Assembly: GCF_013003965.1 (NCBI RefSeq)
Contig: NZ_CP053069.1
Span: 961,419-1,025,418, forward strand
Reading direction: 5' to 3'
Origin: Usitatibacter rugosus
GTDB lineage: Bacteria > Pseudomonadota > Gammaproteobacteria > Burkholderiales > Usitatibacteraceae
Length of the DNA stretch: 64,000 nt
How positions within the stretch are numbered: the stretch's first letter is position 1; each line of letters begins with the position of its first letter. The notes under the pieces are model-generated. The model searched no databases. It was not told where the DNA came from and saw only the letters and a program-made list of their open reading frames with translations. This document shows, piece by piece, positions 1-64,000 of the stretch. The position numbers and the translations under genes were made by a program.

Positions 1-121
1 ACTGCTTCGCCTCAGGGGCGGTGCAGGGTTTCGGAGCGGGCGCGGGCGAGGGCGCAGGCGTTTGAGCGGCGGCGGTCGCGGCACCGAGGAGGGCGAACAG
101 CAAGGCGATCGTTTTCTTCAT
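1..121 (-). CDS. Secreted protein, N-terminal fragment cut by the window edge
   Basis: The reading frame opens with ATG at 121..119 and runs off the left edge without a stop, giving about 40 residues. It begins MKKTIALLFALLGAAT and continues into a Pro/Ala-rich stretch, which is a typical Sec signal peptide (Lys-Lys, hydrophobic core, small residues before a likely AAAQ cleavage site). It starts 6 bp after the stop of the LytTR gene on the same strand, so the two are probably co-transcribed. Too little mature sequence is present to name a function. Confidence 0.6.
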   Translation of the reverse strand, partial: MKKTIALLFALLGAATAAAQTPAPSPAPAPKPCTAPEAKQ

Positions 122-127
122 GGGGGG

Positions 128-526
128 TCACCGTGGGGAGTCGTCGAGGAAGAGTGCGGCATTCACGCGCGGCCGGTAGGTTCGCGACATCACGAGCTCC
201 GTGCCGTCCTGCAGCGTCACGAGATGGTCGCCCGCGTGGATGGGCTCGATCGACTTCACGCGGTCGAGGTTCACGAACGTGGACTTGTGGATGCGCACGA
301 TGTTGGCCGCGGCGAGGCGAGGTTCCATCTCGCGCATCGTGAGACGCACCGTGTAGCGCTCGCGGCCGGCATGGAAGACGAGGTAGTTGCCCGCGGCCTC
401 CACCCAATCGACCTGCTCCACGTCCACGAGGAACGTGCGCGAGCCCGACTTCAACGCGAGCCGGCGGCGCTTCGAGGTGCTTTCCGGTCCGCGGTGCGCG
501 GCTTCCCATCCGATGGCGCTTTCCAT
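128..526 (-). CDS. Stand-alone LytTR-family DNA-binding protein
   Basis: The 132-residue protein is essentially one LytTR domain (about residues 22-125). The signature core is RIHKSTFVNLDRVKSI, preceded by VEAAGNYLVFH. LytTR domains bind direct repeats in promoters and usually follow a receiver domain; here there is none, only about 20 polar residues, so the protein is either constitutive or depends on a partner. The ATG at 526 is chosen because upstream in-frame sequence is not LytTR-like. The gene leads into a secreted protein 6 bp downstream and is transcribed away from the MocR-type gene. Family assignment is firm; its targets are unknown. Confidence 0.85.
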   Translation of the reverse strand: MESAIGWEAAHRGPESTSKRRRLALKSGSRTFLVDVEQVDWVEAAGNYLVFHAGRERYTVRLTMREMEPRLAAANIVRIHKSTFVNLDRVKSIEPIHAGDHLVTLQDGTELVMSRTYRPRVNAALFLDDSPR

Positions 527-559
527 GGACGCATCATGCGGGATAATGGCACCGCCACC

Positions 560-590
560 GGGCCAATTTGGTGGAATTGCCAGGGCCATT
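560..590. promoter_or_regulatory. Direct repeat in the LytTR/MocR divergent intergenic region
   Basis: GGGCCAAT at 560-567 recurs as GGGCCATT at 583-590, 23 bp apart (about two helical turns). A partial palindrome AATTTGGTGGAATT lies between them at 564-577. MocR-family regulators are known to bind direct repeats near their own promoters, so this is a candidate operator. Binding is an inference. Confidence 0.3.
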
Positions 591-692
591 ACCGGGGCAA
601 GGGCGGTTTTCCAGAGGGAAAAGCGGCGGCGGGCGCCGTGGCCCCGGAATGTCGCGAAATGTGACGGCTTCTTTGCGTGAAAGACGGTGACG

Positions 693-2183
693 ATGGCCAA
701 GGCCGCGGGCGGGCAGCTCTTCACGCTGCTGGAAGGACCGGAGAGCGCCGGCCACACGCGCCGCTCTCAGGTCTACAAGAGCTGCCTCAAGGCCATCCTC
801 GACGGGCGCCTGGCACGCGGGTCCCGCCTGCCGTCGGCCCGCGAGCTGGCGCGCGACTGGCGCATCTCGCGCAACACCATCGACGAAGCGCTGCTGCAGC
901 TCCAGGCCGACGGCTTCCTCGAGCGGCGGGTCGGCGACGGCACGTACGTCTCGCGCGATCTCCCGTCCACCGCTTCCCGCAAGCCCGCCGCGATGCGCCC
1001 GGCCAGCCGCGCCGCGCAGGCGAGCTACTCGGCGTGGGCGCAGCGCGCCTTGCATTCGCGCCTGCCCGGCGGTTCGCCGCAACCGCGCGCGTTCTTCGCC
1101 GGCTTCCCGGCGCTCGAGTTCTTTCCGCTCGATCTCTGGCAGCGGCTCACCACGCGCCGCTATCGCACCGGAGGCCGCGACCTGCTCGGCTACATGCCTT
1201 CGATGGGTTTGCCGGCATTGCGCGAGGCGACCGCGCGCCACCTCGCCATCTCGCGCGGTGTCACCTGCGCGCCCGAACAGGTGATGATCCTCAACAGCCT
1301 CATCCAGGGCGTGGAGCTGCTCTCGCGCGTGCTCTTGGAGCGCGACGACGCCGTGTGGGTGGAAGAGGCGGGCTATCCCAATGTGCGCACGGCCCTCTCG
1401 ATGTCCGGAGCGCGGCTGGTCCCGGTCCCGATGGATGAGGAGGGTCTCGACGTGGCCGCCGGGCAGGAACTGGCGCCCAAGCCGGCGCTCGTGCATGTCA
1501 CGCCGGCATTCCAGTATCCGAGCGGAACGCGCATGTCGCTCCAGCGGCGCCTGGCGCTGCTCGAATGGGCCAACCGCTCGGGGGCGTGGATCGTCGAGGA
1601 CGACTACCAGGGCGACTTCAACTACGAGGCGCGCAATATCGAACCGCTGCAGGCGCTCGACCGGGCCTCGCGCGTGATCCACCTCGGCACCTATACGAAT
1701 GCCGTGTTCCCGTCGCTGCGGCTCGCGTACATGGTGATCCCGCCGCCGTTGTGCGCCGTCTTCGAGGCCGTGCGCTCCCAGCTCGACGACCACACGCACG
1801 GCATCCAGCAGGCGGTGCTCGCCGACTTCATCGACGGCGGGCACCTGAGCTCGCACATGCGCCGGATGCGCTCCATCTATAAATCCCGCCGCGACACGCT
1901 GCTGGGCGAGCTGCATGCGACGCTGCGAGACGAGTATCCCCTCGGACCGGCGCACGGCGGCATGAACGTCGCGATGCACCTGCCCAAGGCGATGCGCGAT
2001 GCGCCGCTCTGCGAACGTGGATGGAAGGCGGGCCTGCACCTCGCGCCGCTCTCGCGCCACGCCCCGACGCAGGGCGGCCTGAACGGGCTCTTCCTCGGCT
2101 ACGCGGCGCTGTCGGAGCGCGAGATCCGCGCGGGCGCGCGACGGCTCGCTCGCTTCATCGAGGCCGAGCACCGCCGGCGCTAG
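693..2183 (+). CDS. MocR/PdxR-family regulator (GntR wHTH plus aminotransferase-like domain) lacking the PLP lysine
   Basis: Residues about 20-90 form a GntR-type winged helix (QVYKSCLKAILDGRL, SRNTIDEALLQLQADGFLERR). Residues about 120-495 are a fold-type I aminotransferase-like domain (EEAGYPNVRTAL, EDDYQGDF, FPSLRLAY). In MocR proteins the internal aldimine lysine sits in a GTFSKxxFP-type motif. Here the motif reads GTYTNAVFPSLRL, with AAT (Asn336) at the lysine position (1698-1700). The protein may therefore bind PLP without a Schiff base, bind another ligand, or not use PLP. An in-frame GTG at 687 is an alternative start. The gene is divergent from the LytTR gene. Confidence 0.88.
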   Translation: MAKAAGGQLFTLLEGPESAGHTRRSQVYKSCLKAILDGRLARGSRLPSARELARDWRISRNTIDEALLQLQADGFLERRVGDGTYVSRDLPSTASRKPAAMRPASRAAQASYSAWAQRALHSRLPGGSPQPRAFFAGFPALEFFPLDLWQRLTTRRYRTGGRDLLGYMPSMGLPALREATARHLAISRGVTCAPEQVMILNSLIQGVELLSRVLLERDDAVWVEEAGYPNVRTALSMSGARLVPVPMDEEGLDVAAGQELAPKPALVHVTPAFQYPSGTRMSLQRRLALLEWANRSGAWIVEDDYQGDFNYEARNIEPLQALDRASRVIHLGTYTNAVFPSLRLAYMVIPPPLCAVFEAVRSQLDDHTHGIQQAVLADFIDGGHLSSHMRRMRSIYKSRRDTLLGELHATLRDEYPLGPAHGGMNVAMHLPKAMRDAPLCERGWKAGLHLAPLSRHAPTQGGLNGLFLGYAALSEREIRAGARRLARFIEAEHRRR

Positions 2184-2372
2184 CGCGGTTTCGTCCTCGC
2201 CGCGGACGGCTGCTCCCGCGAATGCGACGGAACGTCACATATCGTGGCGCGGCGGTTCCACGCGTCTATCGTTCGCGTGCCGGCCCGTCGCGTTTTCTTT
2301 TCCATGGTTCATCCATTCGGGCGAGATGCATCGGCGCGATGCGGCCGGCACCGATTCCGAAGGAGCCGCCGC

Positions 2373-3095
2373 ATGGATGCCGAAGGCAAGCCCGAGATCC
2401 TGATCGTCACCGCGGACGCAGGACGCGCCGCATCGCTCGCCGCCTACCTCGCGCAGCAGCAGGTGGGCATCACCTGCGAGCCGCGCGGCGACGAGGCCTT
2501 CGCGTCGCTGCGCCGGCACGAGCCGGATGCCGTGCTCATCGATGACGGGGCGCAACACATGGCCGGCCGCGAGTTCTGCCGCGCCGCGCGCGAGGCGGGG
2601 CTCGGCCTCGCTATCGTCGTGATGGGCCGCAGCGACGATCCGCTCGACCAGGTGCTGTGCCTCGAGATGGGCGCGGACGATTACGTGGCCACGCACGCGC
2701 CGTGGCGCCTGCTGTGGGCGCGGCTCAAGATCGCGCTCCGCCGCGCGATGCCTCCGGGCCAGGGCACCGGCAACGCGCATACGCTGCGCCACGGAGACTT
2801 CATCCTCGATCGCCGCTCGCTCGAGATGCGCGTCCAGCAGCAGCGGGTCGCGCTCACGCCGACGGAGTTCGGCTGCCTGTGGCTGCTCGTGGAGCGCGCG
2901 GGCACGGTCGTGAGCCGCGCGGAGCTGCGCGAGGCGCTGGGCTCCGGGAGCGCGGCGGCCGCGGAGCCGGGATCGCGCGCCGTCGACACGCAGATCTTCC
3001 GCCTGCGCAGGAAGCTCGGCGCCGTCGATCCCGATGCCAACCGCATCAAGAGCGTTCGTCCCTTCGGCTACCTGCTGACCCCTGTTGCGCGTTGA
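2373..3095 (+). CDS. OmpR/PhoB-family response regulator with degenerate receiver
   Basis: The protein has 240 residues: receiver-like domain 8-122 and winged-helix effector about 138-238 (TPTEFGCLWLLVERAGTVVSR, VDTQIFRLRRKLG, VRPFGYLL). The receiver keeps an Asp at the phosphoacceptor position (VLID57D). The acidic pair after the first strand is Thr13-Ala14, the switch Thr/Ser aligns with Met84, and the conserved Lys of the DDYLTKP motif is Thr107. It probably works without canonical phosphorylation. AAGGAG at 2360-2365, about 7 nt upstream, supports the ATG at 2373 over longer starts. No histidine kinase is adjacent. Confidence 0.85.
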   Translation: MDAEGKPEILIVTADAGRAASLAAYLAQQQVGITCEPRGDEAFASLRRHEPDAVLIDDGAQHMAGREFCRAAREAGLGLAIVVMGRSDDPLDQVLCLEMGADDYVATHAPWRLLWARLKIALRRAMPPGQGTGNAHTLRHGDFILDRRSLEMRVQQQRVALTPTEFGCLWLLVERAGTVVSRAELREALGSGSAAAAEPGSRAVDTQIFRLRRKLGAVDPDANRIKSVRPFGYLLTPVAR

Positions 3096-3259
3096 ACACA
3101 GTCGCGGCGCCGATTCCGGGATGAAGCGAGCGGGGCGCGGGACGAAGCGTCGGCGGTAACGCAACGTCAAGAAACTCCGCCGCGGACGTGATTAGATCGC
3201 CACCGATGCGTCCGCCCCATGGATAGCGAGTCCACCTATCTAACTGGGGAGTGTTGAAC

Positions 3260-5962
3260 ATGATGGTTCGGAGAAAAGCCCTCGCGATCGCCACCGCGAA
3301 CGCGTTCGGGATGGGGTGCGCATTGCTCGCCGTGGGCGACGTCCAGGCGCAGCAGGCGCAGAAGGTCGAGAAGATCGAGGTCACGGGCTCCAACATCAAG
3401 CGCAGCGAAGGCGAAGGCGCGCTGCCCGTCACCGTCATCACGCGCGAGGAGATCGACCGCTCGGGCGCCACCACGCCGATCGAGCTGCTGAACCTCGTCT
3501 CCGCCAACAACAGCGCGGGCAACGTCTCGCTCGCCAACGTGATCGGCTCGCTGTCGTTCTCGGCGCAGACGGCGTCGCTGCGCGGCCTGGGCGGCGGACG
3601 CACGCTCGTGCTGGTCAACGGCAAGCGCATGGACAGCTTTGCCGGCGAGATCCAGGGCGTGCAGGGCGTGAACCTCTCGTCGATCCCGTTCTCGGCGATC
3701 GAGCGCGTGGAGATCCTGAAGGACGGCGCCTCGGCCGTGTACGGCTCGGATGCGATCGCGGGCGTGATCAACTTCATCCTGCGCCAGGACTACCAGGGCG
3801 CCGAGGTGATGGCGTACTACGGAGCACCCACGCGCGGCGGTGGCGGCGAGATCACGCGCGTGAATGCGGCCGCCGGCTTCGGCAACCTGTCCAAGGACCG
3901 CTACAACGTCCTCCTCACCGTCTCGAACGACATCCAGAAGCCGCTGGACCAGAACAAGCGCAACTTCTCCAACACGTCCTTCCGCCCCGAGATCAACCTG
4001 GCGGCGATCTCGAGCAATACCTTTCCGGGCTTGATCACCACCGGCGGGATCGGCGTGCCGGGCTCGCCGAACAACTGCGCGCCCTCGACATACCTCGAGC
4101 TGCTGGGCGGCTGCTTCTACGATCCGTCCGCGCAGCCCGGCGTGCAGATGATCACCGACAACACGCAGTGGAACGTCTTCGCCTCGGGGCGCGTGGAGTT
4201 GGGCAGCGGGCTGCAGGCCTACGCGACCGGGATCTTCTCGCGCCTGGAGAACCAGTACCGCATCCAGCCGGTGCCGATCTCGAGCCTTTTCCCCTACGGA
4301 CCGCGGCTCAACATCTCCTCGGCGATCACGCTGCAGCCGACGAGCCCGTTCTATCCGCATGGCCTCGCCGCGGAGGCGGGCGTGGATGGCCAGCCGCTCG
4401 ATGTCCGGTGGCGCGCCTACGAGAACGGCCTGCGCGACACGACCGACACCAACGAGAACGCGCAGATGAACGTGGGCCTCAAGGGCGCGTGGCGCACGTG
4501 GGACTGGGATGCGTCCTATACGTATGCCGAGGGCCACACCAAGCAGAAACTGAACGGCGGCTTCCCGAACCTCGACCTGTTGCTGCCGTTGCTGCGCAGC
4601 GGCCGCGTGAACCTCTTCGGGCCCAACACGCCCGAGATCTCGCGGGAGATCCTCGCCACCAACTACAACGGCGAGACCTTCAACGCGACTTCGAAGAACC
4701 AGGGGATACAGGGTCGCATGTCGGGTGAGATCTACCAGATGAAGAATGGCCCGATCTCGCTCGCGTTCGGCGCGGAGTATCGGAAGGAATCGCTCGACCA
4801 GAACCCCGCGCCGGTGCTGGCCGGGGGCACGATCGCGGGGTTCGGCGGCAACGTGCTGCCCGTCAGCAGCTCGCGCGATGTCACGGCGTTCTACGGCGAG
4901 CTGAACATCCCGGTGTTGAAGGACCTGGAGGTGAACGTCGCGGTCCGCAACGACCACTACAGCGACTTCGGCAGCACGACCAATCCGAAGGCGAGCATCC
5001 GCTACAACGCCACCCCCGACGTGCTGCTGCGGGCGTCGTACGGCAAGGGCTTCCTCGCGCCGTCGCTCTACCAGCTCAACACGCCGCGCATCAACGGCGT
5101 GACGCCCGCCGGGCAGACGGACCCGGTGCGCTGCCCGGTCACCAACGACACGGGCCTGGACTGCAGCACGCAGTTCGGCGTGTTGTTCGGCGGGACGAAG
5201 GACCTCAAGCCCGAGACCAGCGAGCAGACGACGCTGGGCGTGGTGTATTCACCGTCGACGCAGTTCTCGGTCGGCGCGGACTACTTCAAGATCCGGCTGA
5301 ACGACGTGATCACCAACGGCATTCCGTTCACGACGATCCTCGGCGACCAGGACCAGTTCGGCTACCTCATCGCGCGCGACCCGCCGGACGCGGCGTATCC
5401 GAACCTGCCCGGCCACATCTCGCAGATCACGCAGGTGTACCTCAACCTGGGCGCGGTGCACATCGAAGGTTTCGACCTCGAAGCGCATGCCACATGGCCG
5501 GCGACTCGCTTCGGGCGCGTGAAGTTCGATATCACGGGCACGTACTACCGCCGCCAGGATGCGCAGAACCTCGACGGGTCGTACACGGGCTTCGTCTCGA
5601 ACACGTTCGGGGCGCGCACCACGGGCGTGGTGCCACGGTGGAAGCACTACGCGTCGCTGTCGCTCGACAACGGTCCGTGGCAGGCGACGCTGGGTACCTC
5701 TTATCAGTCCTCGTACATTGATGCCGCGGCAATCGACGACGAAGGTACGACGCGGCGCGTCAGCACCCTCACGCTGTGGGACCTGCAGGGCGCGTACAAG
5801 GGCTTCAAGAACTGGACGTTCGTGCTCGGCGTGAAGAACCTGATGGACACGGATCCGCCGGTGACCAACCAGCCGAACTCCTTCCAGGTGGGCTTCGATC
5901 CGTCGTACTACGATCCGCGCGGCCGCTTCGTCTACGGCAGCGTGACGTGGGCGTTCCGCTGA
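3260..5962 (+). CDS. TonB-dependent outer-membrane receptor
   Basis: The 900-residue protein has a signal peptide ending near VQAQ, then the VEKIEVTGSNIKR lead-in typical of large TonB receptors in this group. A plug domain follows at about residues 45-165 (VTVITREEIDRSG, SLRGLGGGRTLVLVNGKR, RVEILKDGASAVYGSDAIAGVINF). The beta-barrel runs to a C-terminal VTWAFR strand. Two closely spaced Cys pairs occur in extracellular-type loops. Substrate cannot be told from sequence; no siderophore, cobalamin or sugar genes are adjacent. GGGGAG at 3246-3251 sets the ATG at 3260; the GTG at 3251 lies inside that ribosome-binding site. Confidence 0.92.
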   Translation: MMVRRKALAIATANAFGMGCALLAVGDVQAQQAQKVEKIEVTGSNIKRSEGEGALPVTVITREEIDRSGATTPIELLNLVSANNSAGNVSLANVIGSLSFSAQTASLRGLGGGRTLVLVNGKRMDSFAGEIQGVQGVNLSSIPFSAIERVEILKDGASAVYGSDAIAGVINFILRQDYQGAEVMAYYGAPTRGGGGEITRVNAAAGFGNLSKDRYNVLLTVSNDIQKPLDQNKRNFSNTSFRPEINLAAISSNTFPGLITTGGIGVPGSPNNCAPSTYLELLGGCFYDPSAQPGVQMITDNTQWNVFASGRVELGSGLQAYATGIFSRLENQYRIQPVPISSLFPYGPRLNISSAITLQPTSPFYPHGLAAEAGVDGQPLDVRWRAYENGLRDTTDTNENAQMNVGLKGAWRTWDWDASYTYAEGHTKQKLNGGFPNLDLLLPLLRSGRVNLFGPNTPEISREILATNYNGETFNATSKNQGIQGRMSGEIYQMKNGPISLAFGAEYRKESLDQNPAPVLAGGTIAGFGGNVLPVSSSRDVTAFYGELNIPVLKDLEVNVAVRNDHYSDFGSTTNPKASIRYNATPDVLLRASYGKGFLAPSLYQLNTPRINGVTPAGQTDPVRCPVTNDTGLDCSTQFGVLFGGTKDLKPETSEQTTLGVVYSPSTQFSVGADYFKIRLNDVITNGIPFTTILGDQDQFGYLIARDPPDAAYPNLPGHISQITQVYLNLGAVHIEGFDLEAHATWPATRFGRVKFDITGTYYRRQDAQNLDGSYTGFVSNTFGARTTGVVPRWKHYASLSLDNGPWQATLGTSYQSSYIDAAAIDDEGTTRRVSTLTLWDLQGAYKGFKNWTFVLGVKNLMDTDPPVTNQPNSFQVGFDPSYYDPRGRFVYGSVTWAFR

Positions 5963-5996
5963 GCGGTGATTGACGCTTGCGCTGGTGGCGTGACGG

Positions 5997-6575
5997 CTAC
6001 TCGTCTTGCCACCGGCGCCAGCGCGAGGCGTACTTCTCCGGGTCGCCGATGGCCTGGCCGATGATGCGCTCGAGCTCGATCTCGGCCGCCACGCGCGCGG
6101 ACCCGAGGGCGGCCACGAGCAGCGGCATGCCGACGACGACGAGCAGGCCGAGGATCGCCAGCAACCAGTAGGCGCCATTCACGAGGGCCATCGCCGCGGC
6201 GAAGACGACGAAGCCGAGCGGAACGAGCGCGGGCAAGCGCAGGCCTTGCGAGGCCATCGTCCCTTCCAGCTTCACGCGGTCGAGCGATGCGGTCCATCGG
6301 CCCTCGAAGCGCACCGCATCGTCCCAATCGAGACGAACGGCGTTCGCATCGACGGTACCGTTGGGCCTCTTCGGAAGCGGCACCATCGGTACGTCGAGGC
6401 GTTCTCCGAACGAAGGTCCGCGGCCCCGAAGGATATCGAGGCCTTTCGGGGGATCGGTGATGGCGGCAAGGAGGCGAATCGACTCTTCCAGCGAGTGAAC
6501 GCAGTCGAAGGCCGCGGGGTTGCGAGCGCTCAGGGCCCTGGCCGCGGCCCCGGTCGTATTGACGTCGCGCCTCAT
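5997..6575 (-). CDS. Hypothetical membrane protein, last gene of the ECF sigma operon
   Basis: The protein has 192 residues: a soluble N-terminal half of about 110 residues, then two closely spaced hydrophobic segments (around LVPLGFVVFAAAMALVNG and WLLAILGLLVVVGMPLLVA), and a charged C-terminal tail rich in Arg/Trp/Glu. No family was recognised. Its ATG overlaps the stop of the anti-sigma-like gene in an ATGA arrangement (6572-6575), indicating translational coupling. It converges with the TonB receptor gene 34 bp away. A role in the sigma-factor response is inferred from context only. Confidence 0.75.
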   Translation of the reverse strand: MRRDVNTTGAAARALSARNPAAFDCVHSLEESIRLLAAITDPPKGLDILRGRGPSFGERLDVPMVPLPKRPNGTVDANAVRLDWDDAVRFEGRWTASLDRVKLEGTMASQGLRLPALVPLGFVVFAAAMALVNGAYWLLAILGLLVVVGMPLLVAALGSARVAAEIELERIIGQAIGDPEKYASRWRRWQDE

Positions 6576-7519
6576 CTCGGGCGAATGCGTTCCCACGTCG
6601 CGTCGGGAATGCGGTAGTCCGGGTGCTCGCGGCGGAAGCGTGCTATCGCGTCGTCGGCTTCCTTGTCGCGATTTGCCTTGCGCAGCGCCTCGATGCGCTC
6701 GAGCTTCTTCTCGGGCGTGTCGGGCCAGGGCGCGGCGACGTCTTCGGCGACTCGCTTCTCCGCGTAGCTCTCCGCCTTGGCGCGTGGCTGCTGCGTGGCG
6801 CCCAGTGCACCGGCCGCTTCGTCGCGGCGGCCTGAAAGGGCGCTGCGTTGTTCCTCCTGGACCCTCGCGGGTGCGGGGACCATCGCCGCTTGCGGCGCGC
6901 TATTGGCTGTTGTCCCGGCGGCGCGTGCCGATTCGGTCGCAGGAACGGATGCCACGGCGGGCGGCGGTGATGCGGGTGCCGGGGAGGGCGGCGCGACCGA
7001 AGCGGCGGGCCTGGCGGGCTCCGGCTTTGCGGTCGCCAAGGAATCGGCGAGCACCTCGGCAGGCTTCGTCTCCACCACGACGGCGTCCTTCTTCTCCTTC
7101 TGCAGCGCGGGCGGTGCGGCCATGCGGGGCTGCTCGCGAAGCTTGTCGCGCGAGAGCGCCTGCTCCTTCGCAGTCTCGACAGGCGCGGTGGCGGAAGAGG
7201 ATGCGGGCGCCTCCTTGGGTGCGAACGCCAGCGACGGTGCGGACTCCTTCGAGGCGACGATCGATGAGGGCGTGGGCTCGGCGATCGGCGGCGCCTCCTT
7301 CTCGAGGCGCATCACCACGCTGAACGACAGGAAAAGCACAGCGGCCACCGACGCGGGCACGGCCCAGCGCGCGACACCGGGCTTGCGAACCTTGCCGGGG
7401 CCGGACGAGACGGCGCGGCGCGCCGCGGCGCGGATGGCGTCGTCGAGCGCGGCCGAAGGTTCTTCGGTCGCGAGCTCGCGATAGCGCTGCCGAAGCGCGT
7501 CGTCGCGCGGGTCAGCCAT
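6572..7519 (-). CDS. Putative membrane-bound anti-sigma factor
   Basis: The protein has 315 residues. An acidic/helical N-terminal segment of about 50 residues (DDALRQRYRELATEEPSAAL) precedes one transmembrane helix (WAVPASVAAVLFLSFSVV). A long Ala/Pro/Glu/Lys-rich, probably disordered periplasmic stretch follows, then a C-terminal helical motif ending DATWERIRPR. It overlaps the sigma gene by 8 bp. A single-pass protein directly downstream of an ECF sigma factor is the usual anti-sigma layout, but no zinc-binding HxxxCxxC motif is visible, so it is not a ZAS-type anti-sigma. The function is inferred from position and topology. Confidence 0.65.
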   Translation of the reverse strand: MADPRDDALRQRYRELATEEPSAALDDAIRAAARRAVSSGPGKVRKPGVARWAVPASVAAVLFLSFSVVMRLEKEAPPIAEPTPSSIVASKESAPSLAFAPKEAPASSSATAPVETAKEQALSRDKLREQPRMAAPPALQKEKKDAVVVETKPAEVLADSLATAKPEPARPAASVAPPSPAPASPPPAVASVPATESARAAGTTANSAPQAAMVPAPARVQEEQRSALSGRRDEAAGALGATQQPRAKAESYAEKRVAEDVAAPWPDTPEKKLERIEALRKANRDKEADDAIARFRREHPDYRIPDATWERIRPR

Positions 7520-8072
7520 CGCCCACCGCCTTCCGCAGCTTGTCCATCGCGTATCGCAGTCGGCTCTTCGCCGCCTCCTCGTTGGTGCCCGTCGCCTCGG
7601 CGATCTGGGCCACGGTCATGTCGCCTTCGTGATGCAGCAGGAACGCTTCGCGTTGGGCCACGGGCAGCGCGGCGAGCGCGGATTCGAGCGTGGCCAGCGT
7701 GTCGCGCGCCTCGACGATGCGGTGCGGCTCGTCGAACGGCCCCGCCCGTCCTTCTTCGACAGTGCTTTCGCCGTCTTCGTTGTCCGGCGCGACGACCGTG
7801 AGGCCCTTCTTGCGCCAGTGGTCGATGAGGCGGTTGTGCGCGACGGTGTAGAGCCACGTCGTGAACTTGGCCGTGCGGACGTAGCGCTCGCGGGCCTCGA
7901 TCACCCGCATCCAGATGTCCTGGACCAGCTCCTCGGCCTCGCCGCGCGTCTTTACCGAGCGCAGCATCAGGCGGAACACCGGGCCTTTGTGGCGCGCGTA
8001 GAGCATGTCGAAAGCGCCGGCGTCACCACCGGCATAGGCGAGCATGAGTTCTTCGTCGGAGGCGTCCGGCAT
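7512..8072 (-). CDS. ECF-subfamily RNA polymerase sigma factor
   Basis: The protein has 186 residues with sigma region 2 at about 20-95 (FDMLYARHKGPVFRLMLR, EELVQDIWMRVIEARERY, FTTWLYTVAHNRLIDHWRK). Region 4 is at about 130-182 (LPVAQREAFLLHHEGDMTVAQIAEATGTNEEAAKSRLRYA, cited in parts). It directs polymerase to a small regulon, often for envelope stress. It sits between a secreted protein 20 bp upstream and the anti-sigma-like protein downstream on the same strand. I could not find a convincing autoregulatory -35/-10 pair upstream of the operon. Confidence 0.93.
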   Translation of the reverse strand: MPDASDEELMLAYAGGDAGAFDMLYARHKGPVFRLMLRSVKTRGEAEELVQDIWMRVIEARERYVRTAKFTTWLYTVAHNRLIDHWRKKGLTVVAPDNEDGESTVEEGRAGPFDEPHRIVEARDTLATLESALAALPVAQREAFLLHHEGDMTVAQIAEATGTNEEAAKSRLRYAMDKLRKAVGDG

Positions 8073-8092
8073 CGCCTCCGGATTCTATACGC

Positions 8093-8890
8093 CTAGCGCC
8101 AGGGGTCGGGCGCGAAGCCGGGGAAGGGCTGCGGATCGCGGCGCGCCACGGGTTGTTCGAGGATCCCGCGCGCGACGAGGTTGCGATAGCTGTCGTAGTA
8201 AATCGTGACGGTTTCCACGGGATACGACGTCGCACGGCGGAAGTCGACGTAGCGGGCCTGCGATTCCTCCTGGCGTCCGTGGCCCGTGCCGAGCGGCGCG
8301 CCCGGTTGCAGGCTCGGGGCCGCACGCTTCGCCTGCGCTTCGGGAGCCGGTGCGGAATCCAGGCGCTCGCGGTATCCGTTGGCACCCGAGTCCTTCGAGC
8401 GCGGAGCTTCCTCCAGCTTGTCGTACGCGATCGGCGGCGGCTGGGTGCGCTGGCGCTGGTACAGCGCGACGCCGATGACGCCGACGTTGTCGGGACGCCC
8501 GGTGCGCGCGGCATACGAATCGCCGAGCGACGTGAAGTAGAACGCGGCGGTGCGCTCGAGGCTCTTCCGCCAGCCCTTCACGTCGAGCGAATCCCAGGAG
8601 CTGATGACATAGCCGCCCTGGCGCGACGCCGCCGTCTCTCCGGAGAGGACGTTCACGCCGTCGACGCTCATTACCGCGAGCAGGTCGTCGCCGGACTGGT
8701 TGCGCACCGACAGCGAGTACTCGTTGCCGGGCTTGCCGACCACGTAAGCCTTGCCCTCGTGGATGTACACGGGCAGCTCACGGCCGGCGGCGCGGTCGTA
8801 GACGCGGATATCGGCGAGGTTGCCGACGGCGAAGGCGGGGATTGCAGCGGTCGCGGCGAGGGCGGCGGCGAGGAGGCGGAGGCGGTTCAT
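8093..8890 (-). CDS. Hypothetical secreted protein heading the ECF sigma operon
   Basis: The protein has 265 residues with a clear Sec signal peptide (MNRLRLLAAALAATAAIPAFA). Residues about 25-160 form a compact domain with alternating beta-like segments (LPVYIHEGKAYVVGKPGNEY, DLLAVMSVDGVNVLSGE). A Pro/Ala/Gln-rich linker follows, then a C-terminal YDSYRNLVARGIL segment. AAAGGA sits 8 nt before the ATG at 8890. No known family was recognised. Being first in the operon with an ECF sigma factor and a membrane anti-sigma suggests an envelope component or the sensed signal; this is inference. Confidence 0.8.
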   Translation of the reverse strand: MNRLRLLAAALAATAAIPAFAVGNLADIRVYDRAAGRELPVYIHEGKAYVVGKPGNEYSLSVRNQSGDDLLAVMSVDGVNVLSGETAASRQGGYVISSWDSLDVKGWRKSLERTAAFYFTSLGDSYAARTGRPDNVGVIGVALYQRQRTQPPPIAYDKLEEAPRSKDSGANGYRERLDSAPAPEAQAKRAAPSLQPGAPLGTGHGRQEESQARYVDFRRATSYPVETVTIYYDSYRNLVARGILEQPVARRDPQPFPGFAPDPWR

Positions 8891-8969
8891 TTCATGTCCT
8901 TTCGGTGGGGTCCTGGGAGATGAAACGGATGGGAGGGCCGAAAGGGTTTTCCAGCGGCTGCGCCGAGGT

Positions 8970-9133
8970 ACCCCTTGAACCACGGAGGCACGGAGACACG
9001 GAGGGCCACGGAGGGAATACTTGAATGAACGTGAAGGGGTGGGGCAGTGAAAAATTAGGACGACGGTCGCCACTGCAATTCCAAGACTTCTCCGTGGCCC
9101 TCCGTGTCTCCGTGCCTCCGTGGTTCAAGGGGT
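8970..9133. repeat. Long inverted-repeat element, copy 1
   Basis: Two perfect 44-nt arms (8970-9013 and 9090-9133) flank a 76-nt centre. Each arm is built from degenerate CACGGAG units (CACGGAGGCACGGAGACACG). The same arms and a recognisably similar centre recur at 40228-40433. It fills most of the 299-bp gap between 8890 and 9190. There is no transposase or target-site duplication obvious, so it resembles a MITE or REP-like palindrome. Confidence 0.88.
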
Positions 9134-9143
9134 CCCAAGAAAC

Positions 9144-9170
9144 AAAAAGGGCGCCCGAAGGCGCCCTTTT
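9144..9170 (-). terminator. Rho-independent terminator of the parvulin operon
   Basis: Read on the minus strand it is a 7-bp GC stem (GGGCGCC / GGCGCCC) with a TTCG tetraloop followed by five T. It lies about 20 bp beyond the stop of the parvulin gene. A-run/T-run symmetry means it could also act weakly on the plus strand. Confidence 0.85.
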
Positions 9171-9189
9171 CAGCAAAGCGAAGCGACGA

Positions 9190-10038
9190 CTACCGCTCCT
9201 CCACCTTCGCCTTGGAACGAAGGTCCGCGACCAGCTTCTGCACTTGCGCCTGCTGGGCGCGCTGGCGGAACTGCTCCTTCAGCTCGGCGAACTCGGGCAC
9301 CTTGAGCGGACGCACGTCGTCGACGCGAATCACGTGGTAGCCGAAGTCGGTCTTCACCGGGGCCGTGGTCGTCTGGCCCTTCGGCAGCTTCATCACGGTG
9401 TCGGCGAACGGCTTCACGTAACGCGCGGCCGGACCCCAATCGAGGTCACCGCCGTTGTCCTTGGAGCCCGGATCCTTCGACTTGTCCTTCGCGATCTTCG
9501 AGAAGTCGCCGCCCTTGTTCAGGTCGGCGATGATCGCTTTCGCGTCGTCTTCCTTCTCGACGAGGATGTGGCGCACCTTGTACTCGTTGGTGCCCATCTG
9601 CGACTTGAAGGTCTCGTACTGCTTCTGGAGGTCGGCGTCGGTGATCGGGTTCGCCTTCATCTCGTTCTCGAAGAGCGCGCGCACGAGCACGGCCTGGCGC
9701 GCCATTTCCATCTGCGCGGCCACGTCCGGGTTCTTGTCGAGGCCGCGCTTCACGGCAGCCTGGGCGAGCACTTCACGGTTGACGAGCTCGTCCTTCACCG
9801 CGGCGAGGCGCTCCGGTGTATCCGGCTGGCCCTGGGCGCTGAGCTCCTTGTTCATCGCGTCGATGCGGCTCTGCGGGATCACGACGCCGTTCACGACGAC
9901 GCGGCCCCCGGCAGCGGGAGCGGCGGCAGCGGTGGTGGATTTCTTGGGCGCTTTCTCGGCCTTGTCCTGGGCGACGGCCGCGAGGGCGATCGTGCCCGCG
10001 GCGAGCGCGACAGCGAGGTTCCTGAAAGTGGGTTGCAT
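9190..10038 (-). CDS. Periplasmic parvulin-type peptidyl-prolyl cis-trans isomerase
   Basis: The protein has 282 residues. A signal peptide (MQPTFRNLAVALAAGTIALAAVAQ) is followed by a Lys/Ala-rich spacer and a SurA/PrsA-like helical region (about 60-145). The parvulin domain is at about 150-245 (YKVRHILVEKEDDAKAIIADL, DWGPAARYVKPFADTVMKLPKG, FGYHVIRVDDVRP). It catalyses prolyl isomerisation in the periplasm, assisting folding of exported proteins. It is the last gene of the yciB-yciI-bolA operon, 17 bp after bolA, and is followed by a strong terminator. Confidence 0.92.
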   Translation of the reverse strand: MQPTFRNLAVALAAGTIALAAVAQDKAEKAPKKSTTAAAAPAAGGRVVVNGVVIPQSRIDAMNKELSAQGQPDTPERLAAVKDELVNREVLAQAAVKRGLDKNPDVAAQMEMARQAVLVRALFENEMKANPITDADLQKQYETFKSQMGTNEYKVRHILVEKEDDAKAIIADLNKGGDFSKIAKDKSKDPGSKDNGGDLDWGPAARYVKPFADTVMKLPKGQTTTAPVKTDFGYHVIRVDDVRPLKVPEFAELKEQFRQRAQQAQVQKLVADLRSKAKVEER

Positions 10039-10055
10039 GGTCTTCCTTTGCTTGG

Positions 10056-10322
10056 TCAGAGTTGCTCGGGCGCGAACGCCTCGATTTGAAGGGCGTGGAT
10101 ATCCCGTTTCATGAGGTCGCCCAGGGCCTCATAAACCATTCGATGGCGTGCCACGGGCGGCTGCCCGCGAAACGCCTCGGAGACAATCGTGAGCTGCCAG
10201 TGCGATCCGCCACCCGGACGATGGCCGGCGTGGCCCGCGTGCGAATCGGAATCGTCGCGAAGCTCCACCGCGCTGGGATGCAGCACGGAGAGGCGTTCCC
10301 GAATGGCCTGCTCGGTATTCAT
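10056..10322 (-). CDS. bolA: BolA-family protein
   Basis: The 88-residue protein has the BolA fold signature (AIRERLSVLHPSAVELRDDS, WQLTIVSEAFRGQPPVARHRMVYEALGDLM), with conserved His in the ARHRMV segment that can ligate an Fe-S cluster with a monothiol glutaredoxin. An insert rich in His and Gly (HAGHAGHRPGGGSH) lies between strand 1 and strand 2. The start codon at 10322 overlaps the yciI stop by one base (TGATG), so translation is likely coupled. Assignment to the BolA family is secure; the paralogue (BolA or IbaG) is not resolved. Confidence 0.9.
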   Translation of the reverse strand: MNTEQAIRERLSVLHPSAVELRDDSDSHAGHAGHRPGGGSHWQLTIVSEAFRGQPPVARHRMVYEALGDLMKRDIHALQIEAFAPEQL

Positions 10323-10621
10323 CACGGAAGCGCCTTCTTGAAGGGCTTCACGGTCACGGCGCCGTAGACGCCGGCTTTCACGTAAGGATCCTCGCTCGCC
10401 CAGGCGATCGCCGCTTCGCGCGACGCGAACTCCGCGACGATGAGCGAGCCGCTGAAGCCCGCGGGCCCCGGGTCTTCGCTGTCGATGAGCGGATGCGGGC
10501 CGGCGAGGATGAGCCGGCCTTCGGCGAGCAGCGCCTTCAGGCGCTCCACGTGCGCGGGGCGCACCTGCAGGCGTTTCTCGAGGGAGCCGGGCACGTCTTC
10601 GGCGATGATCGCGTAGAGCAT
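10322..10621 (-). CDS. yciI: YciI-family protein
   Basis: The 99-residue protein matches the YciI fold: [28 protein letters not shown], then [12 protein letters not shown] and [25 protein letters not shown] (each cited in part). It includes the conserved His near residue 24 and the Asp in EDPY. YciI proteins are small ferredoxin-like dimers with no settled enzymatic role; some act as hydrolases or dehydrochlorinases. It is coupled by single-base overlaps to yciB upstream and bolA downstream, an order common in betaproteobacteria. Confidence 0.9.
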
Positions 10622-11178
10622 CAGGGAGCCTTTTCAACCGGAGGCGCCGGCGGATCGTCGGGCAGGTAGCGCGAGATCCAGAACGCCTGCGCGATCACGA
10701 ACGCAAAGATGAGGCCCATGCCGCCGAAGAGCTTGAAGTTGACCCAGGTGTCGGTGGAGAAGGTGTAGGCGACCCAGAGGTTCAACGCGGCCTTGAAGAG
10801 GAAGAACACGCCCCACGCGACGCAGAGCTTGAACCACACGGGCTCGGGGAGCTCCATGTTTTCCGCCATCACCGCCTTGATGAGGTTCTTGCCGAACGCG
10901 AGGCTGCCGAGGAACGAGAGACCCATGAGCCCGTAGAGCACCGTGGGCTTCCACTTGATGAACGTCTCGTCGTGCAGCAGCAGCGTCGCGCCGCCGAACA
11001 CCACGATGATGCCGATGCTCGCCCACTGCATGGGCGTCACCTTGCGGTGCCGAACCACCATGTAGGCGATCTGCGCGATCGCTGCGGCCATGGCTACGCC
11101 CGTCGCGACAAAGATGTCGGAAAACTTGAACGCGACGAAGAAGAGGATGACCGGGAAAAAGTCGAAGAGAAACTTCAA
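10621..11178 (-). CDS. yciB: Septation protein A / inner-membrane protein YciB
   Basis: The 185-residue protein has about five hydrophobic segments. It starts [18 protein letters not shown] and carries the family landmarks [14 protein letters not shown] and [19 protein letters not shown]. YciB is an integral inner-membrane protein linked to cell-envelope synthesis and septation. It heads the operon yciB-yciI-bolA-parvulin. A purine-rich CTCCTTG complement lies just upstream of the ATG, giving AAGGAG on the coding strand. Confidence 0.93.
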
Positions 11179-11226
11179 GGAGCGATCGCGAGCGCGGGGT
11201 CTAAGTAACTGATAATTATGACAGAC

Positions 11227-11889
11227 CTAACGGCCTGCTGTCCATTTGAGATGACGGGCCTCGATTCGTTCCCGCACGGCCGGGGCGACACCCGGGGCGA
11301 GCACCAGCGCGAGGGCCTCGGAATAGAAACCGCCGCGCTCGCCGGGCAGCGCCTCGTCCAGCGCGTCGAAGGCGAAGTCCATCATCGCCGGGTCCTCGGT
11401 GCGGATGGCCGTGATCGCGAAATTGATGTGCAGGATCCGCCACGGGCGCTCGGGATTCGAGCGCTCCAGGTCCGCCGAGAGCAGGGGCGTCACGTTCGCG
11501 ATCAGGCCCTGCATGAGGCCGAACACCGCCGAGAGCTCCTGCGGCGATTTCGCGTTGTTCGAGCGCTGCGCGAGGGCATTGACGACGACCTCCACCGCCC
11601 CCATTTCCACCTCATGGCGCATGGCCCAGAGCGCCACCCCGAGCGCCAGCTCGGGCTCCGCACGCAGGCGCGCCAAGTCGTTCAGGAGGCCCGCCACCAG
11701 CTCGTCCGTATCCTCCAGCTCGAGCCTGCGCGAGCCCCCGTATTGGCGGTCGATGGCCTCGAGCATGTCGAAGCCCGGGCGCAGGGCCACGAGCCTCGCG
11801 TCGCGCAGGCACGCCTCGCGGTAGCGCACCGCCAGCTCGCGTGTCGCGACCTGCCCTTCATCGCCAAACTGCACCGGCTGCAGACTCAT
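11227..11889 (-). CDS. Conserved hypothetical protein between yciB and the PHP phosphatase
   Basis: The 220-residue protein is soluble, largely helical and acidic. It has no signal peptide or transmembrane segment and no motif I can tie to a catalytic family. Characteristic stretches are RRLELEDTDELVAGLLNDL, ALGVALWAMRHEVEMGAVEV and PWRILHINFAITAIRTEDPA. GAGGG about 6 nt before the ATG at 11889 supports the start. It is transcribed divergently from the PHP gene only 16 bp away. Function unknown. Confidence 0.75.
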   Translation of the reverse strand: MSLQPVQFGDEGQVATRELAVRYREACLRDARLVALRPGFDMLEAIDRQYGGSRRLELEDTDELVAGLLNDLARLRAEPELALGVALWAMRHEVEMGAVEVVVNALAQRSNNAKSPQELSAVFGLMQGLIANVTPLLSADLERSNPERPWRILHINFAITAIRTEDPAMMDFAFDALDEALPGERGGFYSEALALVLAPGVAPAVRERIEARHLKWTAGR

Positions 11890-11905
11890 CGAATTCCCTC
11901 GGAAA

Positions 11906-12790
11906 ATGACGGATTTTGCTACAATATCAACCGTTTCCTCGAAGTCGCCTCATTTGGACAACTTTGATCTCCACAACCATTCGACCTGCTCGGATGGTTT
12001 GCTGTCCCCCACGCAGTTGATGGAGCTTGCCGCGAAGTGCGGCGTGGATGCGATAGCGCTGACGGATCACGATACGACGGATGGCCTGGCCGAAGCCCGA
12101 GTGGCTGCGGAAAGGGTCGGCGTGAAGCTCGTGAACGGCGTCGAGATCTCGGTCAGCTGGGGCAAGACGACGCTCCACGTGGTGGGCCTCGCGATCGACC
12201 CGGACAATCCGGTGCTGTCGGCGGGCTTGCAGGCGATCCGCGCGGGACGGTTGACTCGGGCGCACCGCATCGCGGAAGCGCTCGCCAACCTGGGAATACC
12301 GGATACGCTGGCACCAGCGCTCGCGCTGGCCAAGAACGAATCGATGGTGAGCCGCACGCATTTCGCGCGACATCTCGCGGCGAGCGGCAAGGTGAAGAAC
12401 ATCCAGGCCGCGTTCGACAAGTACCTCGCGAAGGGAAAGCCCGCCTACGTGTCGCATGAATGGGCGAGCCTCAAGGACGCGATCGACTGGATCAAGGCCG
12501 CCGGCGGCACCGCAGTCCTGGCGCACCCCGGCCGCTACGATTTGAAGCCCGCGTTCCGCAACGCGATGCTGGAAGAGTTTCGCAGCCTCGGTGGCGAAGC
12601 GATCGAGGTGGTGACAGGCAGTCACCGCCCCGAGCAATACGCCACGTGGCGCCGGATAGCCGAGGAGCATGGTTTCCTCGCCTCGCGCGGCGCCGATTAC
12701 CACGGGCCGGGGGAAAGCCCCTACGAGCCGGGAAAGCTGCCCATGCTTCCCGTCACGTGCAAGCCGGTGTGGTCCAAATGGACGCATTAG
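11906..12790 (+). CDS. rnm: PHP-domain phosphatase/exonuclease (RNase AM, YciV/TrpH family)
   Basis: This is a PHP metallo-hydrolase with the motifs FDLHNHSTCSDG, DAIALTDHDTTDG, VLAHPGRY and SRGADYHGPG, whose His and Asp residues bind the metal cluster. The family removes 5' nucleotides from short RNAs and hydrolyses 3',5'-nucleoside bisphosphates. With ATG at 11906 there are 16 residues before the usual N-terminus; the TTG at 11954 (LDNFDLHNHS) is a credible alternative. A TACAAT -10-like hexamer at 11920-11925, inside that extension, would fit the shorter form. It heads the block with yciO, the M50 protease and trpS. Confidence 0.9.
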   Translation: MTDFATISTVSSKSPHLDNFDLHNHSTCSDGLLSPTQLMELAAKCGVDAIALTDHDTTDGLAEARVAAERVGVKLVNGVEISVSWGKTTLHVVGLAIDPDNPVLSAGLQAIRAGRLTRAHRIAEALANLGIPDTLAPALALAKNESMVSRTHFARHLAASGKVKNIQAAFDKYLAKGKPAYVSHEWASLKDAIDWIKAAGGTAVLAHPGRYDLKPAFRNAMLEEFRSLGGEAIEVVTGSHRPEQYATWRRIAEEHGFLASRGADYHGPGESPYEPGKLPMLPVTCKPVWSKWTH

Positions 12791-12792
12791 CC

Positions 12793-12807
12793 GCCCGCTA
12801 GGCGGGC
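12793..12807 (+). other. Short GC hairpin between rnm and yciO
   Basis: GCCCGC and GCGGGC pair around a TAG loop just after the rnm stop. There is no T-run, so it is more likely an RNA-stabilising or attenuating hairpin than a full terminator. Confidence 0.35.
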
Positions 12808-12831
12808 ACGAGCCGGGGAGCTCGGTTTTCA

Positions 12832-13470
12832 ATGGCGCAGTTTTTCACGGTGCATCCGGACAACCCGCAACCGCGGCTGATCCGGGCCGCAGTGGACATC
12901 GTTCGGGCCGGGGGCGTGATCGCCTATCCCACCGATTCCTGCTACGCGCTGGGCTGCCACATCGGCGACAAGGCCGCGATGGAACGCATCCGCAAGATCC
13001 GCAACGTGGACGAAAGGCATCACTTGACCCTGGTTTGCCGCGAGCTCTCGGAGATCGGCGTATTCGCGAAGGTGGACAACATCCAGTACCGCCTGATCAA
13101 GGCCAACACGCCCGGCAGCTACACGTTCATCCTGCGGGCGACGCGTGACGTGCCCCGCCGCCTCCTGCACCCGCGCCACACGATCGGCGTGCGCATCCCC
13201 GACCACCCCGTGCCGCTCGCGCTGCTCGACGAATTGAAAGAACCCTTGCTCTCTTCGACCCTGATTCTTCCCGACCATGGCCAGCCGATGAACGACGCGG
13301 AGGAGATCCGCGCCCGCCTCGAGCACCAGGTGGACGCCGTGATCGACGCGGGCCCGTGCGGCATCGCGCCCACCACGGTGATCGACCTCTCGGGAGACGC
13401 GCCGGTCCTGCTGCGCGAGGGCAAGGGCGACATCCGCCCCTTCGGGTTCGTGAAGGCCGCGCTGCACTGA
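12832..13470 (+). CDS. yciO: YciO-type YrdC/Sua5-family protein
   Basis: The 212-residue protein carries YrdC-fold landmarks: GGVIAYPTDSCYALGCHI, ERIRKIRNVDERHHLTLVC, NTPGSYTFILRAT and PSTVID-like PTTVIDLSG. The family binds ATP and double-stranded RNA; its Sua5/TsaC members make threonylcarbamoyladenylate for tRNA t6A, while YciO has weaker or different activity. The length and the LTLVCRELSEIGVFAKVDN segment fit the YciO subgroup rather than TsaC. The stop overlaps the next start by one base. Confidence 0.88.
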   Translation: MAQFFTVHPDNPQPRLIRAAVDIVRAGGVIAYPTDSCYALGCHIGDKAAMERIRKIRNVDERHHLTLVCRELSEIGVFAKVDNIQYRLIKANTPGSYTFILRATRDVPRRLLHPRHTIGVRIPDHPVPLALLDELKEPLLSSTLILPDHGQPMNDAEEIRARLEHQVDAVIDAGPCGIAPTTVIDLSGDAPVLLREGKGDIRPFGFVKAALH

Positions 13471-14135
13471 TGGACGTCTACAACATCCTCATCAAGATCG
13501 CGATCTACGCGATCCCCATCATCTTCGCGATCACGCTGCACGAGGCCGCGCACGGCTACGTGGCGCGCCACTTCGGCGACAACACCGCGTACATGCTGGG
13601 CCGCGTCACGCTGAACCCGGCCAAGCACATCGATCCGATCGGCACCGTGGCCTTTCCGCTGCTCACGGTCATCCTGTCCGGCTACATGTTCGGCTGGGCG
13701 AAGCCGGTCCCGGTGAACGAGCGTAACCTCCGCGACCCGAAGCGAGACATGCTGTGGGTCGCCGCCGCGGGACCCGTGTCGAACCTGATCCAGATGGTGA
13801 TCTGGGCCCTTGTCGCGAAGCTGCTGCTCACGTTCTTCGAAACCTCGGGCTCGCTGGTCGCGGACTACTGGTTCTCCGTCGCCATGGCCGGCGTCACGGT
13901 GAACGTCGTCTTCGCGATCCTCAACCTCTTTCCCATCCCGCCGCTGGACGGAGGGCGCATGGTGGTCGCGCTGCTGCCCGGCGCCGCGTCGTACAAGTTC
14001 GCGCAGATCGAGCGCTACGGATTCTTCATCGTCCTGCTGCTCGTGATGATCCCCGCGGTGAACCAGGCGATCTTCCTGCCGCCGGTCCTGGCACTCACCA
14101 ACTTCACCATCAACGTCTTCGGGCTCAACGTCTAA
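13470..14135 (+). CDS. Site-2 protease-like zinc metallopeptidase (M50 family)
   Basis: The 221-residue integral membrane protein has the zinc site H24-E-A-A-H28 in the first helix and the third ligand in LNLFPIPPLDGGR (Asp160). It is a compact M50 member without the PDZ insert of RseP. M50 enzymes cleave transmembrane helices within the bilayer. It starts at ATG 13470 inside the yciO stop (TGATG) and ends 3 bp before trpS. Its substrate is unknown; the membrane anti-sigma near 7 kb is not linked by position. Confidence 0.92.
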   Translation: MDVYNILIKIAIYAIPIIFAITLHEAAHGYVARHFGDNTAYMLGRVTLNPAKHIDPIGTVAFPLLTVILSGYMFGWAKPVPVNERNLRDPKRDMLWVAAAGPVSNLIQMVIWALVAKLLLTFFETSGSLVADYWFSVAMAGVTVNVVFAILNLFPIPPLDGGRMVVALLPGAASYKFAQIERYGFFIVLLLVMIPAVNQAIFLPPVLALTNFTINVFGLNV

Positions 14136-14138
14136 CGC

Positions 14139-15347
14139 ATGTTCCAGGATCGCGTACTTTCCGGAATGCGCCCCACGGGCGCGATGCACCTCGGCCACTA
14201 CCACGGCGCGCTCAAGAACTGGGTCAAGCTCCAGAACGAGTACCCGTGCTACTTCTTCGCCGCGGACTGGCACGCGCTCACCACGCACTACGAGGATCCG
14301 TCCGTCATCGAGCAGACGGTGTGGGACATGTTCGTCGACTGGCTCGCGGTGGGCATCGACCCTTCCAAGTCCACGCTCTTCATCCAGAGCCGCGTGCCGC
14401 AGCACGCGGAGCTCACGATGCTGCTGTCCTTCTTCGTGCCGCTCGCATGGCTGGAACGCGTGCCCACGTACAAGGACCAGATCGAGAAGCTGGGCGAGCG
14501 AGGCCACGACCTCCACACCTACGGCTTCCTCGGCTACCCGCTCATGCAGGCGGCCGACATCATGATCTACCGAGCCAACAAGGTCCCCGTGGGCGAGGAC
14601 CAGACGGCGCACGTCGAGATCACGCGCGAGATCGCGCGGCGCTTCAACCACCTCTTCGGCAAGGAGAAGGGCTTCGAGGAGAAGGCGGAAGCCGCGGTGA
14701 AGAAGATGGGCCCGAAGAAGGCCAAGGTCTATCGCGAACTGCGCAAGAAATTCCAGGAGCAAGGCGACCATGTCTCGCTCGAAGCGGCGCGCGAGCTGGT
14801 GGAGGACGTGCAGAACCTCACCCTCGGCGACAAGGAGCGGCTCTACGGCTTCCTCGAAGGCGGCGGCCGCGTGATCCTCGTCGAGCCGGACGTGCTGCTC
14901 ACCGAGACGCCCAAGCTGCTGGGCCTGGACGGCGACAAGATGTCCAAGAGCTACGGCAACGCGATCATGCTGCGCGAGAAGCCCGAGGACGTCACCAGGA
15001 AGATCCGCACCATGCCCACGGACCCCGCGCGCGTGCGCCGGCAGGATCCGGGCAATCCGGAGAAGTGCCCGGTGTGGAACCTGCACCAGGTGTACTCGGA
15101 CGCGAATACGAAGGAATGGGTCGTGAAGGGCTGCACCACCGCGGGCATCGGTTGCCTCGAGTGCAAGCAGCCGGTGATCGATGCCATCAACAAGGAGATT
15201 GCGCCGATCCGCGAGCGGGCCCTGCAGTACGAGGAAGACCCGACGCTCGTGCGCAACATCATCCAGGACGGATGCGAAAAGGCGCGGGACCTGGCCGACG
15301 AGACGCTGCGCGACGTTCGCGAGGCGATGGGTCTCAATTACGGCTAA
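14139..15347 (+). CDS. trpS: Tryptophan-tRNA ligase
   Basis: This class I aminoacyl-tRNA synthetase charges tRNA-Trp in the cytoplasm. The HIGH-type motif is HLGHYHG (residues 17-23) and the KMSKS loop is DKMSKSYGN (near 267). Other landmarks are GYPLMQAADIMIYRANKVPVGEDQ and TAGIGCLECK. At 402 residues it is longer than the ~335-residue E. coli type because of an insert of about 70 residues before KMSKS, rich in charged residues (KKMGPKKAKVYRELRKK). It lies 3 bp after the M50 gene. Confidence 0.95.
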   Translation: MFQDRVLSGMRPTGAMHLGHYHGALKNWVKLQNEYPCYFFAADWHALTTHYEDPSVIEQTVWDMFVDWLAVGIDPSKSTLFIQSRVPQHAELTMLLSFFVPLAWLERVPTYKDQIEKLGERGHDLHTYGFLGYPLMQAADIMIYRANKVPVGEDQTAHVEITREIARRFNHLFGKEKGFEEKAEAAVKKMGPKKAKVYRELRKKFQEQGDHVSLEAARELVEDVQNLTLGDKERLYGFLEGGGRVILVEPDVLLTETPKLLGLDGDKMSKSYGNAIMLREKPEDVTRKIRTMPTDPARVRRQDPGNPEKCPVWNLHQVYSDANTKEWVVKGCTTAGIGCLECKQPVIDAINKEIAPIRERALQYEEDPTLVRNIIQDGCEKARDLADETLRDVREAMGLNYG

Positions 15348-15381
15348 GGCGATGTCCACGGATCAACACGGATAAACACAG

Positions 15382-16260
15382 ATGAAAACCCTGATGCGTA
15401 TCGTCCTCGCCCTTGCATTCGCGGGAGTCACGGCGTCCGCCGTTGCGGCGACGCCCGTGCCCGGAGGCAAGTGGAGCTACGTGTTCACCGACCGGAAGGG
15501 CAACGCCGACCGTCCGATCCGCGTCTATACGTACCGGCCGAAGGCCTGCGACTCGACGTGCCCGATCTGGTTCGTAATGCACGGCGTGAAGCGCAACGCC
15601 TCGCACTACCGCGACATCTGGGTCGATCTCGCCGACCGCTACAAATTCCTCGTGATCGCCCCCGAGTTCGCGCAGAAGGACTATCCGAAGGCGGCCTGGT
15701 ACAACCTGGGCGGCGTCACGGAGACGGACAACCCCGAGAAGTGGACCTACGCCGCGATCGACCATCTCTTCGAGGAGATGCGCGACGGCCAGGCCGACTA
15801 CCGGATCTTCGGCCACTCGGCGGGCGGGCAATTCGTGGAGCGCATGCTGCTGCTGCGCCCGCAGAGCAAGGCCTCGCTCTACGCCGCGGGCAACCCCGGC
15901 TGGCACCTGCTGCCCGAGTGGCGCAAGGACAAGGGCGTCGAGACGAGCTACCCGTTCTCGCTGATCGGTTCGAAGTCCGGCGAAGCGCAGGTGCGCGACG
16001 CCTTCAGCCGCAAGTTCATCCTGCTGCTGGGCGAGAAGGACACGGATCCCGACGACGAGAACCTCGTGAAGACCGACGGCGCGATGAAGCAGGGCGCCAC
16101 CCGGGTCGAGCGCGGCGAGAACTTCTTCAAGGCCGCCACGCGCGTATCGGCCGACGTGGGCGCCAAGCTCAACTGGGAGCTGGTGGAAGTGCCTGATGTC
16201 GCCCACGACGCGACGGGCATGAGCAACGCGCTGGGCGCACAACTCTACGGAAAGCGATGA
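15382..16260 (+). CDS. Secreted alpha/beta-hydrolase (esterase/PHB depolymerase-like)
   Basis: The 292-residue protein has a signal peptide (MKTLMRIVLALAFAGVTASAVA). The hydrolase core includes IWFVMHGVKRNA (oxyanion-hole type HG) and the nucleophile elbow GHSAGG (Ser146). A candidate acid lies in LLGEKDTDPDDE and the late His in VPDVAHDATG. It probably hydrolyses esters in the periplasm or outside; the substrate is unknown. Its stop overlaps the scpA start by 4 bp (ATGA), which is unusual for a secreted enzyme and puts scpA translation under its expression. Confidence 0.85.
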   Translation: MKTLMRIVLALAFAGVTASAVAATPVPGGKWSYVFTDRKGNADRPIRVYTYRPKACDSTCPIWFVMHGVKRNASHYRDIWVDLADRYKFLVIAPEFAQKDYPKAAWYNLGGVTETDNPEKWTYAAIDHLFEEMRDGQADYRIFGHSAGGQFVERMLLLRPQSKASLYAAGNPGWHLLPEWRKDKGVETSYPFSLIGSKSGEAQVRDAFSRKFILLLGEKDTDPDDENLVKTDGAMKQGATRVERGENFFKAATRVSADVGAKLNWELVEVPDVAHDATGMSNALGAQLYGKR

Positions 16261-17129
16261 CGACGCAACACAAGGCTGCGAACGATCCGCGCATCGCCAC
16301 CGAAGGCGACGCGGGCCAGCCCGTGCTCGACCTCGCGATGCCGGTGGCGAGGATCCGCGGCGAGCCGCTCACCGAGCTGCCCGCGGACCTCTACATCCCG
16401 CCCGAGGCGCTGTCGGTGTTCCTCGACGCGTTCGAAGGCCCGCTGGACCTCCTGCTCTACCTCATTCGCAAGCACTCGCTCGACATCCTCGACATTCCCA
16501 TGGCGGAGCTCACGCGCCAGTACATGGGCTACGTCGAGATGATGCGCACCAACCAGCTCGAGCTCGCCGCGGAATACCTGCTGATGGCGGCACTGCTGAT
16601 CGAGATCAAGAGCCGCATGCTGCTGCCGCGCCCGAAGCGCGAGAACGAAGCCGAGCCGGACGATCCGCGTGCCGAGCTGGTGCGCCGCCTGCTCGAGTAC
16701 GAGCAGATGAAGAAGGCCGCCGCGCAGATCTCCGAGATGCCGGTGGCGGGCCGCGACTTTTCGCTGGTCGAGGTGTACATCGACCAGACGGTCGCCGAGC
16801 GCCTGCCCGGCGTGCACGTGGCCGATCTCTCCGAGGCCTGGCGCTCGATCCTCGCCCGCGCCAAGATGACCAAGCACCACCGCATCACGCGCGAGCAGCT
16901 TTCGGTGCGCGCACACATGAGCCGCATCCTGCGCGAGCTGCAGCCCGGCACCTTCGTCGAGTTCTCGACGCTCTTCCAGCCGGAGCACGGCGTTCCGGTC
17001 CTGGTGGTGAGCTTCCTCGCCTTGCTCGAGCTCGCGCGCGAGCTGCTCATCGACATCACGCAGCAGACGCCCTTCGATCCCATCTACGTGAAGCTGAAGT
17101 CCGAGCGCCCCTTGCTCGCCATCTCGTGA
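16257..17129 (+). CDS. scpA: Segregation and condensation protein A
   Basis: The 290-residue kleisin subunit of the Smc-ScpA-ScpB condensin carries the diagnostic FEGPLDLLLYLIRKHSLDILDIP near residue 60 (cited in part), ELAAEYLLMAALLIEIKSRMLL, and a C-terminal winged-helix segment (LLALLELAREL-like). It bridges Smc heads during chromosome segregation; smc itself is 35 kb away in this window. An N-terminal extension of about 50 residues precedes the conserved core. It is followed 4 bp later by scpB. Confidence 0.93.
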   Translation: MTTQHKAANDPRIATEGDAGQPVLDLAMPVARIRGEPLTELPADLYIPPEALSVFLDAFEGPLDLLLYLIRKHSLDILDIPMAELTRQYMGYVEMMRTNQLELAAEYLLMAALLIEIKSRMLLPRPKRENEAEPDDPRAELVRRLLEYEQMKKAAAQISEMPVAGRDFSLVEVYIDQTVAERLPGVHVADLSEAWRSILARAKMTKHHRITREQLSVRAHMSRILRELQPGTFVEFSTLFQPEHGVPVLVVSFLALLELARELLIDITQQTPFDPIYVKLKSERPLLAIS

Positions 17130-17133
17130 AGCC

Positions 17134-17865
17134 ATGAACGATCACGCCACTCCCGAAGAAGAAATCCCCGCGGAAGACACCGCGCCCGTCGCCGAAGCGC
17201 AGCCGCTGGAGGAGGCCGAAGAGGCCGCCGCCACGAGCGACACCTTCGACATCGCCCAGGTGAAGCGCGTGCTCGAGGCGGCGTTGCTCTCCACGCCCGA
17301 GCCGCTCACCGTGCAGCAGCTGAAGCGCCTGTTCGGCGGCGAGGTCGCGGCCGACAACATCCGCAAGGTGCTGGACGAGATGAAGGACGAATGGGCCGAC
17401 CGCGTGGTCGAGCTCACGACCGTGTCCACCGGCTGGCGCTTCCGCGTGAAGCCGGAGTACCAGCCGTTCCTCGACCGCATCACCAACGAGAAGCCGCCGC
17501 GCTATTCGCGCGCCGTGCTGGAGACGCTCGCGATCGTCGCGTACCGCCAGCCGGTCACGCGCGGCGACATCGAGGACATCCGCGGCGTCGCCGTCTCGCC
17601 CGCCACGCTGAACGCGCTCGTCGAGCGCGGCTGGGTGGACGAGGTCGGCAACCGCGAGACCCCGGGCCGCCCGGCGCTCTTCGCGACGACCCGCCGCTTC
17701 CTGGACGATTTGAACCTGCGCTCCCTCGAGGAGCTCCCGGCGCTGGACGAGCTGCAGTCCGCGCTTGAATCCGTGGCTCCCGCCACGGAACCCGACCCCG
17801 CGCCCGCGGGTGTGCAGCAACCCCTCCTCCCCGAAGAAGATACGGAGCCCGACCATGCGGGATAG
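17134..17865 (+). CDS. scpB: Segregation and condensation protein B
   Basis: The 243-residue protein has an acidic Ala/Glu-rich N-terminus of about 35 residues. Two tandem winged helices follow, with VKRVLEAALLSTPEPLTVQQLKRLF, SRAVLETLAIVAYRQPVTRGDIEDIRGV and GRPALFATTRRFLDDL (cited in parts). It dimerises and binds ScpA in the condensin complex. The C-terminus overlaps the rluB start by 11 bp. Confidence 0.94.
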   Translation: MNDHATPEEEIPAEDTAPVAEAQPLEEAEEAAATSDTFDIAQVKRVLEAALLSTPEPLTVQQLKRLFGGEVAADNIRKVLDEMKDEWADRVVELTTVSTGWRFRVKPEYQPFLDRITNEKPPRYSRAVLETLAIVAYRQPVTRGDIEDIRGVAVSPATLNALVERGWVDEVGNRETPGRPALFATTRRFLDDLNLRSLEELPALDELQSALESVAPATEPDPAPAGVQQPLLPEEDTEPDHAG

Positions 17866-19657
17866 ACCTCCTCGCCAGAACAGCAACGCCCAGCGCCTCG
17901 ATTGGCCGGGCGGCGTCGTGCCCGAATGGGCCAAACCCAACCAGGGCAACGCCGGTGGCGGTGGCGGTGCCGGCGGCGGCGGTGGCGGCAAGCGCCGCCG
18001 CGGCGGCAAAGGCGGCAAGGGCAAGGGTGGCCCCGGTGGGCAGGAGCGCCAGGGCGGCAGCAGCCCGTCGAAGCGCGAACGCCTGCAGAAGATCATGGCG
18101 CAGTCGGGCCACGGCTCGCGGCGCAACATCGAGATCCTCATCGCCCAGGGGCACATCACCATCAACGGCGTCGCCGCGAAGCTGGGCGATCTCGTCGGTC
18201 CCGGCGACAAGGTGAAGATGGACGGCGAGTTCATCACGCTGCGCTTCGGCGACCCGCCGCCGCGCGTGCTCCTCTATCACAAGCCCGAGGGCGAGATCGT
18301 CACGCGCGACGATCCCGAAGGCCGCGCCACCGTCTTCGAGAAGCTGCCGCGCGTGCACAACGGGCGCTGGGTCTCCGTCGGAAGGCTCGACCTCAACACC
18401 GGCGGCCTGCTCATCTTCACGACGAGCGGCGAGCTGGCCAACCGCCTCACGCACCCGCGCTTCGAAGTCGAGCGCGAATACGCCGTGCGTTTGATGGGCG
18501 AGCTCACCGACGAGATCCGCCAGAAGCTGCTCGTCGAGGGCGTCGACATCGAGGGCGAGAACTGCAAGTTCGACATGATCGAGGACCGCGGCGGCAGCGA
18601 CGAGGGCTCGAACCACTGGTACCACGTCGTGCTGCGCGAGGGTAAGAACCGCGAGGTTCGCCGGATGTTCGAGGCCGTGAGCCTCATGGTGAGCCGCCTG
18701 ATGCGCGTTCGCTTCGGCCCGGTGACGCTCCCCACCTTCCTCAAGCGCGGAATGATGAAGGAGATGGAAGAGGGCGAAGCGCTGCAGCTGATGGAGTTCT
18801 GCGGCTTGAAGCAGGATTCGCCGCCGCCGATGATGTCGGCGCCCCCGGCCGCAGCCTCGGCATCGGCATCGGATTCTTCATCGGATGGGGACGACTACGA
18901 AGTGGACGATCTCCAACCCCCGGGCATCTCGCACGAAGCGCCTGGCATCCACTCTTCGATCGCAAACCTCGGCGGCGGCGGCAAGCGCCAGCGCGGTCCG
19001 CGTCCGCAAGGACAAGGGCAGGGTCACGGCCAGGGCCAAGGCCATCGCAAGCACGGCGGCCAGGGACAGGGACAACCGGGCAACGGGCCGAACGCGCAGA
19101 AGAAATTCGGCAAGAACAAGCGCAAGGGCAAGGGCGGCCAGGGCCAGGGTGCGCAGGGCGGGCACGGCGGCCAGGGCGGACAAGGCCAAGGTGGTGGTGG
19201 TCAAGGCGGGCAAGGCCAAGGTGGTGGTGGCCAAGGCGGCCAGGGCGGACAACGCCACGGACGTGGCCAACGCGGCGGGCAAGGCGGTGGCCAGGGTGGT
19301 GGCCCGGGTGGCGGCGCGAGAGACGGCCTCGAGCCGGGCAATCGCGCGCTGCCGAACAACGCGCGTCGCGATATCTCCGACGATGCGGGCAACCAGGGAC
19401 CGCCGCCGGTTGCGGCCGTCGATCGCGAGCATCTGCGCGCGTACGTCTCGGGACACGAGGTGCCGATGGCGCAGGAGCGTCCCTTCCAGCAGGATCGCCG
19501 GCCCGGAAGCGGGCAGAAGCAAGGCGGCCCGCGCGGCGGTGGCAAGCGCGGCGGTGGCGGCCAACGCGGCGACGAGCAACCGAAGTTCAAGGAGCCGCAG
19601 GAGAACCAGCGCGGCGATGAGCAACCGCTCACGAACGAGAATCGCCGCATCTGGTAA
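17855..19657 (+). CDS. rluB: 23S rRNA pseudouridine synthase B with long Gly/Gln-rich tail
   Basis: RluB makes pseudouridine 2605 in 23S rRNA. The S4 domain is at about 73-128 (ERLQKIMAQSGHGSRR). The RsuA-family catalytic core is at about 135-320, with the nucleophile Asp179 in GRLDLNTGGLLIF and the motif REGKNREVRRMFEAV. E. coli RluB has about 290 residues; this protein has 600. The extra is a Gly/Lys/Arg N-terminal segment (30-70) and a roughly 270-residue Gly/Gln/Arg/Lys-rich tail. GGAG at 17844-17847 supports the ATG at 17855. Confidence 0.92.
   Translation: MRDRPPRQNSNAQRLDWPGGVVPEWAKPNQGNAGGGGGAGGGGGGKRRRGGKGGKGKGGPGGQERQGGSSPSKRERLQKIMAQSGHGSRRNIEILIAQGHITINGVAAKLGDLVGPGDKVKMDGEFITLRFGDPPPRVLLYHKPEGEIVTRDDPEGRATVFEKLPRVHNGRWVSVGRLDLNTGGLLIFTTSGELANRLTHPRFEVEREYAVRLMGELTDEIRQKLLVEGVDIEGENCKFDMIEDRGGSDEGSNHWYHVVLREGKNREVRRMFEAVSLMVSRLMRVRFGPVTLPTFLKRGMMKEMEEGEALQLMEFCGLKQDSPPPMMSAPPAAASASASDSSSDGDDYEVDDLQPPGISHEAPGIHSSIANLGGGGKRQRGPRPQGQGQGHGQGQGHRKHGGQGQGQPGNGPNAQKKFGKNKRKGKGGQGQGAQGGHGGQGGQGQGGGGQGGQGQGGGGQGGQGGQRHGRGQRGGQGGGQGGGPGGGARDGLEPGNRALPNNARRDISDDAGNQGPPPVAAVDREHLRAYVSGHEVPMAQERPFQQDRRPGSGQKQGGPRGGGKRGGGGQRGDEQPKFKEPQENQRGDEQPLTNENRRIW
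19005..19320 (+). repeat. Low-complexity GGxGQG-coding tract in the rluB tail
   Basis: Short degenerate DNA repeats such as GGCCAAGGTGGT and GGCCAGGGC encode runs of GQG, GGQ and GGG, about residues 385-490. This is coding sequence, predicted to be disordered and basic, and prone to slippage. Confidence 0.8.
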
Positions 19658-19665
19658 CGCACAAG

Positions 19666-19749
19666 CCGCGAAAATCGCGGCCTGCATAAGTCACGACTGA
19701 ATCACCTCGCTATTCCGCTGTAGGACAGGGATGCGAGGTGATTTTTTTT
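19666..19749 (+). terminator. Terminator pair after rluB
   Basis: A small hairpin (CCGCGA / TCGCGG, 19667-19681) without a T-run is followed by a strong one. The second has an 11-bp stem, AATCACCTCGC at 19700-19710 with GCGAGGTGATT at 19733-19743, a 22-nt loop and eight consecutive T (19742-19749). It closes the rnm-to-rluB transcription block. Confidence 0.88.
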
Positions 19750-19891
19750 GTTCGCCGGGTATCGACACGTTGCGCCGACAAGCGCTAAATGTGTCGCCCG
19801 CGTCACGCGAAGACGTGCCCGGGTATCCGCAGGCGACGGCCGTGCGCACCGGCTAGCCATCCGCAGCTCTCGACACAATTGGGGGTCACTG

Positions 19892-20350
19892 ATGAGTGCA
19901 GTAAAACAAATCCACCCGTTGCTGGGTGCAGTCCTGTTGGCCTGCGCGCCGCTTGCGCACGCCGACACGTTGCAGTTGCCGAACGTCCGTATCGTCACTC
20001 CGAGCGATGCGCAGCGCACCGCGATGTCCCGCTGGGACTCGCAGGCGCCCGCTCCCGCTTTCCGCGCATACAAGGATCCCGTTTCCGGCGTGCTGGTCGA
20101 CCAGTCTCCGGAAGAAGCCCTGAAGGCGTCGGGCACCCAGTCCAAAGCGGCCGCGCGTTCCGCGCCGCCGATCACGTTCACTTCTCCGAAGGGCGGCGTG
20201 ATCATGTCGCTCGACGACAGCGCGATGTCCAACTCCGTGGTCACCCGCGATGCCAGCGGCCGCCCTGTCATGCAGTGCGTGACGGGTACCGAGGCGGCAC
20301 TCGACGTGCTCACCCGCAAGACCGTGAAGGAGGACCGCCATGACCATTAA
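19892..20350 (+). CDS. Small secreted protein coupled to a metallopeptidase
   Basis: The 152-residue protein has a signal peptide (MSAVKQIHPLLGAVLLACAPLAHA) and a polar mature part with no recognised family (SQAPAPAFRAYKDPVSGVLVD, PITFTSPKGGVIMSLDDSAM). GGGGG at 19881-19885 and the ATG at 19892 give a normal initiation region. Its last 11 bp overlap the start of the metallopeptidase gene, so the two are made together. It could be a dedicated inhibitor, chaperone or substrate; that is inference. Confidence 0.75.
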   Translation: MSAVKQIHPLLGAVLLACAPLAHADTLQLPNVRIVTPSDAQRTAMSRWDSQAPAPAFRAYKDPVSGVLVDQSPEEALKASGTQSKAAARSAPPITFTSPKGGVIMSLDDSAMSNSVVTRDASGRPVMQCVTGTEAALDVLTRKTVKEDRHDH

Positions 20351-21755
20351 GAAACTGATGGCGGCGCTCTTCGCCACGGCCGGCCTGGCGGCGCTTCCCG
20401 CCTCCGCGGCCAACATCTTCATCGTGAACTTCGATGGCCCCGGCGAAGGCTTCAACGATCCGACGCCCGCGGCGCCGGTCGGCGGCAACCCGGGCACCAC
20501 GCTCGGCGAGCAGCGGCTGAACGCCTTTGCGTACGCGGCCTCGATCTGGGGTGCCAACCTGCAGAGCACGGTGGACATCTACGTCGGTGCGCGCATGGAT
20601 CCGCTCGCGTGCGACGCAAACTCCGCGGTGCTGGGCTCGGCCGGTCCCACGTTCGTGAACCGCGATTTCCCCGCGGCTCCCGGGCAGGGCACGGTCGTGG
20701 CCGGTCACTGGTACCACATCGCCCTGGCCAACAAGCTCGCCGGCGAGGACTTCGTTCCCGACTTCGTCCACATCAGCGCGCGCTTCAACTCCGAGCTGGG
20801 CAAGCCCAACTGCCTCGCGGGCTCGCCGTTCTACCTGGGCATCGACGGGAATGCGGGCACGCTGATCGACCTCTCGACGGTCCTGCTGCACGAGTTCGGC
20901 CACGGCCTCGGGTTCTCGACGACGACCAACGGCACGACGGGCGCCTACAACGGCGGCTTCCCGAGCATCTACGACAAGTTCGCGTACGACAACGACGCGA
21001 ACAAGGCGTGGAACCAGATGACGGATGCGCAGCGCGCCGCTTCGGCGCTCAACTCGCGCCGCCTCGTCTGGACCGGGCTCAACACCTGGGTCTCGGCGCT
21101 CTTCACGCTGGACTTCGGCACGCCGCAGCTGCAGATCACCAAGCCGTTCTCGATCGCCGGTCTTTACCAGGTCGGTGAAGCCGCGTTCGGCGCGCAGCTC
21201 GATGACAAGCGCGTGGAGCAGAAGGTCGGGCAGGTCGTCGACCAGACCAACGGTACGGGGCTCGCTTGCACGGCGCTCAGCACGGCCAACGCCAAGGCGG
21301 TGAAAGGCAAGGTCGCGCTGGTGGATCGCGGCGTGTGCGGCTTCGCGGTGAAGGCGAAGGTCGTGCAGGACGCAGGCGCGAAGGCGATGATCGTGGTCGA
21401 GAACGTCGACGTGACGCCTCCGGCCGACATGGCGGGCGTCGATGCGACGGTGAAGATCCCGTCGGTTCGCGTGACGCTCGCCACGGGCAACGCCATCAAG
21501 GGCGCGCTCGCCGGCGGAGACGACGTGAAGGTGCAGCTCGAGATGAACTGGCTGCAGCTGCGCGGCGCCGATCGCCTCGGCCGCACGATGCTCTTCAACC
21601 CGAAGCCGTTCCAGCCGGGGTCTTCGATCTCGCACTGGGACACGAGCGCCGAGCGCAACCTGCTGATGGAACCCTTCATCAACGCCGACCTCACGCACTC
21701 CGTGAAGCCGCCGAAGGACCTGACGCTGCCGATGCTGAAGGATATCGGCTGGTAA
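20340..21755 (+). CDS. Secreted zinc metallopeptidase with inserted PA domain
   Basis: The 471-residue protein has a signal peptide ending PASAA. The zinc-binding helix is LLHEFGHGLGFST (H184, E185, H188). The third position of the classic HExxHxxGxxH motif is Thr194, so the third ligand must come from elsewhere, as in other PA-domain peptidases of this kind. A protease-associated domain is at about 290-400 (KVALVDRGVCGFAVKAKVVQDAGAKAMIVV). The C-terminus ends PMLKDIGW, a common ending in these peptidases. Extracellular proteolysis is likely; the substrate is unknown. Confidence 0.85.
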   Translation: MTIKKLMAALFATAGLAALPASAANIFIVNFDGPGEGFNDPTPAAPVGGNPGTTLGEQRLNAFAYAASIWGANLQSTVDIYVGARMDPLACDANSAVLGSAGPTFVNRDFPAAPGQGTVVAGHWYHIALANKLAGEDFVPDFVHISARFNSELGKPNCLAGSPFYLGIDGNAGTLIDLSTVLLHEFGHGLGFSTTTNGTTGAYNGGFPSIYDKFAYDNDANKAWNQMTDAQRAASALNSRRLVWTGLNTWVSALFTLDFGTPQLQITKPFSIAGLYQVGEAAFGAQLDDKRVEQKVGQVVDQTNGTGLACTALSTANAKAVKGKVALVDRGVCGFAVKAKVVQDAGAKAMIVVENVDVTPPADMAGVDATVKIPSVRVTLATGNAIKGALAGGDDVKVQLEMNWLQLRGADRLGRTMLFNPKPFQPGSSISHWDTSAERNLLMEPFINADLTHSVKPPKDLTLPMLKDIGW

Positions 21756-21766
21756 CTTCGTAGTTC

Positions 21767-21840
21767 ATGAATAAAGGGGTCAGGACAACTTATTCGAAAA
21801 AAGAAGCGTACGAATAAGTTGTCCTGACCCCTTTATTCAT
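21767..21840. repeat. REP-like perfect inverted repeat with GGGGTCAG core
   Basis: Two perfect 30-nt arms (21767-21796 and 21811-21840) enclose a 14-nt loop. Each arm contains AAAGGGGTCAGGACAACTT. It sits between converging genes (peptidase and LysR regulator) and could also stop transcription from both sides. The core is shared with the elements at 26572 and 56174. Confidence 0.9.
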
Positions 21841-21866
21841 TTGCAGCACCTTGGCAACGCGGCCTT

Positions 21867-22754
21867 CTACTTCTCTTTGGTTTTCAGCTCGCTCTTCATC
21901 CAGGCTGCGAAAGCCTTGATCTTCGCGGACTCGGCGAGCTCCTTCGGATAGACGATCCAGTAGGACTCCTTCGTCGGGATGGCGAGCGGGAAGAGCTGCA
22001 CAAGGCGGCCCTGCTCGATGTCGTCGCCGACCAGGGAGCGGCGCGTGAGGGCGACACCTTCACCGCGGATGGCGGCCACCAGCGAATAGCTCGCATCGCT
22101 GAATGACGGGCCGCCCAGCGGAGCCTCGAGCTCCACGCCCGCGGCCTCGAACCATTCCTTCCAGTAGTCGCGGTCCTCGCGGATGATGCGCAGCCCCAGC
22201 AACTCCTTCGCCTTCTTCGGCAGCCGGCCGCGGTTGAACTTCGGGCTCGCCACCGGGAAGCACTCGTCGCCCAGCACGCGCTCGCAGACCAGCGGCGGCC
22301 ACGGGCCCGGGCCGAAGCGGATGCCCACGTCCACGCCGTCGGCCGCGAAGTTGGCCATGGCGCTGTTGGCGAACACGTTCACCTGGATCTCGGGATGCGC
22401 CTCCATGAAGCGGAAGAGTCGCGGCATCAGCCAGCGCGAGGCGAAGGAGGGCAGGACGCTCACGGTGAGGCTGTTGCCGCGCCGGGCATCGCGCGCCACA
22501 TCGGCGGCCATCGCGATCTCGGTGAGCGCCGCACGGATGCGCTCGGCGAACACGCGGCCTTCCTGGGTGAGCGTCACGCGCTTGCCATGGCGGTGAAACA
22601 GCGCGGTGCCAAGGTGCTCCTCGAGCGAGCGCACCTGGTGGCTCACCGCCCCGTGCGTGAGGTGAAGCTCGTCGGCGGCCTTCGAGAAGCTCTCCAGGCG
22701 CGCGGCCGCCTCGAAGGGGCGGAGCGTAGCCAGCGGCGGCAGGCGTTGGGCCAT
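21867..22754 (-). CDS. LysR-family transcriptional regulator (GcvA-like)
   Basis: The 295-residue protein has an N-terminal HTH (PLATLRPFEAAARLESFSKAADELHLTHGAVSHQVRSLEEHLG, cited in part). The effector-binding domain is at about 90-290 (LTVSVLPSFASRWLMPRLFRF). The EAxP-WIVYPKEL end and DGVDVGIRFGPGPWPPL place it near GcvA-type regulators of amino-acid or beta-lactamase genes. It is divergent from the small membrane protein gene at 22849, with a nested dyad in between, so that unit is the natural target. Confidence 0.92.
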   Translation of the reverse strand: MAQRLPPLATLRPFEAAARLESFSKAADELHLTHGAVSHQVRSLEEHLGTALFHRHGKRVTLTQEGRVFAERIRAALTEIAMAADVARDARRGNSLTVSVLPSFASRWLMPRLFRFMEAHPEIQVNVFANSAMANFAADGVDVGIRFGPGPWPPLVCERVLGDECFPVASPKFNRGRLPKKAKELLGLRIIREDRDYWKEWFEAAGVELEAPLGGPSFSDASYSLVAAIRGEGVALTRRSLVGDDIEQGRLVQLFPLAIPTKESYWIVYPKELAESAKIKAFAAWMKSELKTKEK

Positions 22755-22755
22755 A

Positions 22756-22832
22756 TGTGAGCCGAATTATCAAGGAAACGCAAAAGATATCGTTTGGCAC
22801 GCCGGGGGGCAAGTGCCAATAATGCTCACACT
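22756..22832. promoter_or_regulatory. Nested dyad between the LysR gene and its divergent neighbour
   Basis: An inner palindrome TTGGCAC (22794-22800) / GTGCCAA (22813-22819) is enclosed by an outer pair GTGAGC (22757-22762) / GCTCAC (22824-22829). ATTAT-type sequence adjoins both outer arms. LysR regulators bind T-N11-A dyads in such divergent regions, so this is a candidate operator. Confidence 0.4.
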
Positions 22833-22848
22833 TGTATGGAGGTTTCCC

Positions 22849-23037
22849 ATGGATTGCCCCTGCTGCCCCGAAGCCCACGCGTTTGCCAACCGGCCGCGAA
22901 CGCCCGTCTCCCTCTGGGGACCGGTCGCGATCATCGCGCTGGTCCTGGGTGCGGCGACGGTCGCCAGCGCCCTCACCACACCCGATGCGCGCGACATGAA
23001 GCAGCGCGTCGTGCCGACGAACGGGAGGGCCCTGTGA
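22849..23037 (+). CDS. Small single-pass membrane protein with N-terminal CPCC motif
   Basis: The 62-residue protein starts MDCPCCPEAHAF, then has one transmembrane helix (LWGPVAIIALVLGAATVASAL) and a short basic tail. GGAGG at 22838-22842, 6 nt before the ATG, is an excellent ribosome-binding site. It overlaps the next gene by 4 bp (GTGA). The CPCC cluster could bind metal or be redox active. No family recognised. Confidence 0.7.
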   Translation: MDCPCCPEAHAFANRPRTPVSLWGPVAIIALVLGAATVASALTTPDARDMKQRVVPTNGRAL

Positions 23038-23252
23038 GCACTTGCCGCGAGATGACGCTTCGGGACGGCGAGATCCTCAGTCTTTCGCATGCGCGGGGCC
23101 GGGAGATCACGGTGCTCGCCGGCCGCCTCTGGATCACGGAGGAGGCCTCCAACGACGACGTGTGGCTCGAAGCCGGCCAGCACGCCAATCTTTCCGGCGA
23201 CGGCCTCGCGGTGATCGAATCCGTCGGCGCGTCCTGCGTGGAGATCCATTGA
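23034..23252 (+). CDS. DUF2917-like small protein
   Basis: The 72-residue protein starts at GTG 23034, overlapping the upstream stop. It has a compact beta-rich, cupin-like pattern: LRDGEILSLSHARGREITVLAGRLWITEE, then DDVWLEAGQHANL and DGLAVIESVG (cited in parts). This matches the short DUF2917 family common in Burkholderiales, function unknown. GGGAGGG at 23022-23028 supports the GTG start. It is coupled to the isochorismatase-like gene by TGATG. Confidence 0.72.
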   Translation: MSTCREMTLRDGEILSLSHARGREITVLAGRLWITEEASNDDVWLEAGQHANLSGDGLAVIESVGASCVEIH

Positions 23253-23824
23253 TGAAGAAGACGCCCGCGCTGCTGCTGATCGACATCCAGAACGACTACT
23301 TCCCCGGCGGCCTGATGGCGCTGGAGGGCATGGAAGCGGCCGCGGACAAGGCGGCGCAGCTCCTCGCGGAATTCCGCGCGCGCGACTGGCCGCGCTTCCA
23401 CATCCAGCACGTGTCCACGAAGGCGGGCGCGACGTTCTTCCTGCCCGGCTCGGCCGGCGTGGAGATCCACCCGTCCGTGCAGCCCGCCGACGAGGAGCCG
23501 GTGGTGATGAAGCATTTCCCCAATGCGTTTCGCGACACCATGCTCTTCGACGAGCTGTGGCAGTGCAACGCGCGGGAGCTGGTGATCTGCGGTGCGATGA
23601 GCAACATGTGCATCGACGCGGCCACGCGGCATGCCGTGGACTTCGGCCTGCCGTCCACCGTGATCCACGATGCGTGCGCCGCCCGGACGCTCACGTTCAA
23701 CGGCCGCACGGTTCCCGCCGCCGACGTGCATGCGTCGTTCATGGCCGCGCTCACCGTCTACGCCCGCGTCACGACGCTCGAGGAATGGAAGCGCTCCCTG
23801 GAAGCCTCGAAGCTCGCCGCATAG
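23252..23824 (+). CDS. Isochorismatase-like cysteine hydrolase
   Basis: The 190-residue protein carries the family triad Asp11 (LLLIDIQNDYF), Lys87 (VVMKHFPNAF) and Cys120 (GAMSNMCIDAATRHAVDFG). These enzymes hydrolyse amides or vinyl ethers such as nicotinamide, N-carbamoylsarcosine, ureidoacrylate or isochorismate; the substrate is not clear from sequence. It is translationally coupled to the DUF2917 gene and followed 39 bp later by the Tat amidohydrolase gene, suggesting shared catabolism of an amide. Confidence 0.9.
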   Translation: MKKTPALLLIDIQNDYFPGGLMALEGMEAAADKAAQLLAEFRARDWPRFHIQHVSTKAGATFFLPGSAGVEIHPSVQPADEEPVVMKHFPNAFRDTMLFDELWQCNARELVICGAMSNMCIDAATRHAVDFGLPSTVIHDACAARTLTFNGRTVPAADVHASFMAALTVYARVTTLEEWKRSLEASKLAA

Positions 23825-23863
23825 GCGCGGAGTAATATCCTCCCGACACTTCCGGGAGGTCCC

Positions 23864-25381
23864 ATGGGTTTCCTCACGCAGGACGAGATCGACGCGCTGG
23901 CCCCGGCGGAATCGTCGCTGTTCCGCTCGCCGATCCCGGTGCAAAGCGTTTCCTCCGACGAGTTCGAGCCGTCGCGGCAAAGCGCCAAGCAGCGCGAGTT
24001 CGAGGCGCGCGTGAAGGCGATCGGCTCCGAGCTCGCGAAGCACCAGGGCATGAGCCGCCGGCGCTTCTTCACCACCGCGGGCGGCATGGCGGCGGCCTTC
24101 GTCGCGATGAACGACACGCACGGGCCGTTCTACGCGGTCTCGCGCGCCGAGGCCGCCACGCCCGAGATGGCGCAGGCGCGGGCCGACACACTGAAGGACC
24201 AGTTCGTGATGGACATGCACACGCATTTCCTTCGCGACGACACGCGCATCATGACCTTCGTGCGCCAGCGCGAGGCCGTGGGCAAGGCCGGCTGGAACCC
24301 GGCGCTGGCCGGCAAGCCGCAGACGATCGAGGACCTGAAGTTCGCCAACTACTTCAAGGAGATCTTCCTCGACAGCGACACGAAGGTCGCGTGCATCAGC
24401 GGCTCGTACTCGGAGGATCCCCGCGATTCCTTCCTCACCAACGAGATGAAGTTCGACGCGCGCGCCCGCGTGAACAAGGAGGCGGGCACGAAGCGCATGT
24501 TCTCGCACGCCATCTTCACGCCCGGGCAGGACGGCTGGCTGGAGCGCGCCGAGCGCGAGATGGAAACGCTCAAGCCCGATTCGTGGAAGTGCTACACGAT
24601 CGGCGACAACACCAACAAGCACCTCGCGAAGCATCCGTTCCGCCTCGACGACGAGAAGCTCCTCTACCCGTTCTACGAGCGCCTGGTGAAGTGGAGCAAG
24701 GACAACCCGGGCCTTCGCAACGTGTGCGTGCACAAGGGGCTCTTCCCGCCGTCGATCGAGAAGCAGTACCCGCACCTCTTGGGCTACGCCACGGTCGCGG
24801 ACGTGGGCAAGGCCGCGAAGGACTGGCCGCAGCTGAACTTCATGATCTACCACTCGGCGTATCGCTTCCCGGGCGGCGGCACGGCGGAGGATGCGTGGGC
24901 GCAGCTCCAGCGCACCGGGCGCATCGAGTGGGTGAACGACTTGGCCGACATCCCCGCGCAATACGGCGTGAGCAACGTCTACGCGGACCTGGGCCAGATC
25001 TTCGCGCAGAGCACGATGGCCGATCCGCGCGTGTGCGCCTTCCTCATGGGCTCGCTGGTGAAGGGGCTGGGCGCGGATCACGTCGTCTGGGGCACGGACG
25101 CGATCTGGACCGGCTCGCCGCAATGGCAGATCGAGGCGCTGCGCCGGTTGGAGATTCCAGAAGACATGCGCAAGCGCTACGGCTTCGCGCCGCTGGGTGC
25201 GGCCGACGGTCCGGTGAAGCGCGCCATCCTCGGCGACACCAACGCGCGGCTCTATGCCTTCACGCCGAAGCAGCGCACGGCGCTCGCCGACGACCGCGTC
25301 GCGTACTTCCGCAACGTCTATGAGCGCGAGGGCGGCGCCCGGACCAACCTCGCGTACGGATACACCCGCAAAGGAGCCTGA
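23864..25381 (+). CDS. Amidohydrolase-2-family enzyme with internal Tat signal
   Basis: The 505-residue protein is a TIM-barrel metal-dependent hydrolase. Metal ligands begin at MDMHTHF (His119, His121), with a late VVWGTDAIWTGSP motif. Residues 63-96 form a twin-arginine signal (MSRRRFFTTAGGMAAAF), but about 60 hydrophilic residues precede it, so the signal has an unusually long n-region. GGGAGG before the ATG at 23864 supports the long form; initiation at Met63 would give an ordinary Tat signal. Family members decarboxylate or hydrolyse aromatic or amide compounds. Confidence 0.85.
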   Translation: MGFLTQDEIDALAPAESSLFRSPIPVQSVSSDEFEPSRQSAKQREFEARVKAIGSELAKHQGMSRRRFFTTAGGMAAAFVAMNDTHGPFYAVSRAEAATPEMAQARADTLKDQFVMDMHTHFLRDDTRIMTFVRQREAVGKAGWNPALAGKPQTIEDLKFANYFKEIFLDSDTKVACISGSYSEDPRDSFLTNEMKFDARARVNKEAGTKRMFSHAIFTPGQDGWLERAEREMETLKPDSWKCYTIGDNTNKHLAKHPFRLDDEKLLYPFYERLVKWSKDNPGLRNVCVHKGLFPPSIEKQYPHLLGYATVADVGKAAKDWPQLNFMIYHSAYRFPGGGTAEDAWAQLQRTGRIEWVNDLADIPAQYGVSNVYADLGQIFAQSTMADPRVCAFLMGSLVKGLGADHVVWGTDAIWTGSPQWQIEALRRLEIPEDMRKRYGFAPLGAADGPVKRAILGDTNARLYAFTPKQRTALADDRVAYFRNVYEREGGARTNLAYGYTRKGA

Positions 25382-25385
25382 CCCG

Positions 25386-25688
25386 ATGGTGCTCACCGTC
25401 TTCCGCAACCGCCTGCGTCCCGATGCCGGAGAGGAGTACGGCACGACGCTCGAACGCATGCTCGAGATCGTCCGGTCGATGCCCGGCTACATCCAGCACA
25501 AGGTCTACATCGCGGGCGACGGCGAGCGCTGCACGATCGTCGAGTTCGACACCGAGGAGCACCAGCGCGCGTGGTCCACGCACGCCGAGCACATCCAGGC
25601 GAAGCAGAAGGGCCGCGAGAGCTACTACAGCGAGTACCACCTGCAGGTGTGCACGGTGCTGCGCGACACGCGCTTCCCCAAGGCGTGA
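25386..25688 (+). CDS. ABM-superfamily (antibiotic biosynthesis monooxygenase-like) protein
   Basis: The 100-residue protein has a ferredoxin-like alpha+beta pattern: MVLTVFRNRLRPDAGEEYGTT, MLEIVRSMPGYIQHKVYIA, CTIVEFDTEEHQRAW (cited in parts). This is typical of ABM-fold dimers, which include cofactor-free monooxygenases and also non-catalytic members. AAGGAG lies about 11 nt before the ATG. It is 4 bp after the amidohydrolase gene and 7 bp before the dehydrogenase gene, so it is probably part of the same pathway. Confidence 0.8.
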   Translation: MVLTVFRNRLRPDAGEEYGTTLERMLEIVRSMPGYIQHKVYIAGDGERCTIVEFDTEEHQRAWSTHAEHIQAKQKGRESYYSEYHLQVCTVLRDTRFPKA

Positions 25689-25695
25689 GCCGCTC

Positions 25696-26568
25696 CTGAA
25701 GACCGTCGGCATCGTCGGGACCGGGGCGATGGGCCTCGGCGTGGTCCGTGCGCTGCTCGGCAAGGGCTTCACCGTTCGCGCGCACGACATCGTGGCCGCG
25801 CGGCAGGCGATGGCCGTGGAGCTCGGTGCGGTTGGGTGTGCCAGTGCTGCCGAGGCTGCGCGCTCGTCTTCAGTCGTCATCACGCTCGTCGTGGATGCCA
25901 CGCAAACACGCGACGCGCTCTTCGGGAAGGGCGGCGTGCGCGAGGGCCTCATGGCCGGCGCCGTGGTGATGATGTGCAGCACGATCGCCCCCGCGGATGC
26001 CGAATCGATCGCGGCGGAGCTGGCGGGCACACCGATGCTCGATGCTCCCATCTCCGGCGGCCCCGCACGCGCGCACGCCGGAACACTCTCCGTGATGGCT
26101 GCCGGCAGCGAGCCCGCGTTTGCAGCGTGCGAGGCCGTGCTGGCCGCGATGTCGGCGAAGTGCTTCCGGGTGAGCATGCGGCCCGGCGATGGCTCGCGCA
26201 TGAAAGTCGTCAACAACATGCTCGCGGCCGCGAACCTCGCCGCGGGGTGCGAGGCGATGGCGCTCGCCGAGAAGCTGGGCCTCGATGCGAAGCAGGTGCG
26301 CGACGTCGTCAACGCCAGCTCGGGTGGCAGCTGGATCTTCACAGACCGCATGGCCCGCGCGCTCGAGGGCGACTTCACGCCGCACGCCGCCGCGCGAGTG
26401 CTCACCAAGGACGTCGGCCTCTTCACCGACGTCGCACGCAGCCTCGGCCTCGAAACTCCGATGGCCGATTGCGCACGCGAGATCTTCCTCGACACCGTGC
26501 GTCGCGGTTACGCCGAGGAAGACGACGCGGCCGTCCTCAAGCGTTACCGGGACCTCTACGAAAATTAG
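25696..26568 (+). CDS. NAD(P)-dependent beta-hydroxyacid dehydrogenase, probable CTG start
   Basis: The 290-residue protein belongs to the 3-hydroxyisobutyrate/tartronate semialdehyde reductase family. Landmarks are the Rossmann motif GIVGTGAMG (5-13), the substrate loop DAPISGGPARAHAGTL and the catalytic Lys170 in GDGSRMKVVNN. No ATG, GTG or TTG lies in frame close to the expected N-terminus. The codon at the right place is CTG 25696, giving (M)KTVGIVG. The next ATG (25729) would delete the nucleotide-binding loop, and the upstream ATG (25423) would add about 90 residues of Ser/Arg-rich shadow sequence. A CTG start or an ATG-to-CTG error is the simplest reading. Confidence 0.85.
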   Translation: MKTVGIVGTGAMGLGVVRALLGKGFTVRAHDIVAARQAMAVELGAVGCASAAEAARSSSVVITLVVDATQTRDALFGKGGVREGLMAGAVVMMCSTIAPADAESIAAELAGTPMLDAPISGGPARAHAGTLSVMAAGSEPAFAACEAVLAAMSAKCFRVSMRPGDGSRMKVVNNMLAAANLAAGCEAMALAEKLGLDAKQVRDVVNASSGGSWIFTDRMARALEGDFTPHAAARVLTKDVGLFTDVARSLGLETPMADCAREIFLDTVRRGYAEEDDAAVLKRYRDLYEN

Positions 26569-26571
26569 CGG

Positions 26572-26636
26572 GAATTAGGGTCAGACCACCATTTCTCCAG
26601 GCGTGTGAAATTGAAATGGTGGTCTGACCCTAATTC
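26572..26636. repeat. REP-like inverted repeat with AGGGTCAG core
   Basis: Perfect 23-nt arms (26572-26594 and 26614-26636) enclose a 19-nt loop. The arm reads GAATTAGGGTCAGACCACC then ATTT. It begins 3 bp after the dehydrogenase stop. The GGGTCAG core matches the elements at 21767 and 56174, but the following bases differ. Confidence 0.9.
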
Positions 26637-26696
26637 TTGGCACGTCACTTGCAGCTCTACCGGAGGGAAATCATTCACCTTCGGAAGGAGTGCACC

Positions 26697-27509
26697 ATGC
26701 GTCAGCAACGGCCTACGACCCTCATTCTCGCAGTCTCACTCGCGTTGTTCGCGAATGCCGCGCTCGCGCAACGCGCCACCACTGGCGGCGGAGCACGTGT
26801 CGGAGGCGGGACCGCAGCGGTGGCCGCCCCCGGGGCAGCCGCCAACGCGGCCACGAACGCAAACGCATCGACGAGTGCAAACGCCTCGACGAACGCAAAC
26901 ACGGGCACGCAAGGCTCGTCCACCGGGATCGTCGCCAACACGAGCGGCGGCAACCAGGTTGTGTTCGGCGTTCCCGCGAACGGCACGCAGGGCAGCAACA
27001 CCGGCAACGGCACGAATCCGCAGCCGAACCTGACCCAGGGCCAGACCACGGGCACGTCGAATGGAACGACGACCGGCACCTCGAACGGCTCGACGACGGG
27101 CACCTCGAATGGCAGCACCTCCCCGGGCGTCGTGCCCTCGGGCGTTGCGAACCTGCAGGCGCGGCTCTTCGACTCCAACGGCAACATGCTCACGGACGCC
27201 AACGGCCGTGCGCTGCTGACCGATGGCGTGAGCGTGATCGGCGTCGGGCCCGCGGGCGTGGGCTTCGATGGGGCCACGATCGGCGTCGATCCCAGCCAGG
27301 TGGTCGTGGCGAACGCCATGCTCGCGCCGACCACGGTGACCGGCACCACGGCGATCACCCCGGAGCTGGATCGCGCGACGCGCAAGGAGCTCAGCAAGGC
27401 CAGGCAGGCCTCGCGCAGCAACAAGCAGCTCCTGACGAGTATCGCGCCGCGGACCAACGTCGACCGCACCGACCAGATGGCCGACGACCCGCTGCCCGTT
27501 CGCTACTAA
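26697..27509 (+). CDS. Secreted Asn/Thr/Gly-rich repeat protein
   Basis: The 270-residue protein has a signal peptide ending ANAALAQ. The mature N-terminal half is low complexity: Ala/Asn/Thr repeats at 45-75, then three TTGTSNG-type units at 117-139. The C-terminal half is more ordered (NLQARLFDSNGNMLTDANGRALLTD, cited in part; ITPELDRATRKELSKARQASR). GGAAGGAG at 26683-26690 gives a strong ribosome-binding site. No family recognised; likely an exported surface or periplasmic protein. Confidence 0.75.
   Translation: MRQQRPTTLILAVSLALFANAALAQRATTGGGARVGGGTAAVAAPGAAANAATNANASTSANASTNANTGTQGSSTGIVANTSGGNQVVFGVPANGTQGSNTGNGTNPQPNLTQGQTTGTSNGTTTGTSNGSTTGTSNGSTSPGVVPSGVANLQARLFDSNGNMLTDANGRALLTDGVSVIGVGPAGVGFDGATIGVDPSQVVVANAMLAPTTVTGTTAITPELDRATRKELSKARQASRSNKQLLTSIAPRTNVDRTDQMADDPLPVRY
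27045..27113 (+). repeat. Tandem repeat encoding TTGTSNG units
   Basis: Three consecutive 21-24 nt units share the core GGCACSTCGAAYGG (S = C or G, Y = C or T) and encode TTGTSNG, TTTGTSNG and STTGTSNG. The array is in frame, so unit loss or gain would keep the protein open. Confidence 0.8.
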
Positions 27510-27571
27510 GAAGGATTTTCGCGCCGGCGGAAAGATGTTCCACGCGCCCGCCGGCGCGACTTCGCGGAGTC

Positions 27572-28216
27572 CTACGGATCGAGCCGGGCGCGAACGAGAT
27601 TCGCGAGCTGTTCCACGCGGGAATCCCGGATGCCGTGCTCGCGAAGCGTCTCGGTGGTCTTGAAGAGATAGTCGTGCGCGGGTCCGTAACGGCCCTTGGC
27701 ACTTGCAAGCGCGTTGACCATCACGTCGGTCGGCAGCTCACCGGAGTAGCCCGAGCATTCGCGGTTCACCGTGAAGGCGAGGGCATTCACCCGCTCCGCG
27801 CCGACGACACAGTTGAGCCACTTCGGGCAATACGAGCCGTACGACATCTCGCGCTTCCAGATGCCGTGCATCTCCTCTTGCACGCGATCCGGGGCGATGC
27901 CGTAGACCAGGCCCCTGCAACTGCCGCCGCGCTCCAGCGTGAGCACGAGGCCGGGGTTGTCGGGAGTGCCGCGGTTCAGGCGCGACCACACGCGGAACGA
28001 GCGGTGATAGCCGCGGATGGTCGCGACGTGCCTCGCGTCCCACGAGAAGCTCGGATTCCACATCAGCGAGCCGTACGCGAAGATCCAGAAGGGAGTGCCG
28101 CGCTTCCAGGGGCCGAGCGCCTCGCGAAGCGAAGCGAGGAGCTCCGTGGGCGTGAGCGGGTCGGCGGGCTTCGGCCCGTACGACAGCGCTACGGCGCGAG
28201 ACGGCGAATTCGCCAT
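27572..28216 (-). CDS. chaC: Gamma-glutamylcyclotransferase, ChaC family
   Basis: The 214-residue protein shows the ChaC signature FAYGSLMW (Tyr48-Leu51, substrate-binding loop) and the likely catalytic Glu123 in [10 protein letters not shown]. Further landmarks are [10 protein letters not shown] and [10 protein letters not shown]. ChaC enzymes cleave the gamma-glutamyl group of glutathione to 5-oxoproline and Cys-Gly. The start overlaps the pdxH C-terminal coding region by 28 bp, so it is probably in the VOC-pdxH-chaC operon. Confidence 0.92.
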
Positions 28217-28821
28217 TCACTTCCTTCGCGCGTGTACGCGACGCGGTCGTGCATCCGGCTGGGCCGACCCTGCCAGAACTCGTACGCATCGGGAACGACC
28301 CGATAGCCGCCCCAATGCGCCGGGCGTTCCGGCGAGAGGCCGTGCTCGTCCTCGAGCTCGCTCCAGCGCTTCTCCAGCCACGCGCGATTCTCGATGGCCT
28401 CGCTCTGCGGGCTTGCGAGCGCCCCGATGCGCGAGCCGAGCGGGCGCCTGTTGAAGTACGCGTCGGAATCCGCGGCGCTCACTTTCACGACCTGCCCCTC
28501 GATGCGCACCTGGCGCTCGAGCTCCTTCCACAGGAACGTGAGCGCGGCGTACGGGTGCGCCGCCAGGTCGTGGCCCTTGCGGCTTTGGTAGTTGGTGAAG
28601 AACGCGAGACCCTCGGGCTCGGCACCTTTCAGCAGCACGATGCGACCCGCGGGACGCCCGCGCTCGTCCACGGTGGAGAGCGTCATCGCCGTGGGCTCGG
28701 GGAGTTGCGCGGTGAGCGCTTCGGAGAGCCACGCGAGGAATTGCGCGAGCGGATCGCGCTCGACGGCGGCTTCGTCGAGCGTCTTCAGCGCATAGTCCTT
28801 GCGAAGGTCCGCGAGGTTCAT
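28189..28821 (-). CDS. pdxH: Pyridoxamine/pyridoxine 5'-phosphate oxidase
   Basis: The 210-residue FMN enzyme oxidises PNP/PMP to PLP. It carries [52 protein letters not shown] and the C-terminal [12 protein letters not shown] with RRLAP end (cited in parts). Length matches the family (about 210-218). It overlaps the VOC gene upstream by 4 bp and chaC downstream. This is the only PLP-synthesis gene in the window, which is of interest given the PLP-linked MocR regulator at 0.7 kb. Confidence 0.95.
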
Positions 28822-29201
28822 GGGTAGTTCGAGACCTCGACCAGGTTGCCGTCGGGGTCGCGGAAGTAGACGGATTGGATCGGTCCCGTGGCGCCGGTCT
28901 TCTCCACCGGCCCCATGATGATCGCGACACCCTGGGCCTTCAGGTGCGCTTGCACGTCGGCCAGCGGCGTGAGCGTGATGAGGCAGAGATCGATCGCGCC
29001 CGGACCCGGCTTGAGCGCCTTGGGCTCGAACTCGCGCCCCGCCTGGTGGAGGTTGAATTTCTGCCGCCCGAACGCGAGCCCGCGGCGCCCGCCCGCGAAC
29101 GTGACGGGCTCCATGCCCAGGACCTGCTGGTAGAACGCGACCGTGCGCTCCACGTCGTGGCACGTGAGGACGATATGGTCGATGCGGTCGATACTGAACA
29201 T
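28818..29201 (-). CDS. VOC-superfamily (glyoxalase/dioxygenase-fold) protein
   Basis: The 127-residue protein has the paired beta-alpha-beta-beta-beta modules: [27 protein letters not shown] at the start and [16 protein letters not shown] at the end (cited in part). Candidate metal ligands are His9 and the Glu in LVEVSNY. The family includes glyoxalase I, ring-cleaving dioxygenases and resistance proteins; the substrate is unknown. The stop overlaps the pdxH start in an ATGA arrangement. Confidence 0.87.
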
Positions 29202-29211
29202 GGCGTGGGCC

Positions 29212-29261
29212 TGGGTCCGATTTTCGCTAAGCTAACCGTCATTCTACGAAAAACGGGCCCA
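29212..29261. promoter_or_regulatory. Imperfect dyad between divergent VOC and aldolase genes
   Basis: TGGGTCCGATTTTCG (29212-29226) and the complement of 29247-29261 match at 13 of 15 positions around a 20-bp spacer. It is centred in the 83-bp divergent region, so it may be a shared operator or a short structural repeat. Confidence 0.3.
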
Positions 29262-29284
29262 AGACCCCAATCGGAGGCAATTCG

Positions 29285-30046
29285 ATGGATACGATCCCCA
29301 GCGTGAAGGAGCAGGTTTCGGCCGCCGAATGGGCGGTGCGGACGGATCTCGCCGCCGCCTACCGCCTGGTGGCGCACTTCGGATGGGACGACCTGGTCTT
29401 CACCCACCTGTCGGCGCGCATCCCCGGCCCCGAGCACCATTTCCTCATCAACCCGTACGGCATGCTCTTCGAGGAGATCACGGCCTCGAGCCTGGTGAAG
29501 ATCGACCTCGCCGGCAAGAAGGTGATGGCCTCGCCGTTCGACATCAACCCCGCGGGCTTCACCATCCACTCCGCGGTGCACGAGGCGCGCGAGGATGCGC
29601 AGTGCGTGATGCACCTGCACACGGTCGACGGCGTCGCGGTGTCGTGCCAGAAGGAAGGGCTGCGCGCGATCTCGCAGCAGTCGCTCTTCCCGCTCTCCAA
29701 CCTGTCGTACCACGGCTACGAGGGACTCGCGCTCAATCCCGAGGAGAAGGTACGCCTCGTGAACGACCTCGGCCGCAACCACTTCATGATCCTGCGCAAC
29801 CACGGCCTGCTCACGTGCGCGCCGAACGTCGCCGATGCGTTCCTCAACATGTACATCCTGCAGAAGGCTTGCGAGGTGCAGATCCGGGCCCAGGCGGGTG
29901 GCGGGGATTTGATTCCGGTGCCCACGCCGATCATCGAGGGCATCCGCAAGAGCGCGGATATCGTCATGAAGCAGTCAGGCGGGATGATTGCCTGGCCGGC
30001 GTTACTGCGGATGCTTGATCGCAACAACGCCGGCTGGAGGCATTGA
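29285..30046 (+). CDS. Class II aldolase/adducin-family protein
   Basis: The 253-residue protein is a zinc-dependent class II aldolase-like enzyme. Landmarks are FTHLSARIPG, FLINPYGMLFEEITASSLV, CVMHLHTVDGVAVSCQ (metal His residues) and ILRNHGLLTC. Members cleave or epimerise small sugar phosphates or decarboxylate aromatic acids; others lack activity. The length (about 250) is that of stand-alone bacterial members rather than fuculose-phosphate aldolase (about 215). GGAGG lies 7-11 nt before the ATG. Confidence 0.88.
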   Translation: MDTIPSVKEQVSAAEWAVRTDLAAAYRLVAHFGWDDLVFTHLSARIPGPEHHFLINPYGMLFEEITASSLVKIDLAGKKVMASPFDINPAGFTIHSAVHEAREDAQCVMHLHTVDGVAVSCQKEGLRAISQQSLFPLSNLSYHGYEGLALNPEEKVRLVNDLGRNHFMILRNHGLLTCAPNVADAFLNMYILQKACEVQIRAQAGGGDLIPVPTPIIEGIRKSADIVMKQSGGMIAWPALLRMLDRNNAGWRH

Positions 30047-30061
30047 ACGCGGGTTATTGAA

Positions 30062-30191
30062 GGGCGAGGAGGGGGAGGAAAGGCGGAGGATAGGGAGGAA
30101 ACCTTCTTTCACCGTGACTGGCCTTCTCTCCACTTCGCGATCCCGCTATCTTTTCCTCTCCACCCTCCGCTTTTCCTCCCCATCCTCCCCC
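30062..30191. repeat. Imperfect polypurine/polypyrimidine inverted repeat
   Basis: The 41-nt purine-rich segment 30062-30102 is complementary to the pyrimidine-rich segment 30151-30191 at 34 of 41 positions. Several mismatches would be G-U in RNA. It lies between the aldolase gene and the RraA-like gene and leaves little room for a conventional promoter. Confidence 0.75.
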
Positions 30192-30240
30192 ATAAAAACG
30201 GCGTCTCTCTTTCACGTCCTACCTTCCATAGAGATCCAGA

Positions 30241-30942
30241 ATGTCCCTCGATCCGAAAATCGTCGCCACGCTTTCCAAGGTCACCACCGCCACCCTCACG
30301 ACGCTGCTGCTGAAGAAGGGCCTTCGCAATGTCTGGATGCGCGGCACGCGCCCCATTCGCGCGGGGCAGCCGCGTCTCGTGGGCAAGGCATTCACGCTGC
30401 GCTTCGTGCCCGCGCGGGAAGACCTCGCGACGCCGGAATCGTGGTCGAAACCAATCTCCACGCGCGGCGCGATCGAGGCGATGCCGGAGGGCTGCATCGT
30501 GGTGGCCGACGCGATGGGCACGACGGATGCGGGCATCTTCGGCGACATCCTCTGCGCGCGCATGGCGAAGAAGGGCGTGGCCGGGCTCATCACCGATGGC
30601 GTGGTGCGCGACATGGCGGGCGTCCTTTCGACCGGCCTGCCGGTGTGGTGCCAGGGCGCAGCGGCACCGCCTTCCGTGGCGGGCCTCACGTTCGTGAACT
30701 GGCAGGAGCCGATCGGCTGCGGCGGCGTCGCGGTTTTCCCGGACGACGTCGTGGTGGTCGACGACGACGGCGCGGTGCTGATCCCCGCGGCATTCGTGGA
30801 CGACATGGTCGCCAACGCTCCGGAGCAGGAGCGGATGGAAGGCTGGATCATGGAAGAAGTCGGGAAGGGGGTTGCCCTTCCCGGCCTCTATCCGATGAAC
30901 GCCGAGACCAAGGCGCGCTACGAAGCGACGAAGAAGAAATAG
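30241..30942 (+). CDS. RraA-like protein (HMG/CHA aldolase or RNase E regulator fold)
   Basis: The 233-residue protein shows the RraA-superfamily motif GDILCARMAKKGVAGLITDGVVRD (cited in part), with the Asp/Arg-Asp pair that binds Mg and carboxylate in the aldolase members. Typical RraA is about 160 residues; this longer form, with WMRGTRPIRAG near the N-terminus and a C-terminal helix, resembles 4-hydroxy-4-methyl-2-oxoglutarate/4-carboxy-4-hydroxy-2-oxoadipate aldolase relatives. With the class II aldolase upstream it suggests catabolism of hydroxy-oxo acids. Confidence 0.82.
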   Translation: MSLDPKIVATLSKVTTATLTTLLLKKGLRNVWMRGTRPIRAGQPRLVGKAFTLRFVPAREDLATPESWSKPISTRGAIEAMPEGCIVVADAMGTTDAGIFGDILCARMAKKGVAGLITDGVVRDMAGVLSTGLPVWCQGAAAPPSVAGLTFVNWQEPIGCGGVAVFPDDVVVVDDDGAVLIPAAFVDDMVANAPEQERMEGWIMEEVGKGVALPGLYPMNAETKARYEATKKK

Positions 30943-30980
30943 GCCCCCGCTTTCGCGAGGGTGACGTTCATCGCTTCGTC

Positions 30981-31000
30981 GTCCCCGCGAAGGCGGGGAC
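30981..31000. terminator. GC hairpin between converging RraA-like and di-heme genes
   Basis: GTCCCCGC and GCGGGGAC pair around a GAAG loop, 8-bp perfect stem, without a T-run. Similar CCCCGCGAAGGCGGGG palindromes are dispersed in many proteobacterial genomes. It may be a bidirectional stop or a small repeat. Confidence 0.45.
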
Positions 31001-31004
31001 CCGG

Positions 31005-32363
31005 CTACAGCGACCGCAGGAAGTTCAGCACGTCCTGCTTCAGGCGCTCCGGCATGTCGTTGAAGTCGTTCACCACCTGGTTGGCTTCGGAGGCGTTGCC
31101 GTCGCGCGAGCTGCCGCTGCGGTGCGCGGCGACCGCTTCCAGCAGGTCGTTCGTCCGGCCGTCATGCAGGAAGAAGATCCGCTGTCCCAGCCCCCAGAGC
31201 GGAGCGGTACGGAACTCGGACCCCGTCGCCGCGCCTTGCGAAACGCCATCCGCCAGCCCCGGCCCCATGTCGTGCAGCAGCAGGTCGGAGAACAGGTTGG
31301 CGTTCTTGTTGCGCAGCGCCGCGACGCCGGAATTGGCCGTCTTCAGGCTCGCCGTGTGGCACAGCGCGCAGCCGACGTTCGAGAACGCATCGCGGCCGCG
31401 GCCGATGGAGTCCGCCCCGCCCGGCGTGCTGGCCGAGGGCGTGGGGGGCGCCAGGAACCGCTGGAACACCGCGAACTTCTCGATCGCGCCGACGGCATCG
31501 AGTGGCACGACGGACTCCGTGTTGATGATGTCGTTCGGCACCGTCGCGAACTGGCACGACGCCGACTGGTCACGCTCCACCTGGAAGAGCTCGGTGGTGA
31601 TGCCCATCTCGACGTTGTAGGCCTCGCCCGCGAACAGCAGGAGCGACTGGTTCTGCGCCTTCCAGCCGAAGCGCGAAATGGTGCCGTCGTTGCCGTTGCG
31701 ATTCACCTTCCCCCTGATGCCTCGCGAGCGTTTCGCATCGGAGTTTGAAGACCGGTTCGCGAGGATCGCCGAGTCGGGAATCTGCTCCATCAACCCGGCG
31801 CCGAACACCGGCGTGGGAATCCGGAAGCTCACGTTGCGGTTGCGTACCGCCGCCTCGAAGTCCGGTTGTGCGAGGCGGCAACCGGGTGCGGCGGGACTGC
31901 CCGCGATCGTGAACAGCGCATGCACGCCGCCGTCGGGCGATCCGTCGGGGTTCTTCAGGAAACGCGCTTCACGGATGGGTCCGCTGGCGCTGAGGAACGA
32001 TGGAATGCGATTGGTCATACCGCGGCTGCTCGCAAACGCAACCTGCGGATTGACCGCGGGACTGGTGCCTCCGATGGCTGGTTGCGAGTGGCACCCGCCG
32101 CAGCCATCGAGGTTCATCGTGGGGCCGAGCCCTTCGTCGATCTCCTCGACTTCCGAGAAATCGAGCTTGCCTGAGTTGAAGAAATCGATCTCCTTCGCCG
32201 TGAGTCCGGTGAGAGGCGCTCCCGCGCCTGCGGGCCCGCTCCGCACGCCGGGATCGCGCGCGCGGAAAGTATTGGAGATCGTTTGGGGAGAAGCGATGTC
32301 GGAATAGAACATCGCCGTACCGAGCACTGCAACCGCGGGGATGACTAACGATAGCTTCCTCAT
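31005..32363 (-). CDS. Di-heme oxidoreductase (DUF1111/DHOR family), exported
   Basis: The 452-residue protein has an N-terminal hydrophobic signal (LSLVIPAVAVLGTAMFY) and two c-type heme sites, C88-GG-CH and C332-AL-CH. Other landmarks are IPTPVFGAGLMEQIPD, FGWKAQNQSLLLFAGEAY and the C-terminal GRTNDLLEAVAAHRSG. The family is periplasmic and is annotated as thiol oxidoreductase, but the true donors and acceptors are unsettled. It stands alone, without the imelysin (iron-uptake) genes that often accompany DHOR proteins. Confidence 0.9.
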   Translation of the reverse strand: MRKLSLVIPAVAVLGTAMFYSDIASPQTISNTFRARDPGVRSGPAGAGAPLTGLTAKEIDFFNSGKLDFSEVEEIDEGLGPTMNLDGCGGCHSQPAIGGTSPAVNPQVAFASSRGMTNRIPSFLSASGPIREARFLKNPDGSPDGGVHALFTIAGSPAAPGCRLAQPDFEAAVRNRNVSFRIPTPVFGAGLMEQIPDSAILANRSSNSDAKRSRGIRGKVNRNGNDGTISRFGWKAQNQSLLLFAGEAYNVEMGITTELFQVERDQSASCQFATVPNDIINTESVVPLDAVGAIEKFAVFQRFLAPPTPSASTPGGADSIGRGRDAFSNVGCALCHTASLKTANSGVAALRNKNANLFSDLLLHDMGPGLADGVSQGAATGSEFRTAPLWGLGQRIFFLHDGRTNDLLEAVAAHRSGSSRDGNASEANQVVNDFNDMPERLKQDVLNFLRSL

Positions 32364-32582
32364 GAGGTGGCGCTCCCTCTTCTGGTGTATGTGCGCCGTG
32401 GATTCCGGTTTCTTGTGGGTGGGTTAGCACGCATCACGCGTGCCACTTCGCCATTGCGCATGGATTCAACGGGTTGAATTGCGAACGGCAATGCCATTCG
32501 TCGTGCGCGAGCGACAGCGAAATATCGCCTGCGCGCTATGGCGTTGAATACGTGGAGAACAATGCGTCGCTGGAACGTGACG

Positions 32583-33470
32583 CTAAAGGGCGAGTTCTTC
32601 CCTGCGCAGCGTGAACACGTAGCCCGCACCGCTGCTCGTTTCCGGCCACTTGAACGGCAGCCGCGGGAAAGCGCGCTCGAGCGCCTTGCGGTTGTGTCCG
32701 ATTTCGACCACCAGCATTCCGCCGGGATTCAGGTGCGCCGCCGCCTCGCGCAGGATGGTGCGCGTGTGGTCGAGGCCGTCGCGGCCGCTCGCCAGTGCGA
32801 GCGTGGGCTCCGCGCGGTATTCGGCCGGCAGCTTCTTCATCGAAGAAGCCTTCACGTACGGCGGGTTCGAGAGGATGAGGTCGTAGGTCCGCTCGCCCAG
32901 CGCCGCGAAAAGATCGGAACGCACGAGGCCGATGCGCCGCGCGAGCCCGTAGTCGAGGATGTTGCGCTTGGCGACGTCGAGCGCGTCCTGCGAGAGGTCG
33001 GCCCCATCCACCTTCGCGCCCGGGAACATGAGCGCGGCGAGGATCGCGAGGCAGCCGGAGCCGGTGCAGAGGTCGAGCACGGAGCCCACCGACTCGCGGT
33101 TCGGGTGGCCGAAGAACGTCGGCAGCTCGTCCCAGCGGCGCGGCTGCATCCACTCCGCGATGAAGGAGCGCGGCACGATCACGCGCTCGTCCACGTAGAA
33201 GCGGTGCTCGCCCAGCCACGCCTCCTTCAGCAGGTACGCCGCGGGCTTGCGCGTGGCGATGCGCCGCTCCACGAGCGCGCGGAAGGACTTCACCTTCGCG
33301 ACCGTCGGCGTGTCGGGCAGGTGCTCGTTCAGCGAGTCGAGCGGCAGGCGAAGCGAATGCAGCAACAGCCACACCGCCTCGTCGAGGACATTGGTGGTCC
33401 CGTGGCCGAAGGAGACGTCCGCCTTCTCCAGGCGCGCGACCGCCTCGTCGAGGAGCTCGCTGACCGTCAC
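32583..33470 (-). CDS. prmB: 50S ribosomal protein L3 N5-glutamine methyltransferase
   Basis: The 295-residue SAM methyltransferase has motif [14 protein letters not shown] (131-143) and the catalytic NPPY (202-205, [14 protein letters not shown]). The PrmB/PrmC N-terminal helical domain starts [36 protein letters not shown] is PrmB-like. It methylates Gln of ribosomal protein L3. The start is GTG at 33470, overlapping the dapE stop as GTGA; the frame stays open far upstream but that is dapE shadow. Last gene of the nine-gene dap/pilU block. Confidence 0.93.
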
Positions 33471-34597
33471 AGGAGCAGGCCTTCGAGGGACCGGCGATAG
33501 ACCTCGGCGAGGGGCTCGATCTCTTCCAGCGCCACCGCCTCGTTCACCTTGTGGATCGAGCGGTTCACCGGGCCGAACTCCACCACCTGCGGGCAGATGT
33601 CGATGATGAAGCGTCCGTCGGACGTGCCGCCGGTGCAGTTGATCTCCGGCGTCACGCCCGAGACCTGCTTCACCACGCTCGTGAGCGTGTCCACGAGGCG
33701 CCCGCGCTTGGTGAGGAAGGGCTTGCCGCCCAAGATCCACTCGAGGCCGTAGTCGAGGCCGTGGCGGTCGAGGATCTGCTTCACGCGCGCCTGGAGGCCC
33801 TCCGGCGTGCTCTCCGTGGAGAAGCGGAAGTTGAAGTCGATGCGCACCTGGCCCGGGATGATGTTCTGCGCGCCGGTGCCGGCGTGGATGTTGGAGACCT
33901 GGAATGTGGTGGGCGGGAAGTGCGCGTTGCCCTTGTCCCATTCCGTGGCCACGAGCTCCGCGATCGCGGGCGCGGCGAGGTGGACGGGATTCTTCGCGCG
34001 GTGCGGATAGGCGACGTGGCCCTGGATCCCCTCCACCGCGAGCTTGCCGGTGAGCGTGCCGCGCCGGCCGTTCTTGATCGTGTCGCCGAAGACTTGCGAG
34101 GACGAAGGCTCGCCCACGATGCAGTAGTCGATCGTCTCGCCGCGGCGCTTCAGCTCCTCCACGACGCGCACGGTGCCATCGACGGCCGGGCCTTCCTCGT
34201 CGGAGGTGATGAGCAGCGCCACCGAGCCGGGATGCGCCGGATGGTCGCGGACGAAGCGCTCGGCGGCGGTCACGAAGGCGGCGATGGCGGTCTTCATGTC
34301 CGCGGCGCCGCGGCCGTAGAGCTTGCCCTCGCGGATCGTCGGCGCGAACGGATCGGAGTGCCACTTCTCGACCGGCCCGGACGGCACGACGTCTGTGTGT
34401 CCGGCGAGCACGACGAGCGGCCTCGCGGTTCCGTGGCGGATCCACAGGTTCGTGACGTCGCCATGCGCCATCACCTCGGGCTTGAAGCCGAGGGGGGCGA
34501 GGCGGTCGATCAGGAGTTGCTGGCAGCCTTCGTCGGCCGGTGTTACGGACTTACGCGCGATCAGCGCCTTGGCCAGCTCTAGCGTCTCGTTCTTCAA
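33467..34597 (-). CDS. dapE: Succinyl-diaminopimelate desuccinylase
   Basis: The 376-residue M20-family zinc enzyme makes LL-diaminopimelate and succinate in lysine/peptidoglycan synthesis. It carries [45 protein letters not shown] (catalytic Glu), [12 protein letters not shown] and the final metal His region. The N-terminal coding region overlaps the 3' end of the small DUF962 gene by 47 bp, so it depends on upstream translation. Confidence 0.96.
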
Positions 34598-34898
34598 AAG
34601 GGATTTTTCCGGTCAGCAGTTGCCAGTACATCACCCAGTCGCCCAAGAGGCTGTAGCCGGGGTACTTGAAGGTCGCGGGGCGGTTCTTCTCGAACGCGAA
34701 GTGGCCGACCCAGGCGAAGCCGTAGCCCGCGACCGGCACCAGCGCGAAGATCCACATCCTGCCGGTGAAGAGCGCCGCCACGATCAACGCCAGCACCAGC
34801 GTGCTGCCGGCGAAGTGGAGCTTGCGGCACGTGGGGTTGCGGTGCTCGGAGAGGTAGTAGGGGTAGAACTCCCGGAAGGTGGCGTAGGCCATGGTCAT
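34551..34898 (-). CDS. DUF962/Mpo1-like membrane protein, short paralogue
   Basis: The 115-residue protein has [25 protein letters not shown], two hydrophobic segments ([31 protein letters not shown]) and [20 protein letters not shown] (cited in parts). The spaced His residues (HRNP, KLHF, GHF) are those of the DUF962 family, of which yeast Mpo1 is an Fe(II) dioxygenase for 2-hydroxy fatty acids. It overlaps its longer paralogue by 4 bp and dapE by 47 bp. Confidence 0.86.
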
Positions 34899-35431
34899 GC
34901 GGTCGGCGAGGTGCCGTCGCTGCGGCGCGCGACGGTGGGGCCCACGCGGTCTTCGATGTAGCGGCGCAGCTCCGGCTTGGCGCCGAAGAGGAAGAAGGCT
35001 TCGGCGAGCACGAAGAGCGGTCCGATCAGGAGCTGCTTCACGTCATCGTAGAAGGCGGGCTTCATGCCCTCGAAGTAGTGGCCCCAGTACTGCAGGGCCC
35101 AGCCGACGACGAAGATGCCGAGCGCCCAGCCGAGCGATTGCGGGATGCTCTCGCGCGCCGTGATCTCGCTCGCCCCGGCGCACATCAGGAGCAGGATGAC
35201 GGCCATCGTGATGCCGAGCATCTTGTCCAGCGCGACGTAGTAGACGATCGCCGCCGCGGTCGTCAACACCGCGAGCGGAACGACGATGGAGCCGAACGGG
35301 AAGGTCACCGTGTTCAGCGCCAGCACCACCGAGAACACGATCAGCGGCACGCCGACGAAATGCGTGGCGATATTGCGACGGTCGCGGTGGTAGGCGGCGT
35401 ATTGGGTGAGGGTCTCGTGGATCGATTGCAT
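34895..35431 (-). CDS. DUF962/Mpo1-like membrane protein, long paralogue
   Basis: The 178-residue protein has the family pattern YAAYHRDRRNIATHFVGVPLIVFS with conserved HRD and THFVG (cited in part), four to five hydrophobic segments, then ALQYWGHYFEGMKPAF and LLIGPLFVLAEAFFLFG. Mpo1 of yeast catalyses alpha-oxidation of 2-hydroxy fatty acids in phytosphingosine breakdown; the bacterial substrate is not known. It starts 4 bp after the RDD-pilin gene stop. Confidence 0.88.
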   Translation of the reverse strand: MQSIHETLTQYAAYHRDRRNIATHFVGVPLIVFSVVLALNTVTFPFGSIVVPLAVLTTAAAIVYYVALDKMLGITMAVILLLMCAGASEITARESIPQSLGWALGIFVVGWALQYWGHYFEGMKPAFYDDVKQLLIGPLFVLAEAFFLFGAKPELRRYIEDRVGPTVARRSDGTSPTA

Positions 35432-35435
35432 GGCG

Positions 35436-36362
35436 TCAGCTCCGGCAGTTTGGCGGCAGGAACCTCGATTTGATGCCGCCGGGCGAGCAGGTCCAGGTGA
35501 CGGGGTTCGCCGCGTCCGCGGTGAACAGCACCTCGCCTTCGCCGACGGAGGGCGGCATGCCCCTGGGCATCACGCCGATGACGACCTTCGGGCCTTGCAC
35601 CGAGAGGCGTGTCGCGCCCACGTTAGGCGACATGGGTTGGACGAAGCCCGCCTCCTCGAGGGTGGCGGGGAGCTTGCCGTTCTTCGCGTGGAACTGCTGC
35701 ACCGCGGACTTCGCGGCGTTGCCGGTGGCGACCACTTCCACCATCTTCGAACGCGACAAGTAGTCCTGGTAGGCGGGAATCGAGATCGCCGCGACGATGC
35801 CGCCCCACATCGGAAGCGGGCCCAGCAGCACGATCATCACCCACACGCCCCAGGTGAGCTTCATGGTGCCGCTGCCGGCCGCGGCTTCCTCCGGCGACGC
35901 ATCCTTCCGGACGACCAGGGTGCTGGCCATCATGTCGTGCAGGGCCTGCTTGCGCTCGGTGAAGGCGGCCATGACGAAGCCGACCAGCAGCAGGACCGCG
36001 GAGACCCAGGCGGCGAAGTGGCGGCCCGTGGCGCGCAGGAAGCTGATGCGCTCGCCTTCGAGATCCGTCACCTTGATGCCGAAGGCCATCTTCCCGAGCG
36101 TCGCCTGGCGGCTGCTGCTGTGCATCAGCGAGTAGTAGAGCCAGGCGAGGGCGATGCCCACGAGCGTGGCCAGGAGGTCGAACCCCGGCTTCATCGTCAC
36201 CAGGCCGAACGTGATCGCGAACGAGATGACGTTCACCAGCACCGCGTCGAGCCAGTAGGCGGAGAAGCGCCGCCAGAAGCCGGCGTAGATCGCTTCGCCC
36301 GAGTCCTCGGCGGCGAGCCGGGCCTTCGGCGGATTCCAGGGCGATGCGGTGGTGGTGCTCAC
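35436..36362 (-). CDS. RDD membrane domain fused to a pilin-like C-terminal domain
   Basis: The 308-residue protein has an RDD domain at about 25-150 (YAGFWRRFSAYWLDAVLVNVIS, ATLGKMAFGIKVTD, cited in part) with its Arg-Asp-Asp-type charged residues and three hydrophobic helices. A fourth helix at about 170-200 (VWVMIVLLGPLPMWGGIVAAISIPAYQDYLSRSK, cited in part) reads like the N-terminal helix of a type IV pilin after its cleavage site. A soluble pilin-like domain follows (SAVQQFHAKNGKLPATLEEAGF). No prepilin GFTLxE site is present. The start is GTG at 36362, 17 bp after pilU. Confidence 0.83.
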   Translation of the reverse strand: MSTTTASPWNPPKARLAAEDSGEAIYAGFWRRFSAYWLDAVLVNVISFAITFGLVTMKPGFDLLATLVGIALAWLYYSLMHSSSRQATLGKMAFGIKVTDLEGERISFLRATGRHFAAWVSAVLLLVGFVMAAFTERKQALHDMMASTLVVRKDASPEEAAAGSGTMKLTWGVWVMIVLLGPLPMWGGIVAAISIPAYQDYLSRSKMVEVVATGNAAKSAVQQFHAKNGKLPATLEEAGFVQPMSPNVGATRLSVQGPKVVIGVMPRGMPPSVGEGEVLFTADAANPVTWTCSPGGIKSRFLPPNCRS

Positions 36363-36379
36363 GGCGCGCGAGCCCGGCC

Positions 36380-37540
36380 TCAGCCGAACTTCTCTTCGGT
36401 CTCTTCGGTGATCTTGAAGCCGCCGAAGCCGCCGGCGGAGGTCATCGAAGGCTGCTTCGCCTTCTCGCTCGCCATCGGCATGATCCCGGAGTTGCCGAGC
36501 AGCAGCCCGAGGTTGGTGGCCGAATCGGCGTTCATGAGCGCTTCCTCGGTGGAGATCTTGCCGCTGCGCACCAGGCGGAAGAGATCCTGCTCGAAGGTCT
36601 GCGAGCCGGGCGACATGGACTTCTCCATCGCCTCCTTCACTTCGCCCACTTCGCCTTTCTCGATCTGCTCCTGCATGTTGCGGGTGTTGAGCAGCACTTC
36701 GACGGCCGGCGTGCGGCCGCCCTCGATCGTCTTCACCAGGCGCTGCGAGATGATCGCCTTCAGCGACACGGCGAGATCCTGCAGCAGCATGGGGCGTACT
36801 TCCAGCGGGAAGAAGCTGATCACGCGGTTCATGGCCTGGTAGGCGTTGTTCGCGTGCAGCGTGGACAGGCACAGGTGGCCGGAGAGCGCGTACGTGAGGG
36901 CCATGCGCATCGTTTCCTGGTCGCGGATCTCGCCGATCAGGATGATGTCCGGCGCCTGGCGCATCGCATTGCGCAGCGCCTCGTGGAAGGCGAGCGTGTC
37001 GTTGCCGACTTCACGCTGGTTGAAGATGGCCTTCTTGGGCGTGAAGACGTATTCGATCGGGTCCTCGATCGTGAGGATGTGGCCGGGCCCCTGGTTGTTG
37101 CGGAAGTCGAGCATCGAGGCGAGCGTGGTCGACTTGCCGGACCCGGTGGCGCCGACCACGAGGATCAGGCCGCGCTTTTCCATGATGAGCGAGGAGAGCA
37201 CCGGCGGCAGGTTCAGGCTCGCCATGCTCGGGATGTCGCCCGTCACGAAGCGGATCACGACGGAGACGGCGCCCTTCTGCCAGAACATGTTGACGCGGAA
37301 GTTGCCGATGCCGGGCATGGGCTTCGCGAAGTTGAGCTCCCGGTCCTTCTCGAAGGTCTCGATCTGGCGCGGGGTGAGCATCTCGTACGCGATCTTCTTG
37401 CACTGCTCCCCGTCCATGGGCGCGGGGTTGACCGGCATGATCGTGCCGTTGATCTTGATGCTGAGCGGGGAACCCGCGGAGATGAAGATGTCCGACGCCT
37501 TCTTCTCGGACATCAGCTGCAGGAGCTTCTCGATGAACAT
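36380..37540 (-). CDS. pilU: Type IV pilus retraction ATPase PilU
   Basis: The 386-residue secretion-superfamily ATPase has Walker A GATGSGKST (about 130-138), Asp box ILTIEDPIEYVF, Walker B DIILIGEIRDQETM and His box HLCLSTLHANNAYQAMNR. The C-terminus (FGGFKITEETEEKFG) is of PilU type; PilT has a shorter, different end. PilU supports PilT in pilus retraction under load. pilT, pilB and other pil genes are not in the window; instead it sits 27 bp after dapD in the dap block. Confidence 0.93.
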   Translation of the reverse strand: MFIEKLLQLMSEKKASDIFISAGSPLSIKINGTIMPVNPAPMDGEQCKKIAYEMLTPRQIETFEKDRELNFAKPMPGIGNFRVNMFWQKGAVSVVIRFVTGDIPSMASLNLPPVLSSLIMEKRGLILVVGATGSGKSTTLASMLDFRNNQGPGHILTIEDPIEYVFTPKKAIFNQREVGNDTLAFHEALRNAMRQAPDIILIGEIRDQETMRMALTYALSGHLCLSTLHANNAYQAMNRVISFFPLEVRPMLLQDLAVSLKAIISQRLVKTIEGGRTPAVEVLLNTRNMQEQIEKGEVGEVKEAMEKSMSPGSQTFEQDLFRLVRSGKISTEEALMNADSATNLGLLLGNSGIMPMASEKAKQPSMTSAGGFGGFKITEETEEKFG

Positions 37541-37567
37541 GGAAAACGTGCCTCCGTGTAGACCCCT

Positions 37568-38389
37568 CTAGTCGCCGCGCAGCAGCTCGTTGATGCTTGT
37601 TTTTGCTCGCGTCTTGGCGTCGACCTGCTTCACGATCACCGCGCAATACAAACTATACCGTCCTTCGGGGTCGGGGAGGTTGCCGGAGACCACCACGCTC
37701 CCGGGGGGGATTTTGCCGTAGCTGACCTCGCCCGTCGCGCGGTTGTAGATCTTCGTGCTCTGCCCGATGTAGACCCCCATCGAGATCACCGAGCCCTCGC
37801 CGACGATCACGCCCTCGACCACCTCGCTGCGGGCGCCGACGAAGCAGTTGTCCTCGATGATCGTGGGGTTGGCCTGGAGGGGCTCCAGCACGCCGCCGAT
37901 GCCCACGCCCCCGGAAAGGTGCACGCCCTTGCCGATCTGGGCGCACGAGCCCACGGTGGCCCAGGTGTCGACCATCGTGCCCTCGTCCACGTAGGCGCCG
38001 ATGTTCACGTACGAAGGCATGAGCACCACGTTCTTCGCGATGAAGGCGCCGTGGCGCACCGCGGCGGGCGGCACGACGCGGTAGCCGCCGGCGGCGAAGT
38101 CGGCCTGCGTGTAGCGGGCGAACTTCGAATCGACCTTGTCGAAATAGTGGGCGTAGCCGCCCTGCATGATCTCGTTGTCGCGCAGGCGGAAGGAGAGCAG
38201 CACGGCCTTCTTCACCCACTGGTGGGTGATCCACTCGCCGCCCTGCTTCTCGGAGACGCGGAGCTTGCCGGCATCCAGTTGCGCAATGACGGCTTCCACG
38301 GCCTTGCGCAGGTCCGCGGGGGCGTTGTCGGGGTTGAACTCGGCGCGCTTTTCCCACGCGCCATCGATGGCCTGCTGCAGGTCGGTCAT
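37568..38389 (-). CDS. dapD: Tetrahydrodipicolinate N-succinyltransferase
   Basis: The 273-residue enzyme succinylates tetrahydrodipicolinate in the DAP/lysine pathway. It has the left-handed beta-helix hexapeptide repeats from about residue 115 ([33 protein letters not shown], cited in part) and the family motifs [14 protein letters not shown] and [14 protein letters not shown]. The N-terminal helical domain starts [15 protein letters not shown]. Its ATG overlaps the stop of the cyclase-like gene by 4 bp. Confidence 0.96.
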
Positions 38390-38991
38390 TTCGGATTCCG
38401 GTGCTGGACGTTGAAGGTCTGGAGCTCGAGCCCCGAGATCGAGAACTGCTGCTCGGAGAACGGGTGGGGGAAGGCGGCGCCGAGGCGCGCTCGCGCTCCC
38501 GGGGTGAGGAGGATCTCGCCGGCGCGAGCGAGGTCCTCGCCCAGCTTGAAGGCCGTGTTCACGGTGTCGCCGAAGCAGCGGCAGCCGTCCACGAAGAGGA
38601 AGCGGCCGAAGTCGATGCCGATGGCCACCTCGATCATCTGGCCGCCGTCGGGCTTCATCTGCAGCTCGAAGGCGCGGTTCATGGCGATACCCGCATCGAC
38701 GGCCTGCGGCACGTCCGGGAACACCGCCATGAGGTTGTCGGCGTGGAACTCGACCAGGGCCCCGCCGTGTGCATCGACGATGGGCTTGGTGATCACCTGC
38801 ATGCGGCGGATCAAGCCGAGGTAGCTCAGGATGCCGCTCCGGCGCACGGTGAGCGAGAAGTGGCTCATGTCGAGCGCCATCACCGCGCGCTCCACGCCGA
38901 AGCGCTCCCAGATCTGGGCCTCGAGCGATTGACGCTCCGCCTCGCCCGCGTTGGGCAGGCGGTCGATGAGGGCGAAGAACTCGTCCCTCAT
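38386..38991 (-). CDS. Class III nucleotide cyclase-like protein embedded in the dap operon
   Basis: The 201-residue protein is a single cyclase homology domain after about 35 N-terminal residues. Landmarks are [15 protein letters not shown] (Asp41 at the first metal position), [16 protein letters not shown] (Asp85 at the second; Glu81 where adenylate cyclases have Lys) and [16 protein letters not shown] (Asn145 kept; Lys149 at the transition-state Arg position). The canonical G of xxGD is Ala84. It may be a guanylate-type, altered or inactive cyclase. It overlaps dapC and dapD by 4 bp each. Confidence 0.75.
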
Positions 38992-40208
38992 CCGCGCGAG
39001 GCGACCGCCGCGGGCTTGCGCGCGCGGACGAACTGCGCGATGCGCTTGCCGGATTCGACGGCATCCTCGACCGTGGAGACGAGTGCGATGCGGATGAAGC
39101 CGCGGCCCGGGTTGGTGCCGTGGGCGTCGCGCGAGAGGTAGCTGCCGGGCAGCACCATGATGTGCGCCTCGGTGAAGAGGTCGCGCGCGAAGGCTTCGTC
39201 GTCGCCGCGCACGTCCGCCCAGAAGTAGAACGCGGCGTCGGGCATCGTGAGGGGCAGCACCGGATTCACGAGGTCGCGGAAGGCGGCGAACTTCTCGCGA
39301 TAAAGGCGGCGGTTCTCCAGCACGTGCGCCTCGTCGCCCCACGCGGCGACGGAGGCCGACTGCACCGTGTTCGACATCGCGGTGCCGTGGTACGTGCGAT
39401 AGAGCAGGAAGTCCTTGAGGATCGCGGCGTCGCCCGCGGCGAAGCCCGAGCGGAGGCCCGGCGCATTGGAACGCTTCGACAGCGAGCCCATGGCGACCAG
39501 GCGCGGGTAGCCCTCGCGGCCGAGCTGCTTCGCCACGGCGAGCGCGCCCACCGGCGGCTTCGACTCGTCGAAGTAGATCTCGCTGTAGCACTCGTCGGAG
39601 ACGATCACGAAGCCGTGCTTGTCGGAGAGCTCGAAGAGCCGCTTCCATTCGGCGGCGGTCATCACGCGGCCGTTGGGATTGTTCGGCGAGCAGGCGAAGA
39701 GCAGCTTCGTGCGCTTCCACACGTCTTCGGGCACGGAGTCCCAGTCGGCGGCATGGTTCTGCGCCGCGAGGGAGTTCACGAAATACGGCTGGGCACCGCC
39801 CAACAGCGTGGCGCCCTCGTAGATCTGATAGAACGGATTCGGGCACACGACGTACGCGTTCTTGTCGGCCGGATCGAGCACCGCCTGCGCGATCGAGAAG
39901 ATCGCCTCCCGGCTGCCGGTCACCGGGATCACCTGTGTTTCCGGATCGAGCGTGCCGAGGCCGTGGCGCTTCGCGATCCACTTAGCCATCGCTTCGCGCA
40001 GCTCCGGCAGCCCCTTCGACTGCGGGTAGCGGGCGAGGCCGCCGAGGTTCTTCGTGACCGCATCCTTCAGCAGCGCGGGCGTCGGATGCTGCGGCTCGCC
40101 GATGGACAGGTTGATGAGCGGCACGCCCTTCGGGGGCTCGAGGCCGGCGAGGTTGGTGCGGATGCGTTCGAAGGGGTAGGGCTTGAGGAGGCCGAGGCGG
40201 GGATTCAT
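38988..40208 (-). CDS. dapC: Succinyldiaminopimelate transaminase
   Basis: The 406-residue fold-type I aminotransferase starts [17 protein letters not shown]. It has [45 protein letters not shown] and the PLP lysine in [15 protein letters not shown]. It converts N-succinyl-2-amino-6-oxopimelate to N-succinyl-LL-DAP, the step between dapD and dapE, both in the same transcription block. The ATG at 40208 is chosen; the frame continues upstream through the inverted repeat but that is not protein-like. It heads the block. Confidence 0.94.
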
Positions 40209-40227
40209 CTTTGAATTATAAATCTTT

Positions 40228-40433
40228 GCGGCCTGCGGCCGTGCTTGGGACCCCTTGAACCACGGAGGCACGGAGACACGGAGGGCCACGGAGGAATACT
40301 GGAATGAACATGAACTGGGTGCGGCGATGACTATTGCACGACAGTCGCCACTGCATTTCAAGAATTTCTCTGTGGCCCTCCGTGTCTCCGTGCCTCCGTG
40401 GTTCAAGGGGTCCCAAGCACGGCCGCAGGCCGC
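40228..40433. repeat. Long inverted-repeat element, copy 2
   Basis: Perfect 62-nt arms (40228-40289 and 40372-40433) surround an 82-nt centre similar to that of copy 1 at 8970. The shared arm core is the 44-nt CACGGAG-rich segment; copy 2 adds an outer GC-rich palindrome containing GCGGCCTGCGGCCGTGC. It fills the gap between the methyltransferase stop (40441) and the dapC start (40208), so dapC needs a promoter inside it or read-through. Confidence 0.9.
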
Positions 40434-40440
40434 CAGGAAA

Positions 40441-41499
40441 CTAGCCCCGAAAGAAATCGCGCACGCGGATAAACGGAAGTTTCAGCCACCAGCGGAACCC
40501 CCGCCGCCGGGAAAGCTCCCGGTCCTTCTCCTCAATCGCGCGGTCGCGCTGCGAGATCTCCCGATTGAGATCCGCCATCTCCACCAGCCGCCGCGTCAGC
40601 TCGTCGTTCACTTTCGCGAAGTCCTTCTGGAACGCGATCATCGAGAGGTTGCGGTCGCGCACCTCGTTGGCCAGGCGTTCGCCGTTGCGCACCGACGACT
40701 CGAGCATGCCCATCACCTTCACGTAGTCGCGGTGCACCCAGTCGTCGCGGTCGGAGAGCACCGAGAGGGCGCCCGGCGTGGCGGCGACGGAGGCCGCGTC
40801 GCGGCTCGCGGCGACGATGAAGTAGAGCGGATTGGAGACCGCATCCGAGGCTTCGGCCGGATTCGTCTCGTCGATCTCGATCACCTGGGCGGCGCTGCCG
40901 GCGACGGTCTCGGGGCTGATCACCGAGAAGAACGATGGCCGCTGGCCGTACCACGCGATGTGCGGGAAGTGCGTGCCCACGAGCTGCGCCAGCTCCGCGC
41001 GGTAGAGCTCCTTCACGTGGAATTCGTTGTGGTAGTCGCGCTTGTCGGTGTATTCGAGCTTGTTAGGGCAGGACATCAGCAGCACGCCGCCGGGCTTCAA
41101 CACGCGCGCGAGCTCGGCCAGGAACTCCTTCTGCTCGGTGATGTGCTCGACCGTCTCGAAGGAGATGGCGAGATCCACGCTGGCGTCGGCGAGCGGGATC
41201 CGCGTGCACGAGGCGCACTTGAACGTGGTGTTGGCGAGGCCTGCGTAGACGCGGTTCGCGTGGTCGATCGCCTGCTCGGAGATGTCCAAGCCGGTCACGT
41301 GCGCGGCGGTGCGCGCGAGCAGAGCGGAGCCGTAACCCTCGCCGCACGCGATATCGAGCACCACGCGGCCCGCGGCCCAGCGCGAGGCGAAGTGGTAGCG
41401 GTGCCAGTGCTCGATCCAGATCTCGCCTTTCGCGCCGGGCACGAAACGCTCGCCGGTGAAGGGGAGATCGGGTTCCTGGGGTGTCTCGGGTGCGTTCAC
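40441..41499 (-). CDS. SAM-dependent methyltransferase with C-terminal coiled coil
   Basis: The 352-residue protein has a class I methyltransferase core at about 40-160: motif I VLDIACGEGYGSALLA, VTGLDISEQAIDHA and the Methyltransf_11-type ISFETVEHI and LKPGGVLLMSCPN. Residues about 285-340 form a charged coiled coil (RRLVEMADLNREISQRDRAIEEKDRELSRRR, cited in part) and the end is LPFIRVRDFFRG. With two glycosyltransferase genes directly upstream it probably methylates a surface glycan or acts as chain-capping factor. Confidence 0.87.
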   Translation of the reverse strand: MNAPETPQEPDLPFTGERFVPGAKGEIWIEHWHRYHFASRWAAGRVVLDIACGEGYGSALLARTAAHVTGLDISEQAIDHANRVYAGLANTTFKCASCTRIPLADASVDLAISFETVEHITEQKEFLAELARVLKPGGVLLMSCPNKLEYTDKRDYHNEFHVKELYRAELAQLVGTHFPHIAWYGQRPSFFSVISPETVAGSAAQVIEIDETNPAEASDAVSNPLYFIVAASRDAASVAATPGALSVLSDRDDWVHRDYVKVMGMLESSVRNGERLANEVRDRNLSMIAFQKDFAKVNDELTRRLVEMADLNREISQRDRAIEEKDRELSRRRGFRWWLKLPFIRVRDFFRG

Positions 41500-41506
41500 C
41501 GGGCGA

Positions 41507-43342
41507 TTATAGGATGCGGCGGCGGCGGAGGAAGCGGCCGACGGGGGCGCGCCAGCGCGCCACCCACGAGAGCGCGCGGTTGCCGCCCACGAAGCGGCGC
41601 AGGTCGTTGCGGGTCACCATCATCACCGCCTGGCTGCGCACGAAGGTATCGGCCATCTTGGAGATGTCGCGCGGCGAGAGCGTGATCAGCAGCGCCTCCT
41701 GCCGCCGCAGCGCGTCCGAATAGGCGTCGTCGAGGAGCGCCTGGCGCTGCGCCGCGGCACGCGCGCCCGCCGGCACGCGGTACTTCGACGTCGTCTTCTC
41801 GACCATCGCGAAGTCGTTCTCGAGCGTGTAGCGCGTCCAGAGGTTCCAGTCCTCGAGCTGGTCCATGTCCTCCGCGAAGCCGCCGTACTTCTCGAAGAGG
41901 CGCTTGCTGAACATCACCGCCTGGATCGGGAGGTAGTTGTGGTGCCAGAGGGTCAGCCGGTCGAACGGCTGCTTGTGGCGGGTCACGTGCATCAGCTCGT
42001 CGTAGGCGTCGTTGCCGTTGCCCGAGAACTCCGTGTGCGTCTCCCACGCGAGGCTGTAGGCGCCGGCGAGACCGGTGCGCGTCACGGTGTCGACCAGCAC
42101 CTCCACATGGTCGGCGAAGAAGACGTCGTCATCGTCGAGGAAGTTGAGCCACTCCCCGGTCGCGGCACCCATCGCGGTGTTGCCCGCCCGCCCGCGCCCG
42201 ACCCGGCGGCGCGTCGCCTGGTACTTCACGTCGAGGCGCTCCGCGAACTCGGCGGCCACCGCCTCGCCCGCATTGCCGCCGCCATCCTCCACGACGACGA
42301 CCTCGAGGTTCGGGTAGGTCTGGTTGGCGCACGACGCGAGCGCCTCGCGCAGCATCGCCGGGCGATTCAGGGTGCGGATGAGGATGGAAACCTTCGGTCG
42401 AGGCGGCGCATTGCCGTCGCGCACCGAGCGGAACTCGAGGAACGCGCCGTCGCGATGCATCTCGAAGCCCCAGCCGACGAACTTCGGCCGGAAGGTCCGC
42501 GTGGGCTTCACGCGCGTGAAGGCGAAGTGCGGCGCGTGGTAGAGGAAACGGAAGCCCGTCTTCACCAGGCCCCAGCGCCGGCCGGGGAAGCTGTTCGGCG
42601 CGAGGATCTCCGCGAAGAGCATGGCGAGGCCCTGCGCCATGCGCGCGACACCGCCGAAGCGAAGCCGGATGCTCAGGCTGCCGAACACGCCGCCGAAGAC
42701 CTGCTGCGGCTTCACCTCGTGCGCGCCCTTGTACGTCTGGTGGACGACGCCGGCGCGCGGCACGTAGCGCAGCTTCCATCCCAAGGCCCGCAATCGCCAG
42801 GAGAGGTCGACGTCCTCGGCGTACAGGAAGAAGCGCGGGTCGAACCCGCCGGCCTCGTCGTAGGCGACGCGGCGGAAGAGCGACGCCGCGCCGCTCACCC
42901 ACGGCGGCTCGAGCGTGATGGGGTCGTATTCCTTCGGATGCTCGTAGGGGATCTGGCGCATCTCCCACGCGGCACATTGGCCGTCGCTGTCGCGATCCAC
43001 CGCCGCGAGCAAGGCCTCGAGCGCTCCGGGCTCCAGCACGCAATCCTGGTTCACCACCAAGAGCCACGGCGCACGGCCGCGGGCTGCGTTGGCGTTGTGG
43101 CCGCGGCCGAAGCCGAGGTTGGTGGCGGAGTGCTGCACCTCGACGAAAGCGAATGCACCGCCCGCCTGCAGCTCGGGCAGCGCCTGGATGCGCGCGGCCG
43201 CAGCGGCGTCGGCGCTGTTGTCGTGGACGAGGACGTTCAGCCGGACGGCGGGCGAAACGGATTCGGCAAGGCTCGAGAAGAGCTGGTGCAGGAGCGCCAG
43301 GTCGGGATGGAACGTGACGACGCTGACGTCAATTTCGCGCAT
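41507..43342 (-). CDS. Two-domain family 2 glycosyltransferase
   Basis: The 611-residue protein has two GT-A domains. Domain 1 (about 1-260) has VSVVTFHPDLALLHQLF, LVVNQDCVLEPGALEAL and a rhamnosyltransferase-like FLYAEDVDLSWRLRALGWKL. Domain 2 (about 310-560) has VSILIRTLNRPAMLREALASCANQTYPNLEVVVVEDGG (cited in part) and the LNFLDDDDVFFADH DxD-type motif. Tandem GT2 enzymes commonly build two successive linkages in O-antigen or capsule. It starts inside the end of the GT4 gene (14-bp overlap) and ends 7 bp before the methyltransferase gene. Confidence 0.9.
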   Translation of the reverse strand: MREIDVSVVTFHPDLALLHQLFSSLAESVSPAVRLNVLVHDNSADAAAAARIQALPELQAGGAFAFVEVQHSATNLGFGRGHNANAARGRAPWLLVVNQDCVLEPGALEALLAAVDRDSDGQCAAWEMRQIPYEHPKEYDPITLEPPWVSGAASLFRRVAYDEAGGFDPRFFLYAEDVDLSWRLRALGWKLRYVPRAGVVHQTYKGAHEVKPQQVFGGVFGSLSIRLRFGGVARMAQGLAMLFAEILAPNSFPGRRWGLVKTGFRFLYHAPHFAFTRVKPTRTFRPKFVGWGFEMHRDGAFLEFRSVRDGNAPPRPKVSILIRTLNRPAMLREALASCANQTYPNLEVVVVEDGGGNAGEAVAAEFAERLDVKYQATRRRVGRGRAGNTAMGAATGEWLNFLDDDDVFFADHVEVLVDTVTRTGLAGAYSLAWETHTEFSGNGNDAYDELMHVTRHKQPFDRLTLWHHNYLPIQAVMFSKRLFEKYGGFAEDMDQLEDWNLWTRYTLENDFAMVEKTTSKYRVPAGARAAAQRQALLDDAYSDALRRQEALLITLSPRDISKMADTFVRSQAVMMVTRNDLRRFVGGNRALSWVARWRAPVGRFLRRRRIL

Positions 43343-44795
43343 CGAGGATCTTCTTCAGCAGGAGCTTGCGGACGAACTCCGGGAGGAGGTCGAACGCGTC
43401 CTTGTGGATCTGCAGCTGCACGATCTGCTGGCCGAGGTCGCGGCGCTGGGCCACCTCGCCTTCGAGCTCGCCCTTCAGGCCCTCGATGTCGCGCTCGAGC
43501 TTCGCCATCCATTCGCGCGATTCGCGCTCGAAGGTCTCGGTGCGTGCGCGTTCGCCGTCGAGCGCGGCCTTCACCTGCGCGTACTCGTCGGCGAGGCGCA
43601 CGAGCTCCTGGCGGAAGATCGAACCGTCGAGGTTGGCCGCGAGCAGCCGCTGCAGCGCCTCGCCGTCCGCGGCCTCGGGCGCCGCGGGGTCGATCGCGAA
43701 GCGGCGGTAGAAGGCGTCGAGGGAGCGGGCCATGTCGTCGAGCGCGGGGATGCGCGAGGGATCGGGACGGGAGAGCGCGGATTCTACCTCCGCGAGCCCC
43801 GAAGGACCGGTGTGCGCGAAGAGGTGGCGCAGCCGCGTGGCGACTTCGTGCGCGTCGAAGCCCGGTTGCAGCAACCAGCCGCAGGCGCAGTGGCGCACGC
43901 GCTCGGCGAGCGCGCCCAGCGGTGCTGCGAGCACGGGCAGCCCGGCCGCCCACGCATCCGAGAGCGCGTAGCTGAAGCTCTCCTCGACGCGATTGGGGAA
44001 AAGCACGAGCTGGGCCCCGTAGGCGCGAAGGAGCGCGCCTGTCTGCGCGTCGTCATAGGCGCCATGCACGAAGAGCCGCCCGGGCACGCGCCATCCCGGA
44101 AACAGCTGCCGGTCGAGATAGCCGATCACCACCACGCCAATGTCGGTTCCTTCGAGGTGCGCGGGCAGCTCCTCGAGGAGTTCACTGCCTTTGTGGGGAC
44201 CGATCGCGCCCAGCACGGCGACCACATGACGCGGACGATGCGCGAGGAACTCGGCGCGCGCCTCGGCCTTTCCATCCACGGGCGGCGCCGAACCGTTGGG
44301 AACGACGGCAACTTCGAGATCGGGGATGTGCTGCCGCGCCTTCGCCGCCATGAACTCGGAGGGCGCGAGAACGGCGGCAGCGTCGCGAAGCTCGGCCGTG
44401 GTGCCGGCAAGCCATTCGGCATTCGGTGGCGCATCCGCCTCGACGTCGAAGGCATCGGGCCGCAGGAAGAGGACGTCGTGCAGGGTGACGATGCGCTTCA
44501 CTCCGAGCGCTTTTGCCGCTTCCAGCGCCCGGGCCCGGGGCCGGGGGTGGCTGGAGTGAAGGTGCACGATACTCACGCGCTCGGCGCGCAGCGCGGCAGC
44601 CAGTGCTTTCGGATTTTCGTTGATGCGATGCGGATCCATGGTCGCGAATCGCTGCCCGGGTGTCTCGATCACCTCGGCCTTGTCGCCGACATGCCAGACC
44701 AGGTGACGTCCCGGCACAGCGCGCGCGATGTCTCGCAGATGGCGGTCTACGCCGCCGCCAAAGAGACTCGTGACGTGGAGGATCGTTGCGGGCAA
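43329..44795 (-). CDS. Family 4-type glycosyltransferase with C-terminal coiled coil
   Basis: The 488-residue GT-B enzyme has an N-terminal Gly-rich loop (HVTSLFGGGVDRHLRDIA), HLHSSHPRPRARA, and a C-terminal nucleotide-sugar site with NRVEESFSYALSDAWAAGLPVLA (cited in part; EX7E-like). Residues about 400-460 form a coiled coil (KAALDGERARTETFERESREWMAKLERDIEGL, cited in part). The end LLPEFVRKLLLKKIL recalls the basic amphipathic tails of membrane-associated glycosyltransferases. It is first in the three-gene glycan operon, 38 bp from a divergent methyltransferase gene. Confidence 0.87.
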   Translation of the reverse strand: MPATILHVTSLFGGGVDRHLRDIARAVPGRHLVWHVGDKAEVIETPGQRFATMDPHRINENPKALAAALRAERVSIVHLHSSHPRPRARALEAAKALGVKRIVTLHDVLFLRPDAFDVEADAPPNAEWLAGTTAELRDAAAVLAPSEFMAAKARQHIPDLEVAVVPNGSAPPVDGKAEARAEFLAHRPRHVVAVLGAIGPHKGSELLEELPAHLEGTDIGVVVIGYLDRQLFPGWRVPGRLFVHGAYDDAQTGALLRAYGAQLVLFPNRVEESFSYALSDAWAAGLPVLAAPLGALAERVRHCACGWLLQPGFDAHEVATRLRHLFAHTGPSGLAEVESALSRPDPSRIPALDDMARSLDAFYRRFAIDPAAPEAADGEALQRLLAANLDGSIFRQELVRLADEYAQVKAALDGERARTETFERESREWMAKLERDIEGLKGELEGEVAQRRDLGQQIVQLQIHKDAFDLLPEFVRKLLLKKILDARN

Positions 44796-44833
44796 CGGAC
44801 GAACCGAAGAAGTGATTCGCTATCATACGGTCG

Positions 44834-45982
44834 ATGAAAGAACCGTTGCGCCGTGCATTGAGGCAAGCCAGCCACGTATTGCCCGCACGCTGGCGCTCGG
44901 ACCTGATGGTGGCGCTCGGCATCGGTTATTTCCGTGCCGAGCCGTGGACGATCGAAACCATCGGTATCGATGACGACGGCCTGCGGGTGAGCGGATGGGT
45001 TCTTCCCCCGCTCGCGGGCCTTCCCGCTCGCTTCACATGGAACGACCGCCCCTTCGACGCAGTCGAATTTCCCATTGCCCGCGACGACGTCGGGCGGCAT
45101 TTCCTCACGCGGGCGTATTCCGCCGCCTCGGGATTCGCGTGTCGCGTACGAGCGAGCCGGGCCGAGATTTTCGAGCGAGAGTTCCTGCGAATCGAGTATG
45201 GCTTTCACGGCAGGCCGAAGCCCTTCGCGGCAGCGAACGCGTGGTTCTTCGGCGATCCGGATCGCGACCCGCCCTTACCGGAGACCGAGCGGCTGGTCCG
45301 CGTGATCGGCCGGGACGATTCGTTCCAGTTCCGACTCGGCGGCGCGACGGACTTCAAGCGGATTTGCGCGATCGCCGCACGCCATGGAGCGCCGATCGGG
45401 CCAGGCAACCGTATTCTCGATTGGGGCGTGGGTTGCGGCCGGGTTGCTCGCTACCTCCAGCGGGTCGAGGGCGTGGAGGTGCATGGCGCGGATATCGACG
45501 CGGACAACGCCGATTGGTGCGCTCGCAACTTGCGTGGCGAGTACCGGTCAGTGCCGCTCATGCCGCCGACGGACTATCCCGATGGACACTTCGATCTGGT
45601 CTACGGGGTCTCAGTGTTCACGCATTTGTCGCAGCTCGCCCAAGACGCGTGGCTGCGCGAACTGGCACGCATCACGCGCCCAGGCGGCACAGTGATCGTG
45701 ACCACGCACGGCGAGACGGCCATCGAATACGGTGGAGGAGGGCTCGAAGCGAATGCGTTGCGAAAGGAGCGCCTCCGCAAGGAAGGGTTCCTGGTGACGA
45801 GCGCCAACGACCAGATCGCCGCGGCCATCGGAAATTCCGACTACTACCTCAATGTCGATCACGCACCTTGGTATGTCCGGCGCCACTGGGGCCGCTTTCT
45901 CGAGGTGGTCGCCATGATTCCGGGCGCCATTGGCGTGCATGACGTCGTCGTGCTGCGCAACTCGCGCACGTCGATCCAATGA
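44834..45982 (+). CDS. SAM-dependent methyltransferase with N-terminal accessory domain
   Basis: The 382-residue protein has a methyltransferase core at about 160-290: RILDWGVGCGRVARYLQ (motif I), VHGADIDADNADWC, FDLVYGVSVFTHLS and RPGGTVIVTTHG. The first 150 residues form a beta-rich domain (LRVSGWVLPPLAGLPARFTWN, cited in part) unlike common methyltransferases. Codon use is slightly less GC-biased than in neighbouring genes. It is divergent from the glycosyltransferase operon and overlaps the EamA gene by 4 bp. A glycan or lipid substrate is likely from context. Confidence 0.85.
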   Translation: MKEPLRRALRQASHVLPARWRSDLMVALGIGYFRAEPWTIETIGIDDDGLRVSGWVLPPLAGLPARFTWNDRPFDAVEFPIARDDVGRHFLTRAYSAASGFACRVRASRAEIFEREFLRIEYGFHGRPKPFAAANAWFFGDPDRDPPLPETERLVRVIGRDDSFQFRLGGATDFKRICAIAARHGAPIGPGNRILDWGVGCGRVARYLQRVEGVEVHGADIDADNADWCARNLRGEYRSVPLMPPTDYPDGHFDLVYGVSVFTHLSQLAQDAWLRELARITRPGGTVIVTTHGETAIEYGGGGLEANALRKERLRKEGFLVTSANDQIAAAIGNSDYYLNVDHAPWYVRRHWGRFLEVVAMIPGAIGVHDVVVLRNSRTSIQ

Positions 45983-46860
45983 ACGCTACCGCGGGACCGG
46001 CCTGGGCCCTCCTGGCGGGCGCCTCCCTCTGGGGAATCGTCTGGTACCCGTATCGCCTGCTCGCGCAGGCGGGCCTGGACGGCATCTGGTCGACCGCGAT
46101 CACCTACGGCATCGCCGCCGTCGTCGGGGGCGCGATCTTCTTCCGGCATTGGCGCGGGATGCTCGCCTCGCCGTGGCTGGTGGCGGCGATGGGGCTGTCG
46201 ATCGGATGGAGCAACCTCGCCTATGTCCTCGCGGTGCTGGAAGGCGAGGTCATGCGCGTGCTGCTGCTCTTCTACCTGGCGCCGCTGTGGACCGTGCCGA
46301 TCGCCTGGCTGCTGCTGGACGAGCGCCTCGACCGCCGCGGCGTCTTCGCGATGACGCTCGCGTTCGGCGGCGCGGCGACGATGCTCTGGCGCCCGGAACT
46401 GGGATTCCCGTGGCCGGAGACGCGCGCGGATTGGCTGGCGGGCGTGGCCGGCTTCCTCTTCGCGCTCGGCAACGTGCTGGTGCGCAAGATCGACAACGTG
46501 TCGGACGCGGGCAAGTCGATCGCGATCTGGCTGGGCGTCACGATCGCGGCGGCGGTCCACATTCCGTGGAGCGACGCGACGTTGATGGATGCCGTCGCCG
46601 TGGCCGACTGGCCGATCGCCTGGGGCATCGGCCTGGCCCTCGTCGCGATGAGCCTCGCGATGCAGTACGGACTCTCGCGCCTGCCCGCGAACCGCGCGAT
46701 CGTGATCCTTCTCTTCGAGCTGCCGGTCGCCGTGTTCGCCGCGTGGCTGCTCGCGGACGAGGTTCCGCGCGCCAAGGACTACCTGGGCGGCCTCTTCATC
46801 GTGGGGGCCACGCTCGTGACGACGCTCAGGCCGCGGAGCGCTCCGCCCGCCGAGCCGTAA
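45979..46860 (+). CDS. EamA/DMT-family transporter
   Basis: The 293-residue protein has about ten hydrophobic helices in two EamA repeats: ALLAGASLWGIVWYPYRLL, VLLLFYLAPLWTVPIAWLLLDERLD, and in the second half LPANRAIVILLFELPVAVFAAWLLADE (cited in parts). Such carriers export metabolites or amino acids; the substrate is unknown. The start overlaps the methyltransferase stop (ATGA), and its last 35 bp overlap the converging metallo-hydrolase gene. Confidence 0.9.
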   Translation: MNATAGPAWALLAGASLWGIVWYPYRLLAQAGLDGIWSTAITYGIAAVVGGAIFFRHWRGMLASPWLVAAMGLSIGWSNLAYVLAVLEGEVMRVLLLFYLAPLWTVPIAWLLLDERLDRRGVFAMTLAFGGAATMLWRPELGFPWPETRADWLAGVAGFLFALGNVLVRKIDNVSDAGKSIAIWLGVTIAAAVHIPWSDATLMDAVAVADWPIAWGIGLALVAMSLAMQYGLSRLPANRAIVILLFELPVAVFAAWLLADEVPRAKDYLGGLFIVGATLVTTLRPRSAPPAEP

Positions 46861-47668
46861 CCTCGCCGGTCACGGCATCGATCGCGTCGCCGGGGTTGGC
46901 GATGATCACTTTCGCGGAGGGCAGCGCCTTCTCCACCGCGGCCTTGAACTCCGGCCACGGCCGCGAGGTGACACCCATCATCGCGTGGAAGTGCTCGTGC
47001 GGCGGGTACAGCACGACCATCCTCGGCTTCAACGCGAGCGCCCCGCGCGCCACGTCGTCCATGAACGAGAGCTGCATGCCCGCGAGCAGCACGTCGGTGC
47101 GCACGCGCTTGCCGAGGTCCTGGATCTCGGCATCGGTCATCTTCGTGTTGAAGCCCTCGTTGTAGTTGAGGATCGTGAGGCCCGAGGGCAGCTCGACGTG
47201 GAAGCCGGTGTAGTCGGAGTAGAAGGGCGCGTTGGTGGCGGAGGACCAGGCCCACGAGAGCTGTGTGGCGTTGCCGTGGAACACGGCCTTGGTGAGCGCC
47301 TTCCACAGGTTGATGTCGCGGTGCTTCCAGTTGAAGGTGGTGATGCGGTAGCCCTTCACATCCGCGGGCGTGAAGGGTTGCATCGGGTGCAGCCGCTCGC
47401 GCGGCACCTTGTTGCGCCACGCCAGGTAGTCGCAGACCGCCTTGGTGCCCACCACGTCCGCGCCGCTGCGGGCCACCACCGACGGGATGTCGAGGTAGTG
47501 CTCCTCATGGCCATGCGTGGCGCACACCACGCTCGCGTTGGCGAAATCCTCCAGGCCGAACCACGAGGCGCCGCAGTAGTGGCGATAGAACGGGTCGAAG
47601 TAGAGCGTGCCCGGCTCGGCCTCGATGCCCAGGGCCGACCAGCCGTAGTAGCGGATGACGGGGTTCAT
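46826..47668 (-). CDS. Metallo-beta-lactamase-fold hydrolase
   Basis: The 280-residue protein has VIRYYGWSALGIEAEPGTLYFDPF and the metal motif CATHGHEEHYLDIPSVVARSG. This gives H-G-H-E-E-H where the fold usually shows HxHxDH, so a Glu takes the Asp place. Further landmarks are TILNYNEGFNTKMTD and VVLYPPHEHFHAM. It looks closest to UlaG/L-ascorbate-lactonase-like MBL proteins. The ATG at 47668 overlaps the stop of the TRAP binding-protein gene (ATGA), so the two are co-expressed. Confidence 0.85.
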   Translation of the reverse strand: MNPVIRYYGWSALGIEAEPGTLYFDPFYRHYCGASWFGLEDFANASVVCATHGHEEHYLDIPSVVARSGADVVGTKAVCDYLAWRNKVPRERLHPMQPFTPADVKGYRITTFNWKHRDINLWKALTKAVFHGNATQLSWAWSSATNAPFYSDYTGFHVELPSGLTILNYNEGFNTKMTDAEIQDLGKRVRTDVLLAGMQLSFMDDVARGALALKPRMVVLYPPHEHFHAMMGVTSRPWPEFKAAVEKALPSAKVIIANPGDAIDAVTGEVTARRAERSAA

Positions 47669-48804
47669 GTCGTGGCGGGTCCTTTCCCGAACCAGTGGGT
47701 GTAGGCGGAGCGTTGGTCCACCTGCACCTCGTTGTGCCAGTACATCACGCGCTTCGCCCAGGCCTTCTGCGACTCCACCACCTTCGCGAAGAGCGGGTTG
47801 GTCGCGGAGTGCTTGGCAATCACCTTGTCCCAGGCCTTGAGCTGGGCGTCGAGGATGGGCTTCGGCGTGCGGTAGATGCTCACCTTCTGCAGGGCCTTCA
47901 GCTCGAGGAAGTCCTGCGACATGCGGTGCATGCTCTTCCACTCCATGTCGGCGCTGGCGGCGTGGCTCGCCATCTTGAGCACCACCTTGAGGTCGTCGGG
48001 CAGCGACTCGTATCTCTTCTTGTTGATCATGATCTCGCAGAAATTATTCGACATGTGGTAGCTCTGCTGCAGGTAGAACTTGGCCACGTCGGCGAAGCCC
48101 ATCACGCGGTCGTCCGAGGCGCTGGCGAATTCCGCGCCGTCGAGGAGCCCGCGGTCCAACGCCGGGACGATGTCCCCGGGCGCCATCTGCACGGTGGACA
48201 TGCCGAGCTCGTTGAACATCTCGACGGCGAGGCCCGCGGTGCGGAACTTGAGGCCCTTCAGGTCCGCCACGGAGCGGATCGGTTTCTTGAACCAGCCCAT
48301 GGGCTCGCACGGTACGGGACCGTAGAGGAGGCTCACGATGTCGAGCTGCGCGGCGGCCTGGATCTCCGCGAAGAGCTCCTTGCCTCCGCCGTATTCCACC
48401 CAGGCGAGAAGCTGGTTGCCGTCGAGCCCGAAGTCGGGGCCCGCGCCGTAGAGCCCGAAGGCGGTGTTCTTGCCGAACCAGAACGCGGCCAGGCCATGGC
48501 CTCCATCGAGAATGCCCTTGCTGGTCGCTTCCACGACCTGCAGGCCTGGAACGACGGAGCCGGCGGGCAGCATGGTGATGACGAGGCGGCCATTGGAGAG
48601 CTCCGCGACCTTCTTCGTGAAGTCCACCGCGAACTCGTGGTACAGGAACTTCACCGGCCAGGTGCTCTGGAAGCGGAGCGTGATCGGCGCGGGCTGGGCG
48701 CGCACCACCATCGGGGCTCCCGCGAGCGCGATGCCCGCACCGGCGAGGAAGCGACGGCGGGTGGATGAGGCGGCGGCGGGTTTGTCGGCTACGGTGCGAG
48801 GCAT
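47665..48804 (-). CDS. TRAP transporter solute-binding protein, DctP family, Tat-exported
   Basis: The 379-residue protein has a twin-arginine signal (SSTRRRFLAGAGIALAGAP) and the DctP fold: LRFQSTWPVKFLYHEFAVDF, LEVVEATSKGILDGGHG-like QVVEATSKGILDGG, SVADLKGLKFRTAGLAVE and LDRGLLDGAEFASASDD. It binds an organic anion, probably a carboxylate or keto acid, in the periplasm. No DctQ/DctM membrane subunits are in the window, so it must share a permease or be an orphan. Confidence 0.92.
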   Translation of the reverse strand: MPRTVADKPAAASSTRRRFLAGAGIALAGAPMVVRAQPAPITLRFQSTWPVKFLYHEFAVDFTKKVAELSNGRLVITMLPAGSVVPGLQVVEATSKGILDGGHGLAAFWFGKNTAFGLYGAGPDFGLDGNQLLAWVEYGGGKELFAEIQAAAQLDIVSLLYGPVPCEPMGWFKKPIRSVADLKGLKFRTAGLAVEMFNELGMSTVQMAPGDIVPALDRGLLDGAEFASASDDRVMGFADVAKFYLQQSYHMSNNFCEIMINKKRYESLPDDLKVVLKMASHAASADMEWKSMHRMSQDFLELKALQKVSIYRTPKPILDAQLKAWDKVIAKHSATNPLFAKVVESQKAWAKRVMYWHNEVQVDQRSAYTHWFGKGPATT

Positions 48805-48902
48805 GCGGGTCTCCCGGGATGGATGGGGGGCTCACGATGCGGGAAGCGCGTTTGAGGTCGGATCGGCCTCCGCGCCGCGCTCGCGGAAGTCGTGGCCAAG
48901 TA

Positions 48903-48928
48903 TTGACTGTTGGGAAACTCGAAGTCAA
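48903..48928. promoter_or_regulatory. TTGACT-N14-AGTCAA palindrome in the dctP/DJ-1 divergent region
   Basis: Inverted hexamers at 48903-48908 and 48923-48928 are each a good -35 match, one on each strand. No matching -10 box of quality follows at 17 bp on either side. It may be an operator for the XRE-cupin regulator encoded downstream. The 188-bp region also holds an AT-rich stretch at 48960-48990. Confidence 0.35.
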
Positions 48929-48992
48929 CATCGCTCATGAAGTTAGCACCTGCAAACTGTGGGATTGAAGTTAAATAATTGATTCATAAGGC

Positions 48993-49634
48993 ATGCGAGC
49001 CGCCATCCTCATCTATCCCGGGACCGAGCCGATCGACCTCGCCACGTATGGCGTGCTCTCGATGGCGCGCCGGGTCGAGCCCGGAATCTCGATGTACCTG
49101 GTGGCCGAGAGGGCGGGGCCGGTGACGCTCGCGAACGGGCTGACCGTGATGGCGAACCACGGCTACGCCGACGCGCCGCCGGCCCAGGTTCTCGTGGTGA
49201 CGGGAGGGCCGGGCTGGACCCGCGAAGCGAGCCATCCGCCCACTCTGGAATTCATCCGCCGGTTCAGCCGCGCGACGCCCGTGGCCGCGGTGTGCACCGG
49301 GGGGATGATCCTCGCCGCGAGCGGCGTGCTCGACGGCCACGCCGCGACAACCAAGCGCGAGGTGACGGGGACGGAGGTTCCGCCGCTCACCCTCCTGCGC
49401 GAGCGTTATCCCGCGATCCGGGCGCTGGACGCACGCCTCGTGGACGAGGGCCCCGTCCTGACCGGCGGCGGCGTCACGCTCTGCATCGACATGATGTTGT
49501 ACCTGCTGCACCGCTTCCATGGCGAGCGTGTCGCCGTGGAAACGGCGCGCATCCTCGAGTATTCCGCGGCGTTCGCGGCCAATGCGGAGCGCTTGCCGGA
49601 CGTCGTCGCGGCTCCGCCGAAGACGCGCCCATGA
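48993..49634 (+). CDS. DJ-1/PfpI-family (class I glutamine amidotransferase-like) protein
   Basis: The 213-residue protein has the DJ-1/PfpI core: MRAAILIYPGTEPIDLATYGVLSMA, VLVVTGGPGW and the nucleophile elbow VAAVCTGGMILAASGVLDGHAATTK (Cys about residue 101; cited in parts). It resembles the N-terminal sensing domain of GATase1-like AraC regulators and isonitrile hydratases, but has no HTH. Its stop overlaps the XRE-cupin start (ATGA), so it may process or sense the effector of that regulator. Confidence 0.87.
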   Translation: MRAAILIYPGTEPIDLATYGVLSMARRVEPGISMYLVAERAGPVTLANGLTVMANHGYADAPPAQVLVVTGGPGWTREASHPPTLEFIRRFSRATPVAAVCTGGMILAASGVLDGHAATTKREVTGTEVPPLTLLRERYPAIRALDARLVDEGPVLTGGGVTLCIDMMLYLLHRFHGERVAVETARILEYSAAFAANAERLPDVVAAPPKTRP

Positions 49635-50221
49635 CGCAGGCAGCGGAAGCGGATCCGCAGAAGGTGATCGGCACGCGCATCGCGGACCTGCGCACGCGCT
49701 CCGGCATGACGCTTGACCAGCTTGCTCAGCTCACCGGCTTCAGCAAGAGCTACCTCTCGAAGATCGAGAACTCGCACAAGGTCCCGCCGATCGGCTCGCT
49801 CTCGCGCATCGCCGCGGCGCTGAAGACCGACATGAGCGCGCTGCTCCACTCGCCGGCGCAGGGTGCGAGCCGTGGGCTGTCCGTGGTGCGCGCGAGCGAG
49901 CGCCGGCCGGTCGTGCGCGGCGGCACCGCCTTCGGCTACGACTACCAGAGCCTGGCCGGTGACCTGCCGGGCAAGAAGATGGATCCCTTCCTGTTCACAT
50001 TCCCCTCGGAGATCGACAAGTACGTCTTCTTCGAGCACGAGGGCGAGGAGTTCATGTACGTGCTGAAGGGCCGCGTCGAATGGCAGGCGGGAGGCCAGAA
50101 GCTGGTGCTCGAGACGGGCGACAGCATCTACTTCGATGCTCGCCTGCCGCACCGTGGGCGCAGCATTCACGGCGAGGCGATCGCGATCGTCGTGACGTAC
50201 AGCCCGCAGGCGAAGGACTAG
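49631..50221 (+). CDS. XRE-family regulator with C-terminal cupin domain
   Basis: The 196-residue protein has an HTH_3 domain at about 13-68 (IADLRTRSGMTLDQLAQLTGFSKSYLSKIENS, cited in part) and a cupin at about 120-190 (FFEHEGEEFMYVLKGRVEWQAGGQKLVLETGDSIYFDARLPHRG, cited in part). Such regulators sense small metabolites. It is coupled to the DJ-1-like gene and may control the divergent dctP/metallo-hydrolase pair. It converges with the S9 peptidase gene, the two stops sharing the palindrome CTAG (50218-50221). Confidence 0.9.
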   Translation: MTQAAEADPQKVIGTRIADLRTRSGMTLDQLAQLTGFSKSYLSKIENSHKVPPIGSLSRIAAALKTDMSALLHSPAQGASRGLSVVRASERRPVVRGGTAFGYDYQSLAGDLPGKKMDPFLFTFPSEIDKYVFFEHEGEEFMYVLKGRVEWQAGGQKLVLETGDSIYFDARLPHRGRSIHGEAIAIVVTYSPQAKD

Positions 50222-52152
50222 TTGGCCGGCTTGAGGTGCTTCGCGAGGAAGGCCTCGACGGCCTTGTAGTAGGCGGCGACGTTCTCCGGGTTGCGGAAGC
50301 CATGCCCCTCGCCTTCCATCACGATCCACTCCGGTGATTTCCCCGCCGCACGCAGGGCCGAGAGCATCTTCGTCCCGTGCTCGATGGGCACGCGCCGGTC
50401 GGATGCGCCGTAGGCCATCAGTACGGGCGCGGTGATCTTCGCGGCCTGCCTCGCCGGCGAGGCTTTCTCCAGCCGTTCGCGGTCGCGCGTGACATCGCCC
50501 ACCGCATCCTGCTGGATGTAGCGCGCGTAGTCGGAGTCGGAGTAGTCGCTCCAGGTCGCCGTGAGCATGAGGATGAGGTCAGTCACACCGACGTAGTTCA
50601 CCGCGCACCGGTAGAGGTCCGGTGTCTTGGCCACACCCATCATCGCGGCGTAGCCCCCGTAGCTCGCGCCGTAGATGCAGACGCGCTTGGGATCGGCGAT
50701 GCCCTGCGCGATCGCCCACTGCACGCCGTCGGTGAGGTCGTCTTGCATCGCCAGGCCCCACTGGCCCAAGCCGCCCTGGAAGTGCTTCCAGCCGTAGCCC
50801 GTCGAGCCGCGGAAGTTGGGCGAGAGCACTGCGTAGCCGCGCGACGCGAAGAACTGTGTCTCGGGGTCGAACATCCCGGTCGATCCGTGGACGTACGGCC
50901 CGCCGTGCACGTTCACGATCAGCGGCAGGCCCTTGCCGTCCGACCCGCGCGGGAGCGTGAGGTACGCCGGGATCTCCAGGCCGTCGCGCGCCTTGTAGCG
51001 CACCGCCCGCGTGTGCGACATCTCCGCGCTCTTGATCCACGGCGAGCGGTCCGCCAGCCACTCGAGTTTCCCGGACGTTGCGTCGAAGTAGTAGAAGGCG
51101 CCCGGGGAGACATCCGAGCGCGACTGGACGATGAAGTGCTTGCGGTCACGCGACCACGAGAGGTCGTTGACCGTGCCGGGCATCGCCTTGTCCATGGCCT
51201 CCTGCACGCGGCGGATCGCGGGATCGAACCACGCGGTGCCGGGAACATCATCGGCGTAGCTGACCCCAACGGGCGTGCCCTGGTCGAAGCGGATGCGCCG
51301 CAGGTCCACGCGCGGGTGCTCGGCGATCGGCTCGGCGGCGAGCTTCGTCTCCGGAGACCAGCGATAGAGCGCCGCCTTGTCGCGCCCGGAATCGACGCTC
51401 ACGATCAGCCCGTCGCCGTCGATCGCGACCGGCGTGCGCCCGGCGCTCAGTGCCTCTTCCTCGGAGACCTTCACCCACGGCTTGCCGGCCCCGCTGCGAT
51501 ACCACGACGTAACCGACTTCTCGCGGCCGACGACGATCGCGCGGGCCACGCCGTTGTCGTCCACGAGCCAGCGCTCCCCTTCGCCGCCCTCCGGCTTGTC
51601 GAGGCTGAGGGGCGTCGATTGCCCGTTGCGCGTGTTCACTCGCCGCAATCCGCCGGCGGCGACGCGCGAGCGTTCCGGGCGGAACTGCTGGAGGATGACG
51701 TCGTCACCTTCGCCGGGGAGCATGCGCACGGGGATTTCCCACGCCGCGGTGGGGAGATCCATGCGCAGCAAGCGGCCCCGTTCGGCGAGGCGATACGGCT
51801 GGTTGCCGTCGCGGTCGATCGCGATCAGGTCGCCGCCGCGAAAGTTGGCGTCGCGGTCGTTGAGCGTTCCGGTCCGCAGGAGCAGGCGCTTGCTGCTGAC
51901 CCAGTCGAACGCAACGACGTCGACGTCCTCGAAGGATGTGACCGGCGTGGCCTTGCGGCTGCCGAGGTCGAGCAGGACGAGGTTCTGGCGGCCGTTCACC
52001 GGGGCCAGCGCGGCGACGACGGAGCCGTCCGGGGCCAGCACCATGGCCGAGTACTGCGGAAGGCGGAACAGCGATTCGATCGAGGGCGGCTCGGCGGCAG
52101 AGGCGCTGGCCGCGAGGCCGGCAACCAGCGCGGCGGCGAGCCGCCGGATCAC
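50218..52152 (-). CDS. Exported S9-family prolyl oligopeptidase-like peptidase
   Basis: The 644-residue protein has a signal peptide ([21 protein letters not shown] read from GTG 52152), a beta-propeller-like region of about 30-390 and a catalytic alpha/beta-hydrolase domain. The triad is Ser497 in [11 protein letters not shown], Asp in YGASDRRVP and His in EGEGHGFRN. It probably cleaves dipeptides or oligopeptides in the periplasm. The GTG overlaps the queF stop (GTGA); the longer in-frame ATG at 52209 would place charged residues before the signal and is less likely. Confidence 0.9.
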
Positions 52153-52571
52153 GTCGAGCGCTCCGGGGCGGACCCGTCGCCGGTCCACGCCGGCTCCTTT
52201 CCTTTCCACCCGGCCTTGCTATGCTCCGCGACCACGGTCGTGAAGATGCCGCCGCGAACGTAGAAACGCCCGGTGAGGCGCATGAAGCGCGGCGAGAGTG
52301 CCTTCACCAGGTCGTCGAGGATCCGGTTGGTCACGGCCTCGTGGAAAGCCCCCTCGTTGCGGAACGACCAGATGTAGAGCTTGAGGCTCTTCAGCTCGAC
52401 GCATTTCCTGTCCGGGATGTAGTCCAGGAAAAGGGTCGCGAAGTCCGGTTGCCCGGTTTTCGGGCACAGGCAGGTGAACTCCGGAATGCGCATGTGGATG
52501 GCGAAATCGCGCTCCCCATTCGGACTCGGGAACGTGTCAAGCACTTTCGACGGGGCGGGTTTCGCGGGCAT
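52149..52571 (-). CDS. queF: NADPH-dependent 7-cyano-7-deazaguanine reductase
   Basis: The 140-residue enzyme reduces preQ0 to preQ1 for queuosine tRNA modification. It is the short unimodular type, with the catalytic Cys36 and Asp43 in [16 protein letters not shown] and [25 protein letters not shown] (cited in part). It shares a 76-bp divergent region with smc; I looked for a preQ1 riboswitch there and saw none convincing. Coupling to a secreted peptidase gene by GTGA overlap is unexplained. Confidence 0.95.
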
Positions 52572-52647
52572 TGGGATCGGGGAATCAAACCGGTAAAATC
52601 GACATTCTAAACAAGCGGCAATCGTTGTCTTTGAAAGGCACCAGGCT

Positions 52648-55600
52648 TTGAGACTCACCTCCGTCAAGCTCGCCGGCTTCAAATCCTTCGTCGACCCCAC
52701 CACTATCGCCGTCCCCGGGCAGCTCGTCGGTGTCGTCGGCCCCAATGGCTGCGGCAAGTCCAACGTCATCGATGCGGTGCGCTGGGTCCTGGGCGAAACC
52801 AGTGCCAAGCAGCTTCGCGGCGAGCACATGCACGACGTGATCTTCAACGGCTCCGCGGAAAGGAAGCCCGTGGGCCGCGCCTCCGTCGAGCTCGTGTTCG
52901 ACAACTCGCTCGGCCGCGTGGGGGGTGCCTGGGCGCAGTACACCGAGATCAGCGTGAAGCGCGTGCTCTCGCGCGACGGCGACAGCAACTACTACATCAA
53001 CGGCCAGCACGTCCGCCGCCGCGACGTGCAGGACATCTTCCTCGGCACCGGCCTCGGCCCCCGCGCGTACTCGATCATCGAGCAGGGCATGATCTCGCGC
53101 GTCATCACCTCCAAGCCGGAGGAGCTGCGCGTGTTCCTCGAGGAGGCCGCGGGCGTGTCGAAGTATCGCGAGCGCCGCCGCGAGACGGAGCTGCGGCTCG
53201 AGGACACGAGGGAGAACCTCTCCCGCGTGGGCGACATCCAGGCCGAGCTGGAGACGCAGGTCGGGCACCTGGCCCAGCAGGCAGAAGTCGCCGGCAAGTA
53301 CAACGAGCTGCAGACCCAGCTCGCGCTGAACCACAACTTGCTGACCTTCACGCGCCTTCGCGAAGCGGATACGGCGAAGACCCGCTATGGCAACGAGGTG
53401 CAGAAGGTCACCGTCGCACTGGAAGCGGAGACGGCCAAGCTGCGCGAGAACGAGCGCGCGCTGGAGGACCTGCGCCACAAGCATTACCAGGAAACCGATC
53501 ACCTCTCGCAGCTCCAGGGCAACCTCTACGCGGCCAACGCCGACGTCCAGTCGCTGGAGCAGGAGATCGCGTTCCTCGGCGAGAACCGCCGCCGCATGAC
53601 CGTGCAGCTGGATGGCCTCGCCACCGAGATCGGCGAAGTGGAGCGCCGCATCTCCGAAGCCCACGGCGAGCGCGATCGCTTCCAGTCCGATTCCGAACGC
53701 GCCCGTGCCGCGATCGGCGAGCGTGCCGCGGATGTCGAGCGTGCCCGCGCCGCGCTGCCCGCCGCCGAGGAGGCCGCGCGCACCGCCACCGCCAACGTGA
53801 AATCCGCGGGAACCGAGATGTCCGCCGCCGAGCAGGCGCAGGGCATCGAGGAGTCGCGCGAGTCGCACGCGCTGAAGATCCTCTCGCAGCTCGAGGCGCG
53901 GAAGAACCGCCTCAAGCAGGAGAACATGGCGCTGGTTTTCCCGGAGCCCGAGAAGCTGGCCGGCCTCGAGCGCGAGCGCGATTCGCTTCGCGAAAAGGTC
54001 TCCGGTCTCGAGACGCAGCAGAAGGATGCCGAAGGGCGCCTCCCCGCGCTGGAAGACGAGCGCCGCGCTGCCGTCACCACGCTGCAGGAGAAGACGCGCG
54101 AGGTCGCCAACCTCGAAGCCGCACTGAAGGCCCTCGAGTCGCAGCAGGCCAAGCTCGACAACAACTCCAAGCTCGCCGACTGGGCCAGGCAACACGCGCT
54201 GGATCGCTCCGAGCGCCTCTGGCAGGCGATGCACGTGGAAGCCGGCTGGGACGACGCGGTAGAAGCCGCGCTGGGCGTGCGCCTGAACGCCGCTCGCCTG
54301 TCCGACGAAAGCAACCTCTCGTCGCTGCTGCGCGATGCGCCCCCGGGCAACTTCGCGGTCTTCATCGAGCGCGGCGTGCCGGACATCGCTTCGGCTTCGT
54401 CGCACCTTCGCCCGCTCTCTTCCGTGGTCACGAGCACGCGTCCCGGCGTGCTCGCGTACGTGAAGGAAGCGCTGGGCAACGTCTTCATCCTTCCCGACGG
54501 CGAGGAAGGCCTGGCGCTCGCCAAGGTGCTGCCGCCCGGAGGCCTGCTGGTCTCGAAGGCCGGCCACCTCTTCGGCCGCCAGGGCGTGGTGTTCCACGGC
54601 CCGCAGTCCGAGCTGCACGGCGTGTTGCAGCGCCAGCGCGAGATCGAGGACCTGCAGGGCCGCATTCCGGCGCAGGTGCGCAGCCGCGCGGAGGTCGACG
54701 AGCGCCTGAAGGCCCTCGAGATCGAGCTGCGCGAAGGCCAGGACAACGCCCGGCGCGTGCGCGAGGAGCTGCAGCGCGCCCGCCAGCAGGACCACGACCT
54801 CGAGGTCGAATATCTCAAGCTCTCGCAGAGCTCCAAGCAAGCAGAAGCGCGCCGCGAGGCGATCCGCGTCGAGCTCTCCGAGATCGAGAAGCAGGAAGAG
54901 GGCGAGAAGCTGGAGATGAGCGAGGCGCAGCACGCCCTCCAGCGCGGCTCCGAGGCGATCGAGACGATCGTCCAGCGGCTGCAGGCGCTCGAGGAGAGCG
55001 CCCGCGACGCGCAGTCGGCCCTCGATACGGCACGCGCGGGCATCCTCGCCGCGGAACGCGCCCACCAGGAAGCGCAGTACACCGAGCGCAGCGCCACCGA
55101 CAAGGCGGCCTCGCAGGGCCAGCTCGCCGTATCGCTCGGCGAGCGCCTGTCCGCGCTCGGCATGAACAAGGCCAAGGTCAGCGAGGAGCTGGGCGCGCTG
55201 GAGGAAGGCAACGTCCGCGAGCGCCTGCAAGGGGCTCTGCAGGTGAAGAGCGAGCGCGAGCGCATCCTCGCCGACGCCCGCTCGGGCCTGGAGCACCTGG
55301 CCGACGAGCTGCGCAGCCTCGAGGAAGGACGCCTGTCGGTCGAGCAGAACCTCAATCCGATGCGCGAGCGCATCACCGAGCTCAAGCTGAAGGAGCAGGA
55401 AGCCGTCACCAACGCCGAGCAGTACGCCACGCAGCTCCAGGAAGCGGGCGTCACGCGCGAGGAGATGGCCGAGCAGATCGAGAAGCGCGTGGGTTCCCGC
55501 ACCATGCAAGCGGAGATCACGCGCCTTACCGAGGAGATCGCGGCGCTGGGCCCGGTCAACCTCGCCGCGCTGCAGGAGCTGGAGACCGCGCGCGATCGCA

Positions 55601-56169
55601 AGGGCTTCCTCGACGCGCAGGCCACAGACCTCTTCCAGGCGGTCGAGACGCTCGAGGCGGCCATCAAGCGCATCGACCGCGAGACGCGCGAGATGCTGCA
55701 GTCCACGTTCGACATCGTGAGCGCCAATTTCACCGAGATGTTCCCGGCGCTCTTCGGCGGCGGCCAGGCGAGCCTGAAGCTCACGGGCGAGGAGATCCTC
55801 GACGCGGGCGTGCAGGTCTTCGCTCAGCCCCCGGGCAAGAAGAACGCCTCGATCCAGCTCCTGTCGGGCGGCGAGAAGGCCCTCACGGCGATCGCGCTCG
55901 TGTTCTCGCTCTTCAAGCTGAACCCCGCGCCCTTCTGCCTGCTGGACGAGGTGGACGCGCCGCTGGACGACCCGAACACCGTGCGCTTCTGCGAGCTGGT
56001 GAAGCAGATGTCGGCGCAGACGCAGTTCCTCTTCATCACGCACAACAAGATCACGATGGAGCTGGGCGAGCAGCTGGTCGGCGTCACCATGCAGGAACCC
56101 GGCGTGTCGCGTATCGTCGAAGTCGATATCGAGGCCGCCATGGAATTTGCTCGCAAACAGGCCGCATGA
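52648..56169 (+). CDS. smc: Chromosome partition protein Smc
   Basis: The 1173-residue condensin ATPase begins [19 protein letters not shown], with Walker [10 protein letters not shown] (31-39). Long coiled coils flank a hinge at about 510-660 ([25 protein letters not shown]). The C-terminal head has the ABC signature [17 protein letters not shown] and Walker [15 protein letters not shown]. The start codon is TTG at 52648, with AAAGG at 52634-52638 as the ribosome-binding site; no upstream ATG/GTG fits. It works with ScpA/ScpB encoded at 16-18 kb. Confidence 0.97.
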
Positions 56170-56173
56170 AAAA

Positions 56174-56200
56174 CCCGGGTCAGAGTCGACTTTCCATCGA
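56174..56200. repeat. Single-arm REP-like sequence between smc and zipA
   Basis: CCCGGGTCAGAGTCGACTTT follows the smc stop and runs almost into the zipA ATG. It has the GGGTCAG core of the elements at 21767 and 26572 but no inverted partner. Confidence 0.6.
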
Positions 56201-57322
56201 ATGAGTGATCTCCAGATCGCGTTAGGTGCCCTCGGCCTGTGCTTCATCGCAGGCGTGGTGGTCTACAACACGATCGTCGAGCGCCGCGCACGCCAGCGCG
56301 CCGAGCGCGCCTTCGGAACGCAGGCTCCCGATGTGCTGCTGGATGCCGGCGCCATCGCCCCGGCCCCGCGCCGCGAGCCGACGATGGGCGCCATGCCTAC
56401 GGTCGACCGCACCGAGCCCCAGATGGGCCGCATCGAGGACGTGAGCGCCCCGCGTGGGACCGCCCCGCGCGTCGATGACGACGACGTCGACATCGCCCAC
56501 GCCCCGGGCGGCGCCGATTCCATGGTCTCGAGCCGCATCGACACGGTCGCCGTCGTCCTCGCCGACGATCCGGTGCGCCGCGAGACGCTGGAGCCCCTCC
56601 TGAACGCGCTCGAAGCCCACACCACGCCGGTCCTGATGGAGGGCATCGTCGAGGAGCAGTGGCGCCCGATCGACGCCACAGGCAAGGGAAGCTGGCGCGA
56701 GCTTCGCGCCGGGCTGCAGCTCGCCTCGCGCAGCGGCCCCGTGACCGAGGACGAAATCGCCGGCTTCAACGAGACGATTGCGAGCTTCGCCGCATCGGTC
56801 GGCGGCGTCTCGCAGCGCGAGTCGCCCGCGGCCGCCGCGCAGCGCGCGCGCGACCTCGACACTTTCTGCGCCGACGCGGACATCGAGGTGGCGGTGAACG
56901 TGGTCGGCCAGTACGGCGCCACCTTCGCGCTCGCCAAGGTGAAGTCCGTTGCGCTCGAGCACGGCCTCTCGGAGACCGGCGACGGCGACCTCGTGAGCTT
57001 CGCCCGCGACGGAACGCCCGCGTATTCCATCCGCCGCTTCGACCGCGACGGCGAGCGGCACGACGCCAACTACACCAGCGGCCTCACCTTCGGCATCGAC
57101 GTCCCGCACGTTTCCGACCCGGGCGCCGCGTTCGACGAGATGGTGGCGCTCGCCAACACCTGCGCCACGACGCTGGGCGGCGAGCTGGTGGACGACAACC
57201 GCAAGCCCCTGAGTGCCGCCGGCCTCGCGGCGATCCGCCGCAGCCTCGAGACCGTCTTCCGCGACATGGAAGCCCACGGCATTCCCGCCGGCAGCGCGCT
57301 CGCGCGCCGGCTCTTCACCTAG
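56201..57322 (+). CDS. zipA: Cell division protein ZipA-like
   Basis: The 373-residue protein has an N-terminal membrane anchor (LQIALGALGLCFIAGVVVYNTIV, cited in part), a charged Pro/Asp linker and a C-terminal ZipA FtsZ-binding domain at about 210-365 (RARDLDTFCADADIEVAVNVVG, YTSGLTFGIDVPHVSDP). The order smc-zipA-ligA is typical of beta- and gammaproteobacteria. The region just before the ATG is the REP-like sequence and contains no clear ribosome-binding site, so translation may lean on read-through from smc or be weak. Confidence 0.88.
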   Translation: MSDLQIALGALGLCFIAGVVVYNTIVERRARQRAERAFGTQAPDVLLDAGAIAPAPRREPTMGAMPTVDRTEPQMGRIEDVSAPRGTAPRVDDDDVDIAHAPGGADSMVSSRIDTVAVVLADDPVRRETLEPLLNALEAHTTPVLMEGIVEEQWRPIDATGKGSWRELRAGLQLASRSGPVTEDEIAGFNETIASFAASVGGVSQRESPAAAAQRARDLDTFCADADIEVAVNVVGQYGATFALAKVKSVALEHGLSETGDGDLVSFARDGTPAYSIRRFDRDGERHDANYTSGLTFGIDVPHVSDPGAAFDEMVALANTCATTLGGELVDDNRKPLSAAGLAAIRRSLETVFRDMEAHGIPAGSALARRLFT

Positions 57323-60221
<2,899 letters not shown>

Positions 60222-60225
<4 letters not shown>

Positions 60226-60764
60226 ATCAGCGCGACGCCCAACGCCTGCTGGACGAGGCGGACCTGATCTGTCCGGCGGACGTTGTGAAGAGCTCCGTCG
60301 AGCGCCTCGCGGGCGAGATCACCACGAAGCTGAAGGGCGAGTTCCCCGTCGTGCTCTCCGTGATGGGCGGGGCCGCGGTCTTCACCGGCCACCTGCTGCC
60401 GCTGCTCGTCTTTCCGCTCGAGTTCGGCGCCATCGAGGTCACGCGCTACAACAACGACACGCAAGGCCGCGACATCCACTGGAGCCTGCCGCCGCGCGAC
60501 AACGTGCGCGGGCGCGTCGTGCTCGTCGTGGACGACATCCTCGACCAGGGCATCACGCTCGCCGCCATTCGCGACAAGCTGCTCGAGATGGGCGCCAAGC
60601 ACGTGTGGAGCGCCGTCTTCGCCGACAAGGCGCTCGGGCACGAGAAGCCCATCGCCGCCGACTTCGTCGGCGTCACCGTTCCCAACCGCTACGTCTTCGG
60701 CTTCGGCATGGATGCCTACGGCCTGTGGCGCAACCTCCCGGCGATCTACGCCCTGAAAGACTGA
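60222..60764 (+). CDS. hpt: Hypoxanthine-guanine phosphoribosyltransferase
   Basis: The 180-residue type I phosphoribosyltransferase has the PRPP-binding motif [18 protein letters not shown] and a substrate loop near [17 protein letters not shown]. It converts hypoxanthine or guanine plus PRPP into IMP or GMP. It overlaps galU by 4 bp and the next gene by one base (TGATG). The following gene encodes an enzyme that releases hypoxanthine, so the two steps are adjacent. Confidence 0.92.
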
Positions 60765-61513
60765 TGCTCGCCATCATCGGAGGCTCCGGCCTCACGCAGC
60801 TCGCCAACCTCGAGATCACGTCTCGCCAGATCGTGCGCACGCCCTACGGCGAGCCCTCGGGGCCGCTCACCTTCGGCCGCGTCGGCGGGCGCGACATCGC
60901 CTTCCTCGCGCGCCACGGCTATGCCCACACGCTCGCCCCGCACGAGATCAACTACCGCTCCAACATCTGGGCGCTGCACTCGCGCGGCGTGAAGTGCATC
61001 GCCGCCGTGTGCACCGTGGGTGGCATCACGCCCGCGCATCCGGCCGGCTCGCTCGCCGTGCCCGACCAGCTGATCGACTACACCTGGGGAAGGCGCTCGA
61101 CATTCTTCGAAGGCGCCGAGCAGCCGGTGACGCACATCGACTTCACGAATCCGTACGACGAGACGGCGCGCGAGATGTGCATCTCCGCCGCGCGCGACGC
61201 CGGGGTCGCGATCGTGCCGGGAGGAACCTATGCGGCGACGCAGGGTCCCCGACTGGAGACTCGCGCCGAGGTGGACCGCCTCGAACGCGACGGCGCCACG
61301 ATTGTAGGAATGACGGGGATGCCCGAGGCCGCGCTCGCCCGCGAGCTCGGCATGCAGTACGCGGTGATCGCCGTGGTGGTGAATTCGGCCGCGGGGCGGC
61401 GCGAGAGCGCCGGCGGCATCCAGCTGGAAGAACTTGGGAAAGTCATCGAGGAGACCATGTCGAAAGTCCGACTGATCGTTGCGAAGCTGGTGGAGCGCCA
61501 TGGCCGTTCGTGA
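60764..61513 (+). CDS. S-methyl-5'-thioinosine phosphorylase
   Basis: The 249-residue purine nucleoside phosphorylase-superfamily protein has IIGGSGL, PHEINYRSNIWAL, PGGTYAATQGPRLETRAE and GMTGMPEAALARELGM. In MTAP two Asp residues of an ATDYDCW motif bind adenine N6/N7. Here the corresponding triplet is Asn207-Ser208-Ala209 (VVNSAAGRR), the pattern of enzymes that prefer 6-oxopurines. It should release hypoxanthine and 5-methylthioribose-1-phosphate, feeding Hpt encoded just upstream. Confidence 0.88.
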   Translation: MLAIIGGSGLTQLANLEITSRQIVRTPYGEPSGPLTFGRVGGRDIAFLARHGYAHTLAPHEINYRSNIWALHSRGVKCIAAVCTVGGITPAHPAGSLAVPDQLIDYTWGRRSTFFEGAEQPVTHIDFTNPYDETAREMCISAARDAGVAIVPGGTYAATQGPRLETRAEVDRLERDGATIVGMTGMPEAALARELGMQYAVIAVVVNSAAGRRESAGGIQLEELGKVIEETMSKVRLIVAKLVERHGRS

Positions 61514-62030
61514 GGTGATCCGCATGGGGCATCCGACGCTGGCCCAGGTGGCCCAGGCCGTCACGAGCTTCGGCCCCGAGCTCCAGGCCTTGTTGCAGGA
61601 CATGAGGGACACGATGGCCGCGCAGAACGGTGCAGGCCTCGCCGCGCCGCAGATCAACGTGCCGGTTCGCGTGGTGATCTTCGGCGTGGAGAAGAACCCG
61701 CGCTATCCCGACGCGGAGGAAGTTCCGTTTACCATCCTCGTGAATCCGAAGATCGAGTTCCTGACGAAGGAGCTGGAGGAGGGCTGGGAGGGCTGCCTTT
61801 CGGTGCCCGGCCTGCGAGGCGTGGTGCCGCGGTTCACGAAGCTGCGCTACACGGGCTTCGACGAGAACGGCAAGCCGATCGATCGCGTGGCCGACGGCTT
61901 CCATGCGAGAGTGGTGCAGCATGAGTGCGATCATCTGGACGGCGTACTTTATCCGCAGCGCATGACCGACATGGCGCGCTTCGGCTTCACCGATGTGCTG
62001 TTTCCGGGAATGGAGGATTCCGATGAGTGA
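61500..62030 (+). CDS. def: Peptide deformylase
   Basis: The 176-residue iron/zinc enzyme removes the formyl group from nascent proteins. All three motifs are intact: GAGLAAPQ (44-51), EGCLSVPG (Cys99) and QHECDHLDG (His141, Glu142, His145). The ATG at 61500 lies within the 3' end of the phosphorylase gene (14-bp overlap). There is no fmt gene next to it, which is the more usual neighbour. Confidence 0.95.
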   Translation: MAVREVIRMGHPTLAQVAQAVTSFGPELQALLQDMRDTMAAQNGAGLAAPQINVPVRVVIFGVEKNPRYPDAEEVPFTILVNPKIEFLTKELEEGWEGCLSVPGLRGVVPRFTKLRYTGFDENGKPIDRVADGFHARVVQHECDHLDGVLYPQRMTDMARFGFTDVLFPGMEDSDE

Positions 62031-62403
62031 CATCCACACCGATCCGACCGTCATCGCGGCCGAGGCCCCGAACACCGGCCCGATCCACATCCTCTACCTG
62101 CTGCACGGCCTGGCGCCCTTCACGGCGTGGATCCTGGCCGTGGTCGCGGTCTTCGTGGGCGCCGTGAAGCGCGACGACTACCGCGGCAGCTGGCTCGACA
62201 CCCACATCTCGTGGCTCTCGCGCACGTTCTGGTGGGGGCTGCTGTGGATCGTGATCGCCTCGGTCGTCACGTTCCTCATGGTCCTCACGCTCATCCTCGC
62301 GATCCTCGCGTGGATTCCGTTCACCGTCCTCTTCGTCTGGTACCTCTACCGCGTGATCCGCGGCTGGCTCCTGCTGAACGACAAGAAGCCCGCTCCGGCC
62401 TGA
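62023..62403 (+). CDS. Small membrane protein (DUF4870-like)
   Basis: The 126-residue protein has three hydrophobic segments: IHILYLLHGLAPFTAWILAVVAVFVGAV, FWWGLLWIVIASVVTFLMVLTLILAIL and FTVLFVWYLYRVIRGWLLL (cited in parts). Polar residues HGLAPFT and DTHISWLSRTFW lie at the membrane interface. GGAGG at 62012-62016 supports the ATG at 62023, which overlaps the def stop by 8 bp. Function unknown. Confidence 0.8.
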   Translation: MSDIHTDPTVIAAEAPNTGPIHILYLLHGLAPFTAWILAVVAVFVGAVKRDDYRGSWLDTHISWLSRTFWWGLLWIVIASVVTFLMVLTLILAILAWIPFTVLFVWYLYRVIRGWLLLNDKKPAPA

Positions 62404-62423
62404 GCGTGGCGAGGCCTGTCGAG

Positions 62424-63257
62424 ATGTCGGACGTCGAAAACGCCGGATACGCGGGATGGCCCGGTCCCGCCGGCCCCCTGGATGAAGCGGGGCGGGACGT
62501 CGTCGCGCGCACCATCGAGCACGTGTGTGCCGCGATCGACGCGGCACCGCACGATGTGGACCCGTACTTCCACCTCCGGCTGGCCGACGTCTTCCCGGCG
62601 GATGTCTACGCGCAGATGCTGGACTGCATGCCCGAGCCGGACTACTACCGCCGGATGTCGGGCCGCGCCCGGGCGAAGCTCAAGGCCGATGAGCGCACCA
62701 AGCTCGATCTCTTTCCCGAATGGATCCGCATCCTTCCGCCCGGCAAGCGCTCGGTGTGGGAAGGCGTCGGAGTAGCGCTGAACTCGGCCGCCGTTCGCGA
62801 TGCCTTCATGCGCCGGCTGGCACCAGGACTCGAGCGGCGCTTCGGCCCGGACCATGCGAGCGTCGGCATGTATTCCATCCCGGTGCTCACGCGCGACGTG
62901 CCGGGCTACAGCATCGGCATCCACCCCGACACGCGGTGGAAGGCCATGACGGTCCAGCTCTACCTCCCGCGCGACAGCTCCATCGAGCACGTCGGCACGG
63001 TGTTCCACAAGAAGGACGCCGAGGGCCGCTTCACAGTCGCCACGCGCATGCCGTTCGTGCCGAATAGCGGCTACGCCTTCGCCGTCGGCCAGGACACGTT
63101 CCACTCGGTGGACACGGTCGGCCCGGAAGTGAACACCCGCGACTCGATCCTCCTCACGTACTTCGTGGACCGGTCGCTCCTCGAGCGCGCGCAGAACCGC
63201 GCGAAGCGCTTCGGGAATTTCCTTTTCGCAACCGCACGGAGCCTCGCAAGACCATGA
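62424..63257 (+). CDS. 2-oxoglutarate/Fe(II) oxygenase-like protein
   Basis: The 277-residue protein has the double-stranded beta-helix metal triad His167-x-Asp169 (YSIGIHPDTRWKAM) and His227 (DTFHSVDTVGP), with Arg239 positioned to bind 2-oxoglutarate. The N-terminal 110 residues contain DPYFHLRLADVFPADVYAQML, a start often seen in hydroxylases acting on glycans or peptides. GAGG at 62411-62414 fits the ATG at 62424; a GTG at 62406 is an alternative. It overlaps the outer-membrane protein gene by 4 bp. Confidence 0.8.
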   Translation: MSDVENAGYAGWPGPAGPLDEAGRDVVARTIEHVCAAIDAAPHDVDPYFHLRLADVFPADVYAQMLDCMPEPDYYRRMSGRARAKLKADERTKLDLFPEWIRILPPGKRSVWEGVGVALNSAAVRDAFMRRLAPGLERRFGPDHASVGMYSIPVLTRDVPGYSIGIHPDTRWKAMTVQLYLPRDSSIEHVGTVFHKKDAEGRFTVATRMPFVPNSGYAFAVGQDTFHSVDTVGPEVNTRDSILLTYFVDRSLLERAQNRAKRFGNFLFATARSLARP

Positions 63258-63946
63258 TCAAGAAGACCCGCACCCTCATCGCCGCTGCCGTTCTCTCCGC
63301 CGCGCTTCCCGCCGCCGCCCAGCAACAACCCGACACCGGCTGGTACTTCGGCCTTGGCGCGGGGCAGGCCAAGACCGGCGACGACTTCGTCAGCAACCGC
63401 GAGAACTCGGTCCAGAACGCGAGCAACTTCCGCACGTCGTTCGACGACAAGGACACGGCGTGGAAGGCCTTCGGCGGCTACCGCTTCGGCCCCAACCTGG
63501 CGCTCGAGGGCAGCTACTTCGATTTCGGATCGATCTCCGCGCAGACCGCGTTCGACAACGTGGGCGGCCCCGGCGGCACGATCGCCACGAACCGCGACGT
63601 GAAGGGCTTCGCGATCGACCTCGTCGTCGCCGCGCCGCTGGGCGAACGCTTCAGCGTGTTCGGCCGCGTGGGTGCGTATCGCGCCCAGGCCGATGCCACG
63701 ATCGTCATCTCGGGCGATGCCGTGTTCAGTGACGGGGAGGGCGGCAACTCGCGCTCGAAGTCGTCGCACAACTCGAACTGGAAGGCCGGCGTCGGCTTCG
63801 ACTGGAAATTCATGCCGAATGCGGCCCTCCGCCTCGAGTACGAGCGTTACTTCGAAGTCGGCAATGCCTTCGCCATCGGTACCCGCAACGGGACCGGCGA
63901 AGCGGACGTCGACGTGGTGACGATCGGGGCGATGTACCGCTTCTAG
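63254..63946 (+). CDS. Outer-membrane beta-barrel protein (OmpA-like N-terminal barrel)
   Basis: The 230-residue protein has a signal peptide (MIKKTRTLIAAAVLSAALPAAAQ). An eight-stranded barrel pattern follows with alternating aromatic strands (GWYFGLGAGQAKTGDDF, KAFGGYRFGPNLALEGSYFDFG, cited in part) and a terminal strand VVTIGAMYRF ending in Phe, as BAM recognition requires. No peptidoglycan-binding domain is present. The ATGA overlap couples it to the oxygenase-like gene. Confidence 0.9.
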   Translation: MIKKTRTLIAAAVLSAALPAAAQQQPDTGWYFGLGAGQAKTGDDFVSNRENSVQNASNFRTSFDDKDTAWKAFGGYRFGPNLALEGSYFDFGSISAQTAFDNVGGPGGTIATNRDVKGFAIDLVVAAPLGERFSVFGRVGAYRAQADATIVISGDAVFSDGEGGNSRSKSSHNSNWKAGVGFDWKFMPNAALRLEYERYFEVGNAFAIGTRNGTGEADVDVVTIGAMYRF

Positions 63947-63992
63947 CGGGACACGGCTTGCCGGGTGGCAGGCTCCCGGAGGTCTATTCCTG

Positions 63993-64000
63993 ATGCGTTT
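63993..64000 (+). CDS. Possible start of the next gene, cut by the window edge
   Basis: GGAGG at 63978-63982 precedes ATG at 63993 by 10 nt, and only ATGCGTTT is present. This is a plausible initiation site but nothing of the product can be read. Confidence 0.3.

Follow-up and report, generated by a model that had tools for sequence, protein, structure and literature searches.

XAC3805 of Xanthomonas citri, a DUF4339/GYF_2 protein, is pilin-like and has no prepilin leader (Dunger et al., 2014, as cited in PMC10333488 and PMC4960238). As these two papers relay the work, XAC3805 is probably not a bona fide pilin, and it is encoded away from pilSRBACD. RDD domains, the other type of module of concern here, have no general function. 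For example, the RDD protein SppI of Bacillus subtilis inhibits the membrane protease SppA with the involvement of its C-terminal domain, and an RDD protein of Halobacillus andaensis is reported as a Na+/H+ antiporter (PMC7568657).

A literature search of open-licence papers found no paper on an architecture that joins an RDD domain to a pilin. It is not well understood how cells keep watch in the inner membrane over their pilus platform and their pool of pilins. Here, we focus on an RDD-pilin fusion encoded in a 64,000-nucleotide stretch of the Usitatibacter rugosus genome, referred to below as the window. The product is a real, intact membrane-tethered pilin, which may plausibly serve in the inner membrane as an analogue of pilins that does not itself assemble.

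The fusion gene and its product

The gene starts with GTG at 36362 on the minus strand and stops at 35436, and the 308 codons between them contain no internal stop. Features of the gene and its surroundings are summarized in Table 1. A preliminary description had read the first half of the protein as an RDD domain and the second half as a pilin-like helix followed by a pilin head; the Pfam, PDB sequence and fold matches together bear this reading out. The RDD domain passes the curated Pfam cut-off with 93.6 bits against 24.1. The Pilin profile (PF00114) is matched over its entire length, positions 1-108 of 108, with 44.4 bits (cut-off 22), and the pilin-like assignment thus survives a profile search. 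Among PDB sequences the best match of the tail is the Neisseria type IV pilin (PilE) 1ay2 (E=1.4e-9). In an AF2 model of only moderate confidence, based on an alignment of ten fusions (mean pLDDT 69; 69-88 in blocks of the head), one helix of 45 residues leads into four strands, and the N. gonorrhoeae pilin 2hi2 heads the PDB fold matches given by Foldseek (E=2.9e-5, probability 1.00). The last hydrophobic helix is composite: its first part is unrelated to pilin, and it continues as the pilin alpha-1 segment GIVAAISIPAYQDY, without G-1, F1 or E5. NCBIfam gives no specific family for the fusion protein, only a weak pilin similarity far below the cut-off. The match found by PADLOC, to PD-T4-6, is confined to the RDD region (aa 66-154), and we therefore draw no link to defence.

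Table 1. Features of the RDD-pilin fusion, its neighbours and related loci (positions refer to the window)
Feature	Position	Strand	Basis
RDD-pilin fusion gene	35436..36362	(-)	single open frame; Pfam RDD and Pilin; orthologue L007
RDD membrane domain, aa 26-146	35925..36287	(-)	PF06271, E=1.6e-26
Last hydrophobic helix, aa 171-201	35760..35852	(-)	hydropathy; comparison with 24 true pilins; AF2 helix 184-228
Pilin head, aa 203-307, with C292 and C306	35442..35756	(-)	PF00114, E=3.7e-11; fold match 2hi2
pilU-like retraction ATPase	36380..37540	(-)	TIGR01420 (PilT/PilU family), E=8.4e-126
Mpo1-like membrane protein, downstream neighbour	34895..35431	(-)	PF06127, E=2e-20
Xanthomonadales loci in which pilin-tail and GYF_2-RDD genes are neighbours (L045, L047, L049, L063, L070, L077, L083, L101)			

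A gene of this kind could be an artefact in which two genes are merged by a frameshift or a missed stop, and the occurrence of GYF_2-pilin and GYF_2-RDD as separate genes in Xanthomonadales would suit such an origin. However, the reading frame is single and open, and the sister species (G152) has the same fusion, 62% identical over aa 3-307 and 88% identical in the 17-aa linker. Because this species and many other genomes carry the fusion, the gene is not a frameshifted pair; an artefact is extremely improbable and, for practical purposes, ruled out.

Absence of the prepilin site

About 170 residues of the RDD protein stand before the pilin helix, and there is no N-terminal prepilin peptidase site (G-1/F1). 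When the window protein is aligned with classical pilins, W, V and L stand where those have G-1, F1 and E5, in agreement with the earlier remark that a prepilin peptidase site is absent. The same holds for the other tethered tails examined: all 27 retain the end of the pilin helix and lack G-1/F1/E5, including Glu5 of the mature helix. All 24 classical pilins used for comparison carry G-1/F1/E5, a set that was itself selected by this motif. The tethered tails retain the helix end, around P22 and Y24, and in most cases the C-terminal cysteines too. Across ten fusions I189, A191, P196, Y198, P232, W290, C292 and C306 are invariant.

By established pilin biology, a filament would not be expected to take up a pilin that lacks both the cleavage site and Glu5. 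Since the usual prepilin peptidase cut and Glu5 are both missing, the window protein should stay in the inner membrane and should not assemble.

In the RDD fusions L012, L055 and L056 the tail has no AIPAY helix end and keeps the cysteines of the pilin head.

Gene order and the neighbouring pilU-like gene

The fusion gene lies 17 bp from a gene for a PilT/PilU-family ATPase, whose product is nearer to the PilU-position gene of the same genome (49% identity) than to PilT (40%); the fusion does adjoin a pilU-like gene, as had been noted. The order in the window is dapD, pilU-like, RDD-pilin, Mpo1, Mpo1, dapE. The two adjacent Mpo1-like genes (PF06127) together occupy 34551-35431 on the minus strand. 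A separate pilT-pilU pair is present in the window genome (G000:C1, about 125-127 kb), and the pilU-like gene beside the fusion is an extra paralogue whose place between dapD and an Mpo1-like gene is conserved across the family. Elsewhere in this genome, three nearly identical classical pilA genes stand in tandem (L001-L003, G000:C1:1494395-1496340).

The preliminary description went further and proposed that the protein is an adaptor or brake for retraction that works with the adjacent PilU. The short gap and the recurrence of the same order in one sister species are in keeping with this idea. However, genus-mates (L122-L124) and other genera of the same family have dapD-pilU-Mpo1-dapE without the fusion, and within the family the fusion occurs at this locus only in the window genome and in the sister species. 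Outside the genus the fusion loci have varied neighbours, and no pilU homologue was seen in the flanks (up to 5 kb) of fusion loci from other genera. A conserved pilU operon is ruled out by these comparisons. Among the fusion loci checked, no neighbourhood link to pilus genes of any kind was found outside the two sister species. Because the locus exists without the fusion, the flanks checked in other genera are free of pilU and the ATPase is an extra paralogue, a role as PilU adaptor or brake is very unlikely. The pilU-like ATPase is probably not a functional partner of the fusion, whose position beside it seems to be recent and accidental.

Distribution of tethered pilins

RDD-pilin fusions are found across Beta- and Gammaproteobacteria. 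RDD domains fused to pilin tails occur in the same order as the window genome (L008-L012), and further records come from Betaproteobacteria, Kangiellaceae, Pleioneaceae, Rhodanobacteraceae, Lysobacteraceae, Chitinibacteraceae and Gallionella. In the window protein and six homologues, RDD and Pilin both exceed the curated Pfam cut-offs. An N-terminal zinc ribbon or GYF_2 domain is frequent among the fusions, and two RDD genes of this type stand in tandem in Dokdonella. Similar pilin tails are also found behind other membrane modules, namely TM2 (L022, L030) and DUF2628 (L025).

In eight Xanthomonadales loci (Table 1) the pilin tail follows GYF_2, or a short N-terminal part, and one hydrophobic segment; GYF_2 was recognised here by eye from the pattern W-Y-x-x-GPL, with no profile run for each protein. 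The pilin-tail gene (GYF_2-TM-pilin) adjoins or stands near a GYF_2-RDD gene. What the window protein combines in one chain is thus encoded in these genomes by two neighbouring genes, an arrangement that speaks for a functional association between RDD and the pilin tail. Taken as a whole, tethered pilins are a scattered and almost unstudied set.

The fusions of L011/L118 and L040 share a neighbourhood of ilvC-like, zinc-ribbon, AraC-like, fusion, polyprenyl synthase-like and rplU-like genes, as named by eye from the sequences. They also have an acidic, alanine-rich C-terminal extension.

Ancestry of the pilin tails

A tree of tethered tails and classical pilins, computed only from residues after the leader region, places the tethered tails in two groups among the pilins. 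Constraining all tethered tails to one clade gives a slightly better likelihood (AU p=0.598), and a single clade of RDD-borne tails is rejected (AU p=6.5e-5). TM2, DUF2628 and RDD tails are intermixed within one of the groups. Since one tethered clade is allowed and an RDD-borne clade is rejected, the tail has probably been exchanged among membrane modules. Inheritance of the RDD-pilin as a whole, as one gene lineage, was considered and is ruled out by the rejected clade. The simplest reading would be one tethered lineage whose tail was swapped between RDD, TM2, DUF2628 and GYF_2 anchors, although several origins are possible.

Divergence and topology of the head

Between the window species and the sister species the pilin head is 39% identical and the RDD part 72%. 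The RDD part has a dN of 0.149 and a dS of 0.35 (dN/dS 0.43), and neighbouring genes have dN/dS values of 0.10-0.15. For the head, dN is 0.71 and dS 0.62, which gives a dN/dS near 1.1; this ratio is unreliable at 39% identity, and therefore no positive selection is claimed. The head either evolves fast or is weakly constrained. Its dS is also the higher of the two, and the head has possibly diversified or been replaced.

The fusion could also have been fixed by chance, with a pilin part that is under little selection and is decaying. The ratio near 1.1, as against that of the RDD part and of the neighbours, and the disappearance of the AIPAY segment from three relatives (L012, L055, L056) would fit a decaying head. 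Nevertheless, W290, C292 and C306 do not vary in ten distant fusions and the head is recognised across families, while the ratio carries the uncertainty just given, and decay is an unlikely explanation.

With regard to topology, charge counts in the ten fusions favour a cytoplasmic position for the N-terminal region, for loop 2 and for the region after segment 3. We infer that the pilin head most likely faces the periplasm. With the region after segment 3 in the cytoplasm, the head can be periplasmic only if the third hydrophobic stretch of the RDD part is re-entrant or forms a hairpin. AF2 confidence is below 50 around this stretch, and the paper on SppI gives no RDD topology from which the side of the head could be decided.

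Proposed role

Based on the features above, we propose that a type IVa pilin domain has acquired a permanent membrane anchor in place of the prepilin leader and the first half of alpha-1. In the window protein, this anchor would be the RDD domain plus one more hydrophobic helix. With the usual prepilin peptidase cut impossible and Glu5 absent, the protein would be kept in the inner membrane and out of the filament. The head, along with the retained helix end, may meet pilins, minor pilins or the pilus or endopilus platform. The RDD part, which in most relatives comes with a presumably cytoplasmic zinc ribbon or GYF_2 domain, might relay or scaffold this contact. The tethered pilin would work alone and would not be dedicated to the PilU encoded next to it. 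Thus, the part of the original proposal that most likely holds is a membrane protein showing a pilin domain that it cannot hand over normally, and the link to PilU finds no support.

The role that we tentatively put first, with rather less than even confidence, is to sense or regulate pilins or the pilus platform at the inner membrane. It is almost as likely that recruitment turned the pilin domain into a general periplasmic head for binding or sensing, carried by small inner-membrane proteins and with a function unrelated to pili. The diversity of anchors (RDD, TM2, DUF2628, GYF_2), the lack of conserved linkage to pilus genes and the fast divergence of the head all agree with recruitment, and the conserved residues of the tail are core residues of the pilin fold only. 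On the other hand, the helix end is kept besides the head, and a soluble domain that had been recruited would seemingly have no use for it. The near-constant presence of type IV pili in carriers also argues against recruitment, as PilM is over the cut-off in 20 of the 22 fusion carriers, compared with 225 of 300 genomes in the order (raw counts, uncorrected for relatedness among genomes). The two carriers without PilM are a 1.3 Mb MAG (G327) and a Dokdonella MAG (G331); another Dokdonella carrier, G332, has PilM. Because 75% of the genomes in the order have PilM, the association is weak, and it is compatible with a role linked to pili.

The sensor or regulator reading can be widened so that all tethered pilins form a single exchangeable, non-assembling lineage, placed on varied inner-membrane modules, that acts from inside the membrane to sense or regulate either the pool of pilins or the platform of the pilus/type II secretion systems; this generalization is more doubtful. 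Apparently uncut and unassembled pilins on zinc-ribbon or GYF_2 membrane modules offer candidate genes for a sensor or a decoy. An annotation as 'pilin' or 'pilA' that is made by domain alone, as with XAC3805, may not mean a pilus subunit.

Comparison with known systems

Judged by its description alone, XAC3805 is likely of the same type as the GYF_2-TM-pilins of Xanthomonadales. In contrast to the window protein, it has no RDD domain in what is reported of it, and PMC10333488 and PMC4960238 do not place it in a family of tethered pilins. SppI and the H. andaensis antiporter share the RDD domain (PF06271) with the window protein. The C-terminal domain differs from that of SppI in being a pilin, and no sppA neighbour was seen beside the fusion.

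Unlike the type IVa major pilins (PF00114; PilE/PilA), the fusion has no prepilin leader, F1 or E5, and its pilin part sits behind a multi-helix membrane domain. With these same pilins, it shares the pilin head, the C-terminal cysteine pair, the fold match and the helix end G-I-x-A-A-I-x-I-P-A-Y.
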